NCBI GenBank assembly: GCA_937138475.1
Contig: CAKZPD010000008.1
Span: 1-64,000, forward strand
Length of the DNA: 64,000 nucleotides
Direction: 5' to 3'
Origin: an uncultured Sulfitobacter sp.
GTDB lineage: Bacteria > Pseudomonadota > Alphaproteobacteria > Rhodobacterales > Rhodobacteraceae
A program made the translations under genes and the position numbers. Below, piece after piece: positions 1 to 64,000 of this stretch. Under the pieces are notes generated by a model. That model saw only the letters and a list, made by a program, of their open reading frames with translations, did not search any database and had not been told where the DNA came from. How positions within the stretch are numbered: the stretch's first letter is position 1; every line of letters begins with the position of its first letter.

Positions 1-186
1 GCGCTGGCTGATTACGAAGATCGGTTCGTCATTCCCACCACCCATCGTGAACAGGTGGAAGAAGCCTATGAGCTGAAAGGCGGCTGTGGGTTCACCGATG
101 GCAATGGCTGCTCGACCGGGATGTCCAAAGGATCGCTGTTCGGCGGCTCCAAGCGCCCGTTGAAAATGCCGCAGGAGGTAAAATAA
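1..186 (+). CDS. narH: Respiratory nitrate reductase beta subunit, C-terminal end (partial)
   Basis: The window opens inside this gene; the last 61 codons are present and end in TAA. The tail carries the Gly/Cys-rich segment GGCGFTDGNGC followed by GSLFGG and KRPLKM, which is how NarH proteins end. NarH is the iron-sulfur electron-transfer subunit of the membrane-bound NarGHI complex on the cytoplasmic face. Its stop overlaps the narJ start (TAATG), the expected narGHJI order. The identification rests on the tail plus the genes that follow; the iron-sulfur domains lie outside the window. Confidence 0.9.
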   Translation, partial: ALADYEDRFVIPTTHREQVEEAYELKGGCGFTDGNGCSTGMSKGSLFGGSKRPLKMPQEVK

Positions 187-908
187 TGTCTGCAAATCCA
201 AGTGATAGAACCCTAAAGGCGCTTTCGGTCTTGCTGTGTTATCCCACGGTTGACCTGCAACGCGCCATGCCAGAAGTCGCAGCGGTTCTGGCGGCGGACA
301 GCCGGCTGACCGCCGCAGGCCGCCGGGCGCTAAGGCCGCTGACACAGGCGCTGGCCGAACAAGACATCTATGCGCTGGAAGAGCAATTCGTCATGCTTTT
401 CGATCGCTCGCGCAGCTTGTCGCTTAATCTGTTTGAGCACGTCCACGGCGAAAGCCGCGACCGTGGCGGTGCGATGGTGTCGCTGTTGGAAAGCTATCGC
501 GAGGCCGGATTTGAACCGGTCACCAGCGAATTACCCGACCACTTGCCGGTGTTGCTGGAGTTTCTGGCCCATCAACCCGCCGCGCAGGCGCAAGAGATCT
601 TGGCCGATGCGGCGCATATTTTTCAGGCCCTCGCCGAGCGGCTGACCCGGCGCGACAGCGCCTATGCGGCGGTGTTTGCTGCGCTGGTGCAGCTGTCGGG
701 TGGTATGGCCGATCAGAGCGCAGTGGATGAATTGCTTGAGCAACCCGACAACGACCCAACCGATCTTGAGGCGCTTGATGCGATCTGGGAGGAAAGCGAA
801 GTGCGCTTTGGCCCGGATCCGGGGGCGGGCTGTCCACAGGTGCGGGACATGCTGGCCCAAATGGACCCGTCGCCGCGCCCTGCCGCCCCCCCTGCCAACC
901 TCGTATAA
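186..908 (+). CDS. narJ: Nitrate reductase assembly chaperone NarJ
   Basis: A 240-residue all-helical TorD/NarJ-family chaperone, the usual length. It is not part of the finished enzyme: it binds apo-NarG in the cytoplasm and holds it for molybdenum-cofactor insertion and docking to NarI. The family signature HVHGESRDRGGAMVSLLE is at about residues 85-103, followed by the helix ending in ELPDHLPVLLEFLA. The C-terminus is low-complexity and Pro/Ala rich, as is common. The ATG overlaps the narH stop, so translation is coupled; narI follows after a 14 nt gap that holds an AAGGAG ribosome site. Confidence 0.95.
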   Translation: MSANPSDRTLKALSVLLCYPTVDLQRAMPEVAAVLAADSRLTAAGRRALRPLTQALAEQDIYALEEQFVMLFDRSRSLSLNLFEHVHGESRDRGGAMVSLLESYREAGFEPVTSELPDHLPVLLEFLAHQPAAQAQEILADAAHIFQALAERLTRRDSAYAAVFAALVQLSGGMADQSAVDELLEQPDNDPTDLEALDAIWEESEVRFGPDPGAGCPQVRDMLAQMDPSPRPAAPPANLV

Positions 909-922
909 AAAGGAGACGCAAA

Positions 923-1633
923 ATGGATCAGTTTCTTTTTGGAATTTACCCCTATATCGCGATCACGGTGATGGTTCTTGGATCTATCGCCCGATACGAG
1001 CGCGACCCATTTACCTGGAAGTCCAGCTCGAGCCAGTTTCTGCGTCGTCGGCAATTGGTGGTGGGGTCGGTGCTGTTCCATGTTGGTGTCCTGACCATCC
1101 TGGTGGGCCATATTGCCGGGCTGCTGACCCCGCTTTGGATTGTTGACGCGCTGGGCATCAGCCACGGGGCCAAACAGATTTTGGCGATGGTGGTCGGCGG
1201 CATCGCTGGGGTGATGGCGCTGATCGGCGGGGGGATGTTGTTCCACCGCCGCCTGAGCGATCCGCGTATTCGCAAGACCTCGTCTTTTGCGGATATCGCA
1301 ATACTGGGGCTGTTGCTGGCGCAGCTGGTGCTGGGATTACTGACCATTTTTGCATCCGCCCAGCATCTGGATGGTCATGAGATGACAAAATTCATGCATT
1401 GGGCCCAAGGCGTTTTGACCCTGCAAGGTGGCGCGTGGGAATATGTGGCGAATGTGGCGCCGGTCTTTAAGGCCCATATCACGCTGGGATTGACCATTTT
1501 TCTGGTATTTCCGTTTACCCGGTTGGTGCATATGCTGTCGGCGCCGGTGCGGTTCTTGATCCGGCCGGGGTATCAGATTGTGCGGTCGCGGCGGCAAAAC
1601 CTGCCAGAGGGGCGCGAGGGGGCCGGCCAATGA
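923..1633 (+). CDS. narI: Respiratory nitrate reductase gamma subunit (cytochrome b)
   Basis: A 236-residue integral membrane di-heme cytochrome b that oxidises quinol and passes electrons to NarH. About five hydrophobic segments are visible. Four histidines sit where the two b hemes need them: H53 and H63 in the second helix, H185 and H203 in the last; the 10- and 18-residue spacings match the E. coli ligands (56/66 and 187/205). An AAGGAG ribosome site precedes the ATG. The stop overlaps the start of the next gene (ATGA), tying the structural operon to the accessory genes that follow. Confidence 0.95.
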   Translation: MDQFLFGIYPYIAITVMVLGSIARYERDPFTWKSSSSQFLRRRQLVVGSVLFHVGVLTILVGHIAGLLTPLWIVDALGISHGAKQILAMVVGGIAGVMALIGGGMLFHRRLSDPRIRKTSSFADIAILGLLLAQLVLGLLTIFASAQHLDGHEMTKFMHWAQGVLTLQGGAWEYVANVAPVFKAHITLGLTIFLVFPFTRLVHMLSAPVRFLIRPGYQIVRSRRQNLPEGREGAGQ

Positions 1634-2433
1634 ACGCAAGGCTTTTCCCCGACCTGATCGTAAACGGAGAGACCGTCCCCCATGCTGCGGTGGCGGCGGA
1701 AACCCAGCACCAGCAGGCCCCAAAAGGCAAGCCGGGGATCGCATGGCGCAAGGCCGCGACGGCGATGGCGATCCGGACCTTGCTGTTGCAAGAGGCGGCG
1801 CGGCTGGGCATTTGTGCCGCCCCGGCCGAGCTTGGCGCGGGCCGCCACGAAAGCCGGGAAGAAGCCCTGATCCGGGGCGTGCTTGAGGCGCGCATAACCG
1901 TGGCAAAGATTGCGGATGCGGATATTCACGCCCATTGGGCGCGCGATCCATCCCGGTTCCGCGCCCCGCCCCTGTGGGAGGTCGCGCATATCTTGATTGC
2001 ATGTGATCCACGCGATGCGGCAAGGCGCGCGTCTGCCCTTGCGCTTGCCACTTCTGTCACCGCGCGCGCGCACGGCGCACCGGGCAGCTTCGCGTCTCTG
2101 GCGCGCGATCACAGCGACTGTCCCAGCGCGGCGCAGGGCGGGGTGCTGGGACAGATCGGTCCGGGGGACAGCGTGCCGGAATTCGAAGCCGCCTTGCGGG
2201 CGCTGCCCGAGGGGCAGATCAGCGCCGCCCCGGTGCCAAGCCGGCATGGGTTTCATATCATCCGCATGGATGGCGCCATTGAAGGCGCTGTGCTGCCCTT
2301 TGAAACCGTGCGCCCGAAAATCCGCGCCGCAATGGAGCGCGCGGCCTGGGTCCGGCAGGCGCGTATCCTGACGCAAGAGCTGGTGCAGGCCGCTGATATC
2401 CGCGGCGCCGACATGAGCCAGTTCGCCGCATGA
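1630..2433 (+). CDS. Parvulin-type peptidylprolyl isomerase in the nar operon
   Basis: A 267-residue protein with a PpiC/parvulin rotamase domain at about residues 115-215; the diagnostic parts are WEVAHILIA, AQGGVLGQIGPGDSVPEFE and HGFHIIRMDG. No signal peptide or membrane anchor is visible, so it is probably cytoplasmic, unlike PrsA or SurA. It is coupled at both ends by ATGA overlaps, to narI and to the carbonic anhydrase gene. Parvulin-type genes are known beside nar operons in several proteobacteria; a role in folding or maturing NarGHI is inferred from position only. Confidence 0.85.
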   Translation: MNARLFPDLIVNGETVPHAAVAAETQHQQAPKGKPGIAWRKAATAMAIRTLLLQEAARLGICAAPAELGAGRHESREEALIRGVLEARITVAKIADADIHAHWARDPSRFRAPPLWEVAHILIACDPRDAARRASALALATSVTARAHGAPGSFASLARDHSDCPSAAQGGVLGQIGPGDSVPEFEAALRALPEGQISAAPVPSRHGFHIIRMDGAIEGAVLPFETVRPKIRAAMERAAWVRQARILTQELVQAADIRGADMSQFAA

Positions 2434-3107
2434 CCGCACAGGCCGACATGTTGGGCGATCTTTTGGCCCGCAATCGTGACTGGGCCGCGGCGCGCACGAC
2501 GGCAGAGCCGGCCTTTTTCACCCGTTTGGCCGGCGAGCAACACCCGACCTATTTCTGGATCGGCTGTTCGGACAGCCGGGTGCCCGCCAATGTCGTTGCC
2601 GGCCTGAACCCAGGCGAGGTCTTTGTGCATCGCAATATCGCCAATGTTGTTCATTCAGCCGATATGAATCTGCTTTCAACGCTGGAATTTGCGGTTGATG
2701 CCCTGCACATCCGCGAGGTGATCATCTGTGGCCACTATGGTTGTGGCGGGGTTCGTGCCGCGACCGAAGAATTCCCGCATGGCTTGGCGGATCATTGGCT
2801 TGAACCGATCCGGCGGTTGGCCAAGACCTATGCGATGGACCTGGCGCAAACCCACAGCCCCGAGGCGCGCCGCGACAAACTGGCCGAGCTGAACGTGATC
2901 GAAAGCGTGCGCCGCGTGTCGGAAACCCCGATTGTGACCCGCGCATGGGCGCGTGGTGCTGCGCTGCGGATTTACGGGTTGATATATGGCTTGCACGATG
3001 GACGATTGCGCGATTTGGATTGCACCATTGGGCCGGGGCATTTTCTGCCCGGCGCGCAACCAAGCCCCCCTTTTGGACACAAGGTTGACGATGAAAGGAT
3101 GACCTGA
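2430..3107 (+). CDS. Beta-class carbonic anhydrase
   Basis: A 225-residue beta-carbonic anhydrase, which interconverts CO2 and bicarbonate. The zinc site is complete: Cys46 and the Asp48/Arg50 dyad in GCSDSRVPA, and His102 and Cys105 in CGHYGCGGV. Length is normal for the family and there is no signal peptide, so it acts in the cytoplasm. Its ATG overlaps the parvulin stop and its stop overlaps the next ATG (TGATG). Co-translation with a nitrate reductase suggests a link between CO2/proton balance and nitrate respiration; that is inference. Confidence 0.93.
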   Translation: MTAQADMLGDLLARNRDWAAARTTAEPAFFTRLAGEQHPTYFWIGCSDSRVPANVVAGLNPGEVFVHRNIANVVHSADMNLLSTLEFAVDALHIREVIICGHYGCGGVRAATEEFPHGLADHWLEPIRRLAKTYAMDLAQTHSPEARRDKLAELNVIESVRRVSETPIVTRAWARGAALRIYGLIYGLHDGRLRDLDCTIGPGHFLPGAQPSPPFGHKVDDERMT

Positions 3108-3628
3108 TGCATATTGCCTATACCGTGGCGCCAGGACGCGGCGACACCGATCTGTTGCTGTATCAATTCGCGCAATTGCTTGAGCGCAAGGGCCTGCGGG
3201 CCTGCGGCACTGTTCAAATCAACAGCGAACGGGTCAAGGATGGGCCGTGCGACATGGATATCCAGATCCTGCCGGGCCGCGAAACCCTGCGCATATCGCA
3301 AGAACTGGGCGAGGGCGCCAGGGGGTGCCGGTTGGATCCGGTTGCGCTTGAGACCGCCGTGGCGCGGGTTCAGCACAGCCTTACAGCGGGCGCCGATCTG
3401 TTGATTGTCAATAAATTCGGCAAACACGAAGCCGAGGGTCGCGGTTTTCGCGAGGTCATCGGACAGGCGCTGGCGCAGGGTGTTCCGGTTCTGGTGGGGC
3501 TGAATGGCCTGAACGTCGCGGCCTTTAACGCATTTTCGGGCGGCTTGGCGAAAGAACTGCCGCCCGATGCCAAGGCGCTTGAGGCATGGGTCGATCAAGC
3601 ATTGGGTCAGACGGATATGGTGGCCTGA
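3107..3628 (+). CDS. DUF2478 family protein, last gene of the nar accessory segment
   Basis: A 173-residue protein resembling the DUF2478 family, whose biochemical function I do not know to be established. Visible elements are the N-terminal YTVAPGRGDTDLLL, a central DGPCDMDIQILPGR, and LLIVNKFGKHEAEGRGF. The last resembles the NKFGK..E..G segment of P-loop-like NTPases, but the N-terminal GRGDTD is not a canonical Walker A. Relatives are recalled near nitrogenase and molybdate-transport genes, so a molybdenum-related role is possible. The start overlaps the carbonic anhydrase stop by one base. Confidence 0.75.
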   Translation: MHIAYTVAPGRGDTDLLLYQFAQLLERKGLRACGTVQINSERVKDGPCDMDIQILPGRETLRISQELGEGARGCRLDPVALETAVARVQHSLTAGADLLIVNKFGKHEAEGRGFREVIGQALAQGVPVLVGLNGLNVAAFNAFSGGLAKELPPDAKALEAWVDQALGQTDMVA

Positions 3629-3633
3629 GGCAA

Positions 3634-3682
3634 GGGGCCAGCATCGGCCGGCCCCGCTGCGCTTGGCTGAAACGCTTTCAGC
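3634..3682. terminator. Paired stem-loops between convergent nar-accessory and amtB genes
   Basis: Two inverted repeats fill the convergent gap. GGGGCC at 3634-3639 pairs with GGCCCC at 3650-3655. GCTGAAA at 3666-3672 pairs with TTTCAGC at 3676-3682 around a CGC loop and includes the amtB stop codon. There is no good T-run on either side, so termination may be inefficient or need Rho. Confidence 0.5.
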
Positions 3683-5000
3683 TGCGGGTGAACTCTGGAT
3701 AGGCTTCCATGCCCAGCTCGCTCATATCCAGCCCTGATTGCTCGGCCTCGGGGCTGACGCGCAGGCCAAAGACGGCATTGAGCGCCAACCAGCACAGCCC
3801 CGACGCGGCGACCACAAATGCACCAATGACAGCAATGCCGACGAATTGCGCGCCAAAGCTGGCGGCGTCATTCGTAAGGGGAACGGCAAGGGTGCCCCAA
3901 ATGCCGGCCAGCAGGTGAACGGGGATCGCGCCAACCACATCGTCAATGCGCAGACGATCCAAAAACGGAACTGCAAAGACCACAATCGCGCCGCCCAAGC
4001 CCCCGATCAAGCTGGATTGCAGCAATGTTGGGGTCAGGGGCTCGGCGGTGATCGAAACCAACCCGGCCAAAGCCCCGTTCAGGATCATCGTCAGGTCAGG
4101 CTTTTTGTAAAGCAGCTGCGTCAGCGCCAAGGCCATCACCGCCCCTGCCGCGGCGGCTGTATTGGTATTGGAAAAGATCCGGCTGATGTCTGCGACATTG
4201 GCGGCGCTGTCCATATAAAGTTGCGATCCGCCGTTAAAGCCAAACCATCCCATCCACAGGATAAACGTGCCAAGGGTGGCCAGCGCCAGATTGGATCCGG
4301 GAAAGGGCAAAACCTTGCCATCTTTGTATTTTCCAAGACGTGGCCCCAAAATGATTGCCCCGGTCAGTGCGGCCCAACCGCCCACCGAATGGACGACGCT
4401 TGAGCCGGCGAAATCCTGAAAGCCCATGGCATCCAAAAAGCCGCCGCCCCATTTCCAACTGGCCTGAATAGGATAAATCACCGCCGTCAGCAGCACCACA
4501 AAGACCAAAAAGGGCCACAGTTTGATGCGTTCGGCCAGGGCGCCTGACACGATCGAGGCGGTGGCAGCGCAGAACATCAGCTGAAAAAAGAAATCTGATC
4601 CAACCGAGGCATAGCTCAGATCCGGGTTCGCGCCGGCAAGGCCGACCGGCTCAAGCGTGGTTATTCTGACAGCGCCAAGCACCTGCCCGATGGTCCAGCC
4701 ATCACCGGGATACATCAAATTATACCCCAGCAAATAGTAAAACAGCGACGCCAGCGAAAACAGCGCGATGTTTTTGGTCAATTGCATGGCGACGTTTTTG
4801 CCGCGCACCAGACCGGCCTCAAGCATGGCGAAGCCGGCGGCCATGAAGAACACCAAAAACCCCGATGTCAGAAACATGAAGGTGGTAAAGATAAAGCCGA
4901 TCTCGGCGTTTGATGGCGTTGTGTCCAGCGTCTGTCCAAAACCAGCGCTGGGGATCAACAAGGCGGCAGCCGGGGCCGCCCATCTGCATAGGTGTCTCAT
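3678..5000 (-). CDS. amtB: Ammonium transporter AmtB
   Basis: A 440-residue Amt/MEP/Rh-family channel that moves ammonium across the inner membrane as a trimer. There is an N-terminal signal-like segment (to about residue 22) and about eleven transmembrane helices. The twin pore histidines are present in FAGSSVVHSVGGW and in AIPVHLLAGIWG. It lies 21 bp after glnK on the same strand, the standard glnK-amtB operon in which GlnK plugs the AmtB pore when nitrogen is plentiful. The cytoplasmic C-terminal tail that contacts GlnK is present. Confidence 0.97.
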   Translation of the reverse strand: MRHLCRWAAPAAALLIPSAGFGQTLDTTPSNAEIGFIFTTFMFLTSGFLVFFMAAGFAMLEAGLVRGKNVAMQLTKNIALFSLASLFYYLLGYNLMYPGDGWTIGQVLGAVRITTLEPVGLAGANPDLSYASVGSDFFFQLMFCAATASIVSGALAERIKLWPFLVFVVLLTAVIYPIQASWKWGGGFLDAMGFQDFAGSSVVHSVGGWAALTGAIILGPRLGKYKDGKVLPFPGSNLALATLGTFILWMGWFGFNGGSQLYMDSAANVADISRIFSNTNTAAAAGAVMALALTQLLYKKPDLTMILNGALAGLVSITAEPLTPTLLQSSLIGGLGGAIVVFAVPFLDRLRIDDVVGAIPVHLLAGIWGTLAVPLTNDAASFGAQFVGIAVIGAFVVAASGLCWLALNAVFGLRVSPEAEQSGLDMSELGMEAYPEFTRS

Positions 5001-5021
5001 TTGATGTCTCCTGATATGGGC

Positions 5022-5360
5022 TTACAAAGCGTCTTCGTTCATCTCGCCGGTGCGCACCCGCATGGCCTGTTCGATGTCCAATGCGAAAATCTTGCCGTCG
5101 CCGATTTTGCCGGTGCGGGCGGCGTTGGCGATGGTTTCAATCGCCTGTTCGGCCATGCTGGCGGGAATGGCGATTTCCAGTTTGATCTTGGGAACGAAAT
5201 TGACGGAATACTCGGCGCCTCGGTAGATCTCGGTATGGCCCGATTGCGCGCCAAAGCCCTTGATTTCTGAGACCATCATGCCGCGCACGCCAATGGCGGT
5301 CAGCGCTTCGCGCACGTCTTCCAGCTTGTAGGGTTTAATTGTTGCGATGATCAGCTTCAC
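5022..5360 (-). CDS. glnK: Nitrogen regulatory protein P-II (GlnK)
   Basis: A 112-residue P-II signalling protein, exactly the family length. It senses 2-oxoglutarate and ATP/ADP and blocks AmtB. Tyr51, the uridylylation site, is in the T-loop segment IYRGAEYSVNFVPK, and the C-terminal signature GKIGDGKIF is present. GlnK rather than GlnB is called because it sits directly upstream of amtB. An AAAGGAG ribosome site precedes the ATG. No clear sigma-54 promoter was found upstream, but a perfect palindrome lies there (see 5406-5420). Confidence 0.95.
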   Translation of the reverse strand: MKLIIATIKPYKLEDVREALTAIGVRGMMVSEIKGFGAQSGHTEIYRGAEYSVNFVPKIKLEIAIPASMAEQAIETIANAARTGKIGDGKIFALDIEQAMRVRTGEMNEDAL

Positions 5361-5405
5361 CTGTTTTCTCCTTTGTTCAAGGTATGTGCAGGTGCAGCGT
5401 GATCG

Positions 5406-5420
5406 CGCTGCGGCGCAGCG
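5406..5420. promoter_or_regulatory. Perfect palindrome upstream of glnK
   Basis: CGCTGCG-G-CGCAGCG, two 7-base arms around one base, 46 nt before the glnK start codon. It could be an operator for a nitrogen regulator or a leader hairpin. It does not match the NtrC consensus as I know it, so the binding factor is left open. Confidence 0.35.
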
Positions 5421-5548
5421 TCAGTAATATTCGTCAAGGGGAAGGGGTGTGATACGGGCGATTGCCCGAAATTTAGGCGCTTTTGTGGCGTGCGCTTATT
5501 ATTTCAGCGCGCGCGGTCAACGATTCACCGCGCGCCGCCTTTGGATGG

Positions 5549-6589
5549 TCAAAACTCGGTAACGACAGTCGCGCCGGGGCTTTGAAACTTGTCCATATTG
5601 ATCAGCGCGTCAATCGATTGCGCCAAGGTGATTTCCCGCCCGACCAGCTTGGAAGGTTGCAACAGACCGCTTTCGATCATTCCCAGCATGGCCCCATACC
5701 GATGCGCTTGCATCCCGTGGCTGCCGACGATCTCAAGCTCGTTGGCGATGACCGGGCTCATTGGAATGGCGGGCGTGCTCTGATCGCCCAGCAACAGCCC
5801 GACCTGCACATGCCGTCCACGTTTGCGCAAGCTCAGCACAGACTGCGCGCAGGTCGCCGGATGGCCCAACGCATCTATCGATACATGCGCCCCACCGCCG
5901 CTGATGTCTTTCACCGCACCGGGCACATCGGCACAATGGCCGGCATTGATCGTGGCGCGGGCGCCAAGGCTTTGCGCCAACCCAAGCGCGGCATCCGAGA
6001 TGTCAACCGCAATGACATTCGCCCCAAGGGCATGGGCAATCATCACCGCCGACAGGCCAACCCCGCCGCAGCCATGTATCGCCACCCAATCCCCCGCCGA
6101 CACGCGGCCTTGATCGACAACCGCCCGAAACGAGGTTGCAAAACGGCACCCCAGGCTGGCGGCCGTGGAAAAATCCAGCGTTTCAGGCAGGGACACCAAA
6201 TTCAGGTCAGCATGATGAATACCCACATATTCCGCAAAAGACCCCCAATGGGTAAAGCCGGGCTGAAATTGCGCATCGCAAACCTGCTGATGGCCGCCAT
6301 GGCACTGGGGGCACGATCCACAGGCGGCAATGAACGGCACCGTCACGCGGTCACCTACCCGCCAGTTGCGCACGTCTTTGCCGACGGCGGCAACAACCCC
6401 GGCCAGCTCATGCCCCGGCACATGCGGCAACGCCACCCCATCGTCATGCCCCATCCAGCCGTGCCAGTCGCTGCGGCAAACCCCGGTGGCTTTCACTTCG
6501 ATCACCACGCCATGCGCCGCCGGGCTGGGGTCGGGTACATTCATCAGGCTGGGACGCTGCCCAAAGGTCTCGATAACTACGGCTTTCAT
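5549..6589 (-). CDS. Zinc-dependent alcohol dehydrogenase (MDR superfamily)
   Basis: About 346 residues; an NAD(P)-dependent medium-chain dehydrogenase. The start at 6589 ([10 protein letters not shown]) is chosen because the 18 codons upstream only translate the dispersed repeat. Catalytic zinc ligands are in [11 protein letters not shown] and the PGHELAG segment; the structural zinc loop [15 protein letters not shown] is intact; the Rossmann motif is in [14 protein letters not shown]. The substrate cannot be read from the sequence. It is not co-transcribed with the BMP gene upstream, because a strong terminator (6643-6670) separates them. Confidence 0.88.
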
Positions 6590-6597
6590 CTGCGCCC

Positions 6598-6624
6598 TTT
6601 CTTTTGTTCTTAAATATCCTCGCC
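6598..6624. repeat. Dispersed repeat copy 1 (leader of the alcohol dehydrogenase gene)
   Basis: Contains CTTTTGTTCTTAAATATCC on the plus strand, the core shared exactly with copies at 9809 and 46008, followed here by TCGCC instead of CCGCC. On the coding strand of the dehydrogenase it ends 8 nt before the ATG, in the ribosome-binding region. Confidence 0.75.
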
Positions 6625-6642
6625 AAAGGCGATTGCAACGCA

Positions 6643-6670
6643 AAAGGCCCCGCGCGTGTGCGGGGCCTTT
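6643..6670 (-). terminator. Intrinsic terminator of the xdh-BMP transporter operon
   Basis: A perfect 11-bp inverted repeat: AAAGGCCCCGC at 6643-6653 and GCGGGGCCTTT at 6660-6670 around a 6-nt loop. Read leftward it follows the BMP gene stop by about 18 nt and runs into TTTTGC, the layout of a rho-independent terminator. Confidence 0.85.
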
Positions 6671-6688
6671 CCAGTTCAGCGCAAAGGC

Positions 6689-7762
6689 TTATTGGGGAAT
6701 GTCGCCCTCAATACCTTCTACATAAAAGCTCATACCGGCAAGCGTGCCATCATCGGCAACCTCGCCTGCGGCCAGCCAATCGCTGCCGTCCTGCTTTTTC
6801 AGCGGTCCGGTGAACGGATGATAGCTGCCATTGGCAATCGCATCGCGCAGGGCCAGGGCTTCGGCCTTGACATCCGCCGGAACCGCCGAGGAAATCTCGC
6901 CAATGCCGACCATGCCGGCGCTGATACCATCCCAGCGGTTGCTTGTTGTCCAGGTGCCATCCATGACCGCTTTGGTGCGTTCAATGTAATAAGGCGCCCA
7001 GTTGTCAATAATCGAGCTCACCCGAGGCAACGGCCCGTATTGCGCCATATCCGAGGCCTGACCAAAGGTGATCACATTGCCGGCTTTTTGCGCCGCGGCC
7101 TGTGGTGCGGTCGAATCGGTGTGCTGCAACACCACGTCGGCGCCCTGTTCGATCAGCACCTTGGCGGCATCGGCCTCTTTGGCGGGATCAAACCAGGTAT
7201 AGGCCCAGACGATCTTGAACTGCACATCTGGGTTCACTTTGCGCGCGTGAATAAAGGCCGAATTGATGCCCCGGATCACTTCGGGAATTGGGAACGACCC
7301 GATATAACCAACGATGTTGGATTTGGTCATTTTGCCGGCGATATGGCCCTGAATCGCCCGGCCTTCGTAAAACCGCGCAGAATAGACCGAAACGTTATCG
7401 GCGGTCTTGTATCCGGTGGCGTGCTCAAATTTCACATTCGGAAACTTCGCCGCAACGTTGATCGTCGGGTCCATATAGCCAAACGAGGTGGTGAAGATCA
7501 GATCGGCGCCGTTCAACGCCATCTGCGTCATAACACGCTCGGAATCGGGGCCCTCGGCCACGTTTTCAACAAAGACGGTCTCGACCTTGTCGCCAAAGGC
7601 TTCCTCGACGGCCAGGCGGCCTTCGTTGTGCTCATACGTCCAGCCGCCATCGCCGACCGGCCCGACATAGACAAAGCCGACCTTGGTCTTGTCAGCGGCA
7701 ATCCCGCTGGTCGCCAGGCCCAGCGCAACAGCTGCGCCAGTCATGAAGGTAGTAAGTTTCAT
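6689..7762 (-). CDS. BMP-family ABC transporter substrate-binding protein (purine/nucleoside type)
   Basis: 357 residues with a clear signal peptide (about 1-22, ending GLATSGIA-A) and no lipobox cysteine, so it is probably free in the periplasm. KVGFVYVGPVGDGGWTYEHN and the later FGYMDPTINVAAKFP segment fit the BMP/Med family, which includes nucleoside-binding lipoproteins such as BmpA and BmpD. It is the last gene of a set with two permeases and a double-domain ATPase. Purine bases or nucleosides are the likely ligand, inferred from the xdhABC genes coupled upstream. Confidence 0.9.
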   Translation of the reverse strand: MKLTTFMTGAAVALGLATSGIAADKTKVGFVYVGPVGDGGWTYEHNEGRLAVEEAFGDKVETVFVENVAEGPDSERVMTQMALNGADLIFTTSFGYMDPTINVAAKFPNVKFEHATGYKTADNVSVYSARFYEGRAIQGHIAGKMTKSNIVGYIGSFPIPEVIRGINSAFIHARKVNPDVQFKIVWAYTWFDPAKEADAAKVLIEQGADVVLQHTDSTAPQAAAQKAGNVITFGQASDMAQYGPLPRVSSIIDNWAPYYIERTKAVMDGTWTTSNRWDGISAGMVGIGEISSAVPADVKAEALALRDAIANGSYHPFTGPLKKQDGSDWLAAGEVADDGTLAGMSFYVEGIEGDIPQ

Positions 7763-7790
7763 TCAGGTTATCCCCCGTGTTGGATCGCCC

Positions 7791-8711
7791 CTAGTTTGAG
7801 GCATGAAAACTGCGCCCAAGTGACGCTGGTGCCGCGCTCTTGTCCGCCGAAAGGATCACCAGCACAAGGATGGTGATCAGGTAAGGTGACATTGCCAGAT
7901 ATTCCACCGGAATGGCAACGCCGGCGCCTTGTAAATTCAACTGAAGCTGGGTGATTCCGCCAAAAAGATACGCGCCCAACAAGACCCGCCAGGGCTTCCA
8001 ACTGGCAAAGACCACCAGGGCCAGGGCAATCCACCCCACCCCGGCCGTCATGCCTTCGGTCCATTGTGGCACCCGCACCAGCGAAATATAGGCCCCGCCG
8101 ACCCCGGCGCAGGCCCCACCGAACATGATGGCCAGCACCCGCAAACGCACCACCTTATACCCCAAAGCGTGCGCCGCATCGTGGTTTTCCCCGACCGCGC
8201 GCAGCAACAGCCCAAACCGGGTGAAACGCAGCACCAACCAGACCGCTGCCACCAGCGCCAAAGCGAAATACAAAACGATATCATGCGAAAACAAGATCGG
8301 GCCCAGAACCGGTATTTCCCCCAGCGCGCCAAGATCCAGATCATCGAACTTGGGCGGCTTGACCCCGACATAGCTCTGCCCCAAAAGCGCCGACAGCCCC
8401 AGACCAAACAGGGTCAGCGCCAATCCCGATGCCACCTGATTGGCCAGCGTCACCTGTGTGAGAAAGGCAAAAACCAAGCTCAGCGCTGCGCCGCCGATCG
8501 CTGCGGCGACAAAACCGGTCAGGGGCGATCCGGTTTCCACCGCGACGGCAAAGCCACAGATCGCGCCGATGATCATCATGCCCTCAACCCCAAGGTTCAG
8601 CACCCCGGCGCGTTCGACCACCAATTCCCCTGTGGCCGCCAAAAGGATCGGCGTCGCCGCCCCCATCAAGGCTGCAACCAGCAAAATTGGGTTGATTACA
8701 GAAATATCCAT
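7791..8711 (-). CDS. ABC transporter permease, nucleoside/BMP type (second permease)
   Basis: 306 residues, strongly hydrophobic, of the branched-chain-amino-acid/ribose permease family (BPD_transp_2). GVLNLGVEGMMIIGAICGF near residue 40 is the conserved segment of NupQ/YufQ-like permeases. The ATG at 8711 overlaps the stop of the other permease by one base (TGATG), and was preferred to a GTG one codon upstream. It should pair with the other permease to form the membrane channel. Confidence 0.9.
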   Translation of the reverse strand: MDISVINPILLVAALMGAATPILLAATGELVVERAGVLNLGVEGMMIIGAICGFAVAVETGSPLTGFVAAAIGGAALSLVFAFLTQVTLANQVASGLALTLFGLGLSALLGQSYVGVKPPKFDDLDLGALGEIPVLGPILFSHDIVLYFALALVAAVWLVLRFTRFGLLLRAVGENHDAAHALGYKVVRLRVLAIMFGGACAGVGGAYISLVRVPQWTEGMTAGVGWIALALVVFASWKPWRVLLGAYLFGGITQLQLNLQGAGVAIPVEYLAMSPYLITILVLVILSADKSAAPASLGRSFHASN

Positions 8712-9793
8712 CACACAGCCTCCGTCCGGCCCAACCGCAAGCGAAAATGCGTCAACAGGTCAAAGGCCAGCAAAAAGAACAACAACATGCCCTGAAACAC
8801 CTGAATCGCCGCCGCCGGCAGCCCCATCTGCGATTGGGCAATATCGCCGCCAATATAGGTCAAGGCCATCAACAGGCCTGCCAACACGATACCAATCGGA
8901 TGCAGGCGCCCCAAAAACGCAACGATGATTGCCGTAAACCCATACCCAACATTGAAATCAATGCTGATCTGCCCGGCAGGGCCGGCCACCTCAAACAGCC
9001 CGGCAAGCCCCGCAAGCGCCCCGGATGTGCCCAGGCAAAACAACACCAGACGCACCGGGCGCACACCGGAAAACCGCGCGGCCCTCGGGGCCTCACCGGT
9101 CACACGAATGGCAAACCCCAGCCGGTGCCGGGCCAGCAACACATAGGCAAAGATCACGGCAATAAGCGCAGCAACGACCCCCCAATGCATCCCCGTCCCG
9201 GCAATCAGTTCGGCATTATGAGCACTTGGATATTGTTGCAAATTCCGACTGCCCGGAAAGCCATACCCTTCGGGGTTTTTCAACAACCCCAATGACATTG
9301 AGGCCAGCAATTGCTCGGCAACATAGACCAACATCAAAGAAACGAGAATCTCATTGGTGCCAAAGCGCACCTTCAGAACCGCCGGAATCATCGCCCACAG
9401 CCAACCGCCCAAGGCGCCGGCCAGAACCATCGCAGGAAAGATCAACGCGCTTTGCGCCGGGTAACAGGCCAACCCAACGGCGGCGCCGCAAATCGCCCCG
9501 ACAATATATTGCCCCTCGGCGCCAATATTCCAGATACCGGCCTTGAACCCAAGGCTCAGCCCAACGGCAATCAGCACCAGCGGCGCGCCTTTCACCAAAA
9601 GCTGCGGCCGATAATAAAACGCAAATTCGCCAAACAGCGGTTGCCAAAAGATGGTCGCGATCGCCTCTACCGGGTCTTTGCCCAGGGCGGCAAACAACAG
9701 CCCGCCAAAAAAGAACGTCGCCGCCACCGCCAGCAACGGGGTGGCATAAGCAAATCCCTGGCTTGCCTGCGGTCGTTTCTCCAGTCGCATCAT
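8711..9793 (-). CDS. ABC transporter permease, nucleoside/BMP type (first permease)
   Basis: 360 residues with about nine or ten hydrophobic segments. It has the family motif GFKAGIWNIGAEGQYIVGAI near residues 83-102, as in NupP/YufP permeases. Two ATG codons stand in tandem at the start. About 70 nt separate it from the ATPase gene upstream, and that gap holds a dispersed repeat copy, so this is the only real gap inside the xdh-transporter unit. Confidence 0.9.
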   Translation of the reverse strand: MMRLEKRPQASQGFAYATPLLAVAATFFFGGLLFAALGKDPVEAIATIFWQPLFGEFAFYYRPQLLVKGAPLVLIAVGLSLGFKAGIWNIGAEGQYIVGAICGAAVGLACYPAQSALIFPAMVLAGALGGWLWAMIPAVLKVRFGTNEILVSLMLVYVAEQLLASMSLGLLKNPEGYGFPGSRNLQQYPSAHNAELIAGTGMHWGVVAALIAVIFAYVLLARHRLGFAIRVTGEAPRAARFSGVRPVRLVLFCLGTSGALAGLAGLFEVAGPAGQISIDFNVGYGFTAIIVAFLGRLHPIGIVLAGLLMALTYIGGDIAQSQMGLPAAAIQVFQGMLLFFLLAFDLLTHFRLRLGRTEAV

Positions 9794-9808
9794 CCCCGGC
9801 CCCCCGTT

Positions 9809-9840
9809 TTTCTTTTGTTCTTAAATATCCCCGCCGGAGG
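9809..9840. repeat. Dispersed repeat copy 2 (between transporter ATPase and permease genes)
   Basis: 32 bases matching the copy at 46008-46039 at every position but the first; core CTTTTGTTCTTAAATATCC followed by CCGCCGGAGG. It sits in the 72 nt gap inside the leftward operon. No hairpin accompanies this copy. Confidence 0.75.
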
Positions 9841-9865
9841 CATGAATACTCTTCTGTGCATCGCT

Positions 9866-11380
9866 TCACACATGCGCCACCTCCATGCCATGGGCGCCGC
9901 CCATCATCATGCCGATTTCCTCTACGCTCAGCCCCTCGGCAGGGCGCGGCTCCGACAGGCGCCCCTCGTTCAGCGCGGCGAACCGATCGGAAATTTCCAT
10001 CAATTCGTCCAGATCCTGGCTGATGACGATCACCGCCGCCCCGCCTGTCGCCAGATCCAGCAAGGCCTGCCTGATCGCAGCGGCCGCCGATGCGTCCACC
10101 CCCCAGGTTGGTTGGTTGACGATCAGCACTTTGGGATCTTGCAGGACTTCGCGTCCGATGACGAATTTCTGCAAATTCCCGCCCGACAGCGCCCGCGCTG
10201 CGTTCTGCGCGCTGGGGGTGCGCACATCGAATGCGGTGATGATCTCGCGCGCGAAATCCTGCGCGGCGCCCCAGTTAAGAAACCCGTTTTTTTCTAACCC
10301 CATGCGCGTTGCGCCGGTCAGCATGGCGTTCTCGGTCAAGCTCATATTGGGCACCGCCGCATGGCCAAGCCGCTCTTCCGGGGCGGCCAAAACCCCCAAG
10401 GCGCGCCTTTGGTTGGGTTCCAGCGCGCCAATATCGGCGCCCTCAAGGGCAATCGCCCCCGGCGGCGTGCGGCGTTCGCCCGACAGCGCCGACAGAAGTT
10501 CATCCTGACCGTTGCCGGCCACGCCGCCAATGCCCAAAATTTCGCCGGCGCGCAGGGTAAAGGAAATGTCGCGCAACGGCATACCAAATGCGCTCAGCGG
10601 CGGCAGGCTCAGCCGTGTGACACTAAGCAGCTCGGCGCCGAATTCTGGGTTGGCGCGGCTTGGCACCGACAGCACCTTGCCGACCATCATTTCGGCCATA
10701 TCGCCTGCGCTGGTCTCGCGCGGAATGCAGGTGCCCACCACTTGGCCCAGCCGCAGCACGGTCGCCGAATCGCACAGCGCCCGAATTTCTTCCAGCTTGT
10801 GGGAAATATACAAGATCGACGTGCCCTCTTGGCTAAGCTTGCGCAGGGTCTTGAACAGGATTTCGACCTCTTGCGGGGTTAACACGGATGTCGGCTCATC
10901 CATGATCAACAGCTTTGGTTCTTGCAGCAAACAGCGAATGATCTCAACGCGCTGGCGCTCTCCTGCGGACAGATCCCCGACCAGATGATCCGGCGCCAGC
11001 GGCAGGCCATAGGTATCCGATACGGCTTTGATTTGCCGCGACAAATCCCTCAGCTTTGGGGCGTTTTCCATGCCAAGCGCGATATTTTCTGCGACGCTCA
11101 GGGCGTCAAACAGGGAAAAATGCTGAAACACCATGCCAACGCCGGCGGCACGGGCCGCGCGCGGCTCTGGCGGGGCAAAGGGTGCGCCGTGCATGCGCAT
11201 CGTGCCGCTATCGGGCTTGACCAGGCCATAGATCATTTTGACCAGCGTCGATTTGCCTGCACCGTTTTCGCCAAGCAGGGCGTGAACTTCTCCGGGGTTG
11301 ATGGCCAACGAGACATTATCGTTGGCAACCACACCGGGATAGGCCTTGGTCAGCCCTTCAAGCGACAAGAGAGGTGTCAT
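9866..11380 (-). CDS. ABC transporter ATP-binding protein with two ABC domains (nucleoside type)
   Basis: 504 residues containing two ATPase domains, as in RbsA, NupO and YufO. Domain 1 has Walker A GENGAGKST, signature LSAGERQRVE and Walker B LLIMDEPTSVL. Domain 2 has a degenerate Walker A (GVAGNGQDELL), signature ALSGGNLQKF and NQPTWGVD in place of DEPTRGVD, so it is probably the structural, weakly hydrolysing half. The ATG overlaps the xdhC stop (ATGA), so the importer is translationally tied to xanthine dehydrogenase. Confidence 0.93.
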   Translation of the reverse strand: MTPLLSLEGLTKAYPGVVANDNVSLAINPGEVHALLGENGAGKSTLVKMIYGLVKPDSGTMRMHGAPFAPPEPRAARAAGVGMVFQHFSLFDALSVAENIALGMENAPKLRDLSRQIKAVSDTYGLPLAPDHLVGDLSAGERQRVEIIRCLLQEPKLLIMDEPTSVLTPQEVEILFKTLRKLSQEGTSILYISHKLEEIRALCDSATVLRLGQVVGTCIPRETSAGDMAEMMVGKVLSVPSRANPEFGAELLSVTRLSLPPLSAFGMPLRDISFTLRAGEILGIGGVAGNGQDELLSALSGERRTPPGAIALEGADIGALEPNQRRALGVLAAPEERLGHAAVPNMSLTENAMLTGATRMGLEKNGFLNWGAAQDFAREIITAFDVRTPSAQNAARALSGGNLQKFVIGREVLQDPKVLIVNQPTWGVDASAAAAIRQALLDLATGGAAVIVISQDLDELMEISDRFAALNEGRLSEPRPAEGLSVEEIGMMMGGAHGMEVAHV

Positions 11381-12312
11381 GCGATGCTTTCCAATCTTTG
11401 GTCAGAATGATGTTGCAACCCTAAAAGCCCATTCGCCACGCCAATGGCAATCGCAAAAGGGTGTTTCCCATGGGCCGGCGTGCCGATTGGGCATTGAATG
11501 CGGCCAATGGCATGTGCGTCATGGCCCAATGCCGCCAGCCGCTTGCGGAACCGCGCCCATTTCGTAGCCGAGCCGATCAGCCCGGCAAACCCAAAGCCGT
11601 GTCCAAGCAGGGCGTGGCACAGCGCCAGATCAATGCTGTGGGAATGGGTGACAATCAGGTGCTGGGCCTCGGCCGGCGCAAATCGGACCAAAGAGGACGG
11701 ATCTTGGGCGATCAGCCTGTCGATCTGTGGTTGTGGATCGGGCGGAAATTTATCTGCGCTTACATCGACCCACGTAATGTGGAACGCGGGCAAGGGCGCC
11801 ATGACTTGCACCAAGGCGCGCCCGACATGGCCGGCGCCCCAAACCCACAGATGGCGTGTCGGGGTGGGGGCAGGTTCGGCCAACCAACCATCGCAAAGCA
11901 GCGTGCGGGGCGGCTCAAGACCGGCGCGCCACCTGTCCAGACTGCGCCGCAGGGCCGCGGGCATAGGGCCGTTGCCGCGCACCACCACATCATCCGCCAG
12001 CGCCGTCGCGCGCGCGTGGTCAAAGACTTCGGTCCAAAGCTGAACCGCCCCGCCGCAGCATTGTCCCAGATCAGGGCCAAGCGCATGATGGCTTTGGCTG
12101 TCTTGGCCACTGACCAATGCGGCACGGGCGGCGCGCGCGGCGTCATATTCCAGCGCGCCGCCGCCGATGGTGCCGGTTTGCCCGTCGTGCCAAACCAGCA
12201 TTGCTGCGCCGGGTTCGCGTGGCGCCGATCCTTGCACTTTGCTGATCACAACCCGCGCCACGCGGCCATGCCGGGCGCAATGCGTCAGCAATTCGGATTT
12301 GTCGAACGCCAT
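11377..12312 (-). CDS. xdhC: Xanthine dehydrogenase accessory protein XdhC
   Basis: 311 residues from the ATG at 12312 (MAFDKSELL), which overlaps the xdhB stop by one base. A longer reading of 79 more codons only reads xdhB in another frame. XdhC binds molybdenum cofactor, promotes its sulfuration and inserts it into XdhB. Visible are the N-terminal VISKVQGSAPREPGAAMLV, the GTIGGGALEYDAA segment, and a C-terminal Rossmann domain starting at HLWVWGAGHVGRAL. Operon order xdhA-xdhB-xdhC is standard. Confidence 0.93.
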   Translation of the reverse strand: MAFDKSELLTHCARHGRVARVVISKVQGSAPREPGAAMLVWHDGQTGTIGGGALEYDAARAARAALVSGQDSQSHHALGPDLGQCCGGAVQLWTEVFDHARATALADDVVVRGNGPMPAALRRSLDRWRAGLEPPRTLLCDGWLAEPAPTPTRHLWVWGAGHVGRALVQVMAPLPAFHITWVDVSADKFPPDPQPQIDRLIAQDPSSLVRFAPAEAQHLIVTHSHSIDLALCHALLGHGFGFAGLIGSATKWARFRKRLAALGHDAHAIGRIQCPIGTPAHGKHPFAIAIGVANGLLGLQHHSDQRLESIA

Positions 12313-14597
12313 CAGCCCTGACCTGCTTGGGTGCGCATAACTGCGGCCAAGACCGCCTCGGGGGTGGCGGGGGCGCGCAGGTCGGCAAAGGTTGGCCCGC
12401 ATGCTTGCACCGCCTGACACAGGGCCGAATAGGCAGAAATCCCCAGCATAAAGGGCGGTTCTCCGACGGCTTTTGACCGAAAGATCGTGTCCTCGCGGTT
12501 TTGCCCATCCCACAGCGCGACGTTGAATACCTTGGGCCGATCCCCACAAGCCGGAATTTTATAGGTTGACGGCGCATGGGTCAGCAGGCGCCCGCGCGCA
12601 TCCCAGACCAGTTCCTCGGTGGTTAGCCAGCCGGCCCCCTGCACATAGCCGCCTTCGATCTGCCCAATATCCAGCGCCGGGTTCAGGGACTGCCCGGCAT
12701 CATGCAGGATATCGGCACGCAGGATGCGGTTTTCACCGGTCAGCGTATCTATCACCACCTCGGTGGCGGCGACGCCATAGGCAAAGTAAAAGAACGGGCG
12801 GCCGGTGCCCTTGATCCGGTCCCACGCCAGCTTTGGCGTTTTGTAAAACCCCGTGGCAGACAGGCTGATCCGCGCCTGATAGGCGCTTGCCGCGGCTTCG
12901 GCAAAGGTCAGGCTGTGCGCGCCGGCGATGACGCGGCCCCCGTCAAAGACAACGCTATCGGCGGCCGCCCCGTGGACAGCGCCCAGATGCTCGGCGATGC
13001 GGGTCTTTATTGTTTCGCAGGCGGCTTTGACCGCCATGCCATTCAGGTCACTGCCCGATGAGGCCGCCGTCGCCGATGTATTGGGCACCTTGCCGGTATC
13101 TGTTGCGGTGATCTTGATCTGTTGCAACGGAAGGCCAAAGCACGTCGCCGCGACCTGAGCAACCTTTTGAAACAGCCCCTGACCCATTTCCGTGCCGCCA
13201 TGGTTCAGATGCACGGACCCATCCTGATAGACATGCACCAAGGCGCCGGCCTGGTTCAGGTGGCTTAGGGTGAAGGAAATTCCAAACTTGACTGGCGTCA
13301 GGGCAAGCCCCTTTTTCAAGGTGGGATGATTGCGGTTCCAATCCTCAACCTGGGCCTTGCGTGCAGCAAAATCACAGGACACGGTCAGCGTGTCTGTCAT
13401 CTCGTCCAGGATGAAATCCTCGACGATCTGGCCATAGGGCGTGGTTTGCCCCGCGCCCTGTTGGTAATAATTGACCCGCCGCACGGCCAGCGGATCCAGC
13501 CCCAGATTGGCGGCGATGTGATCCATCACCCGTTCGATCCCGATCATGCCCTGCGGGCCGCCAAACCCGCGATAGGCGGTGGCGCTTTGGGTGTTTGTTT
13601 TCAGCCGGTGGCTTGTGATTTCGACGTCTGTCAGATGATAGGCATTATCGGCATGAAGCATCGCCCGATCCGCGACCGGCAGCGACAAATCCATTGCCCA
13701 GCCACAGCGCACAAGATGGGTAAATTGCAGCCCGGCAATGCGCCCGTCCGGCGCCACCCCGGCGGTGTATTGGATTTCAAAGTCATGGCGCTTGCCGGTG
13801 ATGATCATGTCATCGTCGCGGTCATAGCGCATTTTGCACGCCCGGCCCGTCAGGTTGGCCGCGACGGCGCAGGCCACGGCCAATGCGTTGCCCTGGCTTT
13901 CCTTGCCGCCAAACCCGCCGCCCATCCGCCGCGATTCAACCCGCACCGCGTGCATCGGGCGGCCAATGGCATCGGCCACCTTGTGCTGAATTTCAGTCGG
14001 ATGCTGGGTCGAGCTGTGGACATGCATATCCCCGTTTTCCTGCGGAAAAACCAGCGCGGCCTGCCCCTCTAGGTAAAAGTGTTCCTGCCCGCCAAGGTGT
14101 AAGGTTCCGCTGATCTTGTGGGCAGCTTTGTCAATTGCGGCGGCGGCGTTGCCTTTGGTGTAAATGCGCGGCCCGTCTTCAAAGCGGCTGTTGGCGGCCA
14201 GGGCCTCGGCCAGTGTCAGGATTGGGGTTTCCTCGGCAATGGTGATCTTGCCCAAACGTGCCGCACGGCGCGCCGCGTGATGCGAGCGGGCGATTACCAA
14301 AAAGACCGGCTGCCCCACATAATGCACCTGCCCGGTGGCCAGCAATGGTTCGTCATGGGCGGCGGGCGATACATCATTGGCAAACGGCAGATCGGCGGCG
14401 GTCATAACCGCGACCACCCCATCGGCCTGCCGGACACGGGCAAGGTCCATGTCGGTGATCCGCCCCGCAGCGGATTGCGACAACCCAAAGGCCAGATGAA
14501 GACAGTTCGCGGGCACCGGAATATCGTCGATATAGCGCGCAGCGCCCGTCACATGCAGATGCGCCGCGTCATGGGGAAGGGGGGCGCCGGCGCTCAT
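12312..14597 (-). CDS. xdhB: Xanthine dehydrogenase molybdopterin-binding subunit
   Basis: 761 residues from ATG 14597 ([10 protein letters not shown]), which overlaps the xdhA stop (ATGA). This is the large subunit where hypoxanthine and xanthine are hydroxylated to urate. Features in order: [13 protein letters not shown] at the start, the Moco-contacting [11 protein letters not shown], the [15 protein letters not shown] motif, and [13 protein letters not shown], whose Glu is the catalytic base in known XDHs. Length fits bacterial XdhB (about 770). Confidence 0.96.
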
Positions 14598-15949
14598 GCT
14601 GTGACCTCGTGCAGATCGCTGGCCAAACCCTGGGTGCCCCGCCAATAGCGTTCGATCATATTCTGTGCGGCCTGCATGCGATAGCTGGCACTGGCGCGCG
14701 CATCGGACAGCGGGGTGAATTCCTGCGCCAGCGCCTGTTGTGCCGATTGCACGCTGGCCATGGTCCAGGGTTGCCCCAGCAGCGCGGCCTCGGCCTTTGC
14801 GGCGCGTTTGGGGGTGCCTGCCATGCCGCCAAAGGCGATGCGGGCGGCGCTGACATGCCCTTGGTCGACGCTGATGGCGAAACAGCCGCAGACCGCCGAG
14901 ATATCCTGATCAAAGCGCTTGGACAGCTTGTAACAGGCCAGCACATCGGGCTGATCGGGAATATGAATGGCCTCGACGAATTCGCCGGGCGCGCGGTCTT
15001 GTTTGCCATAGTCGATAAAGAATTCCTCAAGCGGGATCTGCCGACGGGCCTCGCCGCGCCGCAGGTGCAGCCGCGCCCCAAGGGCGATCAAGGCGGGCGG
15101 GCCATCGCCAATTGGCGACCCATTGGCGATATTGCCGCCAATGGTTGCGGCGTTCCGCACCTGGGTCGATCCAAAGCGGTCAATCATCTGTGCAAACGAC
15201 GCATAATGCGGGGCGATCTGGTCGCGCAATTCGGTCAACGTTGTCATGGCCCCAATATAAAGCCCGCCATCGCGGCGGGAGACGCCGCGCAAATCACCGC
15301 ATCTGTTCAGGAACGCCACCGGGCCAAGATCGCGCAGGGCCTTTGTGACCCACAGCCCAACATCTGTCGCACCGGCGATCAGGGTGGCATCGGGGTTTTG
15401 TTCATACCAACGTGCGAAATCATTGCTGTTTTTCGGGCTGTAGTCGTCTGCGGACGGTGGGCACAGGTCACGCATATGTGGCGGCACCGGTGCATCATGT
15501 GCGGCACTGGCGGCGCGTATGATCGGGGCATAGCCCGTGCAACGGCACAGATTTCCCGCCAGCTGCGTGTCGTAATCTTGTGCGCCGTTCAGATGCGCCG
15601 TTGCCATGCTGACCACAAAGCCGGGGGTGCAAAACCCGCATTGCGATCCATGGTGGTCGATCATCTGTTTTTGCACAGGATGGGGCGTGCCGTCCGGGTC
15701 GGCGATGCCTTCAACGGTGCGCACGGCCTTGCCGTCAAGCTGGGGCAAAAACAAGATACAGGCGTTCTGGGTTCGCGCGCCGCTGTCATCTGTGACCATC
15801 ACCGAACAGGCGCCGCAATCGCCTTCGTTGCAGCCCTCTTTGGTGCCATTCAGGCCGCGTTCAAGGCGCAGCCAATCCAACAAGGTGGTGGTCGGAGCAA
15901 CCTGCGTCAGCTCCACTGTTTCTCCGTTTAGGCGAAACCTTATCTTCAT
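14594..15949 (-). CDS. xdhA: Xanthine dehydrogenase FAD/iron-sulfur subunit
   Basis: 451 residues. The N-terminal ferredoxin domain has [13 protein letters not shown] (first 2Fe-2S) and then QCGFCTPGF plus [10 protein letters not shown] (second cluster). The FAD domain follows, with [16 protein letters not shown] and [20 protein letters not shown]. It feeds electrons from XdhB to NAD+. First gene of the leftward xdhABC-transporter unit; its upstream region is shared with dnaE and holds a TTGATCAA element (16091-16104). Confidence 0.96.
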
Positions 15950-16090
15950 CGGGTTTAGATCCGCCGCGTTACCACTTGGCCCATGACATTCCGGCGTTCG
16001 ATGCGGCGTAGAACGCGCGGTGGGATGAAAGGTCCATCAAGCGTAAGCGTTGGGTGATCTTATTGGCAAGAAAAAAATGTGCTTGCGAAA

Positions 16091-16104
16091 TTATTGATCA
16101 AATA
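16091..16104. promoter_or_regulatory. TTGATCAA-type palindrome between xdhA and dnaE
   Basis: TTATTGATCAAATA, containing the same nine bases TGATCAAAT found at the three proposed polyamine operators. It lies 57 nt before dnaE and about 140 nt before xdhA in their shared 212-bp upstream region. It could be a further site of the same regulator, a site of another one, or chance. Nothing else was recognised in this gap. Confidence 0.3.
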
Positions 16105-16161
16105 CAAAGGAGTTCCGGAACAGGGCTGGTGCGGTTTGGCGGGCTGGCTTAGGATGGCCGC

Positions 16162-19100
16162 ATGAGCACCCTGCCCCGATTCATACACCTGCGCACCCAT
16201 TCCGAGTATTCGCTTCTGGAAGGCGCGCTGCGGCTGAAAAAGCTGCCGGATTTGTGCAAGGCGGCGCAGATGCCGGCGCTGGCGCTGACCGATACCAATA
16301 ACATGTTCGCCGCGTTGGAATTTTCGGTGGCGATGTCGGGGGCGGGGCTTCAGCCGATTATTGGTTGTCAGGTTGATGTGGCCTATTTCGAAGCCGCCCT
16401 AGGAGAGCGCCCGCGCGACCCGGCCCCGGTGGTGTTGCTGGCCCAATCCGAGCGCGGCTATGAGAACCTGATGAAACTGAATTCCTGCCTTTACATCGAC
16501 AAGGCGGGGGCGCTGCCGCAGGTCACGCTGAGCGAGCTGGAGCAGCATTCAGAGGGTCTGATTTGTTTGACCGGCGGCGCCGACGGCCCGGTCGGGCGGC
16601 TTGTCCAGGACGGTCAACTGCCCTTGGCCCGCGCCTTGATGCAGCGGATGGCGGGATGTTTTGCCAATCGGCTTTATGTCGAAATCCAGCGCCATCCCGG
16701 CGAAGACGGCAAAACCCGCCCCCAGCGCCTGACCGAACGCCCCTTGGTCGAGATGGCCTATGATCTGGGCCTGCCTTTGGTGGCGACCAATGATGTCTTT
16801 TTCCCCCAGGCCAAGATGTACGAGGCCCACGACGCGCTGATCTGTATCGCTGATGGCGCCTATGTGGATCAACAAGAAGAACGTCGCCGCCTGACCGAGC
16901 AGCATTATTTCAAATCGCAGGCCGAGATGGTCACGCTGTTTGCCGATCTGCCCGAGGCCGTTGCCAACACCGTCGAGATCGCCCAGCGCTGCGCCTTTAT
17001 GGCCTATCGGCGGGATCCGATCCTGCCCAAGTTCGCCGACGACGAAGTAGAAGAGCTGCGCGCCCAGGCCCATGCAGGTTTGTTGGATCGGCTTGAGGTC
17101 ATCCCCCATGCCGCCACGCCTGACGACTATAAGAAACGGCTGGATTTTGAGCTTGATATCATCGAGGGCATGGGCTTTCCCGGCTATTTCCTGATCGTTG
17201 CGGATTTTATCAAATGGGCCAAGGAGCACGACATTCCCGTCGGTCCGGGGCGTGGATCGGGGGCGGGGTCGCTGGTGGCCTATGCGCTGACGATCACCGA
17301 TTTGGATCCGCTGCGTTACAATTTGCTGTTTGAGCGGTTCTTGAACCCCGAACGGGTTTCCATGCCGGATTTCGATATCGACTTTTGCATGGATCGCCGC
17401 GAAGAGGTGATTCAATACGTTCAGAAAAAATATGGCCGGGATAAGGTCGGACAGATCATCACCTTTGGCGCGCTGTTGTCCAAGGCGGCGGTGCGCGACA
17501 TTGGCCGGGTGCTGCAAATGCCCTATGGCCAGGTGGACCGGCTGTCAAAAATGATCCCGGTTGAAGGGGTGAAACCCGTCAGCATCGAAAAGGCGCTGGC
17601 GGATGAACCGCGCCTGCGCGAAGAGGCAAAGAACGAAGAGGTGGTGGCCCGGCTGTTGGAATATGGCCAGCAGGTCGAAGGGCTGCTCCGCAATGCGTCA
17701 ACCCATGCGGCGGGGGTTGTGATCGGGGACCGGCCCTTGGACGCGCTGGTGCCTTTGTATCAGGATCCGCGTTCGGATATGCCGGCAACCCAGTTCAACA
17801 TGAAATGGGTTGAACAGGCCGGATTGGTCAAATTCGACTTTCTTGGTCTGAAAACCTTGACGGTGATCCAGAATGCCGTCGATCAGATCAAGGCCTCGGG
17901 GCGGCATCTGCACATTGCGGCAGACGGGCGCGAATTGTTCACCCCGCCGGCCGGGGTGCTGGATGATATCGGCACCATTCCTTTGGATGATCCGGCGTCC
18001 TATCAGCTTTATGCCCAAGCCAAAACCGTTGCGGTTTTTCAGGTGGAATCCAGCGGCATGATGGATGCCCTCAAACGGATGAAACCGACCTGCATCGAAG
18101 ATATCGTGGCGCTGGTGGCCCTGTATCGGCCCGGCCCGATGGAGAACATCCCGACCTATTGCGAGGTCAAGAACGGCCAAAAAGAACTGCAATCCGTTCA
18201 TCCGCTGATTGATGGAATTCTTGAAGAAACGCAAGGAATTATCGTTTACCAAGAACAGGTTATGCAGATTGCACAGGTTATGGCCGGTTATTCCTTGGGC
18301 GGTGCGGACCTGTTGCGCCGGGCCATGGGTAAGAAAATCGCCGAAGAAATGGCCAAGGAACGTCCCAAGTTCGAACAGGGGGCGATGGCCAATGGCGTGG
18401 ATCAGAAAAAGGCGACCGAGGTCTTTGACCTGCTGGAAAAATTCGCCAACTATGGTTTCAACAAATCCCACGCGGCGGCCTATGCGGTGGTCAGCTATCA
18501 GACGGCGTGGCTAAAGGCCAATCACCCGGTGGAGTTTATGTCCGGGGTGATGAACTGTGATATCCATCTGACAGACAAGCTGGCGGTTTATTTCGAAGAG
18601 GTCCGCAAACGGTTAGATCTGCCTTGGGTGCCGCCCTGCGTGAACCGTTCTGGTGCGACCTTTAAGGTGGTGGACGGGGCTTTGGTTTATGCGTTGGGGG
18701 CGCTGAAGAACGTCGGCACCGAGGCAATGAAACTGATCACCGAGGCCCGCCAAGTCGACGGGCACGACAAACCCTTTGCCACGCTTTACGATTTGGCGCG
18801 GCGGGTGGACCTCAAGCGTGTGGGCAAGCGGCCCCTGGAAATGTTGGCGCGCGCCGGGGCCTTTGATGTGCTGGATGGCAATCGTCGTCGGGTTTTTGCC
18901 GCGTTGGACGCTTTGGTCGGCTATTCGGCGGCCATTCACGAACAAAAGGCCAGCAATCAGGTTTCCTTGTTCGGTGAGGCGGGCGATGATCTGCCCGAAC
19001 CGCGTTTGGCGCCGATGGATGATTGGCTGCCGGCGGAACGTTTGACCGAAGAATTCAAGGCGGTCGGGTTTTACCTGTCTGGGCACCCGCTTGACGATTA

Positions 19101-19671
19101 TATGGCGCCGCTCAAGCGCAAAGGCGTGTTGACCGTAGACGAGGTGCAGGCCAAGGCCCAATCGGGGCCTTTCGTGGCCAAGATGGCCGGCATCATCGCC
19201 GGACGACAGGAACGCAAATCGGCGCGCGGCAATCGGTTCGCCTTTGCGCAACTTTCCGATACCACTGGCGCCTTTGAGGTCACACTGTTCAGCGAAACGC
19301 TTGAAAAATCGCGCGAGCATCTTGAGACAGGCGCCAAGGTGGTGGTGACTGTCGAGGCCACGCTTGAGGCTGATCAGCTCAAGCTGTTGGGGCGATCGGT
19401 GGCGCCGATCGACATGGCGGTGGCCGATGTTGGCGGTATGGGCTTGCGGATTTTTCTAGACAGCCCCGATGCCATCCCTTCGGTCGCCAGCGTTCTGGAA
19501 ACCGCGCGCAAGACCGCGCGCACAGGCGCCGGGCCGGTGCAATTTTGCTTGATTGATCCCGGTTTGCCAGGCGAAGTCGACGTGGATCTGGGTCAGGAAT
19601 TCCCGATCACTCCGCAAATCAAAGGGGCGATAAAATCCCTCGGCGGTGTGATTGAGGTCGAAGATCTTTGA
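16162..19671 (+). CDS. dnaE: DNA polymerase III alpha subunit
   Basis: 1169 residues, the normal size for DnaE, the replicative polymerase catalytic subunit. The PHP domain is at the N-terminus (HLRTHSEYSLLEGALRL, then ALTDTNNMFAALEF). The polymerase core has GPGRGSGAGSLVAYAL and the catalytic aspartates of PDFDIDFCMDRRE near residue 410. The helix-hairpin-helix/OB region and C-terminal tail end in KGAIKSLGGVIEVEDL. No frameshift or oddity is seen. It stands alone, divergent from xdhA. Confidence 0.97.
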   Translation: MSTLPRFIHLRTHSEYSLLEGALRLKKLPDLCKAAQMPALALTDTNNMFAALEFSVAMSGAGLQPIIGCQVDVAYFEAALGERPRDPAPVVLLAQSERGYENLMKLNSCLYIDKAGALPQVTLSELEQHSEGLICLTGGADGPVGRLVQDGQLPLARALMQRMAGCFANRLYVEIQRHPGEDGKTRPQRLTERPLVEMAYDLGLPLVATNDVFFPQAKMYEAHDALICIADGAYVDQQEERRRLTEQHYFKSQAEMVTLFADLPEAVANTVEIAQRCAFMAYRRDPILPKFADDEVEELRAQAHAGLLDRLEVIPHAATPDDYKKRLDFELDIIEGMGFPGYFLIVADFIKWAKEHDIPVGPGRGSGAGSLVAYALTITDLDPLRYNLLFERFLNPERVSMPDFDIDFCMDRREEVIQYVQKKYGRDKVGQIITFGALLSKAAVRDIGRVLQMPYGQVDRLSKMIPVEGVKPVSIEKALADEPRLREEAKNEEVVARLLEYGQQVEGLLRNASTHAAGVVIGDRPLDALVPLYQDPRSDMPATQFNMKWVEQAGLVKFDFLGLKTLTVIQNAVDQIKASGRHLHIAADGRELFTPPAGVLDDIGTIPLDDPASYQLYAQAKTVAVFQVESSGMMDALKRMKPTCIEDIVALVALYRPGPMENIPTYCEVKNGQKELQSVHPLIDGILEETQGIIVYQEQVMQIAQVMAGYSLGGADLLRRAMGKKIAEEMAKERPKFEQGAMANGVDQKKATEVFDLLEKFANYGFNKSHAAAYAVVSYQTAWLKANHPVEFMSGVMNCDIHLTDKLAVYFEEVRKRLDLPWVPPCVNRSGATFKVVDGALVYALGALKNVGTEAMKLITEARQVDGHDKPFATLYDLARRVDLKRVGKRPLEMLARAGAFDVLDGNRRRVFAALDALVGYSAAIHEQKASNQVSLFGEAGDDLPEPRLAPMDDWLPAERLTEEFKAVGFYLSGHPLDDYMAPLKRKGVLTVDEVQAKAQSGPFVAKMAGIIAGRQERKSARGNRFAFAQLSDTTGAFEVTLFSETLEKSREHLETGAKVVVTVEATLEADQLKLLGRSVAPIDMAVADVGGMGLRIFLDSPDAIPSVASVLETARKTARTGAGPVQFCLIDPGLPGEVDVDLGQEFPITPQIKGAIKSLGGVIEVEDL

Positions 19672-19687
19672 TAAATTCGCGTTGCGT

Positions 19688-19939
19688 TCAGTAATGCGGC
19701 GGGCGTTCGTCGGCGATCATCACGCCGCCGCTGGCTGCGGCTTCGCGTTCCCCCTCGCGTTGCATCAGCATATGCACCCGGCGGGTCAACAGGGCGATCT
19801 CGGTCTCTTGGCGGGCAACGATATCCGACAGGTCGTCGACCGTGCGGGTCAAATGGGCGATTTGCTCTTCGAGATGTTCGATGGTTTCGATCCTTGCAGG
19901 GCCGCGCGGGGTTTGACGCGTTTTGGCACGCCATAACAC
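19688..19939 (-). CDS. slyX: SlyX family protein
   Basis: A small coiled-coil protein: IEHLEEQIAHLTRTVDDLSD, then IVARQETEIALLTRRVHML, is the heptad pattern of SlyX, and the end IADERPPHY is the typical SlyX tail (usually PPHY). Cellular role unknown. The start is uncertain: no ATG lies just before the coiled coil, a GTG at 19939 gives 83 residues, and the frame stays open to 20020. It overlaps no neighbour; dnaE converges on it 17 nt away. Confidence 0.65.
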   Translation of the reverse strand: MLWRAKTRQTPRGPARIETIEHLEEQIAHLTRTVDDLSDIVARQETEIALLTRRVHMLMQREGEREAAASGGVMIADERPPHY

Positions 19940-20046
19940 AGGCGTGGTTGCCGCGCAAAGCCCAGCTTGCCCTTGGGCCTGTCTTGCCCCGGCGCGGCCC
20001 ATCGGATAGACCGCGCGCAACGTGATCCATGCGCAAGGACCATCCC

Positions 20047-21558
20047 ATGGCCAAGCTTAAGAAACAGCCCCGCCCCAAGGCCGAAACGCCCAAGGGGTTT
20101 CGCGATTATTTCGGTGCCGAAGTCACTCAGCGTGCTGCAATGTTGCAGGCCATCGCCGAGGTCTATCACCGCTATGGGTTCGATGCGCTTGAAAGCTCGG
20201 CGGTGGAAACCGTCGAGGCGCTGGGCAAGTTTTTGCCAGATGTGGATCGCCCGAACGAAGGTGTTTTTGCCTGGCAAGAAGACAGCGAAGGCGACAAGCC
20301 GGGCGATTGGCTGGCGCTGCGGTATGATCTGACAGCGCCGCTGGCGCGGGTCTATGCGCAACATCGCAATGATCTTCCGACCCCCTATCGGCGCTATGCG
20401 ATGGGCCCGGTTTGGCGCAATGAAAAGCCAGGGCCGGGGCGGTTTCGGCAGTTTTATCAATGTGATGCAGACACTGTTGGCGCACCATCGGTGGCAGCAG
20501 ACGCCGAGATTTGCGCGATGCTGTCAGACACGCTTGAGGCCGTTGGCATTCCGCGCGGCGACTATGTCGTGCGGGTGAATAACCGCAAGGTGCTGAATGG
20601 CGTCATGGAAGTGGCCGGAGTGCTGGACCCCAAAAACCCGGACAACTTCAGCGCCGAACGCGGGATCGTCTTGCGCGCAATCGACAAATTGGATCGGTTG
20701 GGGCTGGACGGTGTGCGGGCGCTGCTGGGCGAGGGCCGCAAGGACGACAGCGGCGATTTTACCAAAGGTGCCGGCCTCAGCCAGGCGCAGGCCGATGTGG
20801 TTATGGGCTTTATGCAAGCCAAACGTGCAACGGGCGCCGAAACGGTCGCAAGGCTGCGCGAGCTGGTGTCAGGATCGGCCGTTGGCGGCGCTGGGGTGGA
20901 TGAATTGGAAACCATCGCAGATTTGTTGGCGGCCGGAGGATATGGCCCTGACCGCGTCGAAATCGACCCATCCGTGGTGCGCGGTCTTGGTTATTACACC
21001 GGTCCGGTGTTCGAAGCCGAGCTGACCTTTGAAATCTTTGACGAAAAGGGCCGCAAGCGTCAGTTCGGATCGGTTGCCGGTGGGGGGCGCTATGATGATT
21101 TGGTCAAGCGGTTTACCGGCCAAGAGGTTCCGGCCACAGGGGTTTCAATTGGCGTGGATCGCCTGTTGGCGGCTCTTTCTGCCAAGGGGCGGATCGACAA
21201 GGATCAGGCGGGGCCGGTGATTGTCACGGTCATGGATAAGGCGCGCATGGCCGATTATCAGGCGATGGTGGCCGAATTGCGCGGCGCCGGCATCCGCGCC
21301 GAGGTGTATCTTGGCAACCCCAAGAATTTTGGCAACCAACTGAAATATGCAGATCGACGCGCCAGCCCCATCGCCATTATCGAAGGCGGGGACGAACAAG
21401 CAGCAGGGATCGTGCAGATCAAAGATCTGGTGCTGGGGGCAAGGATTGCCCAGAATGCCACCCTTGAGGAATGGAAGGAACGTCCAAGCCAATTCGAGGT
21501 GCCGCGCGGCGAAATGGTCGCCAAGGTCCGGGAAATGCTGGCAGGGCAGGCGGAATGA
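20047..21558 (+). CDS. hisS: Histidyl-tRNA synthetase (long alphaproteobacterial form)
   Basis: 503 residues from the ATG at 20047 ([20 protein letters not shown]). Class II motifs: motif 1 region [10 protein letters not shown], motif 2 [27 protein letters not shown], in which the usual FRYE/RPQ pattern is altered, and the HisA-type [14 protein letters not shown] segment. Motif 3 is [13 protein letters not shown]. It is about 80 residues longer than E. coli HisRS, which is known for many alphaproteobacteria whose tRNA-His recognition has diverged. Its stop overlaps hisZ (ATGA). Confidence 0.95.
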
Positions 21559-22637
21559 TCAGCCGGTCGCAGATTTTGGCCAAAGCGGCTGAATTGCGGG
21601 CCGGTTTCGAAGCCCAAGGTGCCCAGGTGGTTGAGCCACCGATCTTGCAGCCTGCCGGCACCTTGCTGGATCTTTATGGCGAGGAAATTCGCGCCCGCGC
21701 TTATGTGACCTCGGACGCGCTGCGGGGCGAGCAAATGCTGCGCCCTGACTTTACCGTGCCCGTGGTGCAGATGCACATGGCCGAAGGCGCCGAGCCAGCA
21801 CGATATACCTATGCCGGCGAGGTGTTTCGCCGCCAGGAACATGACCCGGAACGGGCCAATGAATATGTGCAGGTGGGATACGAGGTTTTCGATCGCACGG
21901 ATTCCGCCGCCAGCGACGCCGAGGTTTTCGCCTTGATTGCCGGGGCGGTCCAGCCTTTGGGCTTGCGGGCGGTGACTGGCGACATCGGTGTCTTGATGGC
22001 TGCGGTGGCCGGGTTGCGCACCAGCGCCGCGCGTCGCACCGCCCTGATGCGGCACATCTGGCGCCCGCGCCGGTTTCGTGCCCTTCTTGATCGCTATGCC
22101 GGGCGCCGGGCGCCAACTGCGGAACGCAGGGCCTTGCTGGATGGCACAGCCGGGCCGGTCACGGCGCCGGTCATTGGCTTGCGCAGCGCCGCAGAGATTG
22201 ACGCCCGCGTCGCGGCGCTGCGCGAAGATGCCGCCCTTCCGGCGCTGTCAAACGAAGAGGTGGCCCTGATCGAAGCGCTTTTGTCGGTCAAGGAAGATAT
22301 GCCCTTTGCCCTTGAAAACCTGCGTGATCTGGCGGTGGACCTGCCGGCGATCGTCCCGGCTGTGCAGCGGATCGAAGCCCGCGCCGCGGCGCTTGAGGCG
22401 CGCGGGATTAAGACCCAATCCCTTCCGTTTGAGACCAGCTATGGCCGCACGTCGATGGAATATTACGATGGGTTCGTGTTTGGTTTCTATGCGCCGAACC
22501 GGGCGGATTTGCCCGCCGTGGCCAGTGGTGGGCGATATGACGCGCTGACCCGGCGCCTGGGGCGCGGCGCCGAAATTCCCGCCGTGGGCGGCGTGTTGCG
22601 CCCTGGTCTGATGTTGACATTGGAGACCACGCAATGA
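21555..22637 (+). CDS. hisZ: ATP phosphoribosyltransferase regulatory subunit
   Basis: 360 residues from the ATG at 21555 ([14 protein letters not shown]), overlapping the hisS stop. HisZ is a catalytically dead HisRS paralogue that activates and confers histidine feedback on short-form HisG. It keeps the synthetase fold ([32 protein letters not shown]; then [19 protein letters not shown]), but the aminoacylation signature of hisS next door is not conserved. Coupled by ATGA to hisG, so hisS-hisZ-hisG is one operon. Confidence 0.93.
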
Positions 22638-23347
22638 CCATCAAATTGGGGGTGCCGTCCAAGGGGCGGCTTATGGAAAAGACCTTTGATTGGTTCGGCG
22701 CGCGCGGTGTCACCCTGACGCGCACTGGATCGGATCGCGAATATGCCGGTGTGGTTGATGGCATCGAAGAGGTGGCGCTTGTGCTGTTGTCGGCAGGGGA
22801 AATCCCCCGCGAGCTGGCGGCCGGGCGCTTGCATCTTGGCGTCACAGGCACCGATCTGGTGCGTGAAAAGCTGCCGCTTTGGGAACAGCAGGTGCAGGAA
22901 TTGGCGGCGCTGGGCTTTGGTGCAGCGGATTTGATTTTGGCTGTGCCGCAGGCCTGGCGCGATGTGGATACGTTGGATGATCTCGATGCCGTGGCCGCGG
23001 CCTTCCGCACCCGACACGGGATGCGTTTGCGCATTGCAACCAAATATCACCGGCTTGTGCGGGAGTATTTGCGCCTTGGCGGTGTCGCGGATTATGAGCT
23101 GGTGGACAGCCAAGGCGCGACCGAAGGCACCGTGGCGAATGAAACCGCCGAGGCCATTGCCGATATTACCTCAAGCGGTGAAACCCTGCGGGCCAATCAC
23201 CTGAAAATCCTTCTGGATGGCCCGATATTGCGATCACAAGCAACGTTGTGGCGCAGCCGCACCGCTGCAATGGACGCGGCCGAGAAACAGGCGCTGGCCC
23301 ATTTTTGCGCCCAGATTCTGGGGCCGGTGCAAACCACCGGGCGCTAG
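22634..23347 (+). CDS. hisG: ATP phosphoribosyltransferase catalytic subunit (short form)
   Basis: 237 residues, the short HisG that lacks the C-terminal regulatory domain and therefore needs HisZ. It catalyses the first step of histidine synthesis, ATP plus PRPP. KLGVPSKGRLMEKTFDWF is the N-terminal signature, and ADAITDLVSSG-like catalytic residues appear as EAIADITSSGETL. Start overlaps the hisZ stop. Confidence 0.95.
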   Translation: MTIKLGVPSKGRLMEKTFDWFGARGVTLTRTGSDREYAGVVDGIEEVALVLLSAGEIPRELAAGRLHLGVTGTDLVREKLPLWEQQVQELAALGFGAADLILAVPQAWRDVDTLDDLDAVAAAFRTRHGMRLRIATKYHRLVREYLRLGGVADYELVDSQGATEGTVANETAEAIADITSSGETLRANHLKILLDGPILRSQATLWRSRTAAMDAAEKQALAHFCAQILGPVQTTGR

Positions 23348-23440
23348 GGTCAATCTTTGCCTGGTGGTATGCGCTTGAGGCTGGGCGTTTTGGCTTGGCA
23401 GAAGTGGATCTGCACGCCTGCACTTGGCGGTGCGGGGTGT

Positions 23441-24229
23441 TTAGCCACCCAACAGCGTCAGGGCGATTGACGCAGACGAAGTGCCGGTCGCGGATGTGTC
23501 CAGTTGGGCGCGGGCCATAAAGCGGGTGATGGCTTGGTCGATTTTCTCGGGATCGCTGAATTGGCTGACCTGGTCGCTGCCAAACACGCTTGCCGCACGA
23601 TCCTTAAAAACCGAAAGCTGTTGATCAATGTCGATCTGACCAAAAGACGTGGGCAGGCCCAGGGCCTTTTCAAACAAGTTGCGCAAAGGCGGTTGGCCCA
23701 TAATGCTGAACCATTTGGTGTTGTTGCTGCCTGGCCCATTGGCCAAATCCGCAAGGGTTCGCCGGGCATAAAGGCCGATGCGCATGGTGTCATCCTGCGC
23801 GCCGGTGGCCACTTCGAAGGCGTTGGCTTCAAAGCGGGCGACAAGATCGCTGGCAAATCCGGGCAGATCGTTTTTGCGCACCTCCCCCGGACCAAAGCCA
23901 AAGGCACTGGCCATTTCGGCATAGCGGGGGTCGGCAAATCGGTTTGCCAAGGCGTCATCGCTGCTGGTGCCTTCTGACAGCATTTTCTGGATGAAATAAC
24001 GGTTATCCAGATCATCTTGCAGCCCGAATGCCCCCAGGGTGACCTCGAGCAAGCGCCGATCGGCGACCAAGTCTTCGGCGTTGGAGATCTGCGCGATATT
24101 CTGTGTAAAATAATCCGCGCTGCGCTGAACGGCGCCCGATTTCGAAAAAGCCGAAAGCTGAGCGTCATATGTTTGTTGCAGAAACCGCCAGCCTGCGACA
24201 CCGTTCGAAGGAAGGACGGGCGCAAACAT
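23441..24229 (-). CDS. DUF1217 family flagellar-locus protein
   Basis: 262 residues, of the DUF1217 family found in alphaproteobacterial flagellar clusters; function not established. No signal peptide. Visible features are the N-terminal NGVAGWRFLQQTYDAQLSAF, LEVTLGAFGLQDDL in the first third, and repeated short helical blocks rich in Asp/Phe. The start overlaps the flbT stop (TAATG), making it the last gene of the flagellin operon. The stop lies inside a small inverted repeat (23435-23439 with 23446-23450). Confidence 0.8.
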   Translation of the reverse strand: MFAPVLPSNGVAGWRFLQQTYDAQLSAFSKSGAVQRSADYFTQNIAQISNAEDLVADRRLLEVTLGAFGLQDDLDNRYFIQKMLSEGTSSDDALANRFADPRYAEMASAFGFGPGEVRKNDLPGFASDLVARFEANAFEVATGAQDDTMRIGLYARRTLADLANGPGSNNTKWFSIMGQPPLRNLFEKALGLPTSFGQIDIDQQLSVFKDRAASVFGSDQVSQFSDPEKIDQAITRFMARAQLDTSATGTSSASIALTLLGG

Positions 24230-24633
24230 TATTGGCGTGGAACGGCCAAAAGCCGATCTTCGCGGGGGATAATGGCGCGCAACGCCTTGAGCGCGCGATA
24301 GTGATCCTCAGAGATCAGATGCTGCGTGGCTTGCATCAAATGTGCGCGGCTATCGGGGTCTGTGAACACCTGGCTAAGCTCTTCGATTTGACGCAGCAAC
24401 GGCAGGTGGGCCTCTTTGGGGTCACTGTCGCCGGACAGGACCAGTTGCATCGCATAGCAGACCCGCCGCACCGGTGTTTTGGCCTCTTCCGGGTGGATGG
24501 CATCGCGCAAGCGCAAGATGTTTGCATCGGGCGTCATAATGGCCAGTCGGCTGCGCCGGTCGCCATTCTCGATGACAGCCCCGTTGATCAGCACACGCTC
24601 TTTCGGGCTGAGCTTTAGCACAAGGCCGCTCAT
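24229..24633 (-). CDS. flbT: Flagellin translation repressor FlbT
   Basis: 134 residues matching FlbT in length and sequence (LKLSPKERVLINGAVIENGD, then DANILRLRDAIHPEEA). In Caulobacter FlbT binds the 5' untranslated region of flagellin mRNA and promotes its decay when the hook is unfinished. The start overlaps the flaF stop (ATGA). The long, hairpin-rich leader of the nearby flagellin gene (26343-26548) is the obvious target here; that link is inferred. Confidence 0.93.
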   Translation of the reverse strand: MSGLVLKLSPKERVLINGAVIENGDRRSRLAIMTPDANILRLRDAIHPEEAKTPVRRVCYAMQLVLSGDSDPKEAHLPLLRQIEELSQVFTDPDSRAHLMQATQHLISEDHYRALKALRAIIPREDRLLAVPRQ

Positions 24634-25001
24634 GACGGGGCCCCTGTCTGGCGCAGGCCGCGCAAAATGGCGGAATTAATCTCAAGCAAAGGCGCGGCCG
24701 AGGCCTGCTTTGCCAAGACCTTGCTTGTGTGGTGCAATGTAAATTCAGCAAGATAAAAAATTCGGGCGCGCAATTCAGCCGGCAGTTGGTTTGCCTCACC
24801 GGCGACATCGCTGGCCAGCGCGGTCCATAAGACCCGATTTTCGTGCAATGCCTCGGCAATTTGTGGAAAGCTTTTACGTTCAAGCGCGGATTTCAGGCGA
24901 AATGTCACCTTGGCAATCACATCATATTCAGCGCTTCGGGCTGTTCGGGTTGGGGCCGTTGTCGGCGCATAGGCGCGTTGGGCCATCGAAAATGCGTTCA
25001 C
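24630..25001 (-). CDS. flaF: Flagellar biosynthesis regulator FlaF
   Basis: 123 residues. The start is a GTG at 25001 (MNAFSMAQRAY): an ATG two bases upstream is out of frame and stops at once, and an AAAAGG ribosome site has the right spacing to the GTG. FlaF is needed for flagellin synthesis or secretion and acts opposite to FlbT in Caulobacter. The family start NAFxMAQRAY and the later ARIFYLAEFTLHHTSKVL are seen. It follows flagellin beyond a strong terminator, so it probably depends on read-through or its own promoter. Confidence 0.92.
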   Translation of the reverse strand: MNAFSMAQRAYAPTTAPTRTARSAEYDVIAKVTFRLKSALERKSFPQIAEALHENRVLWTALASDVAGEANQLPAELRARIFYLAEFTLHHTSKVLAKQASAAPLLEINSAILRGLRQTGAPS

Positions 25002-25036
25002 ATTGATACCTTTTGGTTCAGTTCATGAAAAGGAAA

Positions 25037-25058
25037 CGGGGGGCCTTTTAGCCCCCCG
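25037..25058 (-). terminator. Flagellin gene terminator
   Basis: CGGGGGGC at 25037-25044 pairs perfectly with GCCCCCCG at 25051-25058. Read leftward it comes 9 nt after the flagellin stop and is followed by TTTCCTTTT. It would give an abundant monocistronic flagellin mRNA, with some read-through to flaF-flbT. Confidence 0.85.
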
Positions 25059-25067
25059 CGGTCAATA

Positions 25068-26342
25068 TTACCGGAACAGCGACAGGATCGTCTGTGGTGC
25101 CTGGTTGGCAATCGACAAGGCTTGCACGCCCAGCTGCTGCTGGGTTTGCAGGGCTTGAAGCTTGGCAGATGCCTCTTCCATGTCGGCATCAACCATGGCG
25201 CCAATACCAGATTTCAGCGAATCAGACAGCTTGCTGACAAAGCTTGACTGGGTTTCGATGCGGCCACGGGCCGAGCCAAAGCTGGCCGAGGCATCCACTG
25301 CGGTTTGCAGCAGTGTTTCGATGTCGGTCAGTGCGGCGGTTGCGCCTGCCTCGGTCGAGACATCCATCGTGCCCAGCGTCGCCAAGCCACCGGCCGCGAC
25401 ATGTGCATCTGTTGCCGATGTCATTGTATCCACGCGCACCGCAATGGTGTCGGTGGCATCGGTAACGGTGCTGGTCGCGGTCAACCCGGTTGCCGTCGCA
25501 GTAAAGTCAAGCACGCTGGTGTCCAGGCTGTTGGCGGTGGCATAGGCATCCCAGGCCGCTTTCAATCCTTCTCCAACCTCTTTGGCCGTGTCACCAAGCT
25601 TGGCGACATAGACAATGTTTGACGCGCCCGCGACGTCCCCGCTTGTGGTGTAGGTGGCGGGGACAAAGTTGCTCGAATCCGCATCAGTGCCGGTCATGCC
25701 GATGCTGAAAGCGACCCCTTCTGCCACGCCTGCAATCGCCAAGGCCTGGGTTTGGGTTGCGTTCAGCGTTGCGGACGCGGCACCGGCGGTGCCACTGCCG
25801 GCGGCATAAACCGCGTCAGCTGCGATGGCTTGCTGGGTTGTTGTCAGATCCTGTGTGGTTACGGAAATATTGCTTGTATTGACTGTCCCATCCGAAGCCC
25901 GGTCCAGCGACGACAAGATATCGACGGTGTCGCGGTTCGACAGCATATTCAGCCCGTTGAACTGTGCCGCACCAACCACCGAGGTGATCTGATCGCGCAG
26001 CGCTGCAATATCGGTTTGAATTTTCGAACGATCGACGTTGCCTTCCTGGGCAGCGACGATCTTGCCTTTGATTTGGGTCAGCAAGTCGGTCACGGTTTCG
26101 GCGCCGTTTTGGGCCACGGAAACGGTCGATTCTCCTAGGGACAGGCTGTCGGAAATGGCCTTAAAGCCGGCGACATCCGCAGACATGACCTTTGAAATAG
26201 CCCAAACGGCAGAGTTATCCTTGGCGCTGGAAATCGCCTTACCAGTCGAAATCTCTTTTTGGGTCTGCGCGAGATTCGAATTGATAGATTTCAGCGTCTG
26301 CAACGCCACCATTGCACTATTGTTTGTTAGAATGCTCGACAT
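25068..26342 (-). CDS. Flagellin
   Basis: 424 residues from the ATG at 26342 (MSSILTNNSAMVAL); an AAAGGAAC ribosome site precedes it, and the 37 extra codons upstream are leader. The conserved D0/D1 ends are present: LKSINSNLAQTQKEISTGK at the N-terminus and QQLGVQALSIANQAPQTI at the C-terminus. The middle (about residues 150-330) is a Thr/Ala/Val-rich variable domain with little identity to any family, as expected of the exposed part of the filament. Subunits are exported through the flagellar type III system. Confidence 0.96.
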   Translation of the reverse strand: MSSILTNNSAMVALQTLKSINSNLAQTQKEISTGKAISSAKDNSAVWAISKVMSADVAGFKAISDSLSLGESTVSVAQNGAETVTDLLTQIKGKIVAAQEGNVDRSKIQTDIAALRDQITSVVGAAQFNGLNMLSNRDTVDILSSLDRASDGTVNTSNISVTTQDLTTTQQAIAADAVYAAGSGTAGAASATLNATQTQALAIAGVAEGVAFSIGMTGTDADSSNFVPATYTTSGDVAGASNIVYVAKLGDTAKEVGEGLKAAWDAYATANSLDTSVLDFTATATGLTATSTVTDATDTIAVRVDTMTSATDAHVAAGGLATLGTMDVSTEAGATAALTDIETLLQTAVDASASFGSARGRIETQSSFVSKLSDSLKSGIGAMVDADMEEASAKLQALQTQQQLGVQALSIANQAPQTILSLFR

Positions 26343-26362
26343 AAGCAAGTTCCTTTGATCAT

Positions 26363-26466
26363 ACGCTTTTGCGTTGGTGTATGCCCTGCCGATTTTGGCG
26401 GGCGTTCGTGTCTTTCTGACCAATGCACTTACCCCCAAGGGGCAACGCGCCATCCGACCTCGGATG
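26363..26466 (-). promoter_or_regulatory. Flagellin leader with two hairpins
   Basis: The 206 nt before flagellin hold CATCCGA-CC-TCGGATG (26451-26466, 7-base arms) and ACGC-TTTT-GCGT (26363-26374), the second just ahead of the ribosome site. With flbT in the operon they are candidate elements for FlbT-dependent mRNA control. Sigma-28 and sigma-54 promoters were looked for and not found. Confidence 0.4.
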
Positions 26467-26491
26467 CCTGGCTAGCCTGCGCTGAAAATGC

Positions 26492-26506
26492 CTAATGCAA
26501 TGCTAA
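26492..26506 (-). promoter_or_regulatory. CtrA-like box upstream of flagellin
   Basis: On the minus strand TTAG-N7-TTAG, a direct repeat with exactly the 7-base gap of the alphaproteobacterial CtrA site (TTAA-N7-TTAA), one base off in each half. CtrA controls flagellar genes in Rhodobacterales. Position is about 150 nt upstream of the start codon. Confidence 0.3.
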
Positions 26507-26548
26507 GGCGCGCAGATGTTCTTGTTTGGTTTTTATTCAAATCAGGGG

Positions 26549-26908
26549 TCATGCACGTTTTTCAAGTGATCCGCCGTCTTTGAAGGTCACGCTTTTCTTG
26601 GCGCCGCTTTGATCGTAAATATCCAGTGTTCCCCGCACTTTGCGCAGAGCCGACAGGCGGCGGGACACCGTTCGGATGCCCTCCAGCGCGTGATCGAACA
26701 GCGCCTGATTGCGCAGGATTTTGCTTTGCAGATCTGCCACGGGTTGGCGCTCAAGATCGGTGATTTGCCCCAGCCTTGTCATCAACGCTTCTTTTTGTGG
26801 CGCCAGGCGGGTGATCTGATCCAGGTCGCCGCCTATCAGCGCTGCGCGCTCTTCGCTGAGCAGCTTGTCCAGCGCGGCAATCAGGTCGGTTGCATTATCT
26901 TCAGGCAT
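26549..26908 (-). CDS. FlgN-like flagellar chaperone
   Basis: 119 residues from the ATG at 26908, chosen over a GTG two codons earlier because AAGGAG lies 7 nt before it. Predicted almost wholly helical: LIAALDKLLSEERAALIGGD, then DLDQITRLAPQKEALMTRL, matches the FlgN pattern for chaperones that escort the hook-associated proteins FlgK and FlgL. Assignment rests on this pattern plus context. It overlaps the end of the rod-binding gene by 8 nt. Confidence 0.7.
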   Translation of the reverse strand: MPEDNATDLIAALDKLLSEERAALIGGDLDQITRLAPQKEALMTRLGQITDLERQPVADLQSKILRNQALFDHALEGIRTVSRRLSALRKVRGTLDIYDQSGAKKSVTFKDGGSLEKRA

Positions 26909-27173
26909 TGTCACGCTCCTTCAGGGCATGAAACAGGTGCTCAGTCAGGCCGATACCGCCGCTGGCGACCATTTTCTTGGCCTGTTCGTGCACCAAAAAC
27001 GACGAAAACTGGTCCTCGCCCGCGCCGCCGCCAAACTCAGAACGGGTTGCCCCAAGACCGGCCGATTTCAACATTTCAGCCAAAAAGCTTGCTTCAAGCG
27101 CTTGGGCGGCGTGTCGCAGGTTTTGATCACTGTGCCCTTCCAGGGGGCCGTTATGCACCAAAGGTATCTGCAT
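26901..27173 (-). CDS. Rod-binding protein (FlgJ N-terminal domain only)
   Basis: 90 residues from ATG 27173 (MQIPLVHNGPL). It matches the rod-capping half of FlgJ: LEASFLAEMLKSAGLG, then GAGEDQFSSFLVHEQAKKM. The muramidase half of enterobacterial FlgJ is absent, as is usual in alphaproteobacteria, where a separate lytic enzyme opens the peptidoglycan. First gene of the leftward flagellin group, divergent from fliK. Confidence 0.8.
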   Translation of the reverse strand: MQIPLVHNGPLEGHSDQNLRHAAQALEASFLAEMLKSAGLGATRSEFGGGAGEDQFSSFLVHEQAKKMVASGGIGLTEHLFHALKERDNA

Positions 27174-27220
27174 CCATTTGCTCCAATTCGAACGATTTTT
27201 TCTGACAATGACCGAAACCA

Positions 27221-27237
27221 GTAAAGAAGCAGTAACC
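27221..27237 (+). promoter_or_regulatory. CtrA-like box between rod-binding gene and fliK
   Basis: GTAA-N7-GTAACC, close to the CtrA consensus TTAA-N7-TTAAC with one change in each half. It lies 47 nt before the fliK start, in the 111-nt divergent gap, so it could serve either direction. Confidence 0.3.
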
Positions 27238-27284
27238 AACTGAGGCCATAAAGACCGTATCGAGGAAGAAATCCCGGAGTGCGC

Positions 27285-28424
27285 ATGACTGAGCTTGTTT
27301 CACTGTTGCCGATGGCTGGCCCGTCTGTTGGCGATCCCGCCGGCGCGGATATATCGCCGCACGATGCCACAGTTTTTGCCGAGCTGTTTGCGGGGCTGAT
27401 GGAGGAGAGTGGTATCAAAGTACCAGACATTGAAGCCAAACAAGAGGTTGAGCTTGCACCTGACACCCCAGACGAGGTTGAGCCTGAGCCACCAGAGGTT
27501 CTGGCTGAAACCGGCGGATCACGCCCTGAGGAAGCGCAGCCAACGCCGCCCAAGACCGCAGCCTGGGAGGCGTTTGCCATGGCTTCGGGTGGCAACGGTG
27601 CGCGTAAGGAAATCACTGATAAATCTTTGAAAAATGGTCTTTCGGATAACGATTTTGCGGTGGGTAATTCGCCGGATGCGGCCGTGAATGCGGCGCAGAA
27701 GACCGCTCTGCCCGAGGGCGCCAAGTCAATACCATTGCAGTCTTTTGGTGGAACATTGACGGCGCCGCAGGCCCTTGAACACCGGCGTTTCCGGTCACCG
27801 GATCACCGACGAGAGACGGCCGCGCCCCCCCCGCTTCGCAAACCGCCATCTCTGCCGTCGGCGCCAGCGCCGCCGCCAATGACCGGCCAAAGCCCGGTCA
27901 ATGCCCCGTCGATCGAACAATCACCGGATGCCTTTACCCTGACAGCGCGAGAGCCTGAAACACCCATGATATGGGAAGGGCGTAGCGCATCACCGGGTGG
28001 CACGCCTACGCCGCAGCACATGCCGGCAACCGCGTCTTTGGTGGGGCGGCAAATGGCCGAGGCCCTTCAAAAACTGCCAGACAAGCCGGTTGAGCTGGCG
28101 CTCAGCCCCGAGGAACTGGGGCGGGTCAAGCTGAGCATTTCTGCTGCGGAAACGGCGATCACTGTCAACGTCTTGGCAGAGCGTCCGGAAACGCTTGAGC
28201 TGATGCGCCGCAATATTGAGCAACTGGCGCGGGAATTCCAAGCGCTTGGTTATGACAACATCCGTTTCGCCTTTGCCGAGGGACAAGATGGCCGCGCCGA
28301 AAAGGATGAAACCGCAGGGCGCCGCGATCATTTCGCCGCCGGCGGGCCCGATGCCTTGGCCGAACCAAGCGCGGAAATCCCCATTGCAATGGGATCAAGC
28401 AACGGCGTCGATCTTCGACTTTGA
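27285..28424 (+). CDS. fliK: Flagellar hook-length control protein
   Basis: 379 residues from the ATG at 27285, six bases after GGAG. The first 250 residues are low-complexity and Pro/Ala/Glu-rich, as in FliK ruler regions. The C-terminal Flg_hook domain (about 265-350) is recognisable: PVELALSPEELGRVKLSIS, then LAREFQALGYDNIRFAF. It measures the hook and switches export specificity from hook to filament. flgD follows at once. Confidence 0.88.
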   Translation: MTELVSLLPMAGPSVGDPAGADISPHDATVFAELFAGLMEESGIKVPDIEAKQEVELAPDTPDEVEPEPPEVLAETGGSRPEEAQPTPPKTAAWEAFAMASGGNGARKEITDKSLKNGLSDNDFAVGNSPDAAVNAAQKTALPEGAKSIPLQSFGGTLTAPQALEHRRFRSPDHRRETAAPPPLRKPPSLPSAPAPPPMTGQSPVNAPSIEQSPDAFTLTAREPETPMIWEGRSASPGGTPTPQHMPATASLVGRQMAEALQKLPDKPVELALSPEELGRVKLSISAAETAITVNVLAERPETLELMRRNIEQLAREFQALGYDNIRFAFAEGQDGRAEKDETAGRRDHFAAGGPDALAEPSAEIPIAMGSSNGVDLRL

Positions 28425-28441
28425 CTTTGACAGGAGCAAAC

Positions 28442-29098
28442 ATGCAAATCGCCCCCACATCGCCCCTTTCTGCGGCCCCTGCCTCGGCTGTGCCGTCGGC
28501 CTCAGTTTTGTCATCTGATTTTGAGACCTTTTTGCAAATGTTGACGGCGCAGGCCCGCTATCAAGACCCGTTAGAGCCGATTGATTCCTCGGAATATGCG
28601 GCGCAACTGGCGCAATTCTCTATGGTCGAGCAGCAAGTCCTGTCAAATGATCTGCTCAGCGCACTTGGCGCACAAATCGGGTCAGGCAATATGGGGCAAA
28701 TGGCCAGCTGGATCGGGATGGATGCGCGAACCACCGCGCCCGTGGGCTTTGACGGCACGCCGATCACTGTCGCCGCTGAGCCGATGGCAGGCGCAGATCA
28801 GGCGTTCTTGCTGGTTTACGATGACAGCGGTCAGGAAATCGCCCGTCAGGAAATCACAGCCACGGCACATCAGCTTTCCTGGAGTGGAGAGCAAAGCGAT
28901 GGCACGCCGGCGCCGCACGGGCTTTATCATTTTGCGATTGAGAGCCGTGCCTTGGGTGACCTGCTGGGAAGCCGCGCGGCACAAAGCTATGCGCGCGTGA
29001 CCGAGGCGCGCAGGGAAGGCAATGACAGCTTTTTGATCCTGCAAGGCGGATCCAAAGTCGCCACCGCCGAGGTCACAGCACTGCGGGCGCCGTCATAG
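28442..29098 (+). CDS. flgD: Flagellar hook assembly (capping) protein
   Basis: 218 residues from the ATG at 28442 (MQIAPTSPL), 6 nt after AGGAG. FlgD caps the growing hook. The FlgD N-terminal motif DFETFLQMLTAQARYQDPLE, with the SSEYAAQLAQFSMVEQQ block just after, is clear. The central beta domain has YDDSGQEIARQEI and LSWSGEQSDGTPAPHGLY. Its last 6 bases overlap the end of the convergent ugd gene. Confidence 0.95.
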   Translation: MQIAPTSPLSAAPASAVPSASVLSSDFETFLQMLTAQARYQDPLEPIDSSEYAAQLAQFSMVEQQVLSNDLLSALGAQIGSGNMGQMASWIGMDARTTAPVGFDGTPITVAAEPMAGADQAFLLVYDDSGQEIARQEITATAHQLSWSGEQSDGTPAPHGLYHFAIESRALGDLLGSRAAQSYARVTEARREGNDSFLILQGGSKVATAEVTALRAPS

Positions 29099-30439
29099 TG
29101 CCCCCTGTGGTTGGGCGTCTTGCAGAAAAAAGCCGGCGCGACCAACCGAAGTATAAGCGATGAACCCGGCGTCGCGCGCATCTTTGGGCGCATAGATATT
29201 CCGCAAATCGGCAAAGGTCGCACGGCGCATCGACCCGGCCAACCTGGCAAGATCAAGTCCGCGGAATTCGTTCCATTCCGTCAAGATGACCAAGGCATCG
29301 GCCCCGCGCGCGGCACGATAGGGATCTTCAAGCCAGGTGACGCCGGGCAACAGCTCGCGGCCTTCGCGGCGGCCCTGCGGATCGACGACCCGAACTTTGG
29401 CGCCGTTGCCGACCAAGGCGGGGATAATCGTCAAAGACGGCGCATCGCGCATATCATCGGTGTTGGGCTTGAAGGTGACGCCAAGCACGGTAATGATTTT
29501 GCCATTCACCGTCCCGTCGCACAGATCGACAATCTTTTCGACCATCCTGCGCTTGGTTTCGGCGTTCACCTTGATCACCGTCTCGGTCAGCTGCATCGGC
29601 ACGGCATGATCTTGGCCAATGCGTGCCAAGGCGTTGGTATCTTTTGGAAAACAGCTTCCGCCAAACCCTGGCCCCGCGTGCAGGAACTTGTTGCCGATGC
29701 GGCCATCCATGCCCATGCCCTTGGATACCATTTTGACATCGGCGCCCGTGCGCTCGCAGAGCGCTGCGATTTCATTGATGAAGGTGATCTTGGTCGCCAA
29801 AAAGGCATTGGCGGCATATTTGATCATCTCGGCGCTTTCCAGATCGGTCATTACGATGGGAAATTCACGCAGGTGCAGCGGACGATAGACATCCGCCATG
29901 ACCTTGCGCGCGCGTTCGGATTCGGCGCCGACAACGATACGATCGGGGCGCATAAAATCGTCGATGGCCGCGCCTTCGCGCAGAAATTCCGGGTTCGAGG
30001 CCACATCGAATTGGGCGGCAGGGTTGGCGGCGCGTATTGTGTCGATCAAGGCGCGATTGGTGCCGACAGGAACTGTCGACTTGGTGACGATCACCGTATA
30101 GCGATCAATGACTTGGGCGATCTCACGCGCTGCATCGGTCACATAGCTTAGGTCGGCATGACCATCGCCGCGCCGGGTAGGGGTGCCAACGGCGATAAAC
30201 ACCGCATCGGCGCCCTGAACCGCCGCGACCAGATCACCGGTGAACTTTAGGCGCCCGGCTTGCACGTTGCGGGCCATCAGATCTTCCAGGCCGGGTTCAA
30301 AAATCGGAATGTCACCGGCATTGAGCATCGCCAGCTTTGAGGGATCCTTGTCGACACAAACCACGTCATGCCCGAAATCCGAAAAACAAACACCTGACAC
30401 CAAGCCGACATAGCCCGTGCCAATCATCGCAATTTTCAT
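29093..30439 (-). CDS. ugd: UDP-glucose 6-dehydrogenase
   Basis: 448 residues. NAD-binding MIGTGYVGLVSGVCFSDFGH opens the protein; NPEFLREGAAIDDF and GPGFGGSCFPKDTNAL, with the catalytic cysteine, follow; the C-terminal UDP-binding domain has TFKPNTDDMRDAPSL. It makes UDP-glucuronate for capsule, exopolysaccharide or lipid sugars. It stands alone, with no polysaccharide cluster next to it. Confidence 0.96.
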   Translation of the reverse strand: MKIAMIGTGYVGLVSGVCFSDFGHDVVCVDKDPSKLAMLNAGDIPIFEPGLEDLMARNVQAGRLKFTGDLVAAVQGADAVFIAVGTPTRRGDGHADLSYVTDAAREIAQVIDRYTVIVTKSTVPVGTNRALIDTIRAANPAAQFDVASNPEFLREGAAIDDFMRPDRIVVGAESERARKVMADVYRPLHLREFPIVMTDLESAEMIKYAANAFLATKITFINEIAALCERTGADVKMVSKGMGMDGRIGNKFLHAGPGFGGSCFPKDTNALARIGQDHAVPMQLTETVIKVNAETKRRMVEKIVDLCDGTVNGKIITVLGVTFKPNTDDMRDAPSLTIIPALVGNGAKVRVVDPQGRREGRELLPGVTWLEDPYRAARGADALVILTEWNEFRGLDLARLAGSMRRATFADLRNIYAPKDARDAGFIAYTSVGRAGFFLQDAQPQGAL

Positions 30440-30525
30440 AAAATGACCTCAGTAAAATATGCTCAATTGATGGGCATGGGGGCGGCGCCTGTCAACCGCC
30501 TGCGCTTCACAATGGCCTGAGGGGG

Positions 30526-31851
30526 TTAGAAATCTCGGAGCATTAGCCCAGCATATACCGCAGGCAGCAGCGCCCGCCTTGCCCGGCCCAAAGGAAAGGC
30601 CGCCAGCGGACCGCGCAGGGCGCGCGGATAAATCGCGGGGGTTTGACCCTGCACCAATTGCGCAAGGGTTTGGCCGGCGAAACTGCCCATGGCGACACCG
30701 TTCCCGTGATAACACAGCCCCGCCCACAGGCCCTTGGCCCCAGGCAAAGCCCCGACAAAAGGCAGGCGACGACGCGCCAGGCATACCATCCCAGACCAAT
30801 AATGCGGGGTTTCCACCTTGGACCAAGCCGGGAACATCGCGCGGAAATCGCGGCGAAGGGCTGCGTGGGCGCGGGTGTCGCTTGCCGGGCTGGACAGAAG
30901 CCCCCCGCGCATCCCGAACAAGAACCGCCGATCCGGCATCAGGCGAAAATAATGTAGCAAACTCCGAGAATCAAAAGCCATCTGGTCGCTGTGCCAACCC
31001 TGGGCCGATAATTCTTCTTGGCTGAGGGGGCGGGTGACGAGCACGCTTGATTGCGTAGGCAGATAGCGCCCCGCAAGCGCCGGCGGCAGGTCTTCGGATG
31101 AATACCCATTGGTGGCAATGATCACATCGGTGGCACGCACCGAGCCATGGGCGCATGCAATCCGGTGTCGCCTGCCTTCGGGCAGGATCGACAAAGCAGC
31201 CGAGCGTTCAAAGATCCGGGCCTGTGCGGCATGGGCGGCGGCGGCCAACCCTTGCGCATATTTGGCCGGGTTCAAAGCAAAGCCAATGGGCACCGTGAGC
31301 GCGCCAAAAAACGGGCCGTTCATGCCAATTTCCGCCAGATCCTGTTGATCGTGAATGCGCCCGCTGACGCCATAATTCCGCGCAATCGCGGGTAATTTGG
31401 CGCGCAGGGCAATCATATCCTTGCGGCGGTGGGCCAGCTCGGTCTCTCCGGCAGAGTGGCGATCGACGTCAATTTTATGGTCCCGCAACAGCTGGTCAAC
31501 CAATTGCACGGCGGTTTTTTCAGTTTGTCGCAGCAGCAGGCGCTCTTGTTCGCCGAACTGGCGGTCCAGCGTCGCATCGTCCAGCATCGTGCCGCCCAAA
31601 CAGCAAAACCCGCCGTTGCGCCCCGAGGCACCCCAGGCGATATGTTCGCTGTCCAGCAGGGCAACCTGGGCGCCGGCCTGCGCCAAATGCAGGGCCGCGC
31701 TAAGCCCGGTAAACCCACCCCCGACGATCGCCACGTCGACCTCAATATCCCCTTGCAAGGTTGGCCATGTCTGGGGCGTGACCGTCTGATCCCACCAGCA
31801 GCCGGCGCGCGGCGCCGGGCCATAGGCATAGGCGGAAAAGATACGTTTCAT
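30526..31851 (-). CDS. FAD-dependent amine oxidase, gamma-glutamylputrescine oxidase-like
   Basis: 441 residues of the DAO superfamily. The dinucleotide motif VAIVGGGFTGLSAALHLA is at about residues 40-57, followed by WGASGRNGGFCCLGGTML, the pattern of PuuB/OrdL-type oxidases. The ATG overlaps the potI stop (ATGA), so it is the last gene of potFGHI-puuB. It probably oxidises putrescine or a gamma-glutamyl derivative. No puuA (glutamylating enzyme) is in the window, so the true substrate is open. Confidence 0.85.
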   Translation of the reverse strand: MKRIFSAYAYGPAPRAGCWWDQTVTPQTWPTLQGDIEVDVAIVGGGFTGLSAALHLAQAGAQVALLDSEHIAWGASGRNGGFCCLGGTMLDDATLDRQFGEQERLLLRQTEKTAVQLVDQLLRDHKIDVDRHSAGETELAHRRKDMIALRAKLPAIARNYGVSGRIHDQQDLAEIGMNGPFFGALTVPIGFALNPAKYAQGLAAAAHAAQARIFERSAALSILPEGRRHRIACAHGSVRATDVIIATNGYSSEDLPPALAGRYLPTQSSVLVTRPLSQEELSAQGWHSDQMAFDSRSLLHYFRLMPDRRFLFGMRGGLLSSPASDTRAHAALRRDFRAMFPAWSKVETPHYWSGMVCLARRRLPFVGALPGAKGLWAGLCYHGNGVAMGSFAGQTLAQLVQGQTPAIYPRALRGPLAAFPLGRARRALLPAVYAGLMLRDF

Positions 31852-32666
31852 GTGGCGCGGGCGGCGGCTTGCTCGTCTTTTTGTTGGCGCAGGCTGTTGC
31901 GTTTGCTGACCAACGAGGCGCTGATAACCCCAACCGTTACGATGGCAATCATGATGGTCGACAGGGCGTTGATCTCGGGCGAGACACCAAGCCGCACCGC
32001 GCTGAAAATCTTGATAGGCAGGGTGGTTGCCGACGGTCCGGCGGTGAAGGACGCGATCACCAGATCATCCAGCGACAGGGTAAAGGCCAGCAGCCAGCCG
32101 GAAATCACCGCAGGGGCGATGATCGGCAGGGTGACAAGGCGAAAGGCTTCAAAGTTGGAGCAGCCAAGATCCAGCGCCGCCTCCTCAAGCGAGCGGTCAA
32201 AACTCACCAATCGAGAGGAAACCACCACCGACACATAGCACATGGCAAAGGTGGTATGCGCCAGCACGATGGTCAGCACGCCGCGATCCAGCCCGATGCC
32301 GATGAACAGCAACAACAGCGACAGGCCGGTGATCACTTCGGGCATGACAAGCGGGGCGTAGATCATCCCCGAAAACAGCGTGCGCCCCATGAACCGCCCG
32401 CCGCGCACCAGAACATAGGCCGCCATGGTTCCCAAGATGGTGGCAAGGCTTGACGACATGACCGCAACCTTGATCGTGACCCAAGCCGCATCCAGAAAGG
32501 CCTCGTTTTCGAAAAGAGAGCCATACCATTTGGTTGAAAACCCGGCCCACACCGTCACCAGTTTTGATGCGTTGAAGCTGTAGATGATCAAAATCACCAT
32601 CGGCATGTACAAAAAGGCAAAGCCAAAGGTTAAAGAGGTTACGTTAAACCAGCTTAATTTGTTCAT
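31848..32666 (-). CDS. potI: Putrescine ABC transporter permease PotI-like
   Basis: 272 residues from ATG 32666 (MNKLSWFNVTSL), which overlaps the potH stop. About six membrane helices. The EAA cytoplasmic loop is EEAALDLGCSNFEAFRLVTLP near residues 165-185, with LPIIAPAVISGWLLAFTLSLDD after it. It pairs with PotH as the channel of the first polyamine importer. Confidence 0.92.
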   Translation of the reverse strand: MNKLSWFNVTSLTFGFAFLYMPMVILIIYSFNASKLVTVWAGFSTKWYGSLFENEAFLDAAWVTIKVAVMSSSLATILGTMAAYVLVRGGRFMGRTLFSGMIYAPLVMPEVITGLSLLLLFIGIGLDRGVLTIVLAHTTFAMCYVSVVVSSRLVSFDRSLEEAALDLGCSNFEAFRLVTLPIIAPAVISGWLLAFTLSLDDLVIASFTAGPSATTLPIKIFSAVRLGVSPEINALSTIMIAIVTVGVISASLVSKRNSLRQQKDEQAAARAT

Positions 32667-33538
32667 CCCTCGGCCTCTGCTTGTCGTTGCTGGTTGCGTT
32701 GGAACAAAATGATCGGGACGATCAGGATCAACAGCAAGATAACCGCCACAGCGCTGGCCACGGGCCAATCGCGGTTGTTAAAGAATTCTTCCCACAGAAC
32801 TTTGCCGATCATTAGCGTGCCGGACCCGCCCAGCAGGCTGGGGATGACGAATTCACCCAGCGCCGGGATAAACACCAAAAAGCTGCCGGCGATGATGCCG
32901 TTCTTTGACAGGGGCACGGTCACCAGCCAAAACGCCTTGAGACGCGAACACCCCAGATCTTCGGCGGCTTCGATCAACGACCCGTCGAGCCGCTCCAGCG
33001 CCGCATAGATGGGCAAAATCATAAACGGCACATAGGTATAGACAATGCCGATATAGACCGCGGTTGTGGTGTTCAAAATCGTCAGCGGCTCTGATATCAA
33101 CCCGCTCCACAGCAAAAATTGGTTCAGAAATCCTTCTTGGCTTAGGATTCCCATCCACGCATAGACCCGGATCAAGAAGCTGGTCCAAAAGGGCAAAATC
33201 ACCAGCATCATCAGCGTTGGGCGCCATTCTTCCGGGGCGCGGGCCATGCCATAGGCGATAGGATAGCCGACCATCAAGGTCATCAAGGTAGAGAAAAGCG
33301 CGATGCGCAGGCTGCTTAGATATGCCTTCCAATAGAGGTCGTCGCTGGTCAAAAAGGCGAAATTTTCAAAATCGAGCGCGGCGATAAACGGGCCCACACC
33401 GTCTTTCAGCGTTGGCGTATAGGGCGGAATGGCAAGGGCTACATCCGACAGTGATATCTTGAAGACGATCAAGAACGGCACCAAAAACAGCGCCAACAGC
33501 CAAAGGTAAGGCACAAAGATCAAGGCAAATCGCTGCAT
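32663..33538 (-). CDS. potH: Putrescine ABC transporter permease PotH-like
   Basis: 291 residues from the ATG at 33538; a TTG one codon earlier is also possible. Six helices; EAA loop IEAAEDLGCSRLKAFWLVTVPL, then IIAGSFLVFIPALGEFVIP. The 65-residue first periplasmic stretch between helices 1 and 2 is of normal size, in contrast to the paralogue at 43176. Coupled to potI by ATGA. Confidence 0.92.
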   Translation of the reverse strand: MQRFALIFVPYLWLLALFLVPFLIVFKISLSDVALAIPPYTPTLKDGVGPFIAALDFENFAFLTSDDLYWKAYLSSLRIALFSTLMTLMVGYPIAYGMARAPEEWRPTLMMLVILPFWTSFLIRVYAWMGILSQEGFLNQFLLWSGLISEPLTILNTTTAVYIGIVYTYVPFMILPIYAALERLDGSLIEAAEDLGCSRLKAFWLVTVPLSKNGIIAGSFLVFIPALGEFVIPSLLGGSGTLMIGKVLWEEFFNNRDWPVASAVAVILLLILIVPIILFQRNQQRQAEAEG

Positions 33539-33575
33539 CAAAGGCCCCCGTATGTGATGATAAGAAGCAACCCGG

Positions 33576-34703
33576 TCATTGATCCAGCAATACCCCGGCT
33601 GTTGCCGTCCAGCTGATCCAGACCGTGTCCTCCCAGGTGAATGATCGGCGGGAAACGCGCCGGGTGTTTGCGGCCTGGGCCTTGATCACCTGGCCGCCCG
33701 GCAAGGCGACATGATAGGTGCTAAGGTTTCCAAGATACGCAATATCAAGAATTTTTCCCTGGATGGCGTTGTCCGCATCTGTGGGGCGTTCGGCGTTGAT
33801 GGCGATTTTTTCGGGCCGGATGGCCAAAAAGCAGGCCTGGCCTTCGGAAAACACGGTATCGGATATTGCGGTCACTGGCCGTTGGCCTTCATCCCATGTC
33901 ACGGCATAACTGCCGGTGCCGTTTGCGGTTGCTGTGCCCTTTAGGATGTTCACATCCCCAATGAAATCAGCGACATAAACAGAATTGGGCGCCTCATAAA
34001 TGCGCTCGGGGGTGGCGACCTGCATCACCCGGCCTTCGTCCATCACGGCGACCCTGCTGGCGACGGTCATGGCCTCTTCTTGGTCGTGGGTGACAATCAC
34101 AAAGGTGGTGCCGGTCTTTTCTTGAATATCCATCAGCTCAAACTGGGTGGCTTGGCGCAGCTTGGCGTCCAGCGCCCCCAGGGGTTCATCCAAAAGCAGC
34201 AGCTTTGGCGCCTTGGCCAGCGACCGTGCCAAGGCGACACGCTGACGTTGCCCCCCCGAGATCTGGTGCGGCTTCCGGCGGGCGAATTTCTCAAGCCGGG
34301 TCAGTTTGAGCATCTCAGAGACGCGCGCGTCAATCTGTTCGCGCGGCATGGTTCCCCGGCGCAGGCCAAAGGCAATGTTGTCGTAAACCGTAAGATGCGG
34401 AAACAGCGCATAGGATTGAAACATCATGTTCACGGCGCGTTTGTTGGGCGGGACGGGGCCAATATCCTGGCCTGACAGCTCGATTGATCCTTCGGTGGCG
34501 GTTTCGAAACCGGCCAACATGCGCATCATCGTGGTTTTGCCGCATCCTGATGGCCCCAGCAGCGCGAAAAATTCGCGCTCGTATATATCCAGGGTCAGAT
34601 TGTCGATTGCGACAAATTCGCCAAATCTCTTGGTGACGCCCTTGAAACGAATGAGAGGTTTGGCAGAGGGATCATCCCATGGGGTAAAGACGGCTTGGTT
34701 CAC
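33576..34703 (-). CDS. potG: Putrescine ABC transporter ATPase PotG-like
   Basis: 375 residues from a GTG at 34703, six bases after AAGGA; the in-frame codons further up have no ribosome site. Walker A GPSGCGKTT at residues 50-58, signature ISGGQRQRVALARSL, Walker B LLLLDEPLGALD, switch His in VTHDQEEAM, then a C-terminal TOBE domain. Energises polyamine uptake with PotF, PotH and PotI. Confidence 0.93.
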   Translation of the reverse strand: MNQAVFTPWDDPSAKPLIRFKGVTKRFGEFVAIDNLTLDIYEREFFALLGPSGCGKTTMMRMLAGFETATEGSIELSGQDIGPVPPNKRAVNMMFQSYALFPHLTVYDNIAFGLRRGTMPREQIDARVSEMLKLTRLEKFARRKPHQISGGQRQRVALARSLAKAPKLLLLDEPLGALDAKLRQATQFELMDIQEKTGTTFVIVTHDQEEAMTVASRVAVMDEGRVMQVATPERIYEAPNSVYVADFIGDVNILKGTATANGTGSYAVTWDEGQRPVTAISDTVFSEGQACFLAIRPEKIAINAERPTDADNAIQGKILDIAYLGNLSTYHVALPGGQVIKAQAANTRRVSRRSFTWEDTVWISWTATAGVLLDQ

Positions 34704-34720
34704 GTCGCATCCTTCAAAAT

Positions 34721-34772
34721 GCCCGCCAAGGCAGGCGTCATCACGCAAGGCGAGGCATGGCGCCCCGCCTTG
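34721..34772 (-). promoter_or_regulatory. Two stem-loops between potF and potG
   Basis: In the 84-nt gap, CAAGGCG (34746-34752) pairs with CGCCTTG (34766-34772) with further inner pairing, and GCCCGCC (34721-34727) pairs with GGCAGGC (34730-34736). No T-run follows. Such structures after a binding-protein gene commonly protect its mRNA 3' end or partly stop transcription, giving excess binding protein over permease. Confidence 0.55.
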
Positions 34773-34787
34773 AGTTGATCCGCGGTC

Positions 34788-35870
34788 TTAGGTGCCGGAT
34801 TTGATCTTGGTCCACAAACGGGTCACGACACGCTGCACTTTGGCAGGGTATGGCGTTGTGGTGTAAAGGTTTTCCAAGGTCGCCGCGTCCGGATAAATTG
34901 CCGGGTCGCCAATCACATCCTCAAGCAGCAGCGGCTGTGACGCCTTGTTGCCATTGGCATAATAGACATAGTTCGACGCATCGGCCATGTTTTGCGCATC
35001 CAGAATAAAGTTCAGGAATTTATGCGCCGCGTCTGGGTTCGGGGCATCGACTGGGATGGCCATTTGGTCAAACCACATCAAGGCGCCTTCGGACGGCGCA
35101 TTATAGACGATGTCTACACCGTTTTCCGCTTCGGCGGCGCGGTCACGGGCCTGAAGGATGTCACCCGACCAGCCGAAGGCCACACAGATGTCGCCGTTGG
35201 CCAGCGCGTTGATATATTCCGAGCTGTGGAACTTTTGGATATAGGGGCGCACGGCTGTAAAGACGGCCTCGGCCTTGGCGATCACCTCGGGGTCTCTGGA
35301 ATCGGGGTCTTCGCCCAGATACTTTAGCGCGGCAGGGATCATTTCGGCAGGGGCGTCCAGCACATGCACGCCACATTCCGCCAGTTTCGCCATGTTGTCG
35401 GGGTTAAAGATCAGCTCGAGCGAGCCAAGCGGCGCGTCGTCCCCCAAGAGGGCGGTGACTTTGTTGGCGTCGGCGCCAATGCCCGTGGTGCCCCACATAT
35501 AGTTGATTGAATAGGCGTTATCGGGGTCATACTGTGCGGTGCGCTTTTCGATCACATCCCACAGGTTGCCCTTGTTGCTCAGCTTGGCCGGGTCCAGTTT
35601 CTGGAACGCACCCGCCGAGATCTGTCTTTGCAAGAATGTGCCGGATGGGACGACGACGTCATAGCCCGATCCACCGGCCAGCATCTTGGTTTCCAGCACC
35701 TCGTTGCTGTCAAACACGTCATAGATCAGATCGATTCCGGTTTCCGCCTCGAACTTGTCCAACAGCGCTTCGTCGATATAGTCAGACCAGTTGTAAACGC
35801 GCACCTCTTCCGAGGTCGCGGCAGTTGCCAGAACCGCGATGGCGGCGCTGCTAAGCATCAGCTGCTTCAT
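34788..35870 (-). CDS. potF: Periplasmic putrescine/polyamine-binding protein PotF-like
   Basis: 360 residues with a signal peptide (MKQLMLSSAAIAVLATAATS, cut near residue 20). Polyamine-binding family hallmarks: VRVYNWSDYIDEALLDKFE at the mature N-terminus, and later DIVYNAPSEGALMWFDQMAIP, which carries the acidic ligand pocket. First gene of the leftward potFGHI-puuB operon. The proposed operator at 35914 and a leader hairpin at 35891 lie directly upstream. Confidence 0.94.
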   Translation of the reverse strand: MKQLMLSSAAIAVLATAATSEEVRVYNWSDYIDEALLDKFEAETGIDLIYDVFDSNEVLETKMLAGGSGYDVVVPSGTFLQRQISAGAFQKLDPAKLSNKGNLWDVIEKRTAQYDPDNAYSINYMWGTTGIGADANKVTALLGDDAPLGSLELIFNPDNMAKLAECGVHVLDAPAEMIPAALKYLGEDPDSRDPEVIAKAEAVFTAVRPYIQKFHSSEYINALANGDICVAFGWSGDILQARDRAAEAENGVDIVYNAPSEGALMWFDQMAIPVDAPNPDAAHKFLNFILDAQNMADASNYVYYANGNKASQPLLLEDVIGDPAIYPDAATLENLYTTTPYPAKVQRVVTRLWTKIKSGT

Positions 35871-35890
35871 AGTACACTCCCTTTTTCAGG

Positions 35891-35905
35891 CTGGGTTTTT
35901 CCCAG
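35891..35905 (-). promoter_or_regulatory. Hairpin in the potF leader
   Basis: CTGGG-TTTTT-CCCAG, 5-base arms, starting 20 nt before the potF start codon and next to its AAAGGGAG ribosome site. Short enough that chance is possible. Confidence 0.3.
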
Positions 35906-35913
35906 TCTGTGGT

Positions 35914-35927
35914 AATTTGATCAAATT
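35914..35927. promoter_or_regulatory. Proposed operator 1 of the polyamine GntR regulator
   Basis: AATTTGATCAAATT, a perfect 14-base palindrome 43 nt before potF and 90 nt before the regulator gene, in their divergent gap. Near-identical elements occur at 36733 and 40749. Length and symmetry fit a dimeric GntR/FCD regulator. Confidence 0.65.
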
Positions 35928-36017
35928 TTTTCGTCTCCGGCAAGGGAAAATATGATTTTGCCTTGCCTCAAGCAGTGTCAGCATAGCAAAAGAGCAGTGA
36001 TCAACAAAAGCAGACAT

Positions 36018-36710
36018 ATGAACCAGATGAGCGAAAACGTGATGCCCCCCCCGGCGCCCGAACAGGCCAAGACCCCGGCGCATCAGTCGGTCTATCAGCG
36101 GCTGCGGATGCGCATCCTGTTTGGGGACTTTGTGCCGGGTCAGGCCGTGACAATCCAAGGTCTGACGACGGATCTGGATGTTGGCATGACCCCGGTCCGC
36201 GAGGCCCTGCGCCGGTTGATTTCGGATGGCGCCCTCAAGATGCAGGGCAACCGCCGTGTCAGTGTGCCGCATCTTACGGCATCTTGTATCAACCAGTTGG
36301 ATTATATGAGACAAATGCTTGAGCCACAGCTGGCCCGTCTGGCGGCTCGGCAAATGACTCAGCCGGTTTTGACCCAATTGAAACAGTATGACGATGCGCT
36401 AAATGTGGCCATCGCGCGCGGTGACATTCCGGGGTATTTGACCCAGAACTATCGGTTTCATGCCGCCATAAACGCCAGCGCCGATGCCCCGATCCTGGCT
36501 GAAACCGTGGATCGCCTGTGGTTGCGCTTTGGGCCGTCTTTGCGGGTGGTTTGCGGCCACCACGGCACGCTTAACCTGCCTGACAAACACATAGAGATGC
36601 TGCGCGCCTTTGAAAATCGCGACCCCGAGGCCGCGGCGCGGGCGATGTCCGAGGATGTTCAGCAGGGGATGGTTCAGATCAAGAACGCATTGGACCAAGA
36701 TCGCCTGTGA
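36018..36710 (+). CDS. GntR-family (FCD/FadR subfamily) transcriptional regulator
   Basis: 230 residues from ATG 36018 (MNQMSENVM). The winged-helix domain is at about 25-90: SVYQRLRMRILFGDFVPGQ, then TDLDVGMTPVREALRRLISDGAL. The all-helical FCD effector domain follows, with metal/ligand-type histidines in NYRFHAAI and FENRDPEAA. Position between the potFGHI-puuB operon (divergent) and the aminotransferase gene (downstream) makes polyamine control the natural guess. Ligand unknown. Confidence 0.88.
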   Translation: MNQMSENVMPPPAPEQAKTPAHQSVYQRLRMRILFGDFVPGQAVTIQGLTTDLDVGMTPVREALRRLISDGALKMQGNRRVSVPHLTASCINQLDYMRQMLEPQLARLAARQMTQPVLTQLKQYDDALNVAIARGDIPGYLTQNYRFHAAINASADAPILAETVDRLWLRFGPSLRVVCGHHGTLNLPDKHIEMLRAFENRDPEAAARAMSEDVQQGMVQIKNALDQDRL

Positions 36711-36720
36711 TGTGATTCGA

Positions 36721-36748
36721 TTGACATGGCATAATTTGATCATATTCT
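36721..36748 (+). promoter_or_regulatory. Promoter of the aminotransferase gene
   Basis: TTGACA at 36721-36726, 16-base spacer, TATTCT at 36743-36748; a close match to the sigma-70 consensus in the 82-nt gap after the regulator gene. The proposed operator 2 fills the spacer, which suggests repression by blocking polymerase. Confidence 0.6.
36733..36746. promoter_or_regulatory. Proposed operator 2 of the polyamine GntR regulator
   Basis: AATTTGATCATATT, 13 of 14 bases identical to the perfect palindrome at 35914, lying between the -35 and -10 and 46 nt before the aminotransferase start codon. Confidence 0.6.
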
Positions 36749-36792
36749 AGGCCGCAGTTTCTGACCCTTCCGTTTGCTTTGAAAGGCGCGCC

Positions 36793-38187
36793 ATGTCTGT
36801 CATCACCAATCATCTTCCGACCGCTGAACTTCAGGCGCTTGATGCTGCCCACCATATGCACCCCTTCACAACCAACGATGATCTGGCCAAACGGGGCGTC
36901 CGGGTGATCACCCGCGCCAAGGGGGTGTATCTGACCGACAGCGATGGCCACGAAATTCTGGACGGGATGGCCGGTCTTTGGTGTGTCAATATCGGCTACG
37001 GGCGCGCCGAACTGGCCGAAGTGGCGGCCCGGCAAATGACCGAACTGCCTTATTACAACACGTTTTTCATGACCACGCATGTGCCGGCCATCGCGCTGGC
37101 ACAAGAGATCGCCAAACTGGCGCCCGAGGGCATGAACCAGGTTTTCTTTGCCGGCTCTGGCTCGGAGGCGAATGACACCAATATTCGGCTGGTGCGCACC
37201 TATTGGGATGAAAAGGGCAAGCCGGGGAAAAAGGCGATTATCAGCCGCAAGAATGCCTATCACGGGTCGTCGGTCGGGTCCGGGTCGCTGGGCGGTATGG
37301 CGCCAATGCACGCGCAGGGCGGTCTGCCCATTCCGGATATCCATCACATCGGTCAGCCCGATTGGTGGTCAGAGGGCGGCGACATGACGCCCGAGGCCTT
37401 CGGCCTGGCCCGCGCGCAAGAGTTGGAGGCAAAGATCCTCGAGCTGGGCGAAGACAGCGTTGCGGCCTTCATCGCCGAGCCGGTGCAGGGCGCGGGTGGG
37501 GTGATTGTCCCGCCGTCGACCTATTGGCCAGAAATTCAGCGGATTTGCGACAAATACGAGATATTGCTCATCGCGGATGAGGTGATCTGCGGTTTTGGCC
37601 GCACGGGTGAATGGTTCGGTAGCCACACCCTGGGCCTGCGACCCGATATCATCACGATCGCCAAGGGGCTCAGCTCGGGCTATCAGCCGATTGGGGGGTC
37701 CATCGTTCGGGACGATGTTGCCAAAGTGATCAACGCCACCGAATTTAATCACGGTTATACCTATTCGGGCCACCCTGTGGCGGCGGCTGTGGCGCTTGAG
37801 AATTTGCGGATCATGCAAGAAGAGGACGTGCTTGGCCATATGCGCAACGTCGCCATGCCGGCCTTTCACCAGGGCCTTGAGGCCCTGACCGATCACCCCC
37901 TGGTCGGAGAGGCAAAATACTGCGGCTTGATGGGTTCCATCGCCCTGACACCACACAAAGCCACCCGTGCGGCCTTTGCGGCGGACAAGGGCACGGTGGG
38001 GTATCTGTGCCGCGAACGCTGTTTCGCCAACAAGGTGATCATGCGCCATGTCGGGGATCGCATGGTGCTTTCGCCGCCTTTGGTCATCACCGAGGCCGAA
38101 TTGACCGAATTGTTCAAGCGGGCGCGCAAGGCATTGGATGAAACCTATGCCTTGCTGCAAGAAAAAGACCTGCTTCACGCCGCCTGA
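36793..38187 (+). CDS. Class III aminotransferase, putrescine/diamine:pyruvate type (SpuC-like)
   Basis: 464 residues, PLP fold type I. N-terminal HHMHPFTTNDDLAKRGVRV; cofactor segments FAGSGSEANDTNIRL and IADEVICGFGRTGEWFG; the PLP lysine is K291 in TIAKGLSSGYQPIGG. Closest in pattern to SpuC/YgjG-like polyamine aminotransferases, which turn putrescine into 4-aminobutanal. Substrate is inferred from the two polyamine transporters and the oxidase around it; other omega-amino compounds are possible. Confidence 0.88.
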   Translation: MSVITNHLPTAELQALDAAHHMHPFTTNDDLAKRGVRVITRAKGVYLTDSDGHEILDGMAGLWCVNIGYGRAELAEVAARQMTELPYYNTFFMTTHVPAIALAQEIAKLAPEGMNQVFFAGSGSEANDTNIRLVRTYWDEKGKPGKKAIISRKNAYHGSSVGSGSLGGMAPMHAQGGLPIPDIHHIGQPDWWSEGGDMTPEAFGLARAQELEAKILELGEDSVAAFIAEPVQGAGGVIVPPSTYWPEIQRICDKYEILLIADEVICGFGRTGEWFGSHTLGLRPDIITIAKGLSSGYQPIGGSIVRDDVAKVINATEFNHGYTYSGHPVAAAVALENLRIMQEEDVLGHMRNVAMPAFHQGLEALTDHPLVGEAKYCGLMGSIALTPHKATRAAFAADKGTVGYLCRERCFANKVIMRHVGDRMVLSPPLVITEAELTELFKRARKALDETYALLQEKDLLHAA

Positions 38188-38191
38188 CGGA

Positions 38192-39349
38192 TCAGGTCAG
38201 GCGTTCTGCAAGGCGGTCCAGCATGCCAAGGCAGGCCTCCAGTTGATCCAGGCTCACATACTCGTCGGGTTTGTGGGCCTGGGCAATGGATCCGGGGCCG
38301 CAAACCACCACATCCATCCCCATTTCCTGAAACAGGCCTGCTTCGGTGCCAAAGGGCACCAGATCGGCGCCGTTCGCCCCCAAAAGCCCGGCCACCAGAT
38401 CGCGCGCGGCGTTTTCGCTTAGGGGTTCCAGCCCGGCGACCTCGCCTATGGTTTCGATTTTGATATCGGCGTCGGGGCAGACTTGCCGCATGGCGGGCAG
38501 CAGCTGTGTTTCGACATAGCTGCCGATTTGGTCTTTCACATAGGCAAGGTCGGATTGCTGAACGGGGCGCATTTCCCAATCGACCTCGGCCTTGCCGACG
38601 ATCACATTGTGGGCCACGCCGCCGGATATCCGCCCGATATTCAGTGTGGTCCAGGGCGGCTCGAAACGGCTGTTTGAGGGGGTGCGGCTGATCAGATCCT
38701 GTCGCAGCTCAAGCAGGCGCCCGACATAGCGCACGGCATATTCGGCCGCATTGACCCCGGCGCCGGGGTCCGATCCGTGTCCTTCAAGGCCGGTAAAGCG
38801 CGCGGTATATTCGCAGCACCCCTTGTGGCCTTCGATCACCTGCATTTGGGTCGGCTCGCCGATAATCGCGATGCTGGGCGCATAGCCTTTGGCCCGCAGC
38901 GCCGGCACCAGATGGCGCGCGCCAATGCAGCCTGTTTCCTCGTCATAGGTAAAGGCGAAATGCACCGGACGCTTAAGGTCAAGCGCGGCGTATTTTTCGG
39001 CCATCACCACCGACGCGGCGATGAACCCTTTCATGTCACAGGCCCCGCGCCCAAACAGGCGGTCGTCGCGCCGGATCATGACAAAGGGATCGCTGGTCCA
39101 ATCCTGATCGGCCACGGGCACCACATCGGAATGACCGGACAGGACGATCCCGCCCGGCGCATCCGGCCCGATTGTGGCAAAAAGATTGGCCTTGGCGCCG
39201 GTGTCATCGTGGAACAAATCCACCCGCGCGCCGCAGGTCTCAAGACGATCGGCAAGATCGCCGATCATCGCAAGGTTGCTGTCGGGCGACACAGTCGGAA
39301 AGGAAATGAGCCGCCCCAAAAGGTCAACCGTTTGATCCAGTGCCGTCAT
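38192..39349 (-). CDS. Acetylornithine deacetylase-like M20 hydrolase
   Basis: 385 residues from ATG 39349 (MTALDQTVDLL), overlapping the stop of the M24 gene (ATGA). Di-zinc site intact: SGHSDVVPV, GRGACDMKGF and YDEETGCIGARH with the catalytic Glu. Similar to ArgE in length and pattern, but the setting is polyamine catabolism rather than arginine synthesis, and it is coupled to a hydrolase. It may remove an acetyl group from an acetylated amino acid or polyamine. Confidence 0.82.
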   Translation of the reverse strand: MTALDQTVDLLGRLISFPTVSPDSNLAMIGDLADRLETCGARVDLFHDDTGAKANLFATIGPDAPGGIVLSGHSDVVPVADQDWTSDPFVMIRRDDRLFGRGACDMKGFIAASVVMAEKYAALDLKRPVHFAFTYDEETGCIGARHLVPALRAKGYAPSIAIIGEPTQMQVIEGHKGCCEYTARFTGLEGHGSDPGAGVNAAEYAVRYVGRLLELRQDLISRTPSNSRFEPPWTTLNIGRISGGVAHNVIVGKAEVDWEMRPVQQSDLAYVKDQIGSYVETQLLPAMRQVCPDADIKIETIGEVAGLEPLSENAARDLVAGLLGANGADLVPFGTEAGLFQEMGMDVVVCGPGSIAQAHKPDEYVSLDQLEACLGMLDRLAERLT

Positions 39350-40530
39350 GGTTTGACGAACATCTTGCGCGGCCGGTTGCACAGGGTTTCGGCCGGACCG
39401 TCAGCGCGAATGCGGATGCTTTCGGTGATTTCGATGCCCCAGTCCTTCATCCACAGCCCCGGCATGAAATGAAAGGTCATGTCCGGTTCCAGAACGGTCT
39501 CATCCTCGGCGCGCAGGGAAATCGTGCGCTCGCCCCAGTCGGGGGGATAGCTGACCCCAATCGGATACCCACAGCGCGCGCCGCGTTCGATGCCGGCCGC
39601 CTCAAGCGGCGCGGCCAGCGCATTGGCCACATCGCAGGCGCGGTTGCCGGCGCGGGCCGCGTCCAGACCGGCCTCAAGCCCTTCGACCAGGGCCGCCTCG
39701 GCGCGTTTCAGGAAATCGGGCGGGGTGCCCAGAAACAGCGTCCGGCAGAATGGCGCGTGATAGCGGCGATAACAGCCTGAAATTTCAAAGAATGTCGCTT
39801 CGCCTGTGGCAAAGGGGCGGCCATCCCACGTCAGATGCGGTGCGGCGGCATCACTGCCTGACGGCAACAGCGGCACGATCGCGGGGTAATCGCCCCAGGC
39901 CCCGTCGACACCGCGCACCGCGTCACGATAGATTTCCGCGACGATCTCGTTCTTTGGCACGCCGGGTTCGACGCGTTCAATCAGCCCGTCCACGATCTTT
40001 TCTGATATCTGTGCCGCCTTGCGCATAAAGGCCAGCTCGGGCGCGGATTTCACCGCCCGCTTCCAGTTAACCAGCGCCGTGGCATCGACAATTGTCGCAC
40101 CCGGAAGCCGTTCGCAAAGCGCGGCATGGGCCTTGGCGGAATAGTAATAGTTATCCATCTCGACGCCGATGCGCCCTTTGGCCAGACCCAGCGCATCAAG
40201 ATGGCGGCCCAGCTCTTGCATCGGGTGCCGTTCCGTGGATTGCACAAAGCCGTCGGCATAACCAAAGACGCGCTCGGCCCCCATCCAGACGGTGCGCAGG
40301 GCGCCATTGGTGTCTTGGTTGCGCCCCCACCAGATCGGGTCAGCGTCGGGCAGGACGATCACCCCTTGGTGCACATAGAACGACCAGCCGTCATAGCCGG
40401 TCAACCAGGCTTGATTCGATGGATCCGTGACAAAAAGCGCATCCAGACCGCGCAGGTCCATTTCCGCCCGAACCAAAGCCAACCGGCGCTGATATTCCGC
40501 GCCGTCAAAGGGCAAATCAATCGCTGCCAT
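39346..40530 (-). CDS. Creatinase-fold M24 hydrolase (ectoine hydrolase DoeA-like)
   Basis: 394 residues: an N-terminal creatinase-like domain (YQRRLALVRAEMDLRGLDAL, then TGYDGWSFYVHQGVIVLP) and a C-terminal pita-bread domain. Metal ligands of M24 peptidases are not where expected: the first Asp pair is replaced in FFEISGCYRRYHAPFCRT, and the GHGIG histidine is replaced in GYPIGVSYPP. This resembles metal-independent creatinase. Relatives include ectoine hydrolase; no ectoine genes are seen nearby. Probably a C-N hydrolase rather than a peptidase. Confidence 0.75.
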   Translation of the reverse strand: MAAIDLPFDGAEYQRRLALVRAEMDLRGLDALFVTDPSNQAWLTGYDGWSFYVHQGVIVLPDADPIWWGRNQDTNGALRTVWMGAERVFGYADGFVQSTERHPMQELGRHLDALGLAKGRIGVEMDNYYYSAKAHAALCERLPGATIVDATALVNWKRAVKSAPELAFMRKAAQISEKIVDGLIERVEPGVPKNEIVAEIYRDAVRGVDGAWGDYPAIVPLLPSGSDAAAPHLTWDGRPFATGEATFFEISGCYRRYHAPFCRTLFLGTPPDFLKRAEAALVEGLEAGLDAARAGNRACDVANALAAPLEAAGIERGARCGYPIGVSYPPDWGERTISLRAEDETVLEPDMTFHFMPGLWMKDWGIEITESIRIRADGPAETLCNRPRKMFVKP

Positions 40531-40617
40531 ACAGCGTCCTTTCCTGATTTAAATTCTGCGCGAAATTGTTCCAGGTGGGGGCTTGGCGCAAGATAATTGT
40601 GTGGATCGGGCGCGGGT

Positions 40618-40636
40618 TTTTGGCATAATTCCAAAA
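40618..40636. promoter_or_regulatory. Inverted repeat in the M24 / second transporter divergent gap
   Basis: TTTTGG (40618-40623) and CCAAAA (40631-40636) around 7 bases, 88 nt upstream of the M24 gene in the 268-nt divergent gap. Possibly a second operator. The rest of the gap holds the promoter and operator 3 described next. Confidence 0.3.
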
Positions 40637-40722
40637 TTCGGCGCATGGGCGCATGAAAGCGACGGTTTTTTCGTCAGCGCCTTGGCGTGAATTCAAAAAA
40701 CGGACAGGCACAGGAAATCGGG

Positions 40723-40762
40723 TTGCAACTGTCATGCAAGCCCGTAGTATTATGATCAAATA
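40723..40762 (+). promoter_or_regulatory. Promoter and proposed operator 3 of the second polyamine transporter
   Basis: TTGCAA (40723-40728), 16 bases, TAGTAT (40745-40750). ATTATGATCAAATA at 40749-40762 shares TGATCAAAT with operators 1 and 2 and would cover the transcription start. It lies 36 nt before the start codon. Confidence 0.5.
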
Positions 40763-40798
40763 GCGCGGATAACCGCCAAGTAATCCAGGGAGCCAATT

Positions 40799-41899
40799 TT
40801 GGCAAACACGATGAATAATGAGGCGTTCGTAGAGTTCGAACGCGTTCAAAAAAGCTATGACGGCGAAAACCTGGTCGTCAAGGATCTGAACCTGTCTTTG
40901 CCCAAGGGCGAATTCCTGACAATGCTTGGGCCGTCGGGATCGGGCAAGACCACTTGCTTGATGATGCTGGCGGGGTTCGAAACGGCAACCCACGGCGACA
41001 TCCGCCTGAATGGCCAGTCGATCAACAATATCCCGCCGCACAAACGTGGTATCGGCATGGTGTTTCAAAACTATGCCCTGTTTCCGCATATGACGGTTGC
41101 GGAAAACCTGTCGTTCCCGCTTGAGGTCCGCAAAATCGGCAAGTCCGAGCGCGAAGACAAGATCAAGGTGGCGCTGGATCGCGTGCAGATGGGCAATTTC
41201 GCTGGTCGCCGTCCCGCACAGCTTTCGGGTGGGCAGCAGCAGCGTATCGCCTTGGCCCGCGCCCTGGTGTTTGAGCCCGAGCTGGTGTTGATGGACGAGC
41301 CGCTGGGCGCCCTTGACAAGCAGCTGCGCGAAACCTTGCAGTTTGAGATCACTCACCTCGCGCACGAGCTGGGCATTACCGTGGTTTATGTGACGCATGA
41401 CCAGACCGAAGCCCTGACCATGTCCGACCGTGTGGCGGTTTTCGACGATGGCCGCATTCAGCAGCTGGCCCCGCCAGACAAACTGTATGAAGAGCCTGAA
41501 AACAGCTTTGTCGCCCAGTTTATCGGCGAAAACAACACGCTGGAAGGGGTGGTCAAGGAAATCAAGAACGGCAGCGCTTTGGTGCAGCTTGATGACGGCA
41601 GCCTGATTGACGCCAAGCCGATTAATGTCTCCAAGCCCGGAGAGCGCACGCGCGTTTCCATCCGCCCCGAGCGCGTGGAATACAACAAGGACCGTCTGCG
41701 CGCCGATGCGCATACCCTCAGCGCGGAAGTGCTTGAGTTTATTTATATGGGCGATATTTTCCGCACCCGCCTGCGGGTGGCCGGGCGCGATGATTTCGTG
41801 ATCAAGACACGGAACGCACCGGATCAGGTTCGCCTTAAGCCGGGTCAGCAGATCGAAATCGGTTGGCTGGCCGAAGATTGTCGCGCGCTGGACGCCTAA
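40799..41899 (+). CDS. Polyamine ABC transporter ATPase (second system, PotA-like)
   Basis: 366 residues with a TTG start at 40799: AGGGAG lies six bases before it, while the first in-frame ATG (40811) would be 18 bases away. Walker A GPSGSGKTT, signature LSGGQQQRIALARAL, Walker B LVLMDEPLGALD, VTHDQTEAL, then a TOBE domain (from about 280). First gene of a four-gene operon. It is a paralogue of potG rather than a duplicate. Confidence 0.92.
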   Translation: MANTMNNEAFVEFERVQKSYDGENLVVKDLNLSLPKGEFLTMLGPSGSGKTTCLMMLAGFETATHGDIRLNGQSINNIPPHKRGIGMVFQNYALFPHMTVAENLSFPLEVRKIGKSEREDKIKVALDRVQMGNFAGRRPAQLSGGQQQRIALARALVFEPELVLMDEPLGALDKQLRETLQFEITHLAHELGITVVYVTHDQTEALTMSDRVAVFDDGRIQQLAPPDKLYEEPENSFVAQFIGENNTLEGVVKEIKNGSALVQLDDGSLIDAKPINVSKPGERTRVSIRPERVEYNKDRLRADAHTLSAEVLEFIYMGDIFRTRLRVAGRDDFVIKTRNAPDQVRLKPGQQIEIGWLAEDCRALDA

Positions 41900-42014
41900 G
41901 CCCGGCCCGCACGAGCCGCCCTGCCCCGACTGGGGCAAGGCCGGAGTTAGGTTGCGATAAAGCCTGTTGTCGCAACCCCGATGAAACACAGGCACTATAA
42001 CTGGGAGAAAACGA

Positions 42015-43106
42015 ATGAAACTCACCAAAACGCTCTTGGCCACCACTGCCCTGACCGTCGCGGCTGGCTTTGCTGTGGCCGAAGACATGACCATCGTCAG
42101 CTGGGGCGGCGCCTATTCTGCCTCGCAGAAGGCGGCCTATCATGACCCCTATTCCGCAAAGACCGGCGTCAACATCATCAACGACGAATCCTCGGCCGAA
42201 GCGGTGGCAAAACTGCGCGCGATGAACGAAGCGGGCAATGTCACATGGGATGTGGTCGATGTCGTTGCATCGGATGCGATGCGTTTGTGCGACGAAGGTC
42301 TGGCGATGGAAATCGACGCCGATACACAGCTGGCCCCCGCCCCTGACGGCACCCCCGCCAGCGAAGATTTCGGCGAATTGCTGGTCTCTGACTGCTTTAT
42401 CCCGCAGATCGTTTATTCGACGACCTTTGGCTATCGCACCGACCTGGTCGGCAGCACACCGCCCACATCGGTCTGTGCGATCTTTGACACGCAAACCTAT
42501 CCCGGCAAGCGTTCGCTGGAAAAGCGCCCGATCAACAACATGGAATGGGCTTTGCTGTGTGACGGTGTTGCCAAGGCCGATGTCTATGACGTTCTGGAAA
42601 CAGCCGAAGGTCAGCAGCGCGCGCTCGACAAGCTGGCCACGATCAAGGACGATGTTGTCTGGTGGTCCGCCGGTGCCGACACGCCCCAGCTTTTGGCCGA
42701 CGGCGAAGTTGTAATGGGATCGACCTATAACGGACGTCTGTTCAGCCTGATCGAAGAGCAAAAGCAACCCGTTGCCATGCTTTGGGATGCCCAGGTGTTT
42801 GACCTTGACGGCTGGATCATTCCCGCCGGTCTGAGCGACGAGCGCAAAGCCCGCGCGCTGGACTATATCATGTTCGCGACCGACACCCAGCGTCTGGCAG
42901 ATCAAGCCAAGTATATCTCTTACGGTCCGGCCCGCGCGTCTTCGGCGCCACTGGTTGGCAAGCACGCGACCTTGGGTATCGACATGGCACCACACATGCC
43001 AACCGACCCAGAGAACGCCAAGAACACATTCTTGTATAACTATGAGTTCTGGGCCGACTATCGCGATGATATCGACGCCAAATTCCAGGCGTGGCTGGCA
43101 CAATAA
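42015..43106 (+). CDS. Extracellular polyamine-type solute-binding protein (second system)
   Basis: 363 residues with a signal peptide (MKLTKTLLATTALTVAAGFA, cut at AVA-ED). The mature part starts MTIVSWGGAYSASQKAAYHD, the pattern of the PotD/opine-type branch (SWGGxY) rather than the NWSDYI of PotF, so the ligand is probably different. It has several Cys (SDCFIPQIVYS, SVCAIF, LLCDGV), unusual for the family, which may form disulfides. Confidence 0.9.
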   Translation: MKLTKTLLATTALTVAAGFAVAEDMTIVSWGGAYSASQKAAYHDPYSAKTGVNIINDESSAEAVAKLRAMNEAGNVTWDVVDVVASDAMRLCDEGLAMEIDADTQLAPAPDGTPASEDFGELLVSDCFIPQIVYSTTFGYRTDLVGSTPPTSVCAIFDTQTYPGKRSLEKRPINNMEWALLCDGVAKADVYDVLETAEGQQRALDKLATIKDDVVWWSAGADTPQLLADGEVVMGSTYNGRLFSLIEEQKQPVAMLWDAQVFDLDGWIIPAGLSDERKARALDYIMFATDTQRLADQAKYISYGPARASSAPLVGKHATLGIDMAPHMPTDPENAKNTFLYNYEFWADYRDDIDAKFQAWLAQ

Positions 43107-43128
43107 GCCGCGTTTGACCTAACTTTGG

Positions 43129-43152
43129 CGGGGGCCCCAAAAGGGGCCCTCG
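43129..43152 (+). promoter_or_regulatory. Strong stem-loop between binding-protein and permease genes
   Basis: GGGCCCC (43132-43138), AAAA loop, GGGGCCC (43143-43149), extendable by three more pairs. It starts about 22 nt after the stop and lacks a following T-run. Like the potF-potG gap, it may lower permease expression relative to binding protein. Confidence 0.6.
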
Positions 43153-43175
43153 TCATACTTGTCTCAGCGAGAATA

Positions 43176-44819
43176 ATGATGAGCGATAGCACCCACACCG
43201 GCCCCATGCTGGCCGCAGACGGCACAACCCTCAAGTCCAGCCTGAATCGGGCGCTGCGGCGGCAAAAATTGCGGGCTTTGATGTTGATTGCCCCATTGCT
43301 GATCTTTGTCCTTGTGACCTTTATCGCCCCGATTGCGGATATGCTGTTCCGCTCGGTCGAGAACCAGATCGTTTCCGACACGCTGCCCCGCACCACCCAG
43401 ATGCTTGGCGATTGGGACGCAGACGCCGCCGATATCCCCGCGCCCCAAGTGTTCGAGGCGCTGTATGTGGATATGTTCATCGCGACCGAGCGCAAGCTGC
43501 ACACGCGGCTTGGTTCGCGGTTGAATTACGAGCTGACAGGCGTGTCGTCGCTGTTCCGGAAATCCGGCCGCAAGGTCGAAGACATGGGCGAAGTCTATCA
43601 AGATCAGTTTGAAGATCTGGACAAGTTCTGGAAAAAGGGCGCCAATCTGAATGCGCTGTTTGGCGCCCCGGATTGGCAGGCCGCCCAGGCGGCTTGGGAC
43701 ACCAGCGATAAAAAGGCACAGCCCAAGTTCAAACTGCGAAGCGGTCTTGAAACCGTGTTGCCGCAAGCCTCCGAAGCATTCGATGTCTATGCCCGGTTCA
43801 CCCAGGGCGAAGACGGCAAAAACCTGTCCAAGGCCAAGCCTTGGGCGTTGATCTATTCGGCGCTTTACAATGATTTGGTCGCGCAGCCCGCCGGCTTGGC
43901 GGCCTTGGATGCCCCCGGTGCCGATGAATTGCGCGCCGCTGCTGCGCGTGTTGGCGATTTTGACACCGTCGACTTTACCGCCGCGTTCAAAAAGATCGAC
44001 AAAGATTGGGTGTCGCAGGACGTCTGGCGGGTGATCAAGACCTATTCGCCGCGCTTTACCAACGGTTATTTCCTCAACTCGATCGACATGAAAAAGACCG
44101 CGGATGGGCCGCAAATGCGGGCCGAGAACGAACAGCTTTATATCAAACTGTTTATCCGCACGCTGTTCATGTCGCTGGTTATTACCGGCAGCTGCATCTT
44201 GCTGGGCTATCCGGTGGCGTGGATTTTGGCCAACCTGCCGGCGAAAACCGCCAATTTGTTGATGATCTTGGTGTTGCTGCCGTTCTGGACTTCGCTCTTG
44301 GTGCGCACATCGGCATGGAAGGTCATGCTGCAACAGCAGGGGGTGATCAATGATACGCTGGTCTGGCTGGGGCTGGTCGCGGATGACAGCCGTCTGGCGC
44401 TGATCAACAACCAAACAGGCACCATCATCGCGATGACACATATCTTGCTGCCCTTCATGATCTTGCCGCTCTTTTCGGTGATGAAGACCATCCCGCCCAG
44501 CTATCTTCGGGCGGCAAAATCGCTTGGCGCAACCAATTGGACAGCCTTCTGGCGGGTGTATTTCCCGCAATCAGTGCCCGGCATCGGCGCCGGTTCGATC
44601 TTGGTCTTTATCTTGTCCATCGGATACTACATCACCCCCGAGATCGTCGGCGGCACCACCGGCACCTTCATTTCCAACCGGATCGCCTATCACATCTCCA
44701 GCTCGCTGAACTGGGGTCTGGCGGCGGCACTGGGGGCCATCTTGCTGGCTGTGGTTTTGGGGCTTTACTGGGCTTATGACCGTATCGTCGGCATCGACAA
44801 CGTGAAACTGGGGGGCTAA
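43176..44819 (+). CDS. ABC transporter permease with a large periplasmic insert (PotB-like core)
   Basis: 547 residues from the ATG at 43176 (a second ATG follows at once). Helix 1 is at about 35-57, then some 260 polar, helix-rich residues (58-320; for instance GSRLNYELTGVSSLFRKSG and DLDKFWKKGANLNALFGAP), and the ordinary permease core from 321 with EAA loop LRAAKSLGATNWTAFWRVYF. PotB-type permeases are normally near 280 residues. The insert has no cysteine or signal and should lie in the periplasm between helices 1 and 2, where it may contact the binding protein. Confidence 0.9.
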   Translation: MMSDSTHTGPMLAADGTTLKSSLNRALRRQKLRALMLIAPLLIFVLVTFIAPIADMLFRSVENQIVSDTLPRTTQMLGDWDADAADIPAPQVFEALYVDMFIATERKLHTRLGSRLNYELTGVSSLFRKSGRKVEDMGEVYQDQFEDLDKFWKKGANLNALFGAPDWQAAQAAWDTSDKKAQPKFKLRSGLETVLPQASEAFDVYARFTQGEDGKNLSKAKPWALIYSALYNDLVAQPAGLAALDAPGADELRAAAARVGDFDTVDFTAAFKKIDKDWVSQDVWRVIKTYSPRFTNGYFLNSIDMKKTADGPQMRAENEQLYIKLFIRTLFMSLVITGSCILLGYPVAWILANLPAKTANLLMILVLLPFWTSLLVRTSAWKVMLQQQGVINDTLVWLGLVADDSRLALINNQTGTIIAMTHILLPFMILPLFSVMKTIPPSYLRAAKSLGATNWTAFWRVYFPQSVPGIGAGSILVFILSIGYYITPEIVGGTTGTFISNRIAYHISSSLNWGLAAALGAILLAVVLGLYWAYDRIVGIDNVKLGG

Positions 44820-44823
44820 GACC

Positions 44824-46002
44824 ATGGCTGCACTCACACCTGTGTCCCGCACACCCGTATCTTTTTATGTTCCGGTCGTTGGCCTGTTTGGGGCGTTGGC
44901 GGGCCTGTTTGTCGGCACCGCCCAAGGCAGCACCCTTGGCGGCATCGTTCTGGGCGCGGCGATCATGGCGCTGATCGCGCTGATCCTGACCAAGGCCCTG
45001 CCCAGCGAACGTGCCGGGCGTTTGGCCCTGATCGGCCTTGGCGCTCTGGCGGGTTATGCCATGGGCGGTATTGCCGCGGGGCTGATTGGTCTGCTGTTCG
45101 GCTGGTTCTTTGGCTGGTTCACCTTCTGGCTGTTCGAAGGTCGCTATCGCGCCAAACTGGTGCCCTATCTCACGCCGGGTCAGGTCCTGTGGCATTTCAC
45201 CTTCCGCTTTATTTGTGGCGCCATCTTGGTGTTTTTGATCACCCCAATCTTGGTGGTCATGCCCCTGTCCTTCAACGCCGAGGCCTTCTTCACCTTTACC
45301 CCGGAAATGCTGCGCTTTGACCCGGCGGGGTATTCACTGCGCCACTACCGTGATTTCTTCACCAACTCCGACTGGCAAAGCTCTCTGGCGAACTCCGTCA
45401 GGATCGCCCCTGTGGCCACCTTGCTCTCGGTCAGCTTCGGCACATTGGCCGCCATCGGCCTCAGCCAACCGCATGTGCCCTTCCGCCGCGCCATCATGGC
45501 AATCTTGATCTCGCCAATGATCGTGCCGCTGATCATCTCGGCGGCGGGCATGTATTTCTTCTACAGCCGCATCGGCCTGCAAGGCACCTATATCGGCGTG
45601 GTTCTGGCCCATGCCGCGCTGGGTATCCCCTTCGTGATCATCACCGTCACCGCGACCTTGGTCGGGTTTGATTCCTCCCTGACCCGCGCCGCGGCCAATA
45701 TGGGCGCCAACCCGGTGACAACCTTCTTCCGGGTGCAAATGCCGCTGATCTTGCCCGGCGTCATCTCGGGTGGCCTCTTTGCCTTCATCACGTCTTTCGA
45801 CGAGGTGGTCGTGGTGCTCTTTGTCGGTTCTGCCGGGCAAAAAACCCTGCCATGGCAAATGTTCACCGGCCTGCGCGAACAAATCAGCCCCACAATCCTT
45901 GCCGTGGCAACGATCCTTGTGATCATCTCCATTGCCCTGCTCACCGTGGTTGAACTGCTGCGCCGGCGCTCCGAACGTCTGCGCGGCATGTCGCCCAGCT
46001 AA
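44824..46002 (+). CDS. ABC transporter permease with extra N-terminal membrane segments (PotC-like core)
   Basis: 392 residues. The first 105 contain three or four additional hydrophobic segments rich in Gly/Ala/Leu (FGALAGLFVGTAQG; LALIGLGALAGYAMGGIAAG; IGLLFGWFFGWFTFWLF). The PotC-like core begins near residue 125 (HFTFRFICGAILVFLITPIL), with EAA loop TRAAANMGANPVTTFFRVQM. Partner of the preceding permease (4 nt gap). Both partners are enlarged, so this is an unusual transporter architecture. Confidence 0.9.
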   Translation: MAALTPVSRTPVSFYVPVVGLFGALAGLFVGTAQGSTLGGIVLGAAIMALIALILTKALPSERAGRLALIGLGALAGYAMGGIAAGLIGLLFGWFFGWFTFWLFEGRYRAKLVPYLTPGQVLWHFTFRFICGAILVFLITPILVVMPLSFNAEAFFTFTPEMLRFDPAGYSLRHYRDFFTNSDWQSSLANSVRIAPVATLLSVSFGTLAAIGLSQPHVPFRRAIMAILISPMIVPLIISAAGMYFFYSRIGLQGTYIGVVLAHAALGIPFVIITVTATLVGFDSSLTRAAANMGANPVTTFFRVQMPLILPGVISGGLFAFITSFDEVVVVLFVGSAGQKTLPWQMFTGLREQISPTILAVATILVIISIALLTVVELLRRRSERLRGMSPS

Positions 46003-46007
46003 GCGCG

Positions 46008-46039
46008 CTTCTTTTGTTCTTAAATATCCCCGCCGGAGG
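46008..46039. repeat. Dispersed repeat copy 3 (convergent gap before mltB-like gene)
   Basis: Core CTTTTGTTCTTAAATATCC plus CCGCCGGAGG, nearly identical to the copy at 9809. Here its right end forms one arm of the hairpin at 46031-46057. Confidence 0.75.
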
Positions 46040-46057
46040 CTCCTACCCCCTCCGGCG
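46031..46057. terminator. Bidirectional terminator-like hairpin
   Basis: CGCCGGAGG (46031-46039) and CCTCCGGCG (46049-46057), a perfect 9-bp stem in the 70-nt gap between convergent genes. Read leftward it runs into an A/T-rich stretch from the repeat; no T-run rightward. Confidence 0.6.
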
Positions 46058-46072
46058 CCCCGGCCCTTTCGG

Positions 46073-47314
46073 TCAGCGTAACCGCTCCAACAGGCGCAAA
46101 GACGCATAGCCATCCGGCGCCAGCCCTCTGGCCCGCTGAAATGCGCGAATGGCCCGAACCGTATTGGGCCCAATCCGTCCATCAACCCCCTTGGTGTCAA
46201 ACCCCGCGCGGGTCAGCGCACGCTGAAGGGTCTCGCGTTCTGCACGGGTCAACGCCCGGTCGCCGCGTGGCCATGCGCCTTGGATCGCGGCGCCGCCGCG
46301 CAAGCGGTCCCCAAGATGCCCCACAGCAATGACATAGGCATCTGCGGCATTATAGCGTTCAATCACGCTGAAATTCTTGAAAATCATAAAGGCTGGCCCG
46401 CTCGCCCCCGCCGGCAGCAAGATCGACGCCTCGGCGCTGTGCGGCACGGGTTGACCGCCCAGCCCCGTCACCCCCAGCGCCGCCCAGGCGCGCGGCGATT
46501 TGCGGATGCTGCGGCTGGCCTGGGCGAAATCGAACCCTTCGGGCAAACGCACCTCGACGCCCCAGGGTTGCCCGCGTTGCCAGCCAAAATGCGCCAGATA
46601 CGCAGCGGTCGAGGCCAGCGCATCGGTTGGATCATCCGACCAGATGTCGCGGCGGCCATCGCCGGTGAAATCCACGGCATAGCCCAGGTATGAGGTCGGC
46701 ATAAACTGGGTGTGGCCCATGGCGCCGGCCCAGCTTCCGGTCATCATTCGCGCCCGCGTGTCGCCGCTTTGCAAAATTTTCAACGCCGCGATCAGCTGGG
46801 CCTCAAAGAAGGCGCCCCGCCGCCCCTCATAGGCCAGCGTGGCCAGCGATTGCACAATGTCATTGCGGCCGCGATGGCTGCCAAAGGCGCTTTCCAGCCC
46901 CCAAATCGCCACGACGATTTCCTTTTCCACCCCATAGCGGGCCTCGATCTTGCGCAGAACCGGCAAATAGTCGCGCAGCGCCGCGCGTCCATTCATCACC
47001 CGTCGATCAGAAACGGCGCTGTCCAGATATTCCCAAAGGGTCTTGTTGAACTCTGATTGGTTGCGGTCGCGGGCGATGATCGCCGGGTCAAAGCGCACGC
47101 CCTGAAAGGCGGCGGTCAGTGTTTGCGGCGTTATGCCTTGCGCGCGGGCGCGCCGTTCAAACCCCCGGCGCCAGCGGTTGAACCCTTGCTGTTGTTGATG
47201 GGCTTGCAAAATCTCGGGCGGGCGCGGCACGGGCCGCAGGCTGGTGGTGCCGGCTTGAACCGCAATGCCTTGCAACAGCAAAGCGGCGGTGGCGGTGATG
47301 ATAACCCTGCGCAT
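46073..47314 (-). CDS. Lytic murein transglycosylase, MltB/SLT-2 family, with peptidoglycan-binding domain
   Basis: 413 residues with a signal peptide (ATAALLLQGIAVQA). The SLT_2 domain has the catalytic Glu in VAIWGLESAFGSHRG and the MGHTQFMPTSYLGYAVDF motif. A C-terminal peptidoglycan-binding domain (about 345-410) has GVDGRIGPNTVRAIRAFQRARGL-type repeats. It cuts glycan strands to 1,6-anhydro ends during wall growth. No lipobox, so soluble or loosely attached. Confidence 0.92.
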   Translation of the reverse strand: MRRVIITATAALLLQGIAVQAGTTSLRPVPRPPEILQAHQQQQGFNRWRRGFERRARAQGITPQTLTAAFQGVRFDPAIIARDRNQSEFNKTLWEYLDSAVSDRRVMNGRAALRDYLPVLRKIEARYGVEKEIVVAIWGLESAFGSHRGRNDIVQSLATLAYEGRRGAFFEAQLIAALKILQSGDTRARMMTGSWAGAMGHTQFMPTSYLGYAVDFTGDGRRDIWSDDPTDALASTAAYLAHFGWQRGQPWGVEVRLPEGFDFAQASRSIRKSPRAWAALGVTGLGGQPVPHSAEASILLPAGASGPAFMIFKNFSVIERYNAADAYVIAVGHLGDRLRGGAAIQGAWPRGDRALTRAERETLQRALTRAGFDTKGVDGRIGPNTVRAIRAFQRARGLAPDGYASLRLLERLR

Positions 47315-47398
47315 GACGTGCCCCGATTGTTTTGGGCACAGTCTATCGCATTTGCGCCCTCACGCCAGAGCCGAGTTGCCGCCCAAACCCGACCTATC

Positions 47399-49648
47399 CT
47401 AGCGGCGGCTGCGTTTGACCTTGCGATTGATCTTGTCTGTTTTGCGCTTGGCCTTTGTGCCGCGCCGCCGTGGCCCGCGCCCGCTGCGCGCCCCGGCGGG
47501 CAGGCTGGCGCCGTCGATCGACAGCAGCTCAAGCGCGATGCCGCCGCTGACCGGCGCCGCTTCGGCCAGACGCACGGTGACACGCTGTCCGATGCCGATC
47601 ATCATGCCGGTATCGGCCCCCATCAACGTGCCGCTTTGCGCATCAAAGTGATAGTATTCGCGCCCCAGCGAGCGGATGGGGATCAGCCCGTCAGCCCCGG
47701 TTTCATCCAGCTTTACAAAGACGCCGAACTTGGCCACGCCGCTGATGCGACCGCTGAATTCTGTCCCCAGACGTTCGGACAAATAAGCCGCCAGATATCG
47801 GTCCGTTGTGTCCCGCTCGGCGATCATCGACCGCCGTTCTGTGTCGGAAATATGCGTGCCGGTTTGCTCAAGCGCCGCCATATCCTCGGGCGAAAGCCCA
47901 TCCTTGCCCCATCCATGCGCGGTGATCAGCGCCCGGTGAACAATCAGATCCGAATAGCGCCGGATCGGCGAGGTAAAATGCGCATAGCGCCCCAGCGCCA
48001 GCCCGAAATGCCCAAGGTTCGTGGGTGAATAATAGGCCTGGGTCATCGACCGCAGGGTCGAGATGTTTATCAACTCGGCCTCATCCGTGCCTGCCGCATC
48101 GTGCAAAAGCCTGTTCAGATGCGCGGTTTTCAGCACCTGCCCCTTGGCAAGGGTAAAGCCCGCCGCGCCGGCTGTTTCGCGCAGGGCGTCCAGTTTTTCG
48201 GGGGCTGGCTCTTCGTGGACCCGGAACAACAGCGGCACTTTCTTGGCGATCAGGGTCTCGGCGGCGGCGACATTGGCCAGCACCATCAACTCTTCGATCA
48301 GCCGGTGTGCGTCCAGGCGCTCTTTGAAATTGACCGATGTGACGGTGCCGTCTTCGGACAGCTCAATCCGGCGCTCGGGCAGGTCCAGGTCCAGGGGCTG
48401 GCGCTGTGCCCGCGCCTTGGTCAGGGCTGCGTATACATCGAAAAGCGGCTGCAACAACGGCGCAACCAGCGGGGCAACCTTGGGGTTGGGGCGACCGTCG
48501 ATGCCATCTTGAACCTCTTCATAGGCCAAAGAGGCCACGGAATGCATGACCCCGCGATGAAAATCATGGGCCAGCTTTTGCCCTTGGGCGTTCAGCGTCA
48601 TGCGCAGGGCAATGCAGGCGCGCGGCACGGCCTCGTGCAGGCTGCAAAGATCGCCGGACAGAACATCGGGCAGCATCGGCACCACCCGGTCCGGGAAATA
48701 GGTCGAGTTGCCGCGTTTGCGGGCCTCGCGGTCCAGAGGCGATTCGGGGGTCACATAGGCGGCGACATCAGCGATGGCGATCCAGACGATATGGCCGCCA
48801 GGATTGGCGGGATCGTCATCTGGCTTGGCAAAACAGGCATCATCGCGGTCGCGCGCATCGGCCGGGTCAATGGTAACAAAGGGAATATCTTGCAGATCTT
48901 CGCGCCCGGCCAAGGTGACAGGCCGGGCCGCATCGGCCTGGGCCATCACATCGTCTGGGAAGGCGTCAGGAATGCCGTGCTGGTGGATGGCAATCAGCGA
49001 CACGGCGCGGGGCGCGCTTGGATCGCCCAGCCGATCAATGATCCGCGCGCGGGGCAGGCCCATGCGGCCCTTGGGGCCGGCCTGTTCTGCTTCGACCAGC
49101 TCGCCGTCTTTGGCGCCTTGGGTCGCATCATGCGCCACCTGCCATTCGCGGTCGGCCCCCTTGTCGATGGGGATAATCCGCCCGCCGTCCGATTGTTTGC
49201 GAAAGATGCCCAAGACCCGGCGCGGGTTGGTGCCGATACGCCGGATCAGGCGCCCCTCATACGGGGGCTGGGCGGCATCGGTGCGGGTCAGGCGCGCCAG
49301 GATCCGGTCGCCCACCCCCAACGCCGGGTCCGAGGCCCGCAACACCAACAGCACCTGCGGCACCGGGCCGTCGCCTTGCCATTCAAGCGGGCGGGCAAAC
49401 AGATCGCCATCGTTGTCGATGGTCGCCACCTCAAGCACGCAAACCGGCGGCAGGCTGTTTGGATCGCCAAAGCTTTTCTTGCGTTTCTCCAGATGCCCTT
49501 CTGCCTCTAACTCTTTGAGCACACGCTTGAGGTCAATACGCGCCGCGCCCTTGATCCCAAAGGCCTTGGCGATATCGCGCTTGGCCGTCAGGGTTGGGTT
49601 CTGGCTGATCCACTCAAGGATCTCGGGTTTTGTCGGGATCTGGTTCAT
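47399..49648 (-). CDS. rnr: Ribonuclease R
   Basis: 749 residues, an RNase II-family 3'-5' exoribonuclease. Order: winged-helix N-terminus, cold-shock domains, RNB catalytic domain with the aspartates of TIDPADARDRDDACFA, then the S1 domain (FSGRISGVAKFGVFVKLDET) and a Lys/Arg-rich tail (RRGTKAKRKTDKINRK). Its ATG overlaps the DUF2064 stop (ATGA), making it the last gene of the leftward dapD-dapE run. Confidence 0.96.
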   Translation of the reverse strand: MNQIPTKPEILEWISQNPTLTAKRDIAKAFGIKGAARIDLKRVLKELEAEGHLEKRKKSFGDPNSLPPVCVLEVATIDNDGDLFARPLEWQGDGPVPQVLLVLRASDPALGVGDRILARLTRTDAAQPPYEGRLIRRIGTNPRRVLGIFRKQSDGGRIIPIDKGADREWQVAHDATQGAKDGELVEAEQAGPKGRMGLPRARIIDRLGDPSAPRAVSLIAIHQHGIPDAFPDDVMAQADAARPVTLAGREDLQDIPFVTIDPADARDRDDACFAKPDDDPANPGGHIVWIAIADVAAYVTPESPLDREARKRGNSTYFPDRVVPMLPDVLSGDLCSLHEAVPRACIALRMTLNAQGQKLAHDFHRGVMHSVASLAYEEVQDGIDGRPNPKVAPLVAPLLQPLFDVYAALTKARAQRQPLDLDLPERRIELSEDGTVTSVNFKERLDAHRLIEELMVLANVAAAETLIAKKVPLLFRVHEEPAPEKLDALRETAGAAGFTLAKGQVLKTAHLNRLLHDAAGTDEAELINISTLRSMTQAYYSPTNLGHFGLALGRYAHFTSPIRRYSDLIVHRALITAHGWGKDGLSPEDMAALEQTGTHISDTERRSMIAERDTTDRYLAAYLSERLGTEFSGRISGVAKFGVFVKLDETGADGLIPIRSLGREYYHFDAQSGTLMGADTGMMIGIGQRVTVRLAEAAPVSGGIALELLSIDGASLPAGARSGRGPRRRGTKAKRKTDKINRKVKRSRR

Positions 49649-50250
49649 ATGCCGGGCCTAGCACGCATGGGGCGGCCCGTCATGCGCAAATCGTCCAGGG
49701 TATCCACGTCGCGCAGCGTATCGGCAAATCCGATCCGCCGGCCCGGCAGACAGGCCAGCGTGTCTTGCAAGGCAAAGGGGGAAGACCAGCGCACCGAGGA
49801 TAAGGCATGTGGCGCGATGCTTTGTGGGTGGCGAAGCCCCATCAGCCAAAACCCCCCGTCCGGGGCGGGGCCGAAAATTGCATCCTTGCCCCCCAAACGG
49901 TGAAATCCACGGGCGATGTGATGGGGGCCAACCTGCGGGATGTCGGCGCCGATGATCAAAACAGGCCCCTGCGGGATTTGCCGCGCCACGCGCAACATCC
50001 GGGCACCCAAATCCCCGCGCCCCTGCGGCAGGCGCGGCAGCGCGGCGGGCCAGACGCGGCTGGTCAAACCCGCGCGGTCGGGGCTGACGGCCAGAATGGT
50101 GCGCCAGCGCCGGTCGCTTAGGGTGCGCAGCAGGGTGCGGGTTTGATGGCGAAACCACCATGCGGCGTCAATCATGCCAATGTCCTGCCCCAGCCGCGTC
50201 TTGACCCGGCCTGGGCGCGGCTCCTTGACCATGACAATCAGCGTTTTCAT
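49645..50250 (-). CDS. DUF2064 family glycosyltransferase-like protein
   Basis: 201 residues from ATG 50250 ([20 protein letters not shown]). KEPxPGRVKTRL is the nucleotidyl-transferase-like signature of the family (TIGR04282-type); IIGADIPQVGP and GPAPDGGFWLMGL complete the active-site region. Relatives are annotated as sugar-nucleotide or arsenosugar-related transferases. Nothing nearby supports arsenic chemistry. Coupled by ATGA on both sides. Confidence 0.82.
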   Translation of the reverse strand: MKTLIVMVKEPRPGRVKTRLGQDIGMIDAAWWFRHQTRTLLRTLSDRRWRTILAVSPDRAGLTSRVWPAALPRLPQGRGDLGARMLRVARQIPQGPVLIIGADIPQVGPHHIARGFHRLGGKDAIFGPAPDGGFWLMGLRHPQSIAPHALSSVRWSSPFALQDTLACLPGRRIGFADTLRDVDTLDDLRMTGRPMRARPGI

Positions 50251-50672
50251 TCCAGTGGGCAAACCATGTCGCGGTGCTTGATCCCGGCATCCAGAAACAC
50301 CGGCCCTTGGGCGACAAAACCAAGGCGTTCGTAAAAGGTGATGGCCGTCAGCTGGGCCCCCAGCCGGGCGTTGGTCAGATCGCCGCGCGCCGCCATATCT
50401 TGCAGCACCACCTGCATAATTTGGGCGCCCACGCCCTGGCCGCGATTGGATGCACGCACACAGACCCGGCCGATTTTGGCGGTATTCCCGGCGATCAGCA
50501 CCCGCGCTGTGCCAATCGCGATATCGCCGGATATGGCCAGATAATGCAGCGCGCTGGCGTCTTTGTCGTCCAGCTCTTCTGCTTCGCTAACGCCCTGTTC
50601 TTCGATAAAAACTTCGCGTCGCAGCGCATGGCACCGGGCCAAATCCTGGGTTTGCTTGATCACCAGCGTCAT
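50247..50672 (-). CDS. GNAT family N-acetyltransferase
   Basis: 141 residues. The acetyl-CoA binding loop is [18 protein letters not shown] (R-x-x-G-x-G/A form), followed by [14 protein letters not shown], the C-terminal GNAT helix-strand. The N-terminal [20 protein letters not shown] resembles ElaA-type members. Substrate unknown. Overlaps dapE (ATGA). Confidence 0.88.
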
Positions 50673-51814
50673 GCGAAATAGCCCTGCAAGATCCGTGCGT
50701 AAATCGCCTTGAGCTGGTGAATATGATCGACGCGCACATGTTCATCCACCTGATGCATCGACTGTCCGACAAGGCCAAATTCAACAACCGGGCAATGCGC
50801 CTTGACAAAGCGGGCATCCGACGTGCCGCCGCTGGTTGATAATTCTGGCACAAGGCCGGTTTCGGCCTCGACGGCGCGGCAAACCAGATCTGACAATATC
50901 CCCGGTTGGGTGATAAAGCTTTCGCCCGAAATGCTGACCGCCAAGTCGATCTCGACGCCAAAGCTGTCCTTGATTTGCGCGACCTGCGCGGCGATCCAAT
51001 CTGTCAGCGATGCCCCGGAATGGTGATCGTTGAACCGGATATTCACCGCAGCAGAGCATTCGGCCGGAATGACATTGGTCGCGCTGTTGCCGGTATCGAT
51101 GGTGACCACGGCCAGGGTCGACGGGTCGAAATGGTCGGACCCATTGTCCAACTTGCACGAGGCCAGCTGATCCAGCAGCCGGACCATCGCCGGCAGCGGG
51201 TTCAGCGCCCGGTGCGGATAGGCGGAATGACCCTGCTTGCCAATCACGCGCAAACGGGCGGTCATCGACCCGCGCCGGCCTATCTTGATCATATCGCCCA
51301 TTTGGTTCGGGCAGGTCGGCTCGCCAACCAGGCAGACATCCATGCGTTCGGCGTTGCGTTCCATATGATCCAAAAGCGCGGTGGTGCCGTCGATCGCGTC
51401 GCCCTCTTCATCGCCGGTGATCGCCAAGATGATCGCGCCATCCGGGGGCGTGTCGCGGACAAAATCAACAGCGGCGGCGGCAAAGGCGGCCACCCCTGAT
51501 TTCATGTCGGTGGTGCCGCGCCCATACATGATCCCGTCTTTGATCTGGGCGCCAAAGGGCGGCATCGACCAGGCGGCTGCGTCGCCGATCGGCACCACAT
51601 CGGTATGCCCGTTAAAGCCAAAGCTGCGGGCGTGTCCCTTGGCCCCCCATCGGGCGAACAAATTGCGAATTCCGCCTCGATCCGCCCAGGCACAGTCAAA
51701 ACCCGCCTGGGTCAGCAGATCGTGCAGCACATCCAGCGCCCCCGCATCTGCAGGTGTCACCGATGCACAGCGCACCAAGGATGCGGTCAGCAATACAGGG
51801 TCAACGCCAGACAT
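50669..51814 (-). CDS. dapE: Succinyl-diaminopimelate desuccinylase
   Basis: 381 residues, M20 di-zinc hydrolase. [26 protein letters not shown] and [12 protein letters not shown] give the metal ligands and catalytic Glu; the C-terminal [22 protein letters not shown] is the DapE signature. It makes LL-diaminopimelate for lysine and peptidoglycan. dapD is two genes upstream, so the succinylase branch is encoded here. Confidence 0.95.
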
Positions 51815-51899
51815 CCCTTGCTCCTCTTCTGGTCAGAAAATTCTGCCCCAAAAGGCCGCAAAACCCAGACAAAGCCAAGGGGTAAACCGGAATTTAGCC

Positions 51900-52265
51900 T
51901 TAATCGGCGTTCATTTCCGGGTGGGTGCCGTAAAAGGGCTCCATCTGGGCGACGATAACCGAATTTTCATCCAGCGCCCGCTGCATCAGGGCGCGTTCTT
52001 CGTCGCTGATCTCGTGGCCTTCGGCCTCGCGATCTGCCAGCGTCCCATAGCCGGTTACATCCAGCGGCGCCGTATCGGCCTGTTTCAAGATCGCGACCGT
52101 CTCGCGGACGGCTTCGGCCTCATCTATGCCGCTGGCATAGATGACCAACCCCGCCCCGGTGGCCTTGGCCGGCAGGCCATCGCCATCTTTGCGGCCGATC
52201 TGCACCAGCAAGGTATAGACCTGCTGGCGCGATGGCTTTTTGGGCTTTTTGACGGTGTCGGTCAT
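51900..52265 (-). CDS. Unrecognised 121-residue protein between dapD and dapE
   Basis: Not recognised. A small acidic protein with a Lys/Pro-rich start (VKKPKKPSRQQVYTLLVQIG) and a compact alpha/beta-looking core (TGAGLVIYASGIDEAEAVRE; VTGYGTLADREAEGHEISDEE). No signal peptide or membrane segment. Coding is credible from codon use and its place 18 nt after dapD on the same strand. Placement inside the lysine genes suggests a link to them, but no function can be given. Confidence 0.75.
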   Translation of the reverse strand: MTDTVKKPKKPSRQQVYTLLVQIGRKDGDGLPAKATGAGLVIYASGIDEAEAVRETVAILKQADTAPLDVTGYGTLADREAEGHEISDEERALMQRALDENSVIVAQMEPFYGTHPEMNAD

Positions 52266-52283
52266 GATATCAGCCTGCTGTGA

Positions 52284-53111
52284 TCAATCGCGCAACAGAT
52301 CGTTGATCGAGGTCTTGGAACGGGTCTTGGCGTCGACGCGCTTTACGATCACCGCGCAATACAGATGCACGCCGTTTTTCGATGGCATGGAACCCGATAC
52401 CACGACGCTGCCGGCTGGCACTTCGCCATAGCTGACATTGCCTGTCTCGCGATCGACGATCTTGGTGGACTGGCCGATATAAACGCCCATGCCCAGCACG
52501 GACCCTTCGCGCACGATACAGCCTTCAACCACCTCAGAGCGGGCGCCGATAAAACAATTGTCCTCGATGATGGTGGGGCCGGCCTGCATCGGCTCAAGCA
52601 CGCCGCCGATGCCAACACCGCCCGACAAATGCACGTTCTTGCCGATTTGCGCACAGCTTCCGACGGTGGCCCAGGTGTCAACCATCGTGCCTTCGTCCAC
52701 ATAGGCCCCAAGGTTCACAAAGGATGGCATCAACACCACGCCAGGCGCCACAAAGGCAGACTTGCGCACGATGCAGTTCGGCACAGCGCGAAAGCCGGCC
52801 GATTTCCATTCATCATCGCCCCAGCCCATGAATTTGCTGTCGACCTTGTCCCACCAGCCGCCGCCCTGCGGGCCGCCCGATTGCTGTTCCATATCCTTGA
52901 TGCGAAAGCCCAAAAGAACAGCCTTCTTGGCCCATTGATTGACGTGCCAATCGCCGTTGTCGCGCTTTTCCGCCACGCGCAGCTTGCCGCTGTCCAACGC
53001 GTTCAGCGTGGCTTCGATGGCGTCGCGGGTTTCGCCTGTGGTCGCGGGGGAAATCCCGTCGCGGGCCTCCCAGGCGGCTTCGATGGCGGCTTCAAGCTGG
53101 GCGTTTGACAT
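52284..53111 (-). CDS. dapD: Tetrahydrodipicolinate N-succinyltransferase
   Basis: 275 residues from ATG 53111 ([15 protein letters not shown]), the family length. A helical N-terminal domain precedes left-handed beta-helix hexapeptide repeats ([20 protein letters not shown] and [13 protein letters not shown]). It transfers succinyl from succinyl-CoA in the lysine/DAP pathway. Head of the leftward dapD - unknown - dapE run; divergent from the LOG-family gene. Confidence 0.96.
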
Positions 53112-53247
53112 GCTGTGGCTCCGATCTGCTGGTCTGCGTGTTGCAGCGGCTATACTAGGCCCGGCGGCCCGGCGCAATCACTCACAATCGCATTGCAATC
53201 GGGATGGGTTGGGCACAGGCTGGGCGTATTGTATCTCGGAGATCTAT

Positions 53248-54087
53248 ATGCCCAACCGACGTCATTCATTACGCGACGCCCATTCAGACCGCACCAGCGC
53301 CAAAGACGTGCCCGACACCCCGCAAACCCGGTCGCCGGCCTATCGGCTGGCCTTTAGCGACGAAGACTTCATGTGCCGAGAAGAGCTGCGCCCCGTGCGC
53401 CTGCAGCTTGAATTGCTCAAGCCGCAGATGCTGCTGGACGAGCGGGGCATAACATCAACCATCGTTCTGTTTGGTGGCGCGCGCATTCCGAAACCGGCCG
53501 ACAAACACAAGGCCCGCACCAAGGTGCTGGCTGATTTGTCACGCTATTACGACGAGGCACGCGAATTCGCACGGCTGATGACGTTGGACAGCCTGCAAAG
53601 CCAGTGCCGCGAGAATGTGATCGTCACCGGCGGCGGACCCGGCGTGATGGAGGCCGGAAATCGCGGTGCCGCCGATGCCGGGGGCGTTTCCATCGGGCTG
53701 AACATCGTCTTGCCGCACGAACAGGCGCCCAACCCCTATGTCACCCCGGACCTAAGCTTTAACTTTCACTATTTTGCCATTCGCAAGATGCATTTCCTGA
53801 TGCGGGCACGGGCGATCTGCATCTTTCCGGGGGGCTTTGGCACCATGGATGAAATGTTCGAGACCCTGACCCTGATCCAGACCGGCCGGATGCAGCGCAT
53901 CCCCTTCTTGCTGTTTGGCCGCGCCTTCTGGGACCAGATCATCAATTGGCAGGCACTGGCCGATGCGGGCACCATATCGGATCAGGATCTTGAACTGTTT
54001 CGTTATGTCGACACCGCCCAAGAGGCAATCGACATCATTCAAAACTGGGAACCGGCCCCCGCGCGCGAGGACATACCGGGCCGCTAG
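53248..54087 (+). CDS. LOG-family Rossmann-fold protein (TIGR00730 type)
   Basis: 279 residues from ATG 53248, after GGAG. The two LOG motifs are present: [14 protein letters not shown] and [12 protein letters not shown]. Proteins of this family are often mislabelled lysine decarboxylase; proven members are nucleotide 5'-monophosphate phosphoribohydrolases that release cytokinin-like bases. The N-terminal 80 residues are longer than in the short LOG proteins. Its last 4 bases overlap convergent rlmN. Confidence 0.85.
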
Positions 54088-55268
54088 GTCAGCCCGGCTT
54101 CGGCATTGATTTCCTTGCGGGATTTGCGCGCCCGTTCGGTGGCGGACTTAAGCTGACCACAGGCGGCCATGATGTCTTCGCCGCGCGGGGTGCGGATCGG
54201 GCTGGCATATCCGGCCTTGTAAATAATGTCGGCAAAGGCGCGAATGCGATTGTTCGACGACCGCTTATAGGGGGCGCCGGGCCATTCGTTAAAGGGGATC
54301 AGATTGATCTTGGCGGGAATGCCCTCAATCAGCCGAACAAGGCGGCGGGCGTCTTCGTCGCTGTCATTGACGCCGTTCAACATCACATATTCAAAGGTAA
54401 TGCGCTCTGAATTGCTGACCTTGGGATAGCTGCGCAGCGCATCCAAAAGGGCCTCGATGTTCCATTTCTTGTTGATCGGCACCAGCTTGTCGCGCACCTC
54501 GTCGGTTGTGGCGTGAAAGGACACCGCCAACTGACAGCCGATTTCCTGCGCCGTCCGCGCGATTTCAGGCACCACCCCCGACGTCGACAGGGTAATCCGG
54601 CGGCGCGACAGCTGAATCCCCTCGGGGTCCATGGCGATCTTCATCGCATCGCGCACGTTTTCGAAATTATAAAGCGGCTCGCCCATGCCCATCAGCACGA
54701 TATTGCTAAGCAAGCGGGTCTCGTCCTTGGGGGCGCCGATTTCCGGCCATTCCTCCAGATCATCGCGTGCCACCATGACCTGACCGATGATCTCGGCGGC
54801 GGTCAGATTGCGCACCAGCTTTTGCGTGCCGGTGTGACAAAACGAACAGGTCAGCGTGCAACCCACTTGTGACGACACGCACAGCGTCCCGCGCCCCTCT
54901 TCGGGGATATAGACGATCTCGACCTCGTGGCCGCCAGCGATACGCACCAGATATTTCCGGGTGCCGTCTTCGCTGACTTGCCGGGTTACAACCTGCGGCA
55001 ATTCAATGACAAAGGTCTGCGCCAACTGCACCCGATAGGCTTTGGCCAGATTGGTCATCGCCTCAAAATCGCGCACGCCCCACTGATAGATCCACTGCCA
55101 GATCTGCCCGACCCGCATCTTGGCCTGCTTTTCCGGCGTGCCATGTTCGATCAGCACCTCGCGCATCCGCGCGCGCGTCAGCCCGACCAGATTGATCGGC
55201 CCGTCGGGCAGCTTGCGGGGGATGGTGTGAACGTCTTGCGTTATGGGCGCGCTGGCAGACATGGGCAT
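54084..55268 (-). CDS. rlmN: 23S rRNA (adenine2503-C2)-methyltransferase
   Basis: 394 residues, radical-SAM enzyme that methylates A2503 of 23S rRNA (and A37 of some tRNAs). The cluster motif [13 protein letters not shown] (CxxxCxxC) is at about residue 140. [14 protein letters not shown] and [14 protein letters not shown] follow, and the C-terminal catalytic cysteine is in [11 protein letters not shown] second in-frame ATG two codons downstream is possible. Confidence 0.96.
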
Positions 55269-55318
55269 GGCCTTTTGCTGGGTGAAGAGCGCTCTATATA
55301 TAAGGGTTTCACCGAATT

Positions 55319-55351
55319 CAAAAGAAAACAGCCCCGCGGGATGCAGGGCTG
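55319..55351 (-). terminator. Intrinsic terminator of the ialB-like gene
   Basis: CAGCCC (55329-55334) pairs with GGGCTG (55346-55351). Read leftward the hairpin is followed by TTTTCTTTTG, about 20 nt after the stop of the ialB-like gene. A good rho-independent terminator. Confidence 0.85.
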
Positions 55352-55372
55352 GTTAATTTTCAGACCTGGCGA

Positions 55373-55906
55373 TCAGCTGCCACAGCGCTTTTCGGCATCA
55401 GCGATGGCCGCAGTAAAGCCCAGCAGGGAAAAGGTGTCTTCGGTCTGGGTGCCGCGCCCGGACATGCCGGTCACAACCGCATCGGCGCCGCGTTTCATGG
55501 CCGCCACGATCTTGGCATCGTCCTCAGGGGATGGCGCCCAGGCCCATTCGCCTTCGGTGAACAGCTCATACCGGCTGTCGCCAATCTTGATGGTCACGGC
55601 CGACCCCTTTTCAAAGGGATAGCCGCCGGTGAACGACACCAGCCCGTTGCTTTGCGCTTGTGGGTGAAAGGACACCATCAACAAGGTCTGCCCCCGGTTC
55701 ACGGCAACTTCGCGCCCGTTTTGCGTGTTGCGGATCTTTTTGGGGATGGACACCCCCCAGCATTCCTTGGGGTTGTCCTCGACGAAGACGCTCCAGTCTG
55801 TCTTGGTGCTTACCTGGTTGGAACTTTGCGCCTGTTGCGCCAGTCCGGCCACCGGCAGCAGCGCCACCAGCCCCAAAGCCAAGCCCAAACCTTTGATCAT
55901 TGCCAT
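55373..55906 (-). CDS. Invasion-associated locus B (IalB) family protein
   Basis: 177 residues from ATG 55906 with a signal peptide (LGLALGLVALLPVAGLAQQ). The IalB domain is seen in TDWSVFVEDNPKECWGVSIP, then NRGQTLLMVSFHPQ, with a conserved Cys pair (CWG and the C-terminal RCGS). Periplasmic. Named from Bartonella but widespread in free-living alphaproteobacteria, so no virulence meaning should be read into it. Upstream in-frame codons are leader. Confidence 0.85.
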   Translation of the reverse strand: MAMIKGLGLALGLVALLPVAGLAQQAQSSNQVSTKTDWSVFVEDNPKECWGVSIPKKIRNTQNGREVAVNRGQTLLMVSFHPQAQSNGLVSFTGGYPFEKGSAVTIKIGDSRYELFTEGEWAWAPSPEDDAKIVAAMKRGADAVVTGMSGRGTQTEDTFSLLGFTAAIADAEKRCGS

Positions 55907-56079
55907 TTCCTGTGCCTCCAGCGGTCTTTGACGTGTGCAATACATCGGCGCTTGTGTTTCTTGGCGAAACCGCGTTCTTGCAAACCGTTGCATTCTTCTC
56001 GACAAAGCGCACACTATCGCGAAATTTGCATCAAACGAAAGACTGATTGGCAGAATTTCGCTAACTTGTGAGGCACAAA

Positions 56080-57060
56080 ATGACATCTTCCCACGCAATG
56101 GCCGAAATTTGGCGCGGTCCGTTTCTTGAAAGCCAGCATTTTGGCCATGCGGTGGTCTGCGACGAGACAGGACAGATCGTCCAGGCTTGGGGGGATCCAG
56201 ACGCCATCGTGTTGCCGCGGTCGTCGTCAAAGATGATTCAGGCGCTGCCGCTGCTGACCTCGGGGGCGGCGGATGCGCATGGGCTGGGCACCCAACAGCT
56301 GGCATTGGCCTGTGCCTCGCACCAAGGGGCGGCGATTCACACAGACCCTGTGCGCGATTGGCTTGACACGCTGGGTCTGGATGACGCGGCCTTTCGCTGC
56401 GGCCCGCAAGAACCCAGCGACCGAGAGGCGCGAAACGCGCTGATCAAAAGCGATGCAAGCCCCTGTCAGATCCATAACAATTGTTCGGGAAAGCACGCGG
56501 GTTTCCTGACCCTGGCCCGGCATCTGGGCGCAGGCCCCGAATATATCGACGTGACGCACCCGGTTCAGCAGGCCTGTCTGACCGCCTTCGAAGAGATCAC
56601 CCAGACAACATCGCCCGGCTTTGGGATTGATGGGTGTTCGGCGCCGAACCACGCAACGACATTGCACGGCATGGCCCGCGCCATGGCCACCTTTGCCGCC
56701 GCCCCGCAGGGATCAGCCGAGGCGCGCCTGCACCAAGCCATGCGCCTGCACCCGGAATTGGTGGCCGGCGAGGGCCGCGCCTGCACCGAGCTGATGCGCG
56801 CCATGGATGGCCGCGTCGCGATCAAAACCGGCGCCGAGGCGTTTTTCGTCGCCATCATCCCCGAGCTGAAAATGGGCGTGGCCCTCAAGATCACCGATGG
56901 CACCACCCGTGCCGCTGAATGTGCCATCAGCGCCATTTTGGTTCGGCTTGGCGTGTTGGATGCCCAGCACCCGGCGACGCAAAAGCGAATGAACGCACCC
57001 ATCCGCAATTGGGTCGGCACCCAGACCGGGATGATCAAACCGGCCGCCGGGTTGCTTTGA
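56080..57060 (+). CDS. L-asparaginase II family protein (PF06089 type)
   Basis: 326 residues from ATG 56080, six bases after GAGG; another ATG lies at 56098. SGPFLES-like start (RGPFLESQHFGHAVVCDETG), PRSSSKMIQALPLL, NNCSGKHAGFLTLARHLGA and FGIDGCSAPN are the hallmarks of this rhizobial-type asparaginase family, unlike E. coli AnsA/B. It releases ammonia from asparagine. No signal peptide. Converges on the YCII gene 2 nt away. Confidence 0.88.
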   Translation: MTSSHAMAEIWRGPFLESQHFGHAVVCDETGQIVQAWGDPDAIVLPRSSSKMIQALPLLTSGAADAHGLGTQQLALACASHQGAAIHTDPVRDWLDTLGLDDAAFRCGPQEPSDREARNALIKSDASPCQIHNNCSGKHAGFLTLARHLGAGPEYIDVTHPVQQACLTAFEEITQTTSPGFGIDGCSAPNHATTLHGMARAMATFAAAPQGSAEARLHQAMRLHPELVAGEGRACTELMRAMDGRVAIKTGAEAFFVAIIPELKMGVALKITDGTTRAAECAISAILVRLGVLDAQHPATQKRMNAPIRNWVGTQTGMIKPAAGLL

Positions 57061-57062
57061 CG

Positions 57063-57377
57063 CTACATTTGGTGGACTTCGGCGACCTCGACGTTGCCGC
57101 TGCCGTCTTTGACCATCGGGCACCCCTTGGCCAGGGCGATGGCGGCGTTCATGTCGCTGGCCGACACAATGGAATAGCCCGATACCGGGTTTGCGCCGCC
57201 GTCATCGGTCACGCCGCCGGCGGTGACGGTCTTGGACATGCCGACCGGATTGCCCGGATCCACGATTGATTCGCCGATGGTCCCGAACCAGTTTTGCCAA
57301 TCGGCCATGACCTTGGCGCCTTCTTCTGGTGTCTCAGGCATCTTGCCGCCGTGATAGGCGAAAACAAAATTTGGCAT
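57063..57377 (-). CDS. YCII-related domain protein
   Basis: 104 residues. FVFAYHGGKMPETPEEGAKV is the family's N-terminal strand-loop; GYSIVSASDMNAAIALAKGCPM with a C-terminal GNVEVAEVHQM follows the YciI/DGPF fold. No catalytic pair can be assigned with certainty. The start is preceded by AAAGGGGAG. Confidence 0.75.
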   Translation of the reverse strand: MPNFVFAYHGGKMPETPEEGAKVMADWQNWFGTIGESIVDPGNPVGMSKTVTAGGVTDDGGANPVSGYSIVSASDMNAAIALAKGCPMVKDGSGNVEVAEVHQM

Positions 57378-57451
57378 ATTTCTCCCCTTTCTAATCGTTA
57401 ACCAATAAGGGTCAGCTTAGCACAGGGGCGCCGGGCTGCGGCAAAAAAACC

Positions 57452-58330
57452 TTAATTCAAGGAAAATTGATCCTGCCGATAGCCTTGCAGATAAAGCAAG
57501 GCGGTCAGATCGCCAAAATTGACCCGAATATCACATTGCGCGGCGACTGCGGGTTTGGCGTGCAACGCCACGCCGGTGCCGGCGCGGTGCAGCATCCCCA
57601 GATCATTGGCGCCATCCCCGACAGCAATCACCTGGTTTTCCGTGATGCCAAGCCGGGCGGTGATCTGGGCCAGCGCGTCGATCTTGGCCTGAGCCCCCAG
57701 AATCGGCAGGCCAACCGCCCCGGTCAGCGCGCCGTCCTTGATGATCAAGCTGTTTGCCCGATGTTCGTCAAAGCCAAGCTGCCGGGCGACATGGTCGGTA
57801 AAGGCGGTAAACCCGCCAGATACCAGCGCCGCATGGCCGCCGTTGGCCTTCATTGTCGCCAGCAGGGTCTTGCCGCCGGGCATCAGGGTGATCCGCTCTT
57901 GCAGCACCTGGTCGATGATCCCCGCCTTTAGCCCCTTCAACAGCGCCACACGGGCATGCAGCGCGCCTTCAAAGTCCAGCTCGGCGTTCATGGCACGCGC
58001 GGTGATTTCCTTGACCCGCTCACCAACGCCGGCCATGTCGGCCAGCTCATCTATGCATTCTTGCTGGATCATTGTGCTGTCCATATCCGCAAGCAGCATG
58101 TGCTTGCGCCGCCCCTGCGATGGCTGAATCACCAGATCAATGCCCAGCCCTTGCAGGTCATCCCAAACCTGCCAGCGATTGCCTGGCATCTGCGCCAGCG
58201 GAAATTCGGCGGCGATGTCCGGTGCCAGCCATATCGCATCCCCGCCGCCCCAGGCATTGCGCAGCGAATCCACCAAAGCGCCCTGTAAACAGGCCCGATC
58301 CGGGGCACAAAGAAGCGAGACAGTCAGCAT
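57452..58330 (-). CDS. serB: Phosphoserine phosphatase
   Basis: 292 residues from ATG 58330 ([13 protein letters not shown]); a GTG six codons earlier is possible. An N-terminal ACT-like part is followed by the HAD core: catalytic [16 protein letters not shown], then [16 protein letters not shown] and [16 protein letters not shown]. Last step of serine synthesis. Divergent from serC-serA, so all three serine genes are adjacent. Confidence 0.95.
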
Positions 58331-58399
58331 AAGAAGTTTCCGATCCACGTCACAGATGTCGCAAAAAAGCGTCTAAGCGGCGTTCTAGCGGCATTTTCA

Positions 58400-58470
58400 G
58401 GATTGTGCCAGCATCGGCGGCTGCTTAATCCATGTGGTGGGACACCCTTCCCCAACGAAGGGCGATTATC
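58400..58470 (+). ncRNA. Candidate serC leader RNA motif
   Basis: The 156-nt serB-serC gap holds CCCTTC (58445-58450) pairing with GAAGGG (58457-58462), just after ATCCATGTGGTGGGACACC, which can form a small hairpin (GGTG...CACC). A conserved serC leader element is known upstream of serC in alphaproteobacteria. The match here is by position and paired hairpins, not alignment. Confidence 0.4.
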
Positions 58471-58486
58471 TGGAAGGATAGCATTC

Positions 58487-59626
58487 ATGGCTATTGAACA
58501 ACCGGCGACGCGGCCGGCAAACCCGCGTTTTTCCTCTGGCCCCTGCGCCAAGCCCCCCACCTATGATGTAACGCAACTGACCGGCGCACCGCTGGGGCGC
58601 AGCCACCGTGCCGCCCCCGGCAAGGCCAAGCTGCTGCAGGCGATCGAAGACACCCGCGCTCTGCTGGGTGTGCCGGAGGATTACCGCATCGGCATCGTGC
58701 CCGCATCAGACACCGGTGCCTTTGAAATGGCGATGTGGTCGCTGTTGGGTCAGCGCCCGGTCGAGATGGTCGCCTGGGAAAGCTTTGGCGCCGGCTGGGT
58801 CACCGATGTGGCGAAACAGCTTCGAATTGACCACACGGCCCATGTGGCGGAATACGGCGAAATCGTTGATATGGCGGCGCTGAATTACGACCACGATGTG
58901 TGTTTCACCTGGAACGGCACCACCTCTGGGGTGCGGATGCCCAATGGCGATGCGATTCCGGCCGATCGCGCCGGGCTGACCCTGTGTGATGCCACCTCGG
59001 CGGCGTTCGCTATGGATCTGCCGTGGGACAAGCTGGATGTGACCACCTTTAGCTGGCAAAAGGTGCTGGGCGGCGAGGCGGCCCATGGCATGTTGATCCT
59101 GTCCCCGCGCGCGGTCGAGCGCTTGGAAACCTATACCCCCGCCTGGCCGCTGCCCAAGATTTTCCGCCTGACCAAAGGCGGCAAGCTGATCGAGGGGATA
59201 TTCAAGGGCGAAACCATCAACACGCCGTCGATGCTGGCGGTAGAAGATTACCTGCTTGCGCTTGAATGGGCGCGCGGGGTCGGGGGCCTGCAAGGGCTGA
59301 TCGCCCGCGCTGATGCCAATGCCGCCGCGATTGCCGATTTCGTCGCCACCCATGACTGGATCGACTTTTTGGCGTCAGATCCCGCGACACGGTCGAACAC
59401 GTCGGTCTGTCTGAAATTTACCGACCCGCGCATCAGCGACGGGCCAGGTTTTGCCAAGGCCATTGCCAAACGTCTTGCCGATGAAAATGTGGCGCTTGAT
59501 GTGGGGGCCTATCGCGATGCCCCGGCCGGGCTGCGCATCTGGTGCGGCGGCACGGTCGAAACATCCGACATCGCGGCGATGCTGCCGTGGCTGGCCTGGG
59601 CCTTTGAGACCGAAATAAACGCCTGA
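58487..59626 (+). CDS. serC: Phosphoserine aminotransferase
   Basis: 379 residues from ATG 58487, 8 nt after GGAAGGA. Makes phosphoserine from 3-phosphohydroxypyruvate with glutamate. PLP lysine K192 in [30 protein letters not shown] at the start and [17 protein letters not shown] are typical of the longer alphaproteobacterial/Methanosarcina-type SerC, distinct from E. coli SerC. serA follows after 42 nt. Confidence 0.95.
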
Positions 59627-59668
59627 TCGGCGACCATCCTATTCATTCTTTATAAAAGGACCGCTCCT

Positions 59669-61264
59669 ATGGCGCCCAAAGTACTTATCTCTGACAAACT
59701 GTCTGACGCAGCCGTGCAGATCTTTCGCGACCGTGGCATTGACGTGGATTTCATGCCCGATGTCGGCAAAGACAAAGAAAAGCTGGCCCAGATCATCGGT
59801 GACTATGACGGATTGGCCATTCGCTCGGCCACCAAGGTGACGGAAAAGATCATTGCCGCCGCGACGAACCTAAAGGTCATCGGCCGGGCCGGTATCGGCA
59901 CCGACAACATCGACAAGGACGCCGCCTCGAAAAAGGGGGTGATCGTGATGAACACGCCCTTTGGCAACATGATCACCACCGCCGAACATGCCATCGCCAT
60001 GATGTTCGCTGTCGCGCGGCAAATCCCCGAGGCCAGCGCATCGACCCATGCCGGGAAATGGGAAAAATCCAAATTCATGGGGGTTGAACTGACCGGCAAG
60101 ACGCTGGGCGTGATCGGCGCCGGCAATATCGGCGGCATTGTTTGCGACCGGGCGCGCGGGCTCAAGATGAAGGTCATCGCCTATGATCCGTTCCTGGGGC
60201 AGGAAAAAGCCGACAAGATGGGTGTCGAAAAGGTCGAACTGGACGACCTGCTGGCGCGGGCCGATTTCATCACCCTGCATGTGCCCTTTACCGATCAAAC
60301 CGCGAATATCCTCAGCCGCGAGGCGCTGGCCAAGACCAAGCCGGGCGTGCGTATCATCAACTGTGCGCGCGGCGGCCTTGTGGACGAGGGCGCGCTGGCC
60401 GATGCGCTGAAGTCAGGCCATGTGGCGGGCGCCGCCTTTGACGTTTTCGCCCAGGAACCGGCCACCGAAAACGCCCTGTTCAACCTGCCCAACGTGGTCT
60501 GCACCCCGCATCTGGGCGCCGCCACCACCGAGGCCCAGGAAAACGTCGCCCTGCAAGTGGCCGAGCAGATGTCGGATTATCTGCTGACCGGGGCGGTGAC
60601 CAACGCCCTGAACATGCCATCCGTTACCGCAGAAGAGGCCAAGGTCATGGGGCCATGGCTGAAGCTGGCGGGCCATTTGGGCGCCTTCATCGGCCAGATG
60701 ACCGATGAGCCGATCAAAGCCATCAACATCCTTTATGACGGTGTCGTGGCGGGCATGAACCTTGAGGCGCTGAATTGCGGCGCCATCGCCGGGATCATGA
60801 AAAAGGTAAACCCTGATGTAAACATGGTCAGCGCCCCGGTTGTCGCCAAGGAACGCGGCGTGCAGATCAGCACCACCAATCAGGATAAATCCGGCGTTTT
60901 TGATGGTTATATCAAGGTGACGGTCGTGACCGGCAAACGGGAACGTTCGGTCGCAGGCACCGTGTTCTCGGATGGCAAGCCGCGCTTTATCCAGATCAAG
61001 GGCATCAACGTCGATGCCGAGGTCGGGGCGCATATGCTTTATACCACCAACGAAGACGTGCCGGGCATCATCGGCCTTTTGGGCCAGACAATGGGCGAAA
61101 ACGGCGTCAACATCGCCAACTTTACCCTTGGTCGCTCGGCCGCCAAAGGCGAGGCCATCGCGCTGCTTTATATCGACGATCCGGTGCCCGCCGGGGTTCT
61201 CAAACAGCTTGAGCAAACCGGCAAGTTCACCCAGGTCAAACCGCTGACCTTTGACGTGGCCTAA
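59669..61264 (+). CDS. serA: D-3-phosphoglycerate dehydrogenase
   Basis: 531 residues, the long form with an intervening domain and a C-terminal ACT domain. NAD-binding GVIGAGNIGGIVCDRARG; catalytic NCARGGLVDEGAL and the HLGAATTEAQ histidine; ACT domain with TNEDVPGIIGLLGQTMGENG from about residue 455. First step of serine synthesis, usually feedback-inhibited by serine through ACT. AAAGGA precedes the ATG. Confidence 0.97.
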   Translation: MAPKVLISDKLSDAAVQIFRDRGIDVDFMPDVGKDKEKLAQIIGDYDGLAIRSATKVTEKIIAAATNLKVIGRAGIGTDNIDKDAASKKGVIVMNTPFGNMITTAEHAIAMMFAVARQIPEASASTHAGKWEKSKFMGVELTGKTLGVIGAGNIGGIVCDRARGLKMKVIAYDPFLGQEKADKMGVEKVELDDLLARADFITLHVPFTDQTANILSREALAKTKPGVRIINCARGGLVDEGALADALKSGHVAGAAFDVFAQEPATENALFNLPNVVCTPHLGAATTEAQENVALQVAEQMSDYLLTGAVTNALNMPSVTAEEAKVMGPWLKLAGHLGAFIGQMTDEPIKAINILYDGVVAGMNLEALNCGAIAGIMKKVNPDVNMVSAPVVAKERGVQISTTNQDKSGVFDGYIKVTVVTGKRERSVAGTVFSDGKPRFIQIKGINVDAEVGAHMLYTTNEDVPGIIGLLGQTMGENGVNIANFTLGRSAAKGEAIALLYIDDPVPAGVLKQLEQTGKFTQVKPLTFDVA

Positions 61265-61267
61265 TGC

Positions 61268-61302
61268 GGGCCTAAAGCAGGCCCAAGGCTGGCTTTCGCC
61301 AG
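61268..61302 (+). terminator. Tandem stem-loops after serA
   Basis: GGGCCT (61268-61273) with AGGCCC (61279-61284), then CTGGC (61289-61293) with GCCAG (61298-61302). Begins 4 nt after the serA stop. No T-run, so a weak or Rho-assisted end is likely. Confidence 0.45.
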
Positions 61303-61431
61303 GGCCGAACAGCCGCCCAGGACAGGGATGCGTTGCGCCAATACATAACGGGCGCAGCGCATCCGCCCCGGCGGGGCTTTTCATCGCCCCACGATTGCGG
61401 CATCACAGCCCCACCATCAAAGGAGAGGCCG

Positions 61432-62163
61432 ATGACCACACCGATCTATGCCGTGGGGGATATCCACGGTCAGTTCGATGACATGCTGGCGGTGCTGGAC
61501 CGGATCAAGGCCGATGGCGGCGCCGATGCGCAGATCGTCTTTTTGGGGGATTATGTCGATCGCGGCGCCCAGAGCGCCAAAGTCGTGGACTTGCTTTGTG
61601 ATGCCCAGCGCGCCGGGCGCCCTTGGGTGATGCTGCGCGGCAATCATGACCGATACTTTACCCGGTTTCTGGATCAAGGGGCGGTGCGCGATTCTTGTTC
61701 AGCCAGCGGGCTGCATTGGCTGAACCCGCGCTTGGGCGGTGATAAAACCTTGGCCTCATATGGGGTGATCGCCGATGAAACCGCCGAAATTCAGCCGCTG
61801 CGGGCACAGGCGCTGGCCGCCGTGCCGCAGGCGCACCGCGATTTTCTGGGCGCCCTGCCGCATATCCACTGCGCAGGCGATCTGGTCTTTGTCCACGCGG
61901 GGATCCAGCCGGGCGTGCCGCTGGACCAGCAATCGCCCGATGATCTGATCTGGATCCGTGATCCATTCTTGAACGATCCGCGCGATCATGGCCCGTTGAT
62001 CGTGCATGGCCACACGGCGTTGACCGCCGCGCAGCACTATGGCAACCGGGTCAATCTGGACGGCGGCGCCGGATATGGCCGGCCCCTTTGTGCCGCAGTT
62101 TTTGAAGGGCGCCGCTGTTGGGAGTTGACCGCACAGGGGCGCGTGCCCCTAGACCCAGTCTAG
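61432..62163 (+). CDS. Calcineurin-like metallophosphoesterase
   Basis: 243 residues from ATG 61432, preceded by AAAGGAG. Metal-binding motifs in order: GDIHGQFDDML, GDYVDRGAQSAK, RGNHDRYF, VHAGIQPGVPL and VHGHTAL, as in PPP-type serine/threonine or ApaH-like phosphatases. Cytoplasmic. Substrate unknown. Its last 15 bases overlap the end of convergent tdh. Confidence 0.88.
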   Translation: MTTPIYAVGDIHGQFDDMLAVLDRIKADGGADAQIVFLGDYVDRGAQSAKVVDLLCDAQRAGRPWVMLRGNHDRYFTRFLDQGAVRDSCSASGLHWLNPRLGGDKTLASYGVIADETAEIQPLRAQALAAVPQAHRDFLGALPHIHCAGDLVFVHAGIQPGVPLDQQSPDDLIWIRDPFLNDPRDHGPLIVHGHTALTAAQHYGNRVNLDGGAGYGRPLCAAVFEGRRCWELTAQGRVPLDPV

Positions 62164-63186
62164 CAGCACCTTGCCGCTTTTGCCTGATTTCATCACGGCA
62201 AAGGCCTGTTCGAAGTCATCGGCGGCAAAGCGGTGGGTGATCACCTTGGAAACATCCAGCCCGTTTTGCAGCATGGCGATCATCTTGTACCAGGTCTCAA
62301 AAATCTCGCGGCCATAGACGCCTTTGATGGTGATCGCCTTAAAGACGATGCGTGACCAATCAACGCGGGATGTGCCGGCCGGCACCCCCAGCATCGCGAT
62401 GCGCCCGCCCATGACCAAAGCATCGACCATCTGATCCAGCGCCGCCGGATTGCCCGACATCTCAAGGCCCACATCGAACCCCTCGCGCATGTTCAGGCGG
62501 GCGATGACGGCGCGCAGGTCTTCTTGCGCGACATTGACCGGCGTTACATCCGCCACATTCTCAGCCAATGCCAGACGGTCGGGGTTCACATCGGTGATCA
62601 CCACGTTGCGCGCCCCGACATGGCGCGCCACCGCCGCCGCCATGATGCCGATTGGCCCGGCCCCGGTGATCAGAACGTCCTCGCCGATCAGGTCAAAGCT
62701 GAGCGCGGTGTGAACCGCATTGCCCAACGGGTCCAGAATGGCGCCGATTTCATCGGGGATTTCATCGGGCAGCGGCACGACATTAAATGCCGGCAACCGC
62801 AGGTATTCGGCAAAGGCGCCGTTTTCATGCACCCCGATGCCACGGGTGGCCGGATCCAGATGGAACTTGCCGGCGCGGCTTTGCCGCGAGGTTGATCCAA
62901 TCAGATGCCCCTCGCCCGAGCAACGCTGACCGACCTGAAGGCCGGTAACATCACACCCCAGCTTGACGATCTTTCCGGCGAATTCATGCCCGGTAATCAG
63001 CGGCACCGGGACGGTGCGCGCGGCCCAGTCATCCCAGTCCCATATATGGATATCCGTGCCGCAAACCCCGGTCTTGTGGATCTGAATCAGCACATCATCC
63101 GGGCCAATTTCGGGAATGTCACGGATTTCCTGCCACAGGCCAACTGCGGGGCGGGCTTTGACAAGCGATTTCATCTGTTGGGTCAT
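62149..63186 (-). CDS. tdh: L-threonine 3-dehydrogenase
   Basis: 345 residues, zinc-dependent MDR enzyme that oxidises threonine to 2-amino-3-ketobutyrate. The catalytic zinc ligands C42, H67 and E68 and the Rossmann motif [15 protein letters not shown] are present. The structural zinc loop is lost: where E. coli Tdh has four Cys after SGEGH, this has [20 protein letters not shown], with none. The start overlaps the kbl stop (ATGA), forming the usual kbl-tdh pair. Confidence 0.93.
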
Positions 63187-64000
63187 TTCAAGGCTCCACT
63201 GGCTTTTCCAGCCGTTGCAAAGGCGTCCAGCGCCCGGTCCAGATCTTGCAAACTTAGGGCGGCGTTCATCTGGGTGCGGATGCGCGCCTGGCCATGGGGG
63301 ACCACCGGATAAAAGAACCCGGCGACAAAAACGCCCAGATCAAACAGACGCCGCGCCATATCCTGGGCGATGCGCGCCTCGTACAGCATCACCGGCACAA
63401 TCGGATGGTGGCCCGGCAGCAGGTCAAAGCCCAAATTCTCAAGCCCGGCCCGCCAATAGGCGGTGTTGCGTTGCAAGGCCTCGCGGCGATCGGCGCCGTC
63501 TTGCACCAGCTTCAGGGCGGCGATACCGGCCGCGACCACCATTGGCGGCAGGGCATTGGAAAACAGATAGGGCCGGGCGCGTTGGCGCAGCATCTCGATC
63601 ACCGGTTGCGGCCCGGCGATGAACCCGCCCATGGATCCACCCAGCGCCTTGCCCAAGGTGCCGGTCACGATATCGGCCCGCACCCCGTGATGGTCGGGCG
63701 TTCCGGCGCCATTTGGCCCGACAAAGCCGGTGGCGTGGCAGTCATCGACCATCAGCATCGCGTCATAGCGGTCGGCCAGCGCCCGGATGCGCGGCAGGTC
63801 GGCCAGAAACCCATCCATGCTGAACACCCCGTCTGTGGCGATCATGATGTGGCGGGCGCCCTCGGCACGGGCACGGCGCAGCGCCTGTTCAAGATCTGTC
63901 ATATCGGAATTGGCATAGCGATACCGCCGGGCCTTGCTCAGCCGGATGCCGTCGATGATCGACGCATGGTTCAGCGCATCCGAGACAATGGCGTCACGCG
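63183..64000 (-). CDS. kbl: Glycine C-acetyltransferase (2-amino-3-ketobutyrate CoA ligase), 5' part outside window
   Basis: The reading frame runs open to the right edge, so the N-terminus is missing; the first visible codons read [20 protein letters not shown], typical of Kbl. PLP-binding parts are [15 protein letters not shown] and the lysine in [14 protein letters not shown]. It splits 2-amino-3-ketobutyrate with CoA into glycine and acetyl-CoA, completing threonine breakdown with Tdh. Confidence 0.95.

Follow-up and report, generated by a model that had tools for sequence, protein, structure and literature searches.

Ectoine and 5-hydroxyectoine are degraded by a pathway in which EutD opens the ring, EutE deacetylates alpha-ADABA, and DoeD and DoeC then lead to aspartate (PMC3187862, PMC5924519, PMC8739950). 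The EutD of R. pomeroyi is active on both ectoine and 5-hydroxyectoine (PMC13188858, PMC8739950), and adjacent eutD-eutE pairs served as the selection criterion of one large survey (PMC8739950). In H. elongata the corresponding deacetylase, DoeB, is an AstE/AspA-type enzyme, and doeA without doeB was noted in 2011, with alternative routes being proposed (PMC3187862). The doeBDAC clusters of methylotrophs encode a DoeB that is just 22% identical to that of H. elongata, and they share their gene order with the DoeB2-type clusters (PMC7192451 for the methylotroph clusters). In the doeB-doeD-doeA-doeC clusters that we examined, the deacetylase is an M20 amidohydrolase that passes the NCBIfam DoeB2 model. 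A literature search for ectoine-catabolic deacetylases of the ArgE/M20 type gave only abgB, in Bacillaceae clusters without eutE (PMC13188858), a result that is no proof of novelty.

A coupled M24-M20 gene pair and its hydrolase

The two genes analysed here lie on the reverse strand of a 64,000-nucleotide stretch of DNA from an uncultured Sulfitobacter sp., the whole of which we call the window. The first (39346..40530) encodes a 394-residue protein of the M24/creatinase fold, a homologue of the EutD/DoeA-type ectoine hydrolases, and the second (38192..39349) a 385-residue M20 deacetylase of the ArgE type, which we propose as a replacement for EutE. In the window's open reading frames, the M24 stop and the M20 start overlap as ATGA, and the coupling is kept across relatives (median gap of -1 nt in 100 relatives, with a 4-nt overlap in 41 of them), which bears out the co-translation suggested in the preliminary description. 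The neighbours are also as described there, namely a PotF-type and a PotA-type ABC system, a class III aminotransferase and a GntR regulator. The aminotransferase gene (PRK07480 type; 36793..38187, forward strand) is convergent with the M20 gene; its product is only 40% identical to the DoeD-type enzyme and is therefore not a DoeD orthologue.

Over its full length, the window's M24 protein matches the solved EutD/DoeA structure 6twk with 501 bits and ~57% identity, versus 65 bits for the best prolidase match and 48.9 bits for creatinase (1chm), an M24-fold enzyme in which the usual metal site is absent. On these scores, we rejected a creatinase or a peptidase function. Upon alignment to the Bacillus prolidase 3q6d, the five prolidase ligands (D, D, H, E, E) correspond to E249, P260, Y322, M356 and T369, where the fifth column is slightly ambiguous because E370 adjoins T369. 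The protein thus departs from the five-ligand pattern of prolidases and M24 metallopeptidases, and it carries instead the exact EutD pattern at these positions together with the conserved His232, as the broad EutD/DoeA family does. The same replaced residues and His232 occur in 105 of 105 M20-partnered relatives and in 17 of 17 EutDs partnered by EutE, including the crystallised R. pomeroyi EutD, which argues for a conserved loss of the metal site rather than decay. Between these two groups, 89 positions are nearly invariant (at least 97%) in both and only 4 are fixed differently. The absence of the usual metal ligands that had been read from the sequence earlier was hence confirmed, the alignment showing all five replaced rather than a complete metal site; of the creatinase- or ectoine-hydrolase-like chemistry proposed alongside it, the ectoine-hydrolase part is favoured and the creatinase part is not.

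The protein is 56-61% identical to EutE-partnered EutDs and scores 584.1 bits on the ectoine hydrolase equivalog model TIGR02993, below the curated cut-off of 613, so that we treat it as ectoine-hydrolase-like in its working and not as a formal member of that family. Most EutD-type proteins of the window's family score 540-625 bits on this model, straddling the cut-off, which likely makes automatic annotation of ectoine hydrolases erratic. The protein resembles EutD/DoeA (R. pomeroyi 6twk/6twj and H. elongata DoeA) in identity, replaced ligands, His232 and position in the same tree, and some of its relatives have the same accompanying genes; it differs in its TIGR02993 score, its separate clade and its M20 partner. 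Most likely, to judge from these comparisons, it would work like an ectoine hydrolase.

An ArgE-type partner as a proposed replacement for EutE

The M20 protein scores 362 bits on the acetylornithine deacetylase (ArgE) model TIGR01892 (cut-off 297.7), and its nearest PDB entry is the ArgE structure 7rsf. Its di-metal site is complete (H73, D75, D105, E137, E138, E165 and H359, numbered from the ATG at 39349), with ligands that are invariant in 124 homologues. Like EutE/DoeB, it is encoded directly after the hydrolase gene and would catalyse the same reaction; unlike EutE, which belongs to AstE_AspA_cat, it belongs to Peptidase_M20 (PF01546), so that the partner beside this EutD homologue is not the AstE/AspA-type deacetylase by which EutE/DoeB (TIGR02994) is recognized. 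Like DoeB2 (NF038260), found in doeBDAC clusters alongside DoeA2, it is an M20 enzyme that would stand in for EutE in ectoine breakdown. However, DoeB2 is a different M20 subfamily, and its partner DoeA2 shares just 31-35% identity with the window's M24 protein. Membership in DoeB2 was rejected: BLAST at 1e-5 did not match the window's M20 protein to any DoeB2 protein, and NF038260 was not among its best 25 NCBIfam families. ArgE is the closer likeness, in subfamily and in its complete metal site, and its substrate is one carbon longer than the one we propose; in contrast to ArgE, the window's protein is tied to an EutD-type hydrolase and not to arg genes.

We compiled relatives from two locus sets, one from a scan of genome contigs (80 loci), which was seeded with the window protein and is thereby biased to near relatives, and one from 120 genera sampled in the window's family (86 matches, 80 analysed), and annotated the loci by tblastn with the window and cluster proteins. 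Loci with an M24 protein at least 63% identical to the window's were taken as window-type, which, after removal of identical proteins, gave 120 window-type and 34 other EutD loci. The M20 gene is adjacent in 103 of the 120 window-type loci and EutE in none, whereas EutE is adjacent in 16 of the 34 other loci and the window-type M20 in none. Within the genus sample alone, M20 is adjacent in 37 of 43 window-type loci and in 0 other EutD loci (Fisher p 8e-17, with related genomes being non-independent). In a FastTree phylogeny, the M20-partnered M24 proteins form one clade nested among the EutE-partnered EutDs (SH-like support 98), with no EutE-partnered member.

At the level of whole genomes, we searched 14 window-type genomes without an adjacent M20 gene (11 loci of the contig scan plus G041, G004 and G059), and 10 of them carry a close M20 (62-66% identity, with paralogues at 35-45%) elsewhere; the remaining four had no close M20 elsewhere in the genome either. 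Among control genomes, M20 occurred in 0 of 12 without EutD, in 1 of 15 that have both EutD and EutE, and in 6 of 14 with an other-clade EutD and no EutE (two of the six at 56%). This distribution fits M20 taking the place of EutE. One genome, G013, carries both an EutD-EutE and an M24-M20 pair. Two further genomes (G045, locus L124; G109, locus L128) encode EutDs scoring 762 and 704 bits, have no EutE match, and hold only M20 paralogues of 40% identity.

Gene context in relatives and in the host genome

In 34 of the 120 window-type loci, two or more of the genes eutB, eutC, ssd, asnC and doeD are found no farther than 6.5 kb away. Representative EutB proteins of such loci exceed TIGR02991 (414-433 bits, cut-off 413) and PRK07476 (439-447 versus 413), and the EutC-type cyclodeaminases exceed PRK08291 (459-466 versus 408) and fall below TIGR02992 (434-448 versus 472). 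Of six M20-clade loci that were scanned, five (L062, L074, L187, L049 and L056) have an EhuB above the cut-off, and L080 has one narrowly below it. The DoeD-type aminotransferase is 71-81% identical across the M20-type and EutE-type groups, the same as within either, while EutB and EutC of M20-type clusters are ~53-57% identical to the L083 proteins versus 68-72% for EutE-type clusters, a divergence that could mean that the whole lineage has shifted substrate. The locus of Pseudooceanicola atlanticus (L024) has the gene order of the window, with PotD2-PotA2 to one side of M24, and M20, the aminotransferase, PotF-PotI and FAD oxidase to the other; here eutB-eutC-asnC-ssd-doeD lie between M24 and PotA2. 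The window looks like this locus minus these five genes; their place, which is the same in L011, L024 and others, is taken in the window by a divergent intergenic region (40531..40798). The eutB-eutC operons of five M20-type clusters (L058:1392-2573, L061, L080, L170 and L181) end with a further M24-family protein that shares 27-32% identity with that of the window; the one in L058 scores 206 bits on the DoeA2 model, well below the cut-off. An extra eutD homologue is also present in Bacillaceae clusters (PMC13188858).

Beyond the intergenic region, on the forward strand, lie the genes of a candidate importer: the PotA-type ATPase PotA2 (40799..41899; TIGR01187 372.7 bits, cut-off 355.6), which adjoins M24 in many relatives, the substrate-binding protein PotD2 (42015..43106; SBP_bac_8), and two permease reading frames (43176-44819 and 44824-46002) that are kept with them in relatives. 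The PDB entry nearest to PotD2 is the spermidine/putrescine binder 8jv1, followed by a GABA sensor and by agropine and mannopine binders. Of the 120 window-type loci, 48 are flanked by PotA2 and PotD2 genes. The Pot2 genes are also present in 5 of the loci that hold two or more eut/doe genes, where they are co-directional with the eut/doe genes lying between Pot2 and M24. In L134 (6004-11914, genome G036), the same four transporter genes (PotA2, PotD2 and the permeases) are followed directly and co-directionally by an other-clade EutD gene, an arrangement that supports a link of this transporter with ectoine hydrolases. The Pot-type ABC transporter, polyamine-like by family, is a candidate ectoine importer.

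On the far side of the pair, FAD oxidase, PotI, PotH, PotG and PotF genes (reverse strand) and a GntR regulator gene (forward strand) form a putative putrescine block (30526..36710), PotF scoring 425 bits on its model, below the cut-off of 636. With the aminotransferase included, the stretch 30526-38187 is a probable block for putrescine uptake and oxidation. An aminotransferase and PotF occur near M24 in 25 of 120 window-type loci, and most relatives do not have the FAD oxidase, PotI-PotF and GntR genes beside M24-M20; the block is probably a neighbour with a separate function.

Unlike 34 of its 120 relatives, the window itself has no eut/doe genes linked to M24, and its genome has no EutE (best match 62.8 bits versus 402.7), no EutB above cut-off and no close DoeC (semialdehyde dehydrogenases at 48% or less), which led us to reject the idea that the genome holds a complete ectoine cluster at another place. 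A DoeD-type aminotransferase homologue, 78% identical, is encoded on another contig, C34; a hidden ectoine cluster around it was rejected as well, its neighbours resembling, by eye, purine/ureide genes. The earlier statement that ectoine genes are absent does not hold, given this homologue and the M24 gene itself. Degradation of ectoine to aspartate, with the later steps scattered over the genome, is plausible, and any use of 5-hydroxyectoine would proceed without EutB. The genome also encodes ArgJ, which makes ArgE dispensable for arginine synthesis.

Proposed pathway and alternative readings

The earlier idea of ring opening followed by deacetylation by a different deacetylase family is well supported by the tree, the conserved residues, the genes nearby and the co-occurrence across genomes. 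We put a probability of about three in four on the pair acting in the breakdown of ectoine and/or 5-hydroxyectoine, with ArgE-type deacetylation replacing EutE after EutD-type ring opening, as predicted from sequence comparison. The M24 protein would open the cyclic amidine metal-free, as is thought for EutD/DoeA, to yield N-alpha-acetyl-2,4-diaminobutyrate, which the co-translated di-metal M20 enzyme would deacetylate to 2,4-diaminobutyrate; this proposed substrate has one carbon fewer than its homologue N-alpha-acetylornithine, on which ArgE acts. The DoeD-type aminotransferase on C34 and a semialdehyde dehydrogenase may then lead to aspartate, and the divergent Pot-type ABC transporter would be the likely importer. 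The preliminary description had raised the possibility that the route is undescribed and serves an acetylated or cyclic diamine. A diamine other than the ectoines is less likely, since relatives of the pair lie among eutB, eutC, asnC, ssd, doeD and ehuB, which makes ectoine or 5-hydroxyectoine the most probable substrate. An M20 enzyme in the deacetylase role has a precedent in the DoeB2 clusters, from another M20 subfamily; what is new is an ArgE-type M20 variant of the known hydrolase-deacetylase bimodule, apparently undescribed.

The M24 clade might be an EutD paralogue specialised on 5-hydroxyectoine alone or on another cyclic amidine, with M20 adapted to the product. We regard this as unlikely. 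In its favour, EutB, EutC and EutD diverged together in M20-type clusters, the EutD and EutC equivalog cut-offs are missed, the importer is of a different type, and the two pairs of G013 could mean different substrates. Against it, only four group-fixed differences separate these proteins from EutE-partnered EutDs, several M20-type clusters encode EhuB ectoine-binding proteins above cut-off, DoeD, SSD and AsnC have hardly diverged, and R. pomeroyi EutD takes both ectoines (PMC13188858, PMC8739950). A module of M24, M20 and the Pot-type transporter that imports and degrades a non-ectoine cyclic amidine, and that was overlooked through the hydrolase's likeness to ectoine hydrolases, seems a rather doubtful proposition.

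The adjoining PotF/PotG/PotH/PotI, aminotransferase and FAD oxidase genes, with aminotransferase and PotF near in those 25 relatives, might place the pair in the degradation of an acetylated compound, either a polyamine or an amino acid. Yet most relatives keep M24-M20 without these genes, many having eut/doe genes instead, and an open-chain acetyl polyamine would make a ring-opening hydrolase superfluous; we consider this very improbable. Least credible, and largely refuted, is a plain M24 peptidase beside an arginine-pathway ArgE: the M20 protein does pass the acetylornithine deacetylase model, but the replaced ligands and the EutD-like score of the hydrolase, the presence of ArgJ, the conserved pairing and the eut context all speak against it, and an arginine role for M20 is unlikely.

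Surveys of ectoine consumers that are keyed on adjacent eutD-eutE genes overlook the M24-M20 form. Among the 120 genera sampled in the window's family, the M24-M20 pair was present in 37 of the loci analysed, and EutE exceeded its cut-off in 17 genomes. If ectoine breakdown by the pair is correct, ectoine use by marine Rhodobacteraceae is undercounted, another type of deacetylase has been recruited to the ectoine pathway, and the spermidine/putrescine-type ABC system may represent one more class of ectoine importer. Most likely, the M24-M20 pair would let its marine host consume the osmolyte ectoine, pairing a ring-opening enzyme of known type with an ArgE-like second enzyme that is common in the host's family.
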